NCBI GenBank assembly: GCA_029861425.1
Contig: JAOTZH010000019.1
Coordinates: forward strand, 1-33,470
DNA length: 33,470 nt
Source of the DNA: Gemmatimonadota bacterium
Lineage (GTDB): Bacteria; Gemmatimonadota; Gemmatimonadetes; Palauibacterales; Palauibacteraceae
Direction of reading: 5' to 3'
Under the pieces are notes generated by a model. The model saw only the letters and a list, made by a program, of their open reading frames with translations. It was not told where the DNA came from and searched no databases. The position numbers were made by a program, and so were the translations under genes. Below are positions 1 to 33,470 of the stretch, piece by piece. Position 1 is the stretch's first letter; each line of letters starts with the position of its first letter.

Positions 1-1
1 C

Positions 2-514
2 GACTTCGCCGAAGCCGTGGAAGAGGCGGACCTGGTGATCGAGGCGGTCTGGGAAGATTTCCAGCTCAAGACCCGGGTGTTCCGGCAGCTCGACGAGGCG
101 GCGCCGGAACGCACGATCCTGGCGTCGAACTCTTCCGGGTTTTCCATCGGCGGCCTGGCCGGCGCGACCGACCGCCCGGAGCGGGTGATCGGTTGGCACT
201 GGGCGACTCCGGCGTCGGTGATCAAGGTGGCGGAGATCACCGTGCACCGCGGCACCGCCCCTTCCGTGGTGGAGGCGGTGGTCGAGACGGCGCGCCGCTG
301 CGGCAAGCACCCCGAGGTCATCCAGGATCAGCCGCTCGCGTGGGGCTTCGTCGCGAACCGGGTCTTCTCGGCGGCCATGCGCGAAGCTCGTCAGATCGTG
401 GCCGAGGGCGTGGCGACGCCGGAGCAGGTCGATCGGTTGATGAAGGACTGCTACCGCTGGCCGGCGGGGCCCTTCGAGATGGTCGCCGCCGTGGACTCCG
501 GGTGGGAGGAATGA
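2..514 (+). CDS. 3-hydroxyacyl-CoA dehydrogenase, 3' part only
   Basis: This is the C-terminal part of an NAD-dependent 3-hydroxyacyl-CoA dehydrogenase; the gene begins before the window. The family oxidises L-3-hydroxyacyl-CoA to 3-ketoacyl-CoA in fatty-acid or aromatic-acid breakdown. Visible are the late Rossmann segment (ADLVIEAVWED, then ASNSSGFSI), the catalytic-His strand RVIGWHWATP in place of the usual GMHFFNP, and the start of the helical domain (FVANRVFSAAMREA, then WPAGPFEMV). The protein stops about 10 residues after GPFEM. Most homologues continue for roughly 40 more residues, so the C-terminal dimerisation domain is short. The symporter gene follows after 19 nt and may be co-transcribed. 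Family assignment is firm; substrate is unknown. Confidence 0.88.
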   Translation, partial: DFAEAVEEADLVIEAVWEDFQLKTRVFRQLDEAAPERTILASNSSGFSIGGLAGATDRPERVIGWHWATPASVIKVAEITVHRGTAPSVVEAVVETARRCGKHPEVIQDQPLAWGFVANRVFSAAMREARQIVAEGVATPEQVDRLMKDCYRWPAGPFEMVAAVDSGWEE

Positions 515-533
515 TCCGGCCCGGAGCGCGGGC

Positions 534-2009
534 ATGACCTCACCCGTCATCATCGGCGTCCTCGTCGCGTATCTGCTCATCCTGCTCGTCATCGGGATCT
601 GGGGCAGCAAGGAGTCGCATGACCTCGAGGGCTACTTCGCGGCAGGCAAGAAGCTCCCGTCCTGGGTCCTGGCCTTCTCGTCCAACGCCACGGGCGAGAG
701 CGCCTGGCTGCTTCTGGGGCTGACCGGCACGGGGTATGCCCTCGGGATGCACGCCCTGTGGATCGTGATGGGCGAGGTGATCGGCGTCGCGATCGCCTGG
801 GCCTTCGTTGCGCAGCCGTTCAAGGCGTACACCGACCGGTTCGGGTCCATCACGGTGCCGGACTATCTCGAGGATCGCTTCCACGACAGGGCTCACGCGT
901 TCCGCGTGGTCAGCGCCGTGATCATCCTCTCCATGGTGGCCTTCTACGTGGCCGCCCAGCTCACGGCGACGGGCAAGGCGTTCGATTCGTTCCTGGGGAC
1001 CGGCTACCAGACGGGTGTCTACATCGGGCTCGGCGTCATCCTCTTCTACACCGGGGTCGGCGGCTTCAAGGCGGTCGCCTACTCGGACTTCGTCCAGGGC
1101 GTCCTGATGTTCGGGTGTCTGCTCACGCTCCCGTTCGTCGGCATCGCGGCCGTCGGCGGGTGGGGCGCGTTCGTGGAAGGGCTCAGAGCGGCCGACCCGG
1201 CCCTGCTGTTACCGGGCGGCGGGCTGGGCTTCACCCCGGTCGGGATCGCCAGCGCCCTCGGCTTCCTCGGCGTGGGACTCGCCTTTCTCGGGGCCCCACA
1301 GCTACTCGGGCGTTTCCTCGCGGCACGCGATCAGCGCGAGATCGTGAAGGCTGGTCCAATCGCCGTGATCTGCATCATCGTCTTCGACATGGGAGCGATC
1401 TTCGCCGGGATGGCCGGCCGGATCCTGTACCCGGGACTCGCTGACCCGGAGACGATCCTGCCCGAGATGGCCGCCGGTCTCTTCCCCGCCCTCTTCACCG
1501 GGATCTTCCTGGTCGTCGTGCTCGCGGCGATCATGTCGACGGCCGATTCCCTTCTGATCCTCGCGTCCTCGTCGGTCGTCCGGGACATCTATCAGAAGAT
1601 CTTCCGCCCCGACGCCCCGCAGCGCACGCTGACCAGGCTCGGGAAGATCGTGACGGTGGTGCTCGGCGTGACGGGTTTACTGATCGCCCTGACGGCGGAG
1701 CGCGTGATCTTCTGGTTCGTGCTGTTCGCGTGGTCCGGGCTCGCCTGTGCCTTCGCGCCGGTCGTGTTGTGTTCGCTCTTCTGGGCGCGGACGACTCGAG
1801 TCGGCGCGATCACCGGGATGATCGCCGGGTTCGTCGTAACGATCGGATGGGTCGTGTGGTTCAAGGACGGCTTCTACGATCTGTACGAGATGCTACCGGG
1901 CTTTGCGGCCGGCCTTCTCGCGACCATCGGCGTGAGCCTCCTCACGCAGCCGCCCGAGGGCGCGTCCGAGGAGATGGCGGAGATCCGGGCCGAGATCGGC
2001 CGGCGGTAA
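534..2009 (+). CDS. Sodium:solute symporter (SSF family, PutP-like)
   Basis: A 491-residue inner-membrane protein with about 13 hydrophobic segments, the size and pattern of the sodium/solute symporter family. The N-terminal stretch GYFAAGKKLPSWVLAFSSNA followed by ESAWLLLGLTGTGYALG closely follows the proline symporter PutP, including the early Na+-site region. TVPDYLEDRF and a later MSTADSLLILASS also match this family (the latter corresponds to the helix with conserved Ser residues). It should import a small organic solute with Na+. PutP-type substrate choice cannot be read from sequence, so proline is only one possibility. It lies 19 nt after the dehydrogenase gene. It is convergent with the serine hydrolase, leaving only 15 bp and no clear terminator. 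Confidence 0.9.
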   Translation: MTSPVIIGVLVAYLLILLVIGIWGSKESHDLEGYFAAGKKLPSWVLAFSSNATGESAWLLLGLTGTGYALGMHALWIVMGEVIGVAIAWAFVAQPFKAYTDRFGSITVPDYLEDRFHDRAHAFRVVSAVIILSMVAFYVAAQLTATGKAFDSFLGTGYQTGVYIGLGVILFYTGVGGFKAVAYSDFVQGVLMFGCLLTLPFVGIAAVGGWGAFVEGLRAADPALLLPGGGLGFTPVGIASALGFLGVGLAFLGAPQLLGRFLAARDQREIVKAGPIAVICIIVFDMGAIFAGMAGRILYPGLADPETILPEMAAGLFPALFTGIFLVVVLAAIMSTADSLLILASSSVVRDIYQKIFRPDAPQRTLTRLGKIVTVVLGVTGLLIALTAERVIFWFVLFAWSGLACAFAPVVLCSLFWARTTRVGAITGMIAGFVVTIGWVVWFKDGFYDLYEMLPGFAAGLLATIGVSLLTQPPEGASEEMAEIRAEIGRR

Positions 2010-2033
2010 TCAGCGTCGCGGTGATCAGCGTCG
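2009..2033. repeat. Short direct repeat at a convergent gene junction
   Basis: The 10-mer ATCAGCGTCG occurs at 2009-2018 and again at 2024-2033, spanning the 3' ends of the symporter and the serine hydrolase. It may be a small duplication that shaped the junction. No function is evident. Confidence 0.45.
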
Positions 2034-3467
2034 TTCGAAGACGATCCCGCGGACACGACCGGACGAAACCGTGAATCCGTTTGCCAGACCCGTCCCCGGT
2101 TCGAACTCGAGCCGGTTGAACCCCCGCGGGTCGATCGCGAGCACGTGGGGCTCGAACGGTCGCAGTCGCGTCGAGTCGTCCCCCTGGACCAGGTACACTT
2201 CGCCTCCCCGCAACTCGATCGCGTAGGACACGTCGAGCTCCTGGCTGTAGAACGACCCGACGAAGCGTTCCAGCTCGCTGGCGTCCGGCTCCCAGGCCTC
2301 GGACTCTTCCGTGGCCTCGGGACCCGTCGGGGACGCCTCGTCCTCCTCGGGCGCCTCGCTTTCGAACAGCCAGATATCGGCGAGCTCGAGGCTCAGGTCG
2401 CCCGGGTTGATGTGGCCGAGATTGCACAGACAGATCACGGAGAACCGCTCCGCGGGAAAGCGGATGAACTGCGTCCGAAATCCGAGCATCCCCCCCGCGT
2501 GGGACGTGATCTCGAGCCCGCGGTATTCTCCACGTCCGAGACCGAATGCGTACTCCAGCTCTGTCCCGTCGTTCAGGACCCCGCGGGTCAGGGCCAGCTC
2601 GGTCAGTTCGGCCCAGCGCCCGTCGGTCTCGTAGAACATGCGGTCCCACTGCGCCAGGTCCTCCACCGTCGTGAGCAGATTGCCGTCGCCCTTTCCGTGA
2701 AAGTGCTTCAGCCACGTGCGATATGCGTCCCGCGGGCGGCGGTCGTAGCTGACGACGCGGTTGGGGATCACGGCAGCGTAGTCTTCTCCCCACGTCGTTG
2801 CCGACATCTCCAGTGGTGCGAAGAACTCCTCGAACGTGTACTCCTGCAGAGTCTTTCCGGTCACGCGCTCGACGATCTCCGCGAGCAGGATGTACCCGGA
2901 GTTGCTGTACAGGTACTCCGACCCTGGCTGGAAGTTGAGCGCCTTCTGGCGGCTCAGGAACTCGATCCCGCTGTCGTTGTCCCAGTAGTTCTCGTAGTTC
3001 TGCCGCGCCATCTGCATCAGGGCGAGATAATCCCGGATGCCGCTCGTGTGGTGGACGAGGTGTCTGATCGTGACCGGCCACTCGTAGCGGGGGATCTCCG
3101 GCACGTATTCCTGGATCTCGTCGTCCAGAGACAGCTCCGCGTCCAGAGCGAGCCGAGCGATCGCCGCCGCGGTGAACTGCTTCGACGTCGACGCGATGTA
3201 GAAGACGGAGGTCTCGTCGAGCGGGACCCCGTAGTCGAGATTCGCGCTCCCGTAACCGCGCGTGAAGATCAGCTGGCCGTCCTCGATGATCCCGACGGAG
3301 CACCCCGGAGAATCGATCCGGTTCCAGGCCTCGAAGAGCGCATCGGTGGCTGCTTCCTTCTCGGCGCGCCCCTGCTGCGCGACGGCCGGGATGGGCGTCG
3401 CGAGCCACACTGTCACGAGGGCGAGGATGGTGCGGCGGCAACTCGGGGTTCGCATCCACACGGACAT
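2025..3467 (-). CDS. Secreted serine hydrolase, beta-lactamase class C family
   Basis: A 480-residue serine beta-lactamase/penicillin-binding-like hydrolase, probably exported. Residues 1-30 form a signal peptide (RR, hydrophobic core, AVAQ cleavage region). The active-site set is complete: S93-T-S-K96 (SxxK), Y187-S-N189 (YxN) and H323-A-G-G (HxG-type third motif). After an acidic linker (about residues 371-398, rich in E, P and S) comes a C-terminal beta domain (about 400-480), like the DUF3471-type tails of this family. Such enzymes act as esterases or D-aminopeptidases as often as beta-lactamases, so resistance should not be assumed. The ATG at 3467 has GGAG five bases upstream. It is divergent from the amidohydrolase at 3604, so the two may share a control region. 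Confidence 0.9.
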   Translation of the reverse strand: MSVWMRTPSCRRTILALVTVWLATPIPAVAQQGRAEKEAATDALFEAWNRIDSPGCSVGIIEDGQLIFTRGYGSANLDYGVPLDETSVFYIASTSKQFTAAAIARLALDAELSLDDEIQEYVPEIPRYEWPVTIRHLVHHTSGIRDYLALMQMARQNYENYWDNDSGIEFLSRQKALNFQPGSEYLYSNSGYILLAEIVERVTGKTLQEYTFEEFFAPLEMSATTWGEDYAAVIPNRVVSYDRRPRDAYRTWLKHFHGKGDGNLLTTVEDLAQWDRMFYETDGRWAELTELALTRGVLNDGTELEYAFGLGRGEYRGLEITSHAGGMLGFRTQFIRFPAERFSVICLCNLGHINPGDLSLELADIWLFESEAPEEDEASPTGPEATEESEAWEPDASELERFVGSFYSQELDVSYAIELRGGEVYLVQGDDSTRLRPFEPHVLAIDPRGFNRLEFEPGTGLANGFTVSSGRVRGIVFERR

Positions 3468-3546
3468 GGGGTCTCCGTCGGAGTTCGGGTCGTCGACCGG
3501 CCGATGCTAGAGACGTGACACCGTCCGGACCAGTGGGTCGACCGGA

Positions 3547-3585
3547 GGGTGAGGACGGACCTAGGTTCGATCCCTGGTTCACCCG
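3547..3585 (+). other. tRNA acceptor/T-arm-like minihelix (candidate)
   Basis: Sequence in the divergent intergenic region folds as a shortened tRNA top half. GGGTGAG (3547-3553) can pair with TTCACCC (3578-3584) as a 7-bp acceptor-like stem with one G-U. Seven linker bases follow, ending in C. Then CTAGG (3561-3565) pairs with CCTGG (3573-3577) around the 7-base loop TTCGATC, which matches the T-loop consensus TTCRANY with the conserved G53-C61 closing pair. D and anticodon arms are absent and there is no CCA. It could be a degraded tRNA, an old attachment-site scar, a regulatory stem, or chance. Confidence 0.3.
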
Positions 3586-3603
3586 TCGATTCGGAGGCTT
3601 CAG

Positions 3604-5319
3604 ATGAGCGAGTTCACCCGCCGTGACTTCATGACCGTTTCCGGGCTGGCAGCCGGAGGTGCCGCACTGTCGTCCTGCTCGACGGACGGTGGGGGGACAA
3701 CCGGGGCGAGCGGCGGAACGGCGGATCTCATCGTGACCGGCGCCAACGTCCACACCGTCGATGACGCGCTGCCGCGCGCGAGCGCCTTCGCCATCCACAA
3801 CGGTCGTTTCGTGGCGGTCGGCTCCGACTCGGACGTGCTCGGCCTTCGCGCGCCTGGCACCGAGGTCATCGATGGGCGCGGGCTGACGGTGACCCCGGGG
3901 TTCATCGACACCCACAACCACCCGTTCTACTCGGGGACGAAGCACCTCAAGCAGGTCGACCTGAGCGTCACATCGATCGCGGGCATCAAGAGCGCGCTCC
4001 AGGAGCGCGCGCAGAACACCTCGCCCGGTCAGTGGGTCCAGGGCTTCCTGTACGATGACACGAAGCTCGAGGACGGACGCCCGCTCACCCGTGTCGACAT
4101 CGACGACGCCGTCCCGGATCATCCGGTGTCCGTCACGCACCGCGGCGGCCATACCGGCGTCTACAACTCGAAGGCGTTCGAGCTCGCGGGCATTACGGCG
4201 GACACGCCCGACCCCGAAGGCGGGAAGTTCTACAGGGAAGGCGGCGAGCTCACGGGGCGCGTCGCCGAGCACGCGAAGGAGCCGCTGGAGAGTTTGATCC
4301 CGGCGGGGACGACGCGCGAGGAGCGGCAGGAGAGCATCCGGCTCATCGGCGACATGATGGCGAAGGCGGGACTGACGTCCATCCACGAGACCGGGGGCGG
4401 GACGCAGAACCTCGTGGCGTACCAGGATGCCCGGGACGCGGACGAGCTTCACTTCCGGATCTATCTGTTCCCTTCGGGCTCGTACGGGGGCATCGCCAGT
4501 CCCGAGCTGTTCGACGGCCTCAAGATGGCCGGCATCCGGACCGGGTTCGGCGACGACATGGTGAGGATCGGCGGCGTGAAGTACGGGGCCGACGGCTCGG
4601 CATCGGAACGAACGATGGCGATGTCGACCCCGTATGTGGGTCGACCCGACGACTACGGTATCCTCACGATGAACCAGGAACAGATCTACGAGGCCGTCGA
4701 TGACGCGGTGCGGCACGGCTTCCAGGTCGGGATCCACGCGAACGGCGACCTCGCGATCGAGATGTGCCTCAACGCCTACGAGCGAGCGCAGCGGGACATG
4801 CCGCAGGCGGACCCTCGCTTCCGGCTCGAACACTGCTCGCTCGTGAACGACGACTTGCTTTCCCGCATCCGGGATGTGGGTGCGATCCCGACCCCCTTCT
4901 TCACCTACGTGCACTTCCACGGGAACAAGTGGGGCGAGTACGGGGCCGAGAAGATGGAGTGGATGTTCGCGCACCGTCGGTTCCTGGATCACGGGATTCC
5001 GGTGGCGGCCGCTTCTGACTACCCACCCGGGCCCTTCTCGATGATGATGGGGATCCAGAGCATGGTGACGCGGACGGACATGCAGGGCCGCGAGTGGGGG
5101 GCGAGCCAGAAGATCTCCGTCCCCGAGGCGCTCCGGATCTGCACGATCAACGGCGCGCACGCGGGGTTCGAGGAGGATTCGAAGGGTTCGATCACGCCCG
5201 GGAAGCTCGGCGACTTCGTGATGCTGGCCGAAGACCCGCACGACGTCGATCCGTTCGCGATCAAGGAGATCGAGGTCGTCCGAACGGTGGTCGGAGGACG
5301 CACGACCCACGAAGCCTGA
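3604..5319 (+). CDS. Amidohydrolase family protein (YtcJ-like), Tat-exported, probable lipoprotein
   Basis: A 571-residue metal-dependent hydrolase of the amidohydrolase-3/YtcJ group. The N-terminus has a twin-arginine motif (TRRDFM, residues 5-10), a hydrophobic stretch and a lipobox-like ALSSC ending at C25, so it is likely exported folded and anchored outside the membrane. The TIM-barrel metal site shows H104-N-H106 (DTHNHP), later histidines in GIHANGD and LEHCS, and the catalytic Asp in AASDYPPGPFS. The usual carboxylated-Lys region is GGVKYGADGSAS. Relatives hydrolyse formamides, amides and cyclic imides; the substrate here is unknown. The ATG has GGAGG six bases upstream. The next gene starts 82 nt later on the same strand. 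Confidence 0.9.
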   Translation: MSEFTRRDFMTVSGLAAGGAALSSCSTDGGGTTGASGGTADLIVTGANVHTVDDALPRASAFAIHNGRFVAVGSDSDVLGLRAPGTEVIDGRGLTVTPGFIDTHNHPFYSGTKHLKQVDLSVTSIAGIKSALQERAQNTSPGQWVQGFLYDDTKLEDGRPLTRVDIDDAVPDHPVSVTHRGGHTGVYNSKAFELAGITADTPDPEGGKFYREGGELTGRVAEHAKEPLESLIPAGTTREERQESIRLIGDMMAKAGLTSIHETGGGTQNLVAYQDARDADELHFRIYLFPSGSYGGIASPELFDGLKMAGIRTGFGDDMVRIGGVKYGADGSASERTMAMSTPYVGRPDDYGILTMNQEQIYEAVDDAVRHGFQVGIHANGDLAIEMCLNAYERAQRDMPQADPRFRLEHCSLVNDDLLSRIRDVGAIPTPFFTYVHFHGNKWGEYGAEKMEWMFAHRRFLDHGIPVAAASDYPPGPFSMMMGIQSMVTRTDMQGREWGASQKISVPEALRICTINGAHAGFEEDSKGSITPGKLGDFVMLAEDPHDVDPFAIKEIEVVRTVVGGRTTHEA

Positions 5320-5353
5320 ACTCCGGCCGGCCGCGCTCCGTTACCTTTGGTAC

Positions 5354-5370
5354 ACAGGGAACGTCCCTGT
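5354..5370. promoter_or_regulatory. Perfect 7-bp dyad upstream of the plug-domain protein
   Basis: ACAGGGA-ACG-TCCCTGT is a perfect inverted repeat, 31 bp before the GTG start at 5402 and 34 bp after the amidohydrolase stop. There is no T-run after it, so an operator-like site is about as likely as a weak terminator of the upstream gene. Confidence 0.35.
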
Positions 5371-5401
5371 ACGAGCCCTGTTGCATCCTCGGGAGACGTC
5401 C

Positions 5402-7303
5402 GTGAGCCAACGCCGACCTCCGATTCGGCCCCGACGGGTGGTCTTCGCCACCCTCGCCGCGATTTTGTCGGTCGGGCTGTCGGCCCCGCTGACGGCGCAG
5501 GACCCCGTGGGTCTGCCGGCCGGAGGCGCGACCGACGACGGATCGATGGGGCGCGTCGTCGTCGTTCTGATCGACGGAGCCACGGCCGCCCCGATCTCCG
5601 AAGCTCTCGTCAGCCTCGACGCGCTGGGGCGACGAACGCTCTCCGATTCGGCGGGCACCGCCGTCTTTCTCGACGTCCCGCCCGGAGCGTACACGCTCCG
5701 CTTCCGGCACATCGCCTATGGTGAGCAGACCGCTCTGGTCGAGGTGGAGGGGATGACGAGCGCGATCATCGGAGTGCAGCTCGACCCGAGAGCCATAGCC
5801 GTCGCGCCGCTCGAAGTGCTCATCGAGCAGCGACCCCGATACCTCGAGAATCAGGGCTTCTACGATCGGCGGGCCGTCGGGATGGGGTCGTTCTTCGACC
5901 CGTTGTTCGTCGAACGGTGGGGCCAGGGCGCGGCGGCTTCGGCTGACCGGTTCATCAAGCTGCTGGTCGACATGTCTCCCCAGCTGGCGAGCATGACCGG
6001 CACGACGGCCAGCAACGGAAACGCGTGGGAGGCGAGCATCGGGGGCGGGTTCACCGGTCAGTGTCCCGCCATATACATCGACGGCCAGAGGGCGTTCAAT
6101 GATCCGGGACTGAACGGTCGCGCAAGCCGGGAACTCGACATGCTCTCCACGTATACGCTCGGCGCGGTCGAGATATACGCCAGCTCACACGGGGTACCGG
6201 ACTTCGCTCTGGAGCCGACCGTCGGGTGCGGCTCGATCGTCATCTGGACCAACCGGTGGCGGGGACGCACCCGCAAGGTGGGCGGAGCCGACGTCGAGCT
6301 CTGCGAGCCGGCCAACATGGATTTCGTCCAGATCGAGGGCGACATCCGTGATGAATACACGGGCGTCCTGCTCCCCGGCGCACATGTCGTTGCGACGACC
6401 TATGCGGCCGCCGACCCGGAATCGCTGAAATCGCGAGAGATCATTGCCGACCAGCACGGGCGGTATCGGGTGTGCGACGTTCCCCCGGATCACCTTCTGA
6501 CGCTGCAGGTGGCTGCCGCCGACCGCACCGGGCCCGAGTTCCAGGTCCCGGTCGACGACGGACGCATCCTGCAGCGCGACCTTTCGCTCCGTGTGGCCGG
6601 GCCCGGCAAGGTGGTCGGCCGGGTGCTGGACCGCGCCACAGGCGCGCCCGTGGCTACGGCCAGCGTGGGCGTCGTCGGCATGACCCGGCGGACGCAGACG
6701 GACGATCAGGGCTATTTCGTGATGGACGAGGTGCTGCCGGGCGATCACGTCGTCGAGATCGAGCACCTCGGGTTCGAGCCGATCGCGGAGGTGGTGTCGA
6801 TCGTCGCGGACCGAACGGTCGACCTCAACGTCCACATGAGCGCCGATCCGATCGAGCTCGAGCCGCTGGTGGTCACTGCTGTCCGTGACCGTCGACTCGA
6901 GATCCGCGGGTTCTACGAGAGACGCACCTGGGGAGACCGGACCGGCCTGGGCGAGTTCCTCGGGAGCGAGGACATCGAGCGTCGCAGTCCGGCGGCCGTC
7001 ACCAACCTCTTGAGAGAGATGTCCGGCGTTGAGCTGCGATGCTCGGGCTCACGCGATTGCGTGGTCCAGTCGTCGAGGGCAGCGGGCTGCTCCACGATGA
7101 ACATCTACATCAACGGAACGCTGACGATCGGAGAGAATCGCGCCTCCGGAGCCGGGCCGCGCGGCTCTCGCATTACTGTGGACGAGCTCGTTCGCCCGTC
7201 CGAGGTCGCCGGCATGGAGGTGTACGCCGGCGGAGCGACCGTCCCCGCTGAGTTCAGCGGTCTGACCGGCCGCTGCGGCGCGATCGCGATCTGGACGAAG
7301 TGA
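5402..7303 (+). CDS. Secreted protein with CnaB-like repeats and two TonB-plug-like modules, no beta-barrel
   Basis: A 633-residue exported protein with a signal peptide (RRVVFATLAAILSVGLS, then TAQ near residue 33). Its order is: CnaB/carboxypeptidase-regulatory-like domain (about 52-127), plug-like module A (134-286), two more CnaB-like domains (305-397 and 402-480), and plug-like module B (486-633). Modules A and B share a plan: RGFYERR or QGFYDRR near the start, C-x4-IYIDG or C-x4-IYING, and a closing CGSIVIW or CGAIAIW. Each has a matching Cys pair (C221/C276 and C563/C625), suggesting disulfides outside the cytoplasm. There is no C-terminal barrel, so it is not an ordinary receptor. I chose GTG 5402, with GGGAG six bases upstream, over TTG 5381. 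Function unknown. Confidence 0.8.
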   Translation: MSQRRPPIRPRRVVFATLAAILSVGLSAPLTAQDPVGLPAGGATDDGSMGRVVVVLIDGATAAPISEALVSLDALGRRTLSDSAGTAVFLDVPPGAYTLRFRHIAYGEQTALVEVEGMTSAIIGVQLDPRAIAVAPLEVLIEQRPRYLENQGFYDRRAVGMGSFFDPLFVERWGQGAAASADRFIKLLVDMSPQLASMTGTTASNGNAWEASIGGGFTGQCPAIYIDGQRAFNDPGLNGRASRELDMLSTYTLGAVEIYASSHGVPDFALEPTVGCGSIVIWTNRWRGRTRKVGGADVELCEPANMDFVQIEGDIRDEYTGVLLPGAHVVATTYAAADPESLKSREIIADQHGRYRVCDVPPDHLLTLQVAAADRTGPEFQVPVDDGRILQRDLSLRVAGPGKVVGRVLDRATGAPVATASVGVVGMTRRTQTDDQGYFVMDEVLPGDHVVEIEHLGFEPIAEVVSIVADRTVDLNVHMSADPIELEPLVVTAVRDRRLEIRGFYERRTWGDRTGLGEFLGSEDIERRSPAAVTNLLREMSGVELRCSGSRDCVVQSSRAAGCSTMNIYINGTLTIGENRASGAGPRGSRITVDELVRPSEVAGMEVYAGGATVPAEFSGLTGRCGAIAIWTK

Positions 7304-7450
7304 CGAAATAGTCCACGCCCCGTTCGCCCTTCGGCCGGCTTGCCCCACTGTGTGCCGGCGCCGCGCCTCACCCGGAGCGTGGCAACGAGGTGTCGGCCGT
7401 GATACCGTGCGACTCTTCCCAACCACGTGGACCCATCGAACGAGGCTGGC

Positions 7451-8230
7451 ATGAGCGACGTTCTTCTCGTCGAAAAGCTCGACGGACATATCGCGAAGTT
7501 GACCATCAATCGCCCGGACAAGCTGAACGCCCTGAACGGCGAGGTGCGGTGCGCGCTTCTCGGAGCGCTGAACGATCTCGCGTCGGACGACGACGTACGC
7601 GTCGTCATCCTCACGGGCGCGGGCGACAAGTCCTTTGTCGCCGGAGCCGACATCTCCGAGTTCAAGGATGCCCGTCCGGTCGACCAGTACCGCTCGATGG
7701 CGGGGAGTAACGTCTTCTCCGCCGTGGAGCAGTTCCCGAAGCCCGTGATCGCCATGATCAACGGGTTCTGTCTCGGTGGCGGCTGCGAACTCGCGATGGG
7801 CTGCGACATGCGCGTCGCGGCGACCACGGCCAGGATCGGTCAGCCCGAGATCAATCTCGGGTTGATCCCGGGCGGCGGCGGTTCCCAGCGCCTGCCCCGA
7901 CTGGTCGGTGAGGGATGGGCCATGCGGCTGATCATGACCGGCGAGATGATCTCGGGTGAGAAGGCGGCCGAGATCGGGCTGGTCGAAGCCGCTCACCCAC
8001 TCGAGGAGCTCGAAGGCGCCGTGATGGAGCTCGCCGCGAACATCGGCATGCGAAGCCCCATGGCCCTCCAGGCCGCGAAGGAGACGATCCTCGCGGCCCG
8101 GCGGATGCCGCTCGACGAGGGGCTGAAGTTCGAGCGCGGCTGGTTCTCGCTGCTCTTCTCGACGGACGACATGGACGAGGGTGTGTCGGCGTTCCTCGAG
8201 AAGCGGAAGGCGGAGTTCAAGGGCAGCTGA
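7451..8230 (+). CDS. Enoyl-CoA hydratase (crotonase family)
   Basis: A 259-residue crotonase-fold enzyme, full family length. It should hydrate trans-2-enoyl-CoA to 3-hydroxyacyl-CoA in beta-oxidation. Both catalytic glutamates of classic enoyl-CoA hydratase are present: E113 in GGGCELAMGCD and E133 in QPEINLGLIPG. The oxyanion-hole region AGADISEF (about 64-71) is also typical. I chose the ATG at 7451 with GAGG just upstream; an upstream in-frame GTG at 7427 would add eight residues with no family match. The stop codon lies in an 18-bp tandem repeat, and a bidirectional terminator follows. Together with the dehydrogenases at 2-514 and 11200-12423 it supplies several beta-oxidation steps, though these are not one operon. 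Confidence 0.93.
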   Translation: MSDVLLVEKLDGHIAKLTINRPDKLNALNGEVRCALLGALNDLASDDDVRVVILTGAGDKSFVAGADISEFKDARPVDQYRSMAGSNVFSAVEQFPKPVIAMINGFCLGGGCELAMGCDMRVAATTARIGQPEINLGLIPGGGGSQRLPRLVGEGWAMRLIMTGEMISGEKAAEIGLVEAAHPLEELEGAVMELAANIGMRSPMALQAAKETILAARRMPLDEGLKFERGWFSLLFSTDDMDEGVSAFLEKRKAEFKGS

Positions 8231-8266
8231 CGAGAAGCCGGCAGCTGACGAGAAGCTGGCAGCTGA
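8222..8266 (+). repeat. 18-bp tandem repeat carrying three in-frame stop codons
   Basis: The unit GGCAGCTGACGAGAAGC plus C or T starts at 8222 and 8240, and a third, shortened copy starts at 8258. The period is a multiple of three, so TGA recurs in frame with the hydratase at 8228, 8246 and 8264. It looks like slippage of the gene's last two codons plus the following bases. Confidence 0.8.
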
Positions 8267-8269
8267 CAA

Positions 8270-8304
8270 AAAACGCCCGGCCGCATTCGCGTGCCGGGCG
8301 TTTT
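8270..8304. terminator. Bidirectional intrinsic terminator between the hydratase and rpmA
   Basis: AAAACGCCCGGC (8270-8281) pairs perfectly with GCCGGGCGTTTT (8293-8304) around an 11-base loop. The A-run on one side and T-run on the other give a GC-rich stem with a U-tail in both directions. This fits its place between two convergent genes. Confidence 0.88.
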
Positions 8305-8346
8305 CGACATCATGGTCCGGGGAACTCCCGGGGCGACCGTCGAGCC

Positions 8347-8607
8347 TTAGCTGGCCTCTGGGACCACGTTCACGAACCGGCGGCCGCCGCGGCGGACCTG
8401 AAACTCGACGTGCCCGTCGGCGAGCGCGAAGAGCGTGTCGTCCTTCCCGCGCCCGACGTTGCGGCCCGGGTGGAAGGGCGTGCCGCGCTGGCGAACGAGG
8501 ATCGACCCCGCCGACACGCGCTGACCCCCATAGCGCTTGATCCCGAGGTACTGGGCATTCGAATCGCGACCGTTTCGGCTGGAACCGACACCCTTCTTAT
8601 GCGCCAT
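8347..8607 (-). CDS. rpmA: 50S ribosomal protein L27
   Basis: An 86-residue L27, normal length, a component of the large ribosomal subunit whose N-terminal tail reaches toward the peptidyl-transferase centre. The N-terminus [16 protein letters not shown] and the following LGIKRYGGQ and [10 protein letters not shown] are diagnostic. It begins 2 bp after the rplU stop codon, so the two are co-transcribed and probably coupled. Transcription ends at the bidirectional terminator at 8270-8304. Confidence 0.98.
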
Positions 8608-8609
8608 CT

Positions 8610-9269
8610 CTACGCGTCCTTCTCTTTGATCGCCTTGTCGATATCGCTCTTGAGGATGCGGCCTTCCTTGCCGCTCCCTTCGATGGTGGCGAGATCGATT
8701 CCGTTGGCCGTCGCCAGCTCGAGCGCGGCGGGCGTGATGTCGTAGTCGCCGTCTGAAGCATCCTCGACCGGGGCGTCCCCGACTTGGGCCGCGGCTTCCG
8801 TAGCCGTCTCTTCCGCGGCCTCGACCACCGTCTCCTCGGCGACGTCGGCCACGGTCGCTTCCGCGGAGGCCTCGACGACTTCCTCGACCACCGGCTCGTC
8901 GGCTACGGCTTCCTCCACCACCGGAGCGGCCTTCTTGATGGGCTGTTTCTTCCCCTTCGGAAAGGAGATCTCGACAATCTTGATCTCGGTGTAGCCCTGC
9001 CGGTGACCCTGCTTTTTCCGGTAGCCTTTCCGGCGCTTCATCTTGTACACGACGATCTTCTCGCCACGCCCGTGGCCGACGATCTCCGCCGCTACCGCGG
9101 CTCCGTCGAGCGACGGCGTACCGACGCGAATGTCCCCATCCTTCTCCGCGAGCAGGACCTCGTCGAACGTCACCTTGTCGCCAGGCTCGGCGTTCAGCGT
9201 CGGGATCCGAAGCGTCGCCTCGGGATCCGCGCGGAACTGCTTCCCCTGAGCCCGAAAAATCGCGTACAT
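8610..9269 (-). CDS. rplU: 50S ribosomal protein L21 with acidic linker and C-terminal E3-binding-like domain
   Basis: Residues 1-105 are a normal L21 ([12 protein letters not shown] at the start, [16 protein letters not shown] near 76-91, EIKIVEI at the end), which binds 23S rRNA in the large subunit. The protein then runs on to 219 residues, about twice the usual length. Residues 113-176 are a low-complexity linker rich in Ala, Val and Glu. Residues 177-216 ([16 protein letters not shown], then [18 protein letters not shown]) look like the peripheral-subunit-binding (E3_binding) fold of 2-oxoacid dehydrogenase E2 subunits, with its typical GxGxxGRIxKxDI pattern. No frameshift is needed. L21 is certain; the tail assignment is by motif only. 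It is transcribed from a strong promoter at 9314-9342, followed by rpmA. Confidence 0.96.
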
Positions 9270-9313
9270 GCGTCTATCTCGATCCCGGTTGTTCCGAAAA
9301 TTGCCAGCCGAAA

Positions 9314-9342
9314 ATGATAGGTTTGGGCGTACCGGGTGTCAA
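9314..9342 (-). promoter_or_regulatory. Sigma-70-type promoter for rplU-rpmA
   Basis: On the minus strand, TTGACA (9342-9337) and TATCAT (9319-9314) are separated by exactly 17 bp, giving a full-consensus -35 and a five-of-six -10. Predicted transcription starts near 9307, about 38 nt before the L21 start codon. The ribosomal pair can therefore be transcribed without rng. Confidence 0.8.
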
Positions 9343-9399
9343 TGTGGCGGAGATGTCGAAGACGGCCGCGTCGCGGGGCCGCGGCATGCCCCGAAGGAC

Positions 9400-10947
9400 C
9401 TAGGTCGTCACGTACTTGGCGGTGACATCCGTGTCCGCCGGGTGGGCGAGCAGGCGGAACTCGTCGAGCCCGAGCAGGGGGTCGTCTCGCACGTCGAGAT
9501 CGAGATTCAGATCCGCCCCCAGTCCGCTCAGGAACCTGGGTTCGTTCTCGAGCAGGTGAAGGGCGATCACGGGGTGCGTCAGGATCGTGATGCCGCGCTC
9601 CCTGCCGGCACGGGACACGCGGGTGAGAGCCCTCTCGATCCGGCGAACGACCGTCTCGGGTGCCAGAATCCGGCCCGTTCCCTCACAGTACGGACACGGT
9701 CCCGTCATGCGCTGATCGAGGCTGGGGCTGACTCGCTGCCGGCTCATCTGGAGCAGGCCCAGCTCCGAGATCGTGAAGATCTTCGTGCGCGCGCGGTCGC
9801 GGCCTATGTGCGCGCGCATCTGCTGGACGACCTTGTTCCGCGACGCCTCCTCGTCCATGTCGATGAAGTCGATGACGATGATTCCGCCGACGTCGCGCAG
9901 TCTCAGCTGCCGAGCGATCTCGACGGCCGCATCCAGGTTCGTCCGGAGAATCGTCTGCTTCGGGTCCTTCCGACCCGTGTAGCGACCGGTATTCACGTCG
10001 ATGGATACGAGTGCCTCGGTCTGCTCGATCACGACGTGTCCGCCAGACGGCAGATCGACCTTGCGGCTGAAGGCCTTCCGGATCTCCTCCTCGATCCCGA
10101 ACTCGTCGAAGATCGGCGCCTCGCCTGCGTACAGCTCCACGCGATCCAGCAGGTCGGGATCGACCGTGCCGAGGTACGATTTGATCTCGTGGTGCATCTC
10201 CGTCGAGTCCACGGTGAGCTTGTCGATCTGGTCGCTGAACACGTCTCGGATGATCCCGGAGGTGAGGCGGGCGTCCTGGTACACGACCGCCGGGGGCTTC
10301 ACCCCCTGCTGCCGCTTCTGGATCTTCTCCCAGGACTTCCTCAGGGTCTTGAGCTCTCGATCGAGCCCCTTCTGCGTCAGTTCCTCGCCGACGGTCCGAA
10401 CGATCACGCCCCCATCGCTCTCCTTGAGCATCTGCCGGACCATCTTCTTCAGGCGGCCCCGCTCCTCGCGGTCCTCGATCTTTCGACTGACCCCGACGTG
10501 TGTGCTGGTGGGCATGTACACGAGGAAGCGGCCGGGCAGCGAGACCTGGCTCGTGACCCGGGCCCCCTTCGTGCCGATCGGCTCCTTCGTCACCTGCACG
10601 AGGATCGGTTGGCCCTTCTGCAGGACGTCCTGGATGGGGGGGTAGGTCCTGTCGCGGCGGCGGCCGCGGCCTCTTCCCCTCCCGTTGCCGGCTTGCCCGT
10701 TCTCGTCATCCTCGTCCTCGTCGGACACGAGATCGGAGGCGTGGAGGAAGGCGGCTTTCTCCGCGCCGATGTCGATGAAGGCGGCCTGGAGACCCGGCAC
10801 GATCGCCTCTACGACACCGAGGTACATGTCGCCGACGATCCGCCGCTCGTCGGGGCGCTCGTGCATGAGCTCGACGAGTCTCGAATCCTCGAGTATCGCG
10901 ACCCGCTTTTCGCGGGCTGTCGCGTGGACGACGATTTCCCGGCGCAC
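9400..10947 (-). CDS. rng: Ribonuclease G/E family endoribonuclease
   Basis: A 515-residue RNase G-type enzyme that cuts single-stranded, 5'-monophosphate RNA in mRNA decay and rRNA maturation. The S1-like domain (about 36-135) has GDMYLGVVEAIVPGLQAAF and AAFLHASDL. The catalytic core has D317 in SIDVNTG and D360 in VIDFIDM for Mg2+. C418-P-Y-C421-EGTG is the Zn-link of the family. The S1 domain holds an unusual charged insert at residues 75-100: an acidic run, then an RG-repeat and arginines. The long C-terminal scaffold of E. coli RNase E is absent. The start is GTG with GGAG upstream. The rng-rplU-rpmA neighbourhood is common in bacteria; 130 nt separate rng from rplU. Confidence 0.95.
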   Translation of the reverse strand: MRREIVVHATAREKRVAILEDSRLVELMHERPDERRIVGDMYLGVVEAIVPGLQAAFIDIGAEKAAFLHASDLVSDEDEDDENGQAGNGRGRGRGRRRDRTYPPIQDVLQKGQPILVQVTKEPIGTKGARVTSQVSLPGRFLVYMPTSTHVGVSRKIEDREERGRLKKMVRQMLKESDGGVIVRTVGEELTQKGLDRELKTLRKSWEKIQKRQQGVKPPAVVYQDARLTSGIIRDVFSDQIDKLTVDSTEMHHEIKSYLGTVDPDLLDRVELYAGEAPIFDEFGIEEEIRKAFSRKVDLPSGGHVVIEQTEALVSIDVNTGRYTGRKDPKQTILRTNLDAAVEIARQLRLRDVGGIIVIDFIDMDEEASRNKVVQQMRAHIGRDRARTKIFTISELGLLQMSRQRVSPSLDQRMTGPCPYCEGTGRILAPETVVRRIERALTRVSRAGRERGITILTHPVIALHLLENEPRFLSGLGADLNLDLDVRDDPLLGLDEFRLLAHPADTDVTAKYVTT

Positions 10948-11101
10948 GCTACTCCGCGTGTTCCGAGCCGCCGTCCACTGTCGGGGCCGTTAGGATGCTT
11001 CGCACCTGTGCGGACGAGGTATTTGTCAGGCTCACCCGCAGGACGGATGACCCTCCGAAAGAGCTGGGTCCTGTTACAGAGTGTGTCGGTGATCGTCACA
11101 A

Positions 11102-11125
11102 ACGCCCGACTTCACTGGCGGGCGT
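11102..11125 (-). terminator. Candidate hairpin terminator after the acyl-CoA dehydrogenase
   Basis: ACGCCCG (11102-11108) pairs with CGGGCGT (11119-11125) around a 10-base loop, 75 bp past the acyl-CoA dehydrogenase stop. On the minus strand the stem is followed only by TTGTGA, so the U-tail is poor. The 252-bp gap (10948-11199) otherwise shows only a weak promoter-like pair for rng: TTGTGA (11101-11096) and TGTAAC (11078-11073), 17 bp apart. Confidence 0.4.
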
Positions 11126-11199
11126 CTGAAGTTAGGGCATTCCAATCCCAGTCGGAAAGGAGCAACTGCGGTTCAGCCGCGACCACACGGAACTCGGGC

Positions 11200-12423
11200 T
11201 CAGCCCTGGCCGTGCTCCTTCAGAAGCTCCCTCGAGATGACCATCTTCTGGATCTCCGAGGTTCCTTCCCCGATCTCGGTGATCTTGGCGTCTCGCATCA
11301 TGCGCTCGACCGGATACTCGCGGGAATACCCGTACCCCCCGTGAAGCTGCACGGCCCGCGTGGTCACGTCCATCGCCGCCTCGGAAGCGAAGAGCTTTGC
11401 CATGGACGCTTCCTTCTTGTAGGGCTTCCCGGCCATGCGAAGACGCGCGGCGTGATAGGTCATGACCCGGGCCGCGTGGATGCTCGTATCCATTTCGGCG
11501 AGCATGAATCTCACGCCCTGGAAATCGTTGATCTTCCTGCCGAACTGCTCGCGCTCGCCCGTATAGCGGACGGCTTCATCGAGCGCGCCCTGAGCAATCC
11601 CGATCGCGTGGGCGGCGATGCCGATCCGGCCACCGTCGAGCGTATCGAGGAATATCGGGAACCCTTCGTCGATTTCCCCCAGCACGTTCGCATCCGGGAC
11701 CTCGACGTCCTCGAAGATCAGCTCCCGCGTGTCCGAAGCGTTCCAGCCGAGCTTGCGGAGCTTCTGGCCCACCTGAAAACCCGGCATCGCGTCGAGCTCA
11801 TCCGAATGCCCGAACCCGACTCTGGTCGCTTCTTCGAGGTCGCACGTCTCCTTGGTCAAGATGAAGACGGTGATCCCTTTCGCGCCTTTCTCGGGATCCG
11901 TTACGGCCCCGACGACAAAGATCTCGCCTACCCCACCGTGGGTGATCCAGGTTTTCTGGCCGTTGAGGACCCACCGGTCGCCCTTCTTCTCGGCGGTCGT
12001 TCGCATTGCCGCGGCATCGGAGCCGGAACCCGGCTCGGTCAGCCCGAAGCCGCCGAGCACCTGACCCGAGGCGAGCGGTGTCAGGAACCGCCGCTTCTGC
12101 TCCTCGGTCCCGAATCGAGCGATCGGGGTCGCGCAAAGAGACGTGTGGGCCCCGATCATGATCGAATGGCTGCCACAGACCCGAGCGAGCTCCTCCACGG
12201 CGATGGCGGACGCCAGGATGTCCATCCCGGCGCCGCCGAACTCCTCGTCGAACGGGATCCCGAAGAGGCCGATCTCGGCCATCTTCGCGCCGTTCTCCCA
12301 GGGAAACTGCTCCGATTCGTCGAATTCGCTCGCGACCGGGGCGATCTCGGCCACGGCGAACTCCCGGACCATCTCCCGGATCATCTCATGATGATCGTCG
12401 TAGAAAAGACTCAGGTCACCCAA
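11200..12423 (-). CDS. Acyl-CoA dehydrogenase
   Basis: A 407-residue FAD-dependent acyl-CoA dehydrogenase making trans-2-enoyl-CoA and passing electrons to ETF. The three-domain layout is intact: GLTEPGSGSDAAAMRT in the FAD/substrate middle domain, TGEREQFGRKINDFQ, and the C-terminal HGGYGYSREYPVER and EGTSEIQ. E386 sits where the catalytic base of short/medium-chain enzymes lies. The middle domain has an insert of about 15-20 residues (around CDLEEATRVGFGHSDELDA) relative to typical SCAD. Chain-length preference cannot be fixed; short or branched chains are plausible. The start appears to be TTG at 12423 with GGGGG shortly upstream, as no ATG or GTG is in frame there. It is divergent from the sigma factor gene. 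Confidence 0.92.
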   Translation of the reverse strand: MGDLSLFYDDHHEMIREMVREFAVAEIAPVASEFDESEQFPWENGAKMAEIGLFGIPFDEEFGGAGMDILASAIAVEELARVCGSHSIMIGAHTSLCATPIARFGTEEQKRRFLTPLASGQVLGGFGLTEPGSGSDAAAMRTTAEKKGDRWVLNGQKTWITHGGVGEIFVVGAVTDPEKGAKGITVFILTKETCDLEEATRVGFGHSDELDAMPGFQVGQKLRKLGWNASDTRELIFEDVEVPDANVLGEIDEGFPIFLDTLDGGRIGIAAHAIGIAQGALDEAVRYTGEREQFGRKINDFQGVRFMLAEMDTSIHAARVMTYHAARLRMAGKPYKKEASMAKLFASEAAMDVTTRAVQLHGGYGYSREYPVERMMRDAKITEIGEGTSEIQKMVISRELLKEHGQG

Positions 12424-12439
12424 GAGACCCCCGCCATCC

Positions 12440-12467
12440 TTTGTATTTGGCTCAATTGGATTGTCAA
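12440..12467 (-). promoter_or_regulatory. Probable sigma-70 promoter for the acyl-CoA dehydrogenase
   Basis: On the minus strand, TTGACA (12467-12462) and TACAAA (12445-12440) are 16 bp apart, in a locally AT-richer patch. The predicted start is only about 10 nt before the TTG start codon, so the leader would be very short. The rest of the 222-bp divergent gap shows no clear promoter for the sigma gene. Confidence 0.55.
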
Positions 12468-12645
12468 AGTTCCAAGCGGTAACGTATCGGGGACGGCATT
12501 CGCATCAAAACACCGCGCCGGCGATCTGGCGCCGTGGTGAACCGCCTGTGCGGGACCGTCACGATCGGGCCGGGACGGGCGTTCTGGTTTGGGTTTCGGA
12601 GGTCCGCGGCGCTCGAACGCGCCGGCAGGCGTGGACGGGGGAATC

Positions 12646-13155
12646 GTGGACTTCGAGGCGGCATTCAACAGCCACCAGGAATCGCTGTTTCGGTACGTCA
12701 ACCGTTTGGTTGGCGACGCCGATCTCGCGTCGGACGTGGTGCAGGAGTCGTTCGTGAGGCTCCTGAGTCATCCGCTTCCCGACGACGAAGTACGACGATG
12801 GCTGTTCACGGTCGCCACGAACCTCGTTCGGGACGACGCCCGAATGAGGAGTCGAAGGCAGCGGTTGCTCGCCGAACGCTACGAGCGTTCGGATATGGCG
12901 AGCGATCCGGCCGATGTGCCCGACGAGGTCGCGATGCGGTCGGAGCAGATCGCGGCCGCTCGCGCGGCGCTGGAGCAGCTTTCGCCGAGAGATCGGCAGA
13001 TGCTGATGATGAGAGAGGAAGGGTTCCGGTACTCGGAGATCGCGAAGGTGATCGACGTCGCGCCGGGATCGGTCGGGACCTTGCTGGCCCGCGCATTGCG
13101 ACGATTCGCGGCAGCCGTGGACCCGGCGCACATAGATGATGAGGAGTCGGAGTGA
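12646..13155 (+). CDS. ECF-type RNA polymerase sigma factor
   Basis: A 169-residue extracytoplasmic-function sigma factor with only regions 2 and 4. Region 2 runs from HQESLFRYVNRL through DVVQESFVRLL to RRWLFTVATNLVRDDARMRSRR. Region 4 includes LSPRDRQMLMMREEGFRYSEIA and a helix-turn-helix ending RALRRFAA. I chose GTG 12646 (VDFEAAF) with GGGGGA just upstream; longer starts add a Gly/Pro-rich leader with no family match. It is followed directly by an anti-sigma factor and then a TonB-dependent receptor, so its regulon probably includes these genes. The signal is unknown. Confidence 0.92.
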   Translation: MDFEAAFNSHQESLFRYVNRLVGDADLASDVVQESFVRLLSHPLPDDEVRRWLFTVATNLVRDDARMRSRRQRLLAERYERSDMASDPADVPDEVAMRSEQIAAARAALEQLSPRDRQMLMMREEGFRYSEIAKVIDVAPGSVGTLLARALRRFAAAVDPAHIDDEESE

Positions 13156-13157
13156 AC

Positions 13158-13916
13158 ATGCACGCAGCTGACGGCATCCACGTCGACGACGGCGCTCTTC
13201 TCGCGCTGATCGACGGCGAGTCGGCGCCCGGAGCGGAGCCCCGGACGCACGTCGACTCGTGCGATGACTGTGCACGGCGAATGGAAGAGCTGCGTTTCGC
13301 GAGCCGACGGCTGGCTGGCGCGCTCGAGTCCGTGGACACCCCGTCGCCTCTGACGGAGATGCCGGACGAGCTTCGCGATGCGGCCGCGGCGGCGGTGACT
13401 CCGATCCACTCGGCCTGGCGCCGTCGGCTCAGGGGCGGGCGATCCGTCGCGGCCGCCGCCGGTCTGATCCTCGTACTGGCGGCCGGCGCTTATGCGGTGC
13501 CCGGGTCCCCGCTGCGCTCGATCGTGTCACGTTCGGTGGACGCGCTGGGATCCCTCTTCGGTGGCGACACGGTCGGACCGATCGATCCGGGGCCCTCCGC
13601 GGTAGGGGTCGATCCAGTCGACGGAGCCGTCACCGTGTCGATCGAGGGCGCCACCGACGACCTGCGCGTGACCATCCGTCTGGTGGATACCTCGCGCGCC
13701 TCGGTCTCGGCGCGTGGCGCGAGCTTCGTCGGCCAGCCCGGTCGCCTGCGGGTGACCGATGCGGCGGGCGACATGACGGTCGAACTCCCAACCGCGGCCG
13801 AGGGAACCGTCGAGGTCAACGGCGCCCCCGTGGCTCGCTCGACCGGAGGGGCGATCACACGACTGCCCGGGGCGGATCTCGTTCCGGCGGTGATCGTCGT
13901 CGAGACAGCCGGGTAG
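13158..13916 (+). CDS. Zinc-finger anti-sigma factor, membrane-anchored
   Basis: A 252-residue single-pass membrane protein that should hold the adjacent sigma factor inactive. The N-terminal cytoplasmic domain has the ZAS zinc motif H31-x3-C35-x2-C38 (THVDSCDDC). A hydrophobic segment (SVAAAAGLILVLAAGAYA) follows at about residue 100. The periplasmic part (about 150-252) is beta-rich, with adhesin-like repeats such as VTVSIEGATDDLRV. I prefer ATG 13158 with CGGAG five bases upstream; GTG 13152 overlaps the sigma stop codon as GTGA and also has GAGGAG at good spacing. Translational coupling is likely either way. Confidence 0.85.
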   Translation: MHAADGIHVDDGALLALIDGESAPGAEPRTHVDSCDDCARRMEELRFASRRLAGALESVDTPSPLTEMPDELRDAAAAAVTPIHSAWRRRLRGGRSVAAAAGLILVLAAGAYAVPGSPLRSIVSRSVDALGSLFGGDTVGPIDPGPSAVGVDPVDGAVTVSIEGATDDLRVTIRLVDTSRASVSARGASFVGQPGRLRVTDAAGDMTVELPTAAEGTVEVNGAPVARSTGGAITRLPGADLVPAVIVVETAG

Positions 13917-13954
13917 CACCACTTCGGCAGACCAGGTCTCGCGGCAGCGGTGTC

Positions 13955-14014
13955 GACGCCCGCCCGGCTCCGCACCATGGCCTGAAGCTGACACCGGGCG
14001 TAGCTGAGGGCGTC
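13955..14014 (+). promoter_or_regulatory. Nested stem-loop in the receptor leader
   Basis: GACGCCC (13955-13961) pairs with GGGCGTC (14008-14014). Directly inside, GCCCGG (13962-13967) pairs with CCGGGC (13994-13999), leaving an 8-base bulge. The GGG of the only Shine-Dalgarno-like sequence (GAGGG, 14006-14010) lies in the outer stem, just before the TTG start at 14022. Folding could limit translation. No known riboswitch motif was recognised. Confidence 0.4.
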
Positions 14015-14021
14015 GTTCCTC

Positions 14022-16253
14022 TTGGTTTCCGCATTTCTGGCAAGCGTGGTCGGCTTCGCGTCTCTCGGCGCGCTGCAGGACACGACCGGCACTCTCTACG
14101 GTCGCGTCCTCAGCGGCGATACCGGCACGCCCGTTGTCGGCGCCTCTGTCAGAATCCGTCACGGCGGAGCCTTTCGGCTCCTTGTCACCGACGACCGGGG
14201 CGCCTACCGGGCTGAGCGACTCATCGCCGGCGACGCGCTCGTGGTGGCACAAGCCCTGGATCACGCGCCGCTCGAGGCGGCTGTGAGGATCCCGGCCGGT
14301 GGCGAGGTGCCCCTGGATCTCGAGCTCGAGATTCGTCCAGTCGAGATGCCCATGTTGTTCAGCCTGGTCGAGGCATCCAAACTCACGCTGCCTCCGCCGG
14401 GGCTTGTACGAGGAGGTCTCCGCGAGGAGGGCGAGACGGAGCTTCGAGCGCTGGATCAGAGCCCCGGAGTCTCGGAGCTCGGGCTCGGCAGATGGCTGGG
14501 CCCGGATCCGTCCGACCCCACCAGCACGCTCTATGTCCGCGGCGCGGTCGCCGACCTGAAGCTCGTCGTTCTCGACGGGGCTCCCGTCTACGCCCCGTTT
14601 CACCTGAGCGGGTTGCTCGATGCCTTCCCCGACGGGGTTCTCGAGGATGCCACGATCTACGTGGGGGGGACCCCGGCTGAGTACGATGGCGGCCTCAGCT
14701 ACGTACTCGACCTGGAGGTCCGGGAAGGCGAGAGGGACCGGTTCCGCATGGCGGGCGCCGTGGATCTGCTCGGCGCCACCGGTCGAATCGAGGGCCCTAT
14801 CGGGAAGTCGGGGCGAGTGCTGCTCAGCGGACGTGGCCTGCACGGCGCCGGGTATCCCCTGCTCACCGGATCGGGCGAGCTGCCGTACGGGTACGGGGAC
14901 GCGCTCGGCCGTCTCGATTTCGGGATCGGCGGGGGGCACCTGTCGGCGACCGGCTTCTGGAACCGCGAGTCCGTCCTACTCGACATCGGGAAGCTGGAAG
15001 GCGCGGCCCCGGAGTCCGCCTACTGGGGCAACGGCGCCGGATCAGCCCGGTATGCGACCCCGTTTGCCGGCGGAACGCTCAACGTGAACACCTCGTTCGG
15101 GCGATTCACCACCCGGATCCCGGCGCTCGACCTCGAATCCGAAGGGCCGGTCGCCTTTACGACCGTCCGAGGCGAGACGTCACGTAGCCGGACGGGTGCC
15201 TCCTACGAGTTCGGCACCGGCGTCCGCTGGGAGATCGGTACGGGCTTCGACACGCACGAGACGGTGCTCGATCAACGAACGGTGTTCGGCGACACGACGA
15301 TCCACACGGTCGCGAACGCACAGGTCGGTGCGATCTGGGGCGAGGCGACCTGGAATCCGACACCCGAGGTCGAGGTCCGGGCGGGCCTGCGCAGCAGCTA
15401 CTTCAAGCCCGACGGCGTCGCGCGCTTCTCGCCCCGCGCCTCCGCGCTCTGGCACGTCGACGAGAGCGCGCGACTGAAGATTGCGGCCGGCCGCTTCCAT
15501 CAGGTGGTGCGCGGCCCCGAGACGATTCTCTCGGGTGACCTCACGGGACCCACGCTCGGGGGTGGCGGGCGACCACAGCTCGACCTCCCGGGGCCCATCA
15601 TCGGCTCGCAGCTCTTCGCGATCGCCGGCGCCACGCACCTCGTGCTCGGCCTCGAGAACGACCTGTCGAACGGGATTCAGATTGGCCTGGAGGGGTACTT
15701 CAAGTCGTTCGACGGCCTCCCCGAGGCCGAGGACCTGTACTCATCCGGTGCCGACCTGTGGCTGCAGGCCGACGAGGGGCCAGTGCGCGGCTGGCTCGGG
15801 TACTCTCTCGCCTGGGTCTGGGACAACCAGCCGGCACAGGCGACCCAGTTCGTTGGGCGTCAGCTGCTCAGCGGGGGTCTGGCCACGGCCCTCGGTGGAG
15901 TCGACGTCGGCCTGCGTCTCGCCTACGGTGCCGGCCTCCCCTTCCAGGAGGTCACGCCGGTCGGGGAGGGAGCCCCGCGAAACCCCCGACGCGACGCCGG
16001 CGATGCGCCGCCTCCAGCGCTGTCCGGAGCCCCGGACGATTCGTACCTGAGGATCGACGCCGAGATCTCCCGTCGCTGGGTGGGGCGGATCGGGAACCGG
16101 TCGTTCGAGATCGCGCCCTACGTGCGGTTGTTGAACGCCCTCGACCGTCGGGACGCCCTCTTCTACCGCGCCGCGGAAGAGGGGCCGACCCGACCGATCC
16201 CGCTCTCGTCGGTTCCGGTCCTGGCCGTCGTCGGCATCGCCTGGACCTTCTGA
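14022..16253 (+). CDS. TonB-dependent outer-membrane receptor with CnaB-like N-terminal domain
   Basis: A 743-residue outer-membrane receptor. After a hydrophobic N-terminus (LASVVGFASLGAL) comes a carboxypeptidase-regulatory-like domain (about 23-110: TLYGRVLSGDTGTPVVGASV). A plug domain follows with LYVRGAVADLKLVVLDGAPV and YAPFHLSGLLDAF. The rest is a beta-barrel of alternating aromatic strands ending in VVGIAWTF, the terminal Phe expected for BAM-dependent insertion. The substrate is unknown. No STN signalling domain is seen, unlike FecA, although sigma and anti-sigma genes precede it. The start is probably TTG 14022, because an in-frame stop lies at 14001; the signal peptide then lacks basic residues, which is odd. 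Confidence 0.86.
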   Translation: MVSAFLASVVGFASLGALQDTTGTLYGRVLSGDTGTPVVGASVRIRHGGAFRLLVTDDRGAYRAERLIAGDALVVAQALDHAPLEAAVRIPAGGEVPLDLELEIRPVEMPMLFSLVEASKLTLPPPGLVRGGLREEGETELRALDQSPGVSELGLGRWLGPDPSDPTSTLYVRGAVADLKLVVLDGAPVYAPFHLSGLLDAFPDGVLEDATIYVGGTPAEYDGGLSYVLDLEVREGERDRFRMAGAVDLLGATGRIEGPIGKSGRVLLSGRGLHGAGYPLLTGSGELPYGYGDALGRLDFGIGGGHLSATGFWNRESVLLDIGKLEGAAPESAYWGNGAGSARYATPFAGGTLNVNTSFGRFTTRIPALDLESEGPVAFTTVRGETSRSRTGASYEFGTGVRWEIGTGFDTHETVLDQRTVFGDTTIHTVANAQVGAIWGEATWNPTPEVEVRAGLRSSYFKPDGVARFSPRASALWHVDESARLKIAAGRFHQVVRGPETILSGDLTGPTLGGGGRPQLDLPGPIIGSQLFAIAGATHLVLGLENDLSNGIQIGLEGYFKSFDGLPEAEDLYSSGADLWLQADEGPVRGWLGYSLAWVWDNQPAQATQFVGRQLLSGGLATALGGVDVGLRLAYGAGLPFQEVTPVGEGAPRNPRRDAGDAPPPALSGAPDDSYLRIDAEISRRWVGRIGNRSFEIAPYVRLLNALDRRDALFYRAAEEGPTRPIPLSSVPVLAVVGIAWTF

Positions 16254-16320
16254 AGCCGTGCCATGCGTGTCACAGAACGCCGACCCCAGACGTCTCTGAT
16301 CGCGGGGCCGAGACACGTGC

Positions 16321-16353
16321 TCTCCGGCCGCCCCGGCTCGGCAGGGCCGGAGA
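16321..16353. terminator. GC-rich hairpin after the receptor gene
   Basis: TCTCCGGCC (16321-16329) pairs perfectly with GGCCGGAGA (16345-16353) around a 15-base loop, 68 bp past the receptor stop and 28 bp before the next gene. There is no T-run, so it may be a weak terminator, an mRNA-stabilising stem or an attenuator. Confidence 0.4.
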
Positions 16354-16380
16354 TACACCGAGAGATGTCGAGGCGAAGCC

Positions 16381-16893
16381 GTGAAGTTCCATAGAGAGAT
16401 GAGCGGGCGGACGGTCGCGCGACGGTTCGCGGCGCCAGCGTTCCTGCTGCTCTGCGTGGCGTGCGGACACGACCCGTTCGCGCTGTCCTCGGAGGCGGTG
16501 GAGGATCACCGAGCTCGCTGGCTCGCCGCCGGCATCGACGACTACGAATACGACTATCGGCGCCAGTGCGAGTGCCTGCCGACTGACACCCGGCCCGCGA
16601 GGGTGAGGGTCAGGGACGGGCGGGTCGCGACTGCGACGTACAGCGACTCGGGCGAGCTGGCGGGAAGCTTCGCGGCCTATCCGACGGTCGAGGAGCTGTT
16701 CGATCTCGTCGACGAAGCGATTGTCCGGGAGGCGGCCATGCTGGTCGTGTCCTACGACTCGCGACTGGGATACCCGACGAAAATCACGATCGATTACGAT
16801 CTTCAGGCAGCGGATGATGAACTCACGATCGAAGCTCACAACCTCGTTTCGGCACCGGACACCGGCGTTTTCCAGGATCTGGTGGCTCGCTAG
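16381..16893 (+). CDS. DUF6174-like exported protein, probable lipoprotein (copy 1)
   Basis: A 170-residue protein with basic N-terminus, hydrophobic stretch (FAAPAFLLLCVAC) and a weak lipobox ending at C28. The mature part has the pattern I associate with DUF6174: RARWLAAGIDDYEYDYRRQC followed by EC, TVEELFDLVDEAI, and YDSRLGYPTKITIDYD followed by an acidic tail (AADDELTIEA). The domain's role is unknown; it probably faces the periplasm. GTG 16381 has GAGG eight bases upstream; ATG 16399 is an alternative. It is closely related to the next gene, and its last 80 nt also encode that gene's N-terminus in another frame. Confidence 0.78.
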   Translation: MKFHREMSGRTVARRFAAPAFLLLCVACGHDPFALSSEAVEDHRARWLAAGIDDYEYDYRRQCECLPTDTRPARVRVRDGRVATATYSDSGELAGSFAAYPTVEELFDLVDEAIVREAAMLVVSYDSRLGYPTKITIDYDLQAADDELTIEAHNLVSAPDTGVFQDLVAR

Positions 16894-17320
16894 CCTGACG
16901 GTCCTGGTAAGCGGCTGTTCGGACCCGTTCGGCGTCGAACAGGACACGCTCGATCAGGCGCGGGCCCGCTGGGCGAGCCTGGGCGTGACCGACTACTCGT
17001 TCGAGTTACGGCGATCCTGCTTCTGCGGGCCGGACTTCACCCGACGGATCAGGATCGACGTCGAGAGCGGCTCGGTGATCGGGGCCGTCTACGTGGACGA
17101 CGGCCAGCCGGTGACGACGCCGCTCGGCGAGCTGTCCACGATCGAGGATCTGTTCGACGAGATCCAGAATGCGATCGACCGCGAGGCCTTCACCCTGCTC
17201 GCGGAGTACGAGCCTGTGTTCGGCCACCCGACCGAAGTCTCGATCGACTTCGACATCCAGATCGCGGACGAGGAGATGGCCTTCGACGTCAGGAACCTGG
17301 TGTTCGCGGTCGCGGGCTAG
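16814..17320 (+). CDS. DUF6174-like lipoprotein (copy 2), overlapping copy 1
   Basis: A 168-residue lipoprotein. Its signal peptide has a long basic N-region, a hydrophobic core and a good lipobox LVSGC, with C35 as the lipid-attachment residue. The mature part mirrors copy 1: DPFG after the Cys (DPFA in copy 1), RARWASLGVTDYSFELRRSC, TIEDLFDEIQNAI and FGHPTEVSIDFD followed by ADEE. Start codons are limited to ATG 16814 or 16817, as no other common start codon lies in frame between 16814 and the lipobox. The gene therefore begins 80 nt inside copy 1, in the +1 frame, and its signal peptide shares DNA with copy 1's C-terminus. It converges on the gene ending at 17326, with a 5-bp gap. Confidence 0.8.
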   Translation: MMNSRSKLTTSFRHRTPAFSRIWWLASLTVLVSGCSDPFGVEQDTLDQARARWASLGVTDYSFELRRSCFCGPDFTRRIRIDVESGSVIGAVYVDDGQPVTTPLGELSTIEDLFDEIQNAIDREAFTLLAEYEPVFGHPTEVSIDFDIQIADEEMAFDVRNLVFAVAG

Positions 17321-17325
17321 ACGCG

Positions 17326-17685
17326 TCAGCCGCCGCGGGTACCGCTGAACGTGCCCGAGCCCAGCTGCCCGTATTCGCAGGTGCCCTCGTAGGAATTCCC
17401 CTCGACGGTCCCCTTGTAGACGATCTCTCCGGCCTGGCTGTCGAATTTGAGCTCGACGGAGCTTCCATCGACGCTACCGGTCACCTCCGCTTCGCCCAGC
17501 GCGCCGGTATACGTCCCGGTGATCGTGGCGCCGTCCTGGACGAGCTCGAAAGTGGCGTCGCCCGTGCCGGCATCCAGATCGACCGCCAGCACCCACGTGC
17601 CCGTCATGTCCTGAGCGACCACGCCGCCGACGAGAACGAAACCGATCGCGACGGCGCCGAGCACCGCGCGTGTGAGTGTTTTCAT
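17326..17685 (-). CDS. Small secreted beta-rich protein of unknown function
   Basis: A 119-residue protein with a clear signal peptide (MKTLTRAVLGAVAIGFVLVG, then VVAQD near residue 25). The mature part is about 94 residues of short beta strands separated by Gly-rich turns: MTGTWVLAVD, then FELVQDGATITGTYTG, and final GSGTFSGTRGG. This resembles small lipocalin-like or avidin-like barrels seen in extracellular proteins, but I cannot name a family. ATG 17685 has AGGAGG six bases upstream. It starts 10 bp after the stop of the copper monooxygenase gene, so the two are very likely co-transcribed and may act together in the periplasm. Confidence 0.82.
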   Translation of the reverse strand: MKTLTRAVLGAVAIGFVLVGGVVAQDMTGTWVLAVDLDAGTGDATFELVQDGATITGTYTGALGEAEVTGSVDGSSVELKFDSQAGEIVYKGTVEGNSYEGTCEYGQLGSGTFSGTRGG

Positions 17686-17694
17686 CAGATCCTC

Positions 17695-18993
17695 CTATCG
17701 ATCGCCAGGTGAGAAGAGCGGCCGAGCTGCCGGCAGATCATCGGGGATGGGATCGCCCACGATGATGCTCCTCGGCTCGGACTCGGTGAATCCCATGAAC
17801 CCGAAGCCCATCTCGTCGGTCGTGGGGCGCCCCCAGCGGACGGCCCGTGTGGCGTCCGGGTTCGACGGATTGTCGGCCGAGTTGTCCCAGCAGGCACGGA
17901 AGTAGATGTCGGTCCCCGCGGGCACCTCCAGCGGGTCCCTGAGCCAGTAGTCGTGTTGCCACTGGAAGTCGTACGCGGGCACGTCGAGCAGCGGCCGGAC
18001 CGTGCCGTCCGGCAGACGGGCCTCGTAGTAGGCGGACTTGCCCCGCAGGTGCATGTGCGGGTTAAAGCGGAGAATCTGCACGTCCCTCTCGAACGTGAAA
18101 TCACGATCGTAGCAGTAGTTCGGGGCGCCCGCGGGGATTTCGAATCGCCACAGTCCGAGCGATTCGCTCTCCATGACATGACGAATCTCTGCTCCCGGCT
18201 CGTAGAACTTGATGCCCGCCTCGGTCATGATCTCTTCGGCGCTCCCCGGGCCGGCTTCCTTGTGGTAGTGCATCTGGAACGTGACCGTCGTCCCCTTTCG
18301 GAGAAGCCGGCTGTAGCCATCCGGGTATTCCCGATGCTCGTAGCCGGGGGCAATCCCCCCGATCGGCCGCGCGATGATGTGGTGCACGGTCGGGCTCCCG
18401 GGGTGGAACTCCACGGCCTTGACCCAGCGATCCTCTGGCAGCAGCTCGGCCGGGATCTCGACTTCGATGTCGACGTACTCGTCTTCGACTTCGTCCAGAA
18501 CGAGATACGGCTCCGGAAAGCGGACGATGAGGTCGGGCTCGCCGATGGCCCAACCCCCGCTCCTCTCGGACTCGAAGATGCGTGCATCGGGCGCCTCGGC
18601 GGGATCGCCCTCGGGCGAGCCTGCGACTACCCAATCCCGTATCGTCGCCACCTCGGTCTCGCTGATGTACCGCTCGTTCGAGAAATGGCCGAGGAAATCC
18701 CCCGACGCGTGCCAGGGCGGCATGCGACCCGCCTCGAGCTGGAACACCATGAGCGGGCCCCACTCGCGGGTCTCCTCGTAGCTCGTGAACGACTGCGGGG
18801 CGACCATCCCGCCGAGGTCGAGACCGTTCTCCCGGTGACAGTCCTGACATCTCGACTGGAGAATGGGCAGGACGTCCGCGTGGTATGTCGGGGAGGCCGG
18901 CGAGTCGGCGCGAAACGCGAGCAGCGCGGCGCCGGCGACCAGCGGCACGGCGAGGATCGTGAGGACCTTCGTCCTCGTGACGCCTGCGGACAT
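17695..18993 (-). CDS. Cytochrome c / type II copper monooxygenase-like protein, exported
   Basis: A 432-residue periplasmic protein. After an N-terminal membrane signal (LTILAVPLVAGAALLAF) comes a cytochrome c-like domain with one heme motif C49-Q-D-C52-H53 and a likely distal Met in GRMPPWH. The larger C-terminal part has His clusters typical of the PHM/dopamine-beta-monooxygenase copper fold: HPGSPTVHHI, FQMHYH and NPHMHLRGK, plus a Met-rich stretch near the end. Such proteins are frequent and uncharacterised in Gemmatimonadota, Acidobacteria and Planctomycetes. The reaction is unknown; heme-fed copper oxidation is an inference. I chose ATG 18993 with AGGGGG five bases upstream; GTG 19011 would place that sequence inside the gene. 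Confidence 0.8.
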   Translation of the reverse strand: MSAGVTRTKVLTILAVPLVAGAALLAFRADSPASPTYHADVLPILQSRCQDCHRENGLDLGGMVAPQSFTSYEETREWGPLMVFQLEAGRMPPWHASGDFLGHFSNERYISETEVATIRDWVVAGSPEGDPAEAPDARIFESERSGGWAIGEPDLIVRFPEPYLVLDEVEDEYVDIEVEIPAELLPEDRWVKAVEFHPGSPTVHHIIARPIGGIAPGYEHREYPDGYSRLLRKGTTVTFQMHYHKEAGPGSAEEIMTEAGIKFYEPGAEIRHVMESESLGLWRFEIPAGAPNYCYDRDFTFERDVQILRFNPHMHLRGKSAYYEARLPDGTVRPLLDVPAYDFQWQHDYWLRDPLEVPAGTDIYFRACWDNSADNPSNPDATRAVRWGRPTTDEMGFGFMGFTESEPRSIIVGDPIPDDLPAARPLFSPGDR

Positions 18994-19086
18994 GGTTCCC
19001 CCTGTGGCCAAGCGAGATGGCGAGGTCGAAGAATAGAAGCCGCGGACCCGCGTGAGCCAGAGGACGCGTGCGACGCGACGATCGCG

Positions 19087-20466
19087 CTAGACCGCGGCGG
19101 GTTCCTCGTCGCTCCACCCCGTGAGGAGCACCACGGCGAGCACCGCGATCGATAGCCCGAGCCACGGGTTGAAGAGCGCGAGCGCGCTTCCACCGAGCAA
19201 CGCCGTCCCTCGACCGGTTCGGCCGCGGACCATTTCCATCGACACGTATGCACAGGCGAACCCGGTGAGCACCAGCGTCAGCGCCAGCGCGATCGGGAGC
19301 ATCGGGCGCAGCGCCGTGACGAGCGGCAGGAAGAGATAGAGGATCGGGATCCCCCACATGTAGTAGGAGGCGATCCCGGTGTAGAGGGAGTCCATCGCTT
19401 TCCGCCCCTCCGCCCAGCGGTTCACGATGATCACGTGGACACCCGTCCACAGGATGCCCTGGGTGGGATAGAACGGTACGAGGAGGCCCATCGCCGCATT
19501 CCGTAACCCGGTACTCAGGTGGGTGCGCGTCACGTCGATCTCGATCTTCTCGTCCGGCCGGTTCTCTCCGGCATGCTCGAGGATCGCGATCCCGGTGATC
19601 ATGTCTCCGAAGAGGACCACGTAGCCGATGAAGGCGAGGCTGACGATGTCCGGATCGAGCATCAACGAAAGCGCCGGGAATCCGATGCCGAAGGGCGACG
19701 CCTTCTCGATCAGAGCCCCGATCGGTGGGATGACGAAGCCCCCCTGCAGGATGCTCTGGCCGTCCACCACGTACACCAGCTCACCCGCGAGAATGCCGAC
19801 GACTCCTCCGATTACGAGCCCCGGAAGGAGTCCAAGCGACACGAACCACGAGAACGACCGCGACTTCTCGCGGAGACGTCGCACCGGAATCGAGAACGCG
19901 AGTAGAAGCGAGATACCGATCGCCAGGGACATCGAAATCGGCATCGCGAAGAGGTTGTCCGGGGCATCATCGAGGAACACGCGTTTTAGCGCGGCGATGG
20001 CGGCTCCCATGATGATGGCGGCCTTCAGGGCTCTGGGGATCGCGTCGATAAAGCGTCGCCCCAGGCCCGTCGCACCCAGGACGAGCAGGATGATCGCCAG
20101 GTCCAGCGACATCGCGATCATCGCCTGGAACTTCTCGTCGGGAGTCGGGAACCGATCACCGAGGACGAGGGTCAGCACGAACGGAAGAGCGGGCGTGATC
20201 CAACCGGTCGCGAACGGTTCGCCGAACAGAAGCGGGGCCGAGGTGATGAGGAGGGCGTGAAAGAACGCCATCGACACGGCTTCGTGGAACGTGAGCCCGA
20301 ACGCGCCGGTCATGACGGGTACGAGCGCCAGACCCGTCGCGGCGGAGAGGAGGATCCCCTGAGCAAACTCCGGCGCTTCGAATCCGACGTGGAACCCGGG
20401 AAGCCGCGTGGTGAACGGACCCCACCGCAAGCCCGGCTGGGCGGACCCGACCTCGCGCTCGATCAT
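19087..20466 (-). CDS. Multi-pass permease, NCS2 (xanthine/uracil)-like
   Basis: A 459-residue membrane protein with about 12-14 hydrophobic segments. The early GILLSAATGLALVPVMTGAF, the IPRALKAAIIMGAAIAAL segment and the overall size resemble the UraA/AzgA transporter fold. The substrate cannot be inferred, and classic NCS2 signature residues are not clear, so this is a fold-level guess. It is the last gene of the long minus-strand operon, starting 12 bp after the small protein's stop codon. Its place behind acyl-CoA carboxylase genes hints at uptake or export of an organic acid instead of a nucleobase. Confidence 0.65.
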   Translation of the reverse strand: MIEREVGSAQPGLRWGPFTTRLPGFHVGFEAPEFAQGILLSAATGLALVPVMTGAFGLTFHEAVSMAFFHALLITSAPLLFGEPFATGWITPALPFVLTLVLGDRFPTPDEKFQAMIAMSLDLAIILLVLGATGLGRRFIDAIPRALKAAIIMGAAIAALKRVFLDDAPDNLFAMPISMSLAIGISLLLAFSIPVRRLREKSRSFSWFVSLGLLPGLVIGGVVGILAGELVYVVDGQSILQGGFVIPPIGALIEKASPFGIGFPALSLMLDPDIVSLAFIGYVVLFGDMITGIAILEHAGENRPDEKIEIDVTRTHLSTGLRNAAMGLLVPFYPTQGILWTGVHVIIVNRWAEGRKAMDSLYTGIASYYMWGIPILYLFLPLVTALRPMLPIALALTLVLTGFACAYVSMEMVRGRTGRGTALLGGSALALFNPWLGLSIAVLAVVLLTGWSDEEPAAV

Positions 20467-20478
20467 CTGCCGCCCCGT

Positions 20479-20685
20479 TTACGAGTCGTCAAGGCCCTCC
20501 GCCGGAGCCCGGGCCATCCGGAGCAGCAGCGCCGCGAGGACGAGCCCGGCTCCGATTCCGGCCACGAATTCCTGCTCCAGGTAGGTGCCCGCGAGCCAGG
20601 TCGCGCCTCCCGCGAGCCCGAAGGACACCTGGAAGTTCAGCCACCAGCGCGCGGGGCTACCGACTGTCGGGTCGCGTCTCCCCAC
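20479..20685 (-). CDS. Small two-helix membrane protein
   Basis: A 68-residue protein with two hydrophobic segments (FQVSFGLAGGATWLAGTYL and FVAGIGAGLVLAALLLRMA) and a short acidic tail. It begins at a GTG (20685) 9 bp after the preceding stop and ends 12 bp before the permease start. Spacing and composition support a real gene translated with its neighbours. It may be an accessory subunit of the adjacent membrane proteins. I do not recognise a family. Confidence 0.65.
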   Translation of the reverse strand: MGRRDPTVGSPARWWLNFQVSFGLAGGATWLAGTYLEQEFVAGIGAGLVLAALLLRMARAPAEGLDDS

Positions 20686-20694
20686 GGGGGCGCG

Positions 20695-21342
20695 CTACGC
20701 GTCGATCGGGCGGGAGACCGGAGCTTCGTCGTCCGTGTCGGCCCACCCGATCGCGGCGCCGGTGACGGCTCCCCAGATCAGGTTGAGCAGAATCACGAAG
20801 ACGAAGACCAGAGCGCCGAAGTCCGCGCCGAACCACCCCGCGTCGAGATCGATCGGATAGACTTTGAGAAGCATGTAGAGGCTGACGAGCAGGCTGAAGC
20901 TCGCCCCGCGCGTGCCTGGCGAAACACCCGGCACGTGGGGATAGAGGACCCCGAGCACCATGCCCCACACGGCGGCGGACCCCAGGGGAACCAGCAGCTC
21001 CGAGCCTTCCCCGAAAGACGGGAGCGCGACGCCGAGTGCGGCATCGAGGCCGAAGCTCCCGATCAGCCACCGCGCGATGAGGGCCGCGCCCCCCCCGAGC
21101 AGCCCACCCAGCAACCCCGTCCCGAGTCGGCTGCTCAGATCCAGCCGACCCTCGACGTCGGGACCGTATCGGGCCGAGCCCAGCAACACGCCGGTCGCGG
21201 CGATGCCGACCACGAGCAGTAACACGCCCCCGCTGATCGTCCCGCGCCCAGTGCCGAGCAGGAACCCACCCGCACCCAGCGCGACAAGGCTGACCACACG
21301 CCAAAGAAAGGGCGAACCCGGGAGCCTGGCTTCTTCTGTCAT
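20695..21342 (-). CDS. Polytopic membrane protein of unknown function
   Basis: A 215-residue membrane protein with about six hydrophobic segments, including VVSLVALGAGGFLLGTG, GGVLLLVVGIAATGVLLG and a C-terminal FVFVILLNLIWGAVTGAAIG. Gly-rich helices suggest close packing. It has no signature I recognise. Its ATG lies 1 bp before the stop codon of the hydratase gene on the coding strand order, so it belongs to the same operon. Together with the 68-residue protein and the permease it forms a membrane-protein block at the operon end. Confidence 0.75.
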   Translation of the reverse strand: MTEEARLPGSPFLWRVVSLVALGAGGFLLGTGRGTISGGVLLLVVGIAATGVLLGSARYGPDVEGRLDLSSRLGTGLLGGLLGGGAALIARWLIGSFGLDAALGVALPSFGEGSELLVPLGSAAVWGMVLGVLYPHVPGVSPGTRGASFSLLVSLYMLLKVYPIDLDAGWFGADFGALVFVFVILLNLIWGAVTGAAIGWADTDDEAPVSRPIDA

Positions 21343-21343
21343 C

Positions 21344-22111
21344 TCAGCTCTTCTCCAGGAAACGCCGAATCCCGGCCTGGCAGTCGTCAGTGAGACGCGC
21401 CAGTGCGTTCACCCTCGCCCCCGCCCCGATCGCTGACTCGAACCCCATGTCGTCCGCCGCGTAGAGTAGCCGCTTCGATAGCGCGAGCGCGGACGTGCTT
21501 CGGCCCGCGAGGTCGACGAGGAAGCGATCCGCGTCAGGGTCGAACGTCTCATCGGGCAGAACTCGGTTGACGAGTCCGAGCTCGGCGGCGCCCGCGGCCG
21601 AGACGGAGTCTCCGGTCGCGACGAGCTCAAACGCCCGTTTCTCGCCGAGATTTCGTCTCAGGATCGCGATCACCATCGCTGGAACGAACCCCAGTTTTAC
21701 CTCGGGATACCCGAACGAAGCGCTCTCCGCCGCGAGCACCATGTCGCAAGCGGTCGCGAGACCGCATCCACCCGCGAGCGCCCGGCCGCGCACGAGCGCG
21801 ACGATGGGCGTCTCCAGCCGTCGCATGAGGAGGAAGAGCTCGCCGAGAGACTCCGCGTCGCCGAGGCTCGTCATCACGCCCTCCTCCACCGCCGACTGGA
21901 CCTCCCGCAGGTCCGCCCCCGCGCAGAAATCGGGGCCGTTCCCCGCTACGGCGATCACCTTCACACGCTCGTCCGCGCCTGCCAGGGCGAGCGCCTCTTT
22001 GAGCTCGGCCAGAAGCGCGATATTGAGGGCGTTGCGCTGCTCCGGACGATCGAGCCGGATCCGGTTGACCCCCGTCTGTTCGTCGATCTCGACTTCGAGG
22101 TGCTCGAACAT
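21344..22111 (-). CDS. Enoyl-CoA hydratase/isomerase, methylglutaconyl-CoA hydratase-like
   Basis: A 255-residue crotonase-family protein. The oxyanion-hole motif CAGADLREV is present. The first glutamate of classic hydratases is replaced (ALAGGCGLATACD, G117), while the second catalytic Glu remains (YPEVKLGFVPA, E137). That arrangement and the following sequence match the methylglutaconyl/isohexenylglutaconyl-CoA hydratase branch (LiuC/AtuE). Such an enzyme acts right after a 3-methylcrotonyl- or geranyl-type CoA carboxylase, which agrees with the carboxylase beta gene upstream in this operon. ATG 22111 has AGGA upstream, 11 bp after the preceding stop. The exact substrate is inferred from context. 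Confidence 0.85.
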   Translation of the reverse strand: MFEHLEVEIDEQTGVNRIRLDRPEQRNALNIALLAELKEALALAGADERVKVIAVAGNGPDFCAGADLREVQSAVEEGVMTSLGDAESLGELFLLMRRLETPIVALVRGRALAGGCGLATACDMVLAAESASFGYPEVKLGFVPAMVIAILRRNLGEKRAFELVATGDSVSAAGAAELGLVNRVLPDETFDPDADRFLVDLAGRSTSALALSKRLLYAADDMGFESAIGAGARVNALARLTDDCQAGIRRFLEKS

Positions 22112-22122
22112 GTCCTGGCTCC

Positions 22123-22494
22123 CTAGGCCTGTTCGGCCGGTGGGCGGCCCGGTCGGTCCGCGTCCCGATCCAGCAGCTCGTCGGAAACGTCGATCTCCAT
22201 CCGGAGGAGCGCCGTGGCGAACGTCTTTCCCTGGGCATCCAGCATCAGCGACACCGTCCCCCCGCCACCCAGCGACCGGTGCAGCAGGAAGTTGAGCGCC
22301 CGCAGGTTGGGAAGCTCGAAGCGTTCGACCTCACCTTTGCAGATACCATCGAAGTGTTGCTTTACACGTTCCGCCGTAACCTCTTGTACAAGAACAGGAT
22401 AAATGGACGGCCTGAAGGCCACGAGACCGATGTTTGCCGTGTCTCCCTTGTCCCCCGAGCGCGCGAACGCGATCTCCCTCAGCTGGACCCTCAT
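22123..22494 (-). CDS. AtuA-related C-terminal domain protein
   Basis: A 123-residue protein matching the small domain that usually forms the C-terminal end of AtuA/DUF1446 proteins. It begins LREIAFARSGDKGDTANIGL, where the SGDKGD(T/S)xNIG pattern is characteristic, and includes FLLHRSLGGGG. Here it is a separate gene whose ATG overlaps the stop of the large AtuA domain gene by four bases (ATGA), indicating translational coupling. The biochemical role of AtuA is unknown; genetic work in Pseudomonas links it to acyclic terpene use. Residues after about 105 are a charged, Pro-rich tail. Confidence 0.85.
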   Translation of the reverse strand: MRVQLREIAFARSGDKGDTANIGLVAFRPSIYPVLVQEVTAERVKQHFDGICKGEVERFELPNLRALNFLLHRSLGGGGTVSLMLDAQGKTFATALLRMEIDVSDELLDRDADRPGRPPAEQA

Positions 22495-24107
22495 AGCTCC
22501 ACCGTGTCCACCGTGACCCCCGTCTCCACCGCTCCACGATCGATCAGCGCCGGCCAGTACGCGACCACGTCCTGGACTCGCGGGCGGCCGCCAGCGAAGC
22601 CGGTCACGGTCGGCGGACCCGCGAGAATCAGGGGCGCCATCTCACGGGTGAACGCCGCGACCGTCGCCCGATCCGCGTCCCGGACCCCAACGCGCAGGGT
22701 CACCTCCGGCAGCTCGTCGAGCGGCGGCCCGGCGAGCGCTCCGTGGCAGGCTCCGGCACCGATGTACTCGGTGCGGACCTCGTCGAACTCCAGCCCCAGG
22801 TACTCGAGTCGGCCACGGAGCACTTCGTTCCCCCGCGCGGCTTTCTCGTATGCGTCCGGCCACGCGTATGTGAGCGTCCCGACCGCCTTGAAGCCGTCAC
22901 TGTACGCGATGGAGACCTTGAGCTTGTCAGTCCTCGCCCGCCCGCGAACGCCGCGCACCTTCACCCGGTCCTCGCCCATGTCCTGAAGCTCGATTGTCGA
23001 GAAGTCGGCGACCACGTCCGGGGTGATGTACTCCTCCGGGTCCCCCATCTCGTAGACGAGCTGCTCCGTAACGGTCTCCCACGTGACGCGGCCACCCAGG
23101 GCCGCGTGCTTCGTGACGACGAAGGTCCCGTCTCCGCGCGCCTCGATAATCGGATATCCCGGGACCGTGAGGTCGATCTGCCTCCAATCGACCAGCGAGT
23201 TGCCACCGGTCGCCTGGCAGCCGCACTCGTTGATGTGGCCGGCGACGACACCCGAGGCGAGCAAATCCCAGTCGTCGGCGGCCCACCCGAACTCGTGGAT
23301 CAGCGGGGCGTACGTCAGCGCCGTGTCCGTCGAGCGTCCCGTGATCACGATGTCCGCACCCTGTTCGAGCGCTCGTACGATCGGCTCGGCACCGAGATAG
23401 ACGTTCGCGCTGGCGACCCGGTCGCGGACAGTGGAGAGCGGCTCACCTGTCTCCATGTGCGAGAGCGCATGCCCGCCGTCGATGAACTCGTCGAGCCGAC
23501 CCATGATGTCATCGCCCCGAACGACCGCGACCCTGAGAGGCCGCGGTAGATCGACGGAGGCCAGGGCGAGCCCGAGTGCCTCACGGCACCCGACCGGGTT
23601 CACTCCGCCCGCATTCGATACGACCCGCACCCCCCGATCGACGAGGTCCGGCGCGAGGTCGACCATGAGCTGAACGAAGTCGCGGGCGTAGCCGGCCTCG
23701 GGACTGCGCTCACGCTGTTTCTGCATGATCGACATCGTGATCTCGGCGAGGTAGTCGAGCATCAGGTAGTCGATCGCGCCGGTCCGCACCTGGAGTTTGG
23801 GCGCCTCCTGCCAATCGCCCCAGAAGCCCTGCCCCGATCCGATTCGGACCACCTTCTCGGAGGGGTCGGAAGCGGCCTCGAGCGCCTCCTCGGTCGCGGG
23901 GTCGAGCGTCGTCTCGTCCGGGGCATCCAGCACGGCCGCGCCGGTCCCCATGTCGAAAGAGGGGGCTCCGGGAGAGGCCGGGGGCCGCCAGCCACGCGGA
24001 TCCCCCTCCCGCGGAGATGGTCCTCCGCCGCCGGGGCCGTCTCGCTCGGAGCTCGTCACTGGCTGCTCCCCGGTCGGCTCGACCGGGTTCTTCTTTCTAT
24101 CCATCAC
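22491..24107 (-). CDS. AtuA-family protein (DUF1446), acyclic terpene utilization-like
   Basis: A 538-residue protein whose residues 86-538 match DUF1446/AtuA: VVRIGSGQGFWGDWQEAP, VSNAGGVNPVGC, VITGRSTDTALTYAPLIHEF and YIGAGACHG. The mechanism is unknown; the family co-occurs with acyl-CoA carboxylases for branched or terpenoid acids. Residues 1-85 are an extra Pro/Gly/acidic low-complexity extension. GTG 24107 and the next ATG 24104 overlap the carboxylase stop, which argues that the extension is translated. An internal GTG at 23852 would remove it and leave a 250-nt untranslated gap. The C-terminal domain normally fused to this family is encoded by the next, overlapping gene. Confidence 0.88.
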   Translation of the reverse strand: MMDRKKNPVEPTGEQPVTSSERDGPGGGGPSPREGDPRGWRPPASPGAPSFDMGTGAAVLDAPDETTLDPATEEALEAASDPSEKVVRIGSGQGFWGDWQEAPKLQVRTGAIDYLMLDYLAEITMSIMQKQRERSPEAGYARDFVQLMVDLAPDLVDRGVRVVSNAGGVNPVGCREALGLALASVDLPRPLRVAVVRGDDIMGRLDEFIDGGHALSHMETGEPLSTVRDRVASANVYLGAEPIVRALEQGADIVITGRSTDTALTYAPLIHEFGWAADDWDLLASGVVAGHINECGCQATGGNSLVDWRQIDLTVPGYPIIEARGDGTFVVTKHAALGGRVTWETVTEQLVYEMGDPEEYITPDVVADFSTIELQDMGEDRVKVRGVRGRARTDKLKVSIAYSDGFKAVGTLTYAWPDAYEKAARGNEVLRGRLEYLGLEFDEVRTEYIGAGACHGALAGPPLDELPEVTLRVGVRDADRATVAAFTREMAPLILAGPPTVTGFAGGRPRVQDVVAYWPALIDRGAVETGVTVDTVEL

Positions 24108-25738
24108 GCGTCGTCCGGAAGAGTGAAAGTGCCGATGTGCGGTGCAGGATTATTGAGCGCGCACCGAAGCGATAGCGACAGGGCGGCCCGCGTGTCGTCA
24201 GGCGTGATGATCGCGTCGACGAACCCCCGCGCCGCCGCGTAGGTCGCGTCGAGCTGCTCGTCGTATTCGGCTCGCGTATGCTCGATCGCCGCGGCCGTCT
24301 CGTCGTCCACGGCCTCGCCGCTCGCCGCCGCCCGGTCGATCGCCGGCCCATGCACCGCCCGGACCGCCGACTGGCCTTCCATCACCCCCATGCGGCCAGT
24401 CGGCCACGTGAAGATGAAGTCCGGGTCGAACCCCTGGGCGGCCATCGCGTAATAGCCCGCTCCGCTCGCGTGGTTGATCGTGAGTACCATCTTCGGCACC
24501 CGGGCGGTCGCCATCGACTCGACCATGCGGGCGCCCGCCCGGATGATCCCGGATTGCTCCGCATCCGTCCCGATCATGAACCCGCTCACATCCTGCACGA
24601 AGAGGAGCGGAGTGCGGTGCCGATCGCACAGGTCCATGAAGTAGGAGACCTTCTCGGCGCTGTCCGCGTAGACGATGCCGCCGAACTTCGGGGGCTTGCC
24701 CTCCCCCGCCGGGTACATGCCGCGCCGGTTGGCGATCACCCCCACCTTGAACCCGTCCAGACGCCCGACCCCCGTCAGCATCTCCGGCGCGAAGTCCGCC
24801 TGGAATTCCTCGAACGGCGCGTCGTCGAGGATCGTCGCGAGCAGCGCTTCCATGTCGAAGGGCTGGCGGTGATCGATGGGAAGAAGCTCACAGGCGTCAC
24901 GTGGAGGCCGAGCCGGTTCCTGGGGGGCGTCGTGCCTTGCAGGACGGGTGCGTTCGGGCAGGTCGCGGACGAGCGACCGAAGCTTCTCGATGCAGGCCGA
25001 ATCGTCGGGGACCCGGTAATGGGCCACGCCACTGACCCGGTTGTGCATGTGAGCACCACCGAGCTCCTCCGAGCCCACTTCCTGGCCCGTCGCTCCCTTC
25101 ACGAGATTGGGGCCGCCGAGCCCCATGAAGCTCGTCCCCTCGACCATCACGATCACGTCGGAAAGGGCGGGCAAATAAGCTCCGCCGGCGATGCACTGCC
25201 CCATCACCGCCGCGAGCTGCGGGACGTGGAGGTAGTGACGCATGATCGAGTTGTAGTAGAAGATCCGGCTGGCCCCGTACTTCCCGGGAAACACCCCCCC
25301 CTGGTAGGGGAGGTTCACGCCGGCCGAGTCAACCAGGTAGATGATCGGGACCCGGCACCGCATCGCGATCTCCTGCGCTCGCAGGATCTTGGTGATCGTC
25401 TCCGGCCACCAGCTCCCCGCCTTGACGGTCTGGTCGTTCGCAACGACGACGACTTCCCGACTCTCGACCTCCGCGATCCCGGTCACGACACCGGCAGCCG
25501 GCGCCCCACCGTCGTAGCGGTCGTGCGCGATCAACAGACCGATCTCGAGAAGACTGCCGCCCGGGTCCACGAGCAGATCGATGCGCTCGCGCGCAGTCAG
25601 CTTTCCCTTGTCGTGCTGGCGGGCGACGCGTTTCTCGCCCCCACCTCTCTGGAGGCGGGCCTCGAGAGAGCGAAGCTCGGTCACGAGCTTCGCCATCCGT
25701 GAGCCGCCCGCTGCCTCCGCCGCGGACACCTTCGTCAC
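24104..25738 (-). CDS. Acyl-CoA carboxylase carboxyltransferase (beta) subunit
   Basis: A 544-residue biotin-dependent carboxyltransferase, the subunit that moves CO2 from carboxybiotin to an acyl-CoA. Two crotonase-like halves are visible. The first has [28 protein letters not shown] and [15 protein letters not shown]. The second has [11 protein letters not shown] and [20 protein letters not shown]. The [10 protein letters not shown] region follows methylcrotonyl-CoA carboxylase beta more than propionyl-CoA carboxylase. A charged, Pro-rich linker ([18 protein letters not shown]) joins the halves. The start is a GTG overlapping the B12 protein's stop (GTGA). No biotin carboxylase/BCCP alpha subunit is in the window, so it must be supplied elsewhere. 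Methylcrotonyl- or geranyl-CoA are the leading candidate substrates. Confidence 0.92.
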
Positions 25739-26175
25739 TCGGCCCCGGCCGTCGTGCCCGCGGAGTCGGCTCCTTCGCGCTCGGCGAACCAGCTTCGGAT
25801 ATAGTCGACGGCATCGGTCGTGGGCGTGCCAGGTCCGAAAAGCCGCCCCACCCCCTGCTCCTGCAGGGCCTCGATGTCTTCGTGCGGGATGATCCCGCCC
25901 CCCGTGACCAGGACATCCGACATCCCCTGCTCGACGAGGAGATTCAGCACGCGCGGGAGGAGCGTCATGTGCGCCCCGGACAGGATGGACAGCGCGACCA
26001 CGTCCACATCTTCCTGCAGCGCCGTGGCCGCGATCATCTCGGGCGTCTGATGGAGCCCGGTGTAGATGACCTCCATGCCCGAATCCTGAAGCGCGGCCGC
26101 GATCACTTTGGCCCCGCGATCGTGCCCATCGAGGCCCGGTTTTGCCACCAGCACGCGGATCTTTCGGTCGTTCAA
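25735..26175 (-). CDS. Cobalamin-binding protein, methylmalonyl-CoA mutase C-terminal domain type
   Basis: A 146-residue stand-alone B12-binding domain. [18 protein letters not shown] holds the DxHxxG motif (D16, H18, G21), where the His is the lower axial cobalt ligand. The following Ser ([10 protein letters not shown]) and GGG (VTGGGIIP) motifs complete the cobalamin pocket. Such proteins are small subunits of methylmalonyl- or related acyl-CoA mutases. The catalytic TIM-barrel subunit is not in this window. It is the first gene of the operon, starting at TTG 26175 with a weak ribosome site, and its stop overlaps the carboxylase start by four bases. It is divergent from the AI-2E family gene. 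Confidence 0.92.
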
Positions 26176-26350
26176 GCGCCAGTCCAGTCGGTGTGTGATT
26201 CCCGCCGCTTCTCGGGCCGGAAGTTACCGATCGGACCTTGGCGGCGGCAACGCGGTTCGGTCGACCCGAGGAGCCCGCGCGGGGGTTGCTTCAACCGGGG
26301 TTCTGCGGCACCCTGCGTTCTACCCGCGCCGGGGTTCAAGGGGAGGCCGA

Positions 26351-27424
26351 ATGGGCGAAGATGCTGCCAGAGTAAACCGGATTCTGCTCAACCTGGCGGC
26401 GTTCGTCGTGATCGTCGCCGGGATGCGTGCGGCGTCTCCGCTTCTCGTGCCGTTCCTGCTGGCCATGTTCCTGGCGATCCTCTGCGCGACCCCGCTCCGG
26501 TGGCTGACCTCCCACCAGGTCCCACGCGTGATCGGCGTCGTCCTCCTCGTGATCGTCATCCTCGCGCTCGGGACCGTCGTCGGCGGAATCCTCGGCACCG
26601 CGATCGTCGACCTGACCCGTCAGGGACCGCGGTACGAAGCCGGCTTCCAGGAACAACTCTCGGTGCTGGTCGCGTTCGCCGAGCGGCTGGGTCTCCCCAT
26701 CTCGAGACAGACGATTACGGAGTACTTCGATCCGTCGCGCCTGTTCGATCTGACGCGGACGCTCGTCACGAGCATCGGGCAGGTGCTGACCAACGGGGCG
26801 CTGATTCTCCTCACGATGGTGTTCGCCCTTCTCGAGATGTCGGGCTTCCCGCTCAAGGTGCGAGCCGCGTTCGGCGATCGGGACGCGGACGACGCGCAGG
26901 CGAGCATGCACGACATCGGACTCAGCATCCGACGCTACGTCGCGCTAAAGACGGTCATCAGCCTGGGCACCGGCATCGGGATCTACGTCTGGCTGCAGGT
27001 CATGGGGGTCGACTACGCGATCCTCTGGGGCGTGGTCGCGTTTCTCCTGAACTTCGTCCCCAACATCGGCTCCTTCATCGCCGCGATCCCGGCCGTTCTG
27101 CTGGCCTTCATCCAGCTCGGACCCGCCTCCTCGGTCGTCGCGGCGCTCGGCTTTCTCGTCGTGAACGTCGTGTTCGCGAACCTCCTCGAGCCACGCGTCA
27201 TGGGCTACGGTGTCGGCCTGTCCACACTGGTCGTGTTCATGTCGCTCGTGTTCTGGGGCTGGGTGCTCGGACCGGTCGGGATGCTGCTGTCGGTGCCGCT
27301 GACCGTGATATTCCGCATCGTGCTTGCCACCAACGACAGCACCCGCTGGATCGCCGTCATGCTCGGGTCGGAGCGCTCGCTCGAGCCGATGGTCACGGTG
27401 TCGACGGCGGAGCCGGCAACCTAG
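26351..27424 (+). CDS. AI-2E family transporter (PerM/YdiK-like)
   Basis: A 357-residue membrane protein with about eight hydrophobic segments. The late FLLNFVPNIGSFIAAIPAVL, FANLLEPRVMG and GPVGMLLSVPLTVI are diagnostic of the AI-2E exporter/UPF0118 family. Family members are proposed to export autoinducer-2 or act as sodium/proton antiporters; which applies here is unknown. ATG 26351 has GGGAGG four bases upstream. The 175-bp gap to the divergent B12 gene holds a small GGTTG-CTT-CAACC hairpin (26284-26296) and a repeated CCGGGGTTC, with no clear promoter. The gene converges on the threonine aldolase gene 34 bp away. Confidence 0.9.
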   Translation: MGEDAARVNRILLNLAAFVVIVAGMRAASPLLVPFLLAMFLAILCATPLRWLTSHQVPRVIGVVLLVIVILALGTVVGGILGTAIVDLTRQGPRYEAGFQEQLSVLVAFAERLGLPISRQTITEYFDPSRLFDLTRTLVTSIGQVLTNGALILLTMVFALLEMSGFPLKVRAAFGDRDADDAQASMHDIGLSIRRYVALKTVISLGTGIGIYVWLQVMGVDYAILWGVVAFLLNFVPNIGSFIAAIPAVLLAFIQLGPASSVVAALGFLVVNVVFANLLEPRVMGYGVGLSTLVVFMSLVFWGWVLGPVGMLLSVPLTVIFRIVLATNDSTRWIAVMLGSERSLEPMVTVSTAEPAT

Positions 27425-27458
27425 CGGAACCGACAGCCTGGAGCCGGGCGGGCGGAAA

Positions 27459-28496
27459 TCAGCCCGTCAGCACCTCGCGGAAAATCGTGATGGCCTGATC
27501 GAGTTCTCCGTCCGTGAAGTCGAGGTGGGTGACGGCGCGGAGATCACGGTCGTTGTAGGAGAGCAGCGCCAGGGCGCGCTCACGACATCGCTGGACCAGC
27601 TCGGGAGCCGGCATCGCCGTCGAGCGGAAACGGACGATGTTCGTGACCACGCCTTCCAGGTCGAGCTCGACGCCGGGCATCTCGGCGAGCGGCTCCGCCA
27701 GCTCGCGTGCGCGTCGATGGTCTTCCGTCAGACGCTCGCGGTGGTGCTCGAGGGCGTGTAGCGCGCCGGCGGCCATCATCCCGGCCTGCCGAAATCCGCC
27801 GCCGTAGAGCTGCTTGAAGCGGCGCGCGCGGGTGATCAGGTCGGCCGAGCCGGCGAGCACGGAGCCGATCGGGGCGCCGAGGCCCTTCGAGAAACAGACG
27901 CTCACGGTGTCGAATCCCCGGGCGTAGTCGGCCTCCGAGATGCCGGTCGCCGCGCAGGCGTGCCAGAGCCGGGCACCGTCGAGGTGCGCGGCCAGCCCCA
28001 GGTCCTGCGCCGCGCCCAGCACCTCGCGCTGACCGTCGAGCGGCCAGAGGGAGCCCCCTGCCCCGTTGTGAGTGTTCTCCAGACACACCAGACGGGCCGG
28101 GGCGGAGAGCGACCGAGGCGTGTAGCCGTCGAAGGAAGGGCTGGCCTCGCGAAGGGCGTCGGCGGTGAAAACCCCGCGATCGCCGGCAAGAGGCCGGACC
28201 ACGACGCCGGAGATGGGTGATGGGGCCCCGGCCTCACCGAGCCAGATATGCGCGTCCGGTCCGACGAAGACGGCGTCGCCCGGCTCGGTGTGGGCGCGTA
28301 CGGCGAGCTGGTTGGTCATCGTCCCGCTCGGCATGTACACGGCGGCGTCCATCCCCAGCAGCGCCGCGACCGTCTCCTCGAGCAACCCCACGGTCGGGTC
28401 GTCGCCATACACGTCATCGCCTACCGGGGCGAACGCGATGGCGGCGCGCATCGCTTCAGTCGGCCGGGTGACCGTGTCGCTACGGAGATCGATCAT
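27459..28496 (-). CDS. Low-specificity L-threonine aldolase (PLP enzyme)
   Basis: A 345-residue fold-type I PLP enzyme that splits L-threonine or L-allo-threonine into glycine and acetaldehyde. [13 protein letters not shown] at the start is diagnostic. H83 ([10 protein letters not shown]) stacks on [12 protein letters not shown] and [10 protein letters not shown] follow, and K204 in [12 protein letters not shown] forms the Schiff base. I chose ATG 28496, where family similarity begins; a longer frame adds 36 Arg/Ser-rich residues unlike the family. It begins 22 bp after the amidase stop, so it is the third gene of the ligase-amidase-aldolase operon. Related beta-hydroxy amino-acid aldolases are an alternative activity. 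Confidence 0.93.
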
Positions 28497-28518
28497 CTCG
28501 ATGACCGCGGCGGACGAA

Positions 28519-30234
28519 TCAGTCCGTGAACAGCGGCGGGGTCTTCCGGTGGAAGTCCGTCGCATCCTGGTAGGCCTTCGCGAGCCGGAGCGCTTCCGCG
28601 TCACCGAAGAGCTTTCCGACGAACGAGATGCTCGTCGGCGAGCCGTTCTCCTGGTAGCCGTTCGGGACGACCACTTGCGGGTGACCCGTCAGATTCGTCA
28701 ACAGCAGCATGCTCCCGCCAAAACTCGGGGTGACCACGACGTCGATGCCCTCCATCGCTGCCTCGAACCGCTCCATGGCGATGGTGCGGAGCCTGTTGGC
28801 CTGCAGGTAGTCGACAGCGGGGATCATGCGGGCCTTACGGAAGGTGTTCGGCCATCCGCCGCGCGTCTGCCGGACGAGCAGGTCATCCCGCCCGCTTCGT
28901 GAGAGCTCGTCGAACGCCGCGCCGGCCTCGGCGCTCAGGATGATGCGCATCGCGGCGATCGGCAGGTCGTCGGGCGTCTCCACCGGAATCGGATCGATCC
29001 CGAACTCACGGACGACCTCGAGCGAGCGGAGCGCAAACGCGTTCGATTCGTTCTCGGGCTCGTTTTCGGCCGCCTGATCGAACGCGCTCTTGTAGTAGCC
29101 GACGCGGAGCTCGGAGATCGGTCGTCCCTCGTCCCAGTCGAACGCTACATCTCTCGCGGTCCCGTCCACTCCGTCCGCGCCGTGGATGGCGTTCAGGACG
29201 AGCGCGCAGTCCTCGGCGCCGCGACAGATGGGCCCGAGTTTGTCCATGGTCCATGAGAGCGCCATCGCGCCCGCCCGGCTCACCCGCCCGAAGGTCGGTC
29301 GCAGGCCGGAAGCCCCGCACCGCGTCGACGGCGACACGATCGACCCGAGCGTCTCGCTCCCGATCGCGAACCCCACGAGCCCGGCGATCGTGGCCGACGC
29401 CGAGCCCGCGGAAGAGCCGCTCGATCCCTGCTCGAGGTTCCACGGGTTGTTCGTCCGCCCGCCGAACCACACGTCGCCCTGGGCCAACGCACCCAGCGTG
29501 AGCTTCGCCACCAGAACGGCGCCCGCCTCCTCGAGCCGCTTCCCGACGGTCGAGTCCTCGAAGAGGTGCTGCTCCTCGTAGGGCTTCGCGCCCCACGTCG
29601 TGCGATACTCGTCCTCCGCCAGAAGGTCCTTACCACCCCATGGAATGCCGTGGAGAGGCCCGCGGTAATGCCCGCGCGCGATCTCCGCGTCCGCCCGCGC
29701 CGCCTGACGCATGGCGAGATCCTCCGTCAGCGTCACCACGCACTCGAGCGTCGGACCATGCCGTTTCAGTCGCGCCAGGTACATCTCCGTGAGCTCGGTC
29801 GACGTCACCTGGCGCGTGCGGACGAGCTCGGCGAGATCCGTGACCGGCCAGAACGCCACGTCTTCCAGACCACCCGGACGCTGGATTCCCCGAGGGCGTG
29901 TGTAGCGGAAGACGGTCGACTCCGCCGGGTACGACTTCCAGGGAAGGACGGGCTCGAACCGTACGGCCGGTGCGACGCTGTTCGGGATGTGGACCTCGCG
30001 CAGCTGCTCGTAGGCGGCAAGCTGGCGGTTCAGGTCGTCGACCATCAGGTCGAGCTCTTCGTCGGTAAACTCGACACCGGCCACTCGAGCCGCATCGTTG
30101 ATCATCGACGCGGTGAGCTCGTTCGCCTGTGACTCCTGGAGCCGGCCCCAGAGTGCCGACGGAAGCGCGGTCGCACCCAGCCCCATGGCGGCGAACACCG
30201 CCATGAACGATCGACGGTTCAGACCTTCATCCAT
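28519..30234 (-). CDS. Amidase signature family enzyme, Tat-exported
   Basis: A 571-residue amidase. The N-terminus [20 protein letters not shown] is a twin-arginine signal, so the enzyme probably acts outside the cytoplasm. The Ser-cisSer-Lys triad is visible: K202 in PWGGKDLL, cis-Ser S275 in [10 protein letters not shown] and nucleophile S298 in [12 protein letters not shown]. Leu at 296 replaces the usual Gly before GSI. About 130 residues precede the catalytic core, longer than in simple amidases. It hydrolyses an amide, ester or aryl-amide of unknown identity. ATG 30234 has AGGAGGG six bases upstream and overlaps the ligase 3' end by 8 bp. Longer upstream frames lack a signal peptide. 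Confidence 0.92.
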
Positions 30235-31903
30235 CCGATTCCCTCCTGAGCTTGAACCGCTGAATCTTCCCGGTAGCGGTCTTGGGAAGATCATCGACGA
30301 AGTGAATCCAGCGCGGATACATGTACCGCGGGAGCCCGTCCTGACAATGCCGGACGAGCTCGGCCCGGAGATCGCCCCCCCCAACGGGTGGCTGGCGGTC
30401 GACTCCGGGGGTGCGCGGCGAGTCGGGCCCACCGCGCCCGGCCAGCACGACGTGGGCCTCGGGCTTCACCAGTTCGTTGTCGTCGGCCCGGCCCACGACC
30501 GCCGCCTCCAGAACGGCGGGGTGCTCGATCAGACGCGCCTCGATGTCGAACGGCGAGCACCAGATCCCTCCCACCTTGATCATATCGTCCGCTCGGCCCT
30601 GGTACTGGAAGTAGCCCTCTTCGTCCCGAACGTACTGATCGCCCGTTCTGAGCCAACCGTCGACGAGCGTCGCCGCGTTCACGTCGGGCCGGTTCCAGTA
30701 GCCACGTGTCACGGAGCCGCCTCGGATTTCCAGCCGGCCGGGCTCGTTCGCTCCGGCTTCCGTGCCATCCTCCGCCACGATACGCGCCTCGTACCCGGGC
30801 ACGAGCTGCCCCGTCGCACCCGGCTTCACCGCCCCGGGGGCATTCGAGATGAAGATATGGAGCGCCTCCGTGGAGCCGATCCCGTCGAGGATCTCGAGAC
30901 CCGTTTGATCCTTCCAGCGGCGGTACAGGTCGGCCGGAAGCGGTTCGCCGGCGGAGACGCACAGTCGAAGCGAGCCGACGTCGGGCGCCGCGGCGGCGTC
31001 CAGCCGTTCCAGCTGGGCCGCACAGAGGGTCGGGACCCCGAAGAAGACCGTCGGTGCGCAAGCCTCGATCGTCTCGAACGTGGTCTCGGGCGTGGGTCGT
31101 CTCTCGTCGAGGATCGACGTCCCTCCGACGTGGAGCGGGAACGTCATCGCGTTTCCGAGGCCGTACGCGAAAAAGAGCTTCGCCGCCGAGAAGCACCGGT
31201 CGTCTTCGTCCAGGCCGAGAACGCCGACGGCATAGTGGTGACACGTGATGGGAGCGGCCCCGTGGCGGTGAACGACTCCCTTCGGACGACCGGTCGTGCC
31301 GGACGAATAGAGCCAGAAGGCGACGGCGTCCGCTCCCGCCGGCGCGGTCTCCAGCTGGGCCGAGCTATCCGCGATCCGCTCGACGAATCCGCCGTCCTCA
31401 TCGAGGACGAGACCCTGTGCGCCGGTCGCCGCCATCGCGAGTGCCGGCACGACTTCGCGCGCGAACTCGGGGGAGTAGACGATCGCGGCGACGTCGGCAT
31501 CGGAGATCATGAAAGCCAGATCGTCCGCCCGGAGCATGACGTTCACCGGCACCGGCACGATCCCCGCCTTGATCGCTCCCCAGAAGACGTAGAAGAACTC
31601 GGCGCAGTCCTTCACGACCATGAGCACTCGATCGCCCGGCGCGGCACCCGCTTCGAGCAGCGCGTTTCCCGCCCGGCCGACGCTCGTGGCGAGGTCCGCG
31701 TAGGTGACCGAGCGTCCGCCGTCCTCGGCCGAGTCAGTCGGCGGCGCGGCCTCGACGATCGCCGTCCGCGGCCCTCGGCCCTCGGTCAAGTGGCGATCGA
31801 TGAACCAGCTCGCGGCGTTGAAACCCGGATCGAAGGCCAGTTCGGCCGGCGTCATGGACGAATCGATCGTCAAAACCGGAGAAGTCATGCATGTAGATGT
31901 CAT
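30227..31903 (-). CDS. AMP-dependent acyl-CoA ligase, benzoate-CoA ligase-like
   Basis: A 558-residue ANL-superfamily enzyme that activates a carboxylic acid with ATP and CoA. The P-loop-like YSSGTTGRPKGVVH, the adenylate motif GIGSTEALHIF, GWLRTGDQY and the C-terminal catalytic Lys in KTATGKIQRF are all present. GSTEALHIFISN and FFAYGLGNA favour the benzoate-CoA ligase branch, so an aromatic acid is likely but unproven. A Gly/Pro-rich insert (RGGPDSPRTPGVDRQPPVG) sits in the mobile C-terminal domain. Starts are ATG 31903 or ATG 31888; neither has a strong ribosome site. It is the first gene of the operon with the amidase and aldolase. Confidence 0.9.
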   Translation of the reverse strand: MTSTCMTSPVLTIDSSMTPAELAFDPGFNAASWFIDRHLTEGRGPRTAIVEAAPPTDSAEDGGRSVTYADLATSVGRAGNALLEAGAAPGDRVLMVVKDCAEFFYVFWGAIKAGIVPVPVNVMLRADDLAFMISDADVAAIVYSPEFAREVVPALAMAATGAQGLVLDEDGGFVERIADSSAQLETAPAGADAVAFWLYSSGTTGRPKGVVHRHGAAPITCHHYAVGVLGLDEDDRCFSAAKLFFAYGLGNAMTFPLHVGGTSILDERRPTPETTFETIEACAPTVFFGVPTLCAAQLERLDAAAAPDVGSLRLCVSAGEPLPADLYRRWKDQTGLEILDGIGSTEALHIFISNAPGAVKPGATGQLVPGYEARIVAEDGTEAGANEPGRLEIRGGSVTRGYWNRPDVNAATLVDGWLRTGDQYVRDEEGYFQYQGRADDMIKVGGIWCSPFDIEARLIEHPAVLEAAVVGRADDNELVKPEAHVVLAGRGGPDSPRTPGVDRQPPVGGGDLRAELVRHCQDGLPRYMYPRWIHFVDDLPKTATGKIQRFKLRRESDG

Positions 31904-31956
31904 CGGGCGGCCGCCGCGTCGAGGGGACTCGCGCCAAAGTGTCCCGTCCGGTAGCG

Positions 31957-31972
31957 TTTAGCCCGGACTAAA
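31957..31972. promoter_or_regulatory. Short dyad in the divergent ligase/sugar-dehydrogenase region
   Basis: TTTAG-CCCGGA-CTAAA is a small inverted repeat centred between the two divergent genes (128-bp gap), 60 bp before the plus-strand start. It is AT-richer than its surroundings and could be an operator or part of a promoter. Arms are only 5 bp, so chance is possible. Confidence 0.25.
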
Positions 31973-32031
31973 TCCGACCCTGCACGGCGGTTTGGGGGTA
32001 CGGGTCCGCCGACAGCGTGCAGGGAGACCCG

Positions 32032-33186
32032 ATGACGTCGCGTACGATCCTCACATCGCTCGTGTTTTGGGGCCTGGCCGGACCCGCCGCGGCCCAGGAG
32101 ACCTACAGCTCGGATCTGCACGACTTCCGTGTGGTCCCCGTCGCATCGGGCCTCGAGCACCCCTGGTCGATCGCCTTCCTTCCGAGCGGAGATATCCTCG
32201 CCACCGAGCGACCGGGACGGCTTCGAGTCATCCGCGATGGGCGGCTGCACCCTGATCCCATCGCCGGCGTGCCTGATGTCCGCGCGCGCGGCCAGGGGGG
32301 ACTCCTCGAGGTCGCGCTCCACCCCGACTTCGAGACCAATCGCCTGGTCTATCTGACCTTTTCCAAACCGAACCGCGGCGGCTCGGAGGCCACGACGGCG
32401 GTGGTCCGGGGCCGATTCGACGGCCACGCCCTGTCGGATCTCGAGGAGATCTTCGAGGCGGAGGCGTGGAGTCGCGGCGGCAACCACTTCGGATCGAAGC
32501 TCGCCTTCGACCGGGACGGCCATCTGTTTGTGACAGTGGGGGATCGCGGGGCGAGCCCGTTCGAGCTCGGGGACCACCCCGCCCAGCACCTGACCAACCA
32601 CCAGGGGAAGGTCCTTCGTCTGCACGACGACGGCCGCGTCCCCGCAGACAATCCTTTCGTCGGCCAGGACAGCGCCCTCCCGGAAATCTGGAGCTTCGGC
32701 CACCGGAACCTCCAGGGTCTCGCGTTTCACCCGGAGACGGGGGACCTGTGGGAGACCGAGCACGGTCCTCAGGGGGGTGACGAGCTGAATCTCGTGCGCC
32801 CGGCACGCAATTATGGCTGGCCCGTCATCGGATATGGCGTGCAGTACGGGGGCCGGCGCATCCACGACTCGCCCGAACGGGCTGGCATGGAGCAACCGGT
32901 CCACTACTGGGTGCCGTCCATCGCGACCTCGGGTCTTCTCATCTACTCGGGCGATCGATTCCCTCATTGGCGCGGAAGCGCGTTCGTGGGAGGGCTGAGC
33001 GGAGCCCAGATCGCACGTGTGACTCTCGACGGGCGGGAGGCCGTGTCGGAGGAGACCCTCCTCCGCGGCTTCGGGCGCATCAGGGATATTCGACAGGGCC
33101 CGGACGGCCTGATCTATCTCGCGATCGATACGTCTGGCGGTTCCGAGCCTGGAATCGTGAGATTGGAGCCCGTCGAGGCAAGATAA
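32032..33186 (+). CDS. Secreted PQQ-dependent sugar dehydrogenase (aldose sugar dehydrogenase-like)
   Basis: A 384-residue six-bladed beta-propeller enzyme of the soluble glucose/aldose dehydrogenase (Asd/YliI) family. It oxidises sugars outside the cytoplasm using PQQ. The signal peptide ends in AAAQ near residue 22. LEHPWSIAFLPSGDILATER is diagnostic, and H152 in GGNHFGSKLAFDRDG is the probable catalytic base. TVGDRG and EHGPQGGDELNLV complete the cofactor and calcium-site regions. ATG 32032 has AGGGAG five bases upstream; GTG 32017 would put that site inside the gene. Only sequence similarity supports PQQ use. Confidence 0.92.
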   Translation: MTSRTILTSLVFWGLAGPAAAQETYSSDLHDFRVVPVASGLEHPWSIAFLPSGDILATERPGRLRVIRDGRLHPDPIAGVPDVRARGQGGLLEVALHPDFETNRLVYLTFSKPNRGGSEATTAVVRGRFDGHALSDLEEIFEAEAWSRGGNHFGSKLAFDRDGHLFVTVGDRGASPFELGDHPAQHLTNHQGKVLRLHDDGRVPADNPFVGQDSALPEIWSFGHRNLQGLAFHPETGDLWETEHGPQGGDELNLVRPARNYGWPVIGYGVQYGGRRIHDSPERAGMEQPVHYWVPSIATSGLLIYSGDRFPHWRGSAFVGGLSGAQIARVTLDGREAVSEETLLRGFGRIRDIRQGPDGLIYLAIDTSGGSEPGIVRLEPVEAR

Positions 33187-33210
33187 CGGGGGGGAGTCGC
33201 GCCACACATA

Positions 33211-33234
33211 CTTCATGAGCCTTCTTCATGAGCC
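33211..33234 (+). repeat. 11-bp direct repeat before the ECF sigma gene
   Basis: CTTCATGAGCC occurs at 33211-33221 and 33224-33234, a 13-bp period, about 36 bp before the sigma start codon. It could be a tandem regulator site or a slippage product. Confidence 0.5.
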
Positions 33235-33270
33235 AGTGGCGAACGAACTGACGTTAGTCGGGGAGAGTCG

Positions 33271-33470
33271 GTGGAAGCGTCCGACCAGGTCAAAGTACAC
33301 GAGCTGCTCTCGCAGGTTCGCGAGGGCGATGAGGGGGCGCTGGATCGCCTGATTCCGCTCGTGTTCGACGAACTCGAAGAGTTGGCGCGTGTGCAGCGTC
33401 GTCGTTGGCACGGGAACGTCTCGGTTCATACGGGCTCCCTGCTGAACGAGGCCTACATGCGGCTCGCCGG
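33271..33470 (+). CDS. ECF-like sigma factor (acidobacterial Sigma70_ECF type), 5' part
   Basis: The first 66 residues of a sigma factor cut by the window end. After VHELLSQVREGDEGALDRLI come PLVFDELEELARVQRRR and SLLNEAYMRLAG, the region 2 pattern of the Sigma70_ECF family (TIGR02999-type) common in Acidobacteria, Planctomycetes and Gemmatimonadota. Relatives of this group are often followed by Ser/Thr protein kinase genes, which would lie outside the window. The start is GTG 33271 with GGGGAGA just upstream. It differs from the ECF factor at 12646, which has its own anti-sigma gene. Confidence 0.88.
   Translation, partial: MEASDQVKVHELLSQVREGDEGALDRLIPLVFDELEELARVQRRRWHGNVSVHTGSLLNEAYMRLA

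Follow-up and report, generated by a model that had tools for sequence, protein, structure and literature searches.

Long overlaps between adjacent genes on the same strand have a poor record of surviving scrutiny. Palleja et al. (2008; PMC2478687) report 715 annotated same-strand overlaps over 60 bp, none of which was judged real, the longest accepted overlap being the 56 bp one between holD and rimI of Enterobacteria; in the scheme of these authors, the class '5' and 3' extension' is read either as an error or as an overlap that is real yet unconserved. Long unidirectional overlaps in phase 1 are described by Fonseca et al. (2013) as originating via replacement of a start or stop codon, with no selection required, and overlap length is stated to differ even among close species (Huvet and Stumpf; PMC4161906). 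With respect to translation, PMC12548453 describes coupling that falls steeply with growing overlap, and in one study is absent at -25 nt; for the coat and lysis genes of phage MS2, which overlap by 50 nt (-50 nt), the explanation favored there is that the upstream ribosome unfolds the RNA. In searches of the open-licence PMC literature, no paper on overprinting of a lipoprotein signal in bacteria was recognized.

Here we analyze two genes for DUF6174 lipoproteins that overlap by 80 nt in a Gemmatimonadota bacterium of the family Palauibacteraceae (GCA_029861425.1); the window is the entire analyzed stretch, positions 1-33,470 of the forward strand of contig JAOTZH010000019.1. As in holD-rimI, both genes are on the same strand and the start of the downstream gene falls within the terminal part of the upstream one, but the holD-rimI overlap, as described, reaches at most 56 bp and is conserved across genera, whereas the one in the window is 80 nt long, is not conserved in the one sister species that has the pair, and joins paralogues. 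It belongs to the class '5' and 3' extension' of Palleja et al., the usual cause of which, a wrong start, is excluded in this case. With the long phase 1 class of Fonseca et al., the locus shares an overlap length that leaves a remainder of 2 when divided by 3 and a 3'-extended upstream gene; it differs in that two gene ends have moved, the 3' end of gene 1 as well as the 5' end of gene 2, and in that long phase 1 overlaps are less expected in a genome that is rich in GC. The MS2 case is similar in having a downstream start deep in the upstream gene, too far for plain reinitiation, but it is viral, strongly structured and coupled, whereas the start region in the window is unusually unstructured. 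Altogether, the overlap fits the accounts of Palleja et al., Fonseca et al., and Huvet and Stumpf as a long, unconserved example of a familiar kind.

Geometry of the overlap

Gene 1 (16381..16893; forward strand, as are all features given below) encodes a DUF6174 lipoprotein of 170 amino acids, with GTG as the start codon and an internal ATG at 16399 as a possible alternative. Gene 2 (16814..17320) encodes a second one, of 168 amino acids when counted from ATG 16814. The original prediction that these are related lipoproteins with the same domain holds: the Pfam profile PF19671 (DUF6174) matches the gene 1 and gene 2 products with E values of 2.6e-34 and 6.1e-34, and scores of 118.6 and 117.4 bits, respectively, against a curated cut-off of 23.8 bits. 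These two are the only DUF6174 copies in the whole assembly (3.85 Mb in 291 contigs). The genes share positions 16814..16893, with gene 2 in the +1 frame of gene 1, so that the first 26 codons of gene 2 and two bases of codon 27 are dual-coded. All three other same-strand pairs inspected in the window overlap by 4 nt, the usual length.

The original prediction also held that the usable start codons of gene 2, at 16814 and 16817, lie inside gene 1, and the scan of the gene 2 frame bears this out. Across positions 16690-16960, this frame contains only three ATG, GTG or TTG codons, namely TTG 16721, ATG 16814 and ATG 16817, and none was found between 16817 and the lipobox, so that the start of gene 2 must sit within gene 1. 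A later start at ATC 16877 was considered and rejected, because the resulting leader, inspected by eye, would have no basic residues. The gene 2 frame is intact, with a GC3 of 0.92 over the part that belongs to gene 2 alone, and all residues conserved in the family are retained in the alignment.

The predicted lipoprotein signal peptide of gene 2 spans 34 amino acids (16814..16915), of which residues 1-26 are encoded within gene 1, whereas the mature lipoprotein (16916..17317) is clear of it. By eye, the leader has a basic n-region, a hydrophobic core and a lipobox with its cysteine, VSGC (...IWWLASLTVLVSGC). As predicted at the outset, the dual-coded part of the leader consists of the basic stretch and a portion of the core, IWWLA; the segment SLTVLVSGC falls beyond the overlap. 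On the gene 1 side, the last beta strand of the model, E120-130 (16819..16851), is dual-coded with the first residues of gene 2, and the C-terminal tail past this strand (16852..16890), modeled with low confidence, with the gene 2 n-region and IWWLA. The leader of gene 1 itself ends in LLLCVAC and, also by eye, fits the expectations for a lipoprotein less well than that of gene 2; its lipobox, LCVAC (16456-16464), has a cysteine at -3, which is unusual, and may be processed less well than VSGC of gene 2.

A latent start codon in the Asp-Asp-Glu motif

The two start codons of gene 2, ATG ATG (16814..16819), come from the gene 1 codons GAT GAT GAA, which encode Asp-Asp-Glu. D118 and E120 of this motif are among the best conserved residues of the family, being present in at least 90% of 50 sequences, and whenever the second Asp is encoded by GAT, the string GAT-GA spells ATG in the +1 frame. 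The 50 sequences remained out of 61 domains after the removal of 11 with E values above 1e-24, which are absent both from the tree and from the parent set of the two alignments; the motif, composition and fold counts cover only homologues with the (x)DE motif, and the fold set lost one more, with a locus that was too short.

A latent ATG is present at the motif in 12 of the 48 motif-bearing homologues. Its frame closes within 21-117 nt in nine of these and remains open into an adjacent DUF6174 gene in the other three, which are the window, the corresponding pair in genome G004 of the same genus, and a pair in G226. In 28 of the 48 homologues, the +1 frame stays open for 20 codons, and 21 of these 28 have a net charge of 3 or more in this frame, so that a basic leader comes nearly free, without any need for selection. 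Given that both a latent ATG and an open +1 frame are common, an open overlapping frame alone proves little; what stands out against chance is the missing later start codon together with the drop in third-position GC upstream of the start (see below). The latent ATG codons of G004 and G226 were rejected as a sign of conservation, because G226 has a GTG past the gene 1 stop and the motif dictates the letters.

A broader reading would be that, in DUF6174 tandem arrays, the second lipoprotein is launched from a start hard-wired in the Asp-Asp-Glu motif of the first protein, with the window as the fully committed form (a dual-coded leader, a tuned internal start and the longest non-viral same-strand overlap without an alternative start), and G004 and G226, in which the same latent ATG is open into the second gene, as uncommitted forms; we regard this generalization as improbable.

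The junction in related genomes

The profile search for DUF6174 covered all 35 genomes of the family and 43 genomes of the order. Within the genus, the domain is found in 2 of 17 genomes, that of the window and G004. A search of contigs from related genomes yielded seven loci, one of which is the G004 pair, and a second draw at the class level gave mostly the same genomes. In G004, the pair is found in the same order, behind the same outer-membrane gene, with about 50% protein identity to the pair in the window.

The two junctions are built differently. Gene 1 of G004 stops 11 residues past the DDE motif, compared with 23 residues in the window, the third longest tail among 46 homologues, for which the median is 14 (two of the 48 bearing the motif are fused proteins and were not counted). 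Thus, gene 1 is extended too, by a tail of low model confidence, and one-way overprinting of gene 1 by gene 2, as originally envisaged, is not supported. Start codons for gene 2 of G004 are available at +31, +52 and +55 nt past the gene 1 stop; a latent ATG at -41 nt, in the position homologous to 16817, would give a 41-nt overlap. The distance from this latent ATG to the lipobox cysteine is 61 codons in G004 vs 33 in the window, which makes the G004 stretch longer by 28 codons (84 nt). The original prediction looked to related genomes for conservation of the overlap; in this orthologous pair, which is readable as two separate genes, with starts past an earlier gene 1 stop, it is not conserved.

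In most homologues, the start codon lies 12-24 residues before the lipobox cysteine, compared with 33-34 residues in gene 2 of the window, which supports a derived origin of the gene 2 start. The junction DNA of the window and G004 aligns no better than chance, with a local alignment at the mean of shuffled sequences (22.5 vs 23.7; 612 of 1000 shuffles were as good), and the MAFFT alignment of the junction broke down, so that in the alignment a deletion in the window looks the same as an insertion in G004. The typical start position and the shorter gene 1 tail of most homologues would nevertheless favor a loss in the window over a gain in G004.

Among the other pairs, gene 2 starts at -4 nt in G193; at -44 nt from the latent ATG or at +19 nt from a GTG preceded by AAGGA in G226; at +15 to +96 nt in G263; at +47 or +80 nt in G273; and at +77 nt in G197 if the ATG before the leader is taken, with GTG codons at +8 and +14. 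The -80 nt arrangement is thus seen in one of the seven two-gene pairs examined, out of at least seven that exist: each of the other six has a gene 2 start available at -4 nt or past the gene 1 stop, whereas the window has none. G175 and G223 contain two DUF6174 copies each that are too distant from each other to count as pairs. In G047 (L049:1907-2863) and G056 (L050:124-1293), both DUF6174 domains belong to a single lipoprotein, in which a helix is joined directly to a strand, without a second leader, hydrophobic core or lipobox between the domains. Tandem or fused copies of DUF6174 are found in at least a few genomes of the class.

Composition and probable initiation at the internal start

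The start of gene 2 is located in an AT-rich, weakly folded stretch (16781..16820) with a GC fraction of 0.45, compared with 0.67 for the window. Upstream of it, at 16805..16807, inspection by eye found the triplet AGG, a weak Shine-Dalgarno-like element 6 nt before ATG 16814. The duplex with the anti-Shine-Dalgarno sequence is weak, at -3.2 kcal/mol, compared with -7.0, -8.9, -6.1 and -5.9 kcal/mol, respectively, for the sigma, anti-sigma and outer-membrane genes of the operon and for the GTG of gene 1. At 98% of the positions in the locus, the predicted fold is stronger than around 16814. The drop in GC at the start site, -0.201 in gene 1 of the window, is the largest among 47 homologues, and the fold fraction is the fourth lowest of 47; since even less folding is seen in three homologues that have no downstream gene in register, the fold alone is not special.

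The codon-level signal is in the same direction. The 15 codons before the start that belong to gene 1 alone have a GC3 of 0.60 vs 0.854 in the rest of the gene (binomial p 0.015), the largest such drop among 48 homologues, with the next one at -0.161. Codons that end in A or T in the window and in G or C in G004 make up 8 of the 28 codons in the region, compared with 14 of 124 outside it (Fisher p 0.033); restricted to the 15 upstream codons, the same comparison with G004 gives 4 of 15, which is not significant (p 0.24). The composition and fold tests, few in number and chosen after the overlap was known, are suggestive of the inner start site being used. As termination-reinitiation does not reach back across 80 nt, gene 2 would be translated by direct initiation at the open site, perhaps aided by translation of gene 1.

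Origin of the pair and its operon

The pair follows genes for an ECF sigma factor (12589-13155), an anti-sigma factor (13152-13916) and a TonB-plug-like outer-membrane protein (14022-16253). The order of these three genes is retained in six relatives (L107, L108, L109, L110, L111 and L112), with no DUF6174 there, and in G013, a convergent gene homologous to 17695-19011 comes directly after the TonB-plug-like gene. Given that the operon exists in other congeners without DUF6174, the pair is either an addition to an older operon or a loss from it. None of the other DUF6174 genes checked is adjacent to these sigma, anti-sigma and TonB-plug-like genes. Two further observations concern the surroundings: a 1090-aa protein (9268-12540), with no Pfam or NCBIfam match, has a counterpart with 49% identity next to this operon in G004, and an ORF starting with TTG (5381-7303), which encodes carboxypeptidase-regulatory domains and, toward its end and shortly before the stop, a TonB plug, may represent a TonB receptor gene that is broken or frameshifted.

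The original prediction derived the two genes from a tandem duplication, a reading that the phylogeny neither bears out nor contradicts. In the tree of the 50 domains, gene 1 of the window groups with gene 1 of G004 (support 100/92), and gene 2 groups with gene 2 of G004 together with the single copies of G288 and G356 (93/80), a cluster nested in a larger one (88/85) that includes single copies from the family and order of the window. Gene 2 of the window is as near to single copies of other genomes as it is to gene 2 of G004, and is not sister to gene 1. However, the AU test does not reject a clade that unites all four proteins from both pairs (p 0.242), and a tree in which the two gene 2 proteins alone form a clade is more likely than the free tree recovered, so that the tree is weak on detail.

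Explanations for the overlap

In our assessment, the observations are probably best explained by a genuine -80 nt overlap of two DUF6174 lipoprotein genes, in which the loss of a spacer pushed gene 2 onto a latent ATG. Relative to the sister species, some 84 nt would have been lost at the junction. The loss would have taken the old stop of gene 1, which would then read on into the leader of gene 2 and gain a short tail, as well as the old start of gene 2, which would be launched from the latent ATG at 16814 or 16817. The n-region of gene 2 would now be drawn from the last strand and tail of gene 1, and most of its core, the lipobox and the body would be ancestral. Translation of gene 2 would probably proceed by direct or unfolding-assisted initiation at the open AT-rich site, with its weak Shine-Dalgarno sequence, and both products would be separate membrane-anchored lipoproteins with a small half-barrel.

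The concern that comes up most readily is an assembly artefact, with a spacer of tens of bases in the real genome and the genes separate as in G004. The G004 junction is indeed about 84 nt longer, the genome is split into 291 contigs, and long same-strand overlaps are mostly errors by the account of PMC2478687 cited above; moreover, the -80 nt state is known from one assembly, and the comparison rests on a single sister pair. A single-base indel, tried as the cause, fails. In frame 0, stops occur at 16815 and 16818 and next at 16896, and the gene 2 frame has none before the stop of gene 2 itself, so that gene 1 shifted to frame 0 would run to the later stop at 16896, and shifted to frame 2 would be fused to gene 2. 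As an indel would either lengthen the overlap or fuse the genes, no single one removes it, and a false overlap would require the loss of a block of sequence, which is possible in a fragmented assembly but would have to be a clean multi-base loss sparing both frames. Under this scenario, the AT-rich synonymous signature around the inner ATG would be unexpected as well, and we consider such an artefact unlikely. The original prediction had named separate or fused genes in relatives as signs of an artefact; both are seen, in G004 and in G047 and G056, respectively, and they count against conservation of the overlap but do not reveal a point error. A fused single protein was rejected as the true state of the window because the leader would be buried, whereas the true fusions have no leader there. 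For the same reason, a +1 frameshift joining genes 1 and 2 into a two-domain protein appears extremely improbable: despite the precedent of the fused homologues, the hydrophobic core and lipobox would be buried between domains where natural fusions have none, and no known shift motif was spotted by eye at the gene 1 stop.

The remaining explanations accept the sequence but interpret gene 2 differently. It might have lost its own start recently and be decaying, with little or no translation. The weak Shine-Dalgarno sequence and the lack of a start 12-32 residues before the lipobox, where most homologues examined have one, are compatible with such decay, but the frame is intact with the high GC3 reported above, the family-conserved residues are all kept and the start region is open, so that we give decay only a small chance. 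Less likely still is the original prediction in its strict form, that a fresh tandem copy without a start took its whole export signal by overprinting gene 1. The start, the n-region and five residues of the core do come from gene 1 DNA, and this part of the claim stands; in addition, no homology to the G004 leader is apparent in the DNA of the overlap tail, and, as noted, one clade of both pairs is not rejected. However, the overlap stops short of the lipobox, the mature domain and most of the core, gene 2 is as near to single copies of other genomes as to its G004 counterpart and is not sister to gene 1 in the tree, and the basic n-region is a default of the frame that needs no selection. 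Spacer loss, with a leader that is in part inherited and in part newly drawn from gene 1, thus remains the reading that we prefer.

Predicted fold and implications

The pair shares with other DUF6174 (PF19671) lipoproteins of the class the domain itself, the CxC and DDE/ADE motifs and the lipoprotein leader. The structural models are confident (pLDDT 94 for the mature part of gene 2 and 90 for gene 1) and consist of a helix, three strands, a helix and three strands. Both match mostly LolA, LolB, RseB/MucB, LprG/LprF and ependymin-like half-barrels, with best VIA Z scores of 7.0 and 6.7 over 115-120 residues at 3.9-4.3 A, where values below 8 are under the level trusted by the authors of the tool, and best Foldseek E values of 2.9e-3 and 1.1e-3. 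A profile of the 50 DUF6174 members had no match among PDB chains at E values up to 1, and neither protein had a match in NCBIfam; DUF6174 was not found mentioned in the open-licence PMC literature. Judging by the models, DUF6174 is possibly a small LolA/RseB-like half-barrel, but it is smaller than LolA, LolB, RseB and LprG, has no sequence match in PDB and perhaps is only alike in fold. In Escherichia coli, RseB is encoded beside a sigma/anti-sigma pair, and by analogy the sigma/anti-sigma neighborhood in the window is suggestive, although the other DUF6174 genes checked lack such neighbors, as noted above.

These findings overturn nothing that is already known. They provide an example where the sequence offers no alternative start, so that the use of long same-strand overlaps becomes testable, as does the way in which a ribosome starts 80 nt upstream of the preceding stop. 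They also outline a simple route to such an overlap, via codons of a conserved acidic motif that spell ATG in the next frame and a basic leader that is nearly free. For DUF6174, a family without a known function, the half-barrel match offers a lead to the fold.
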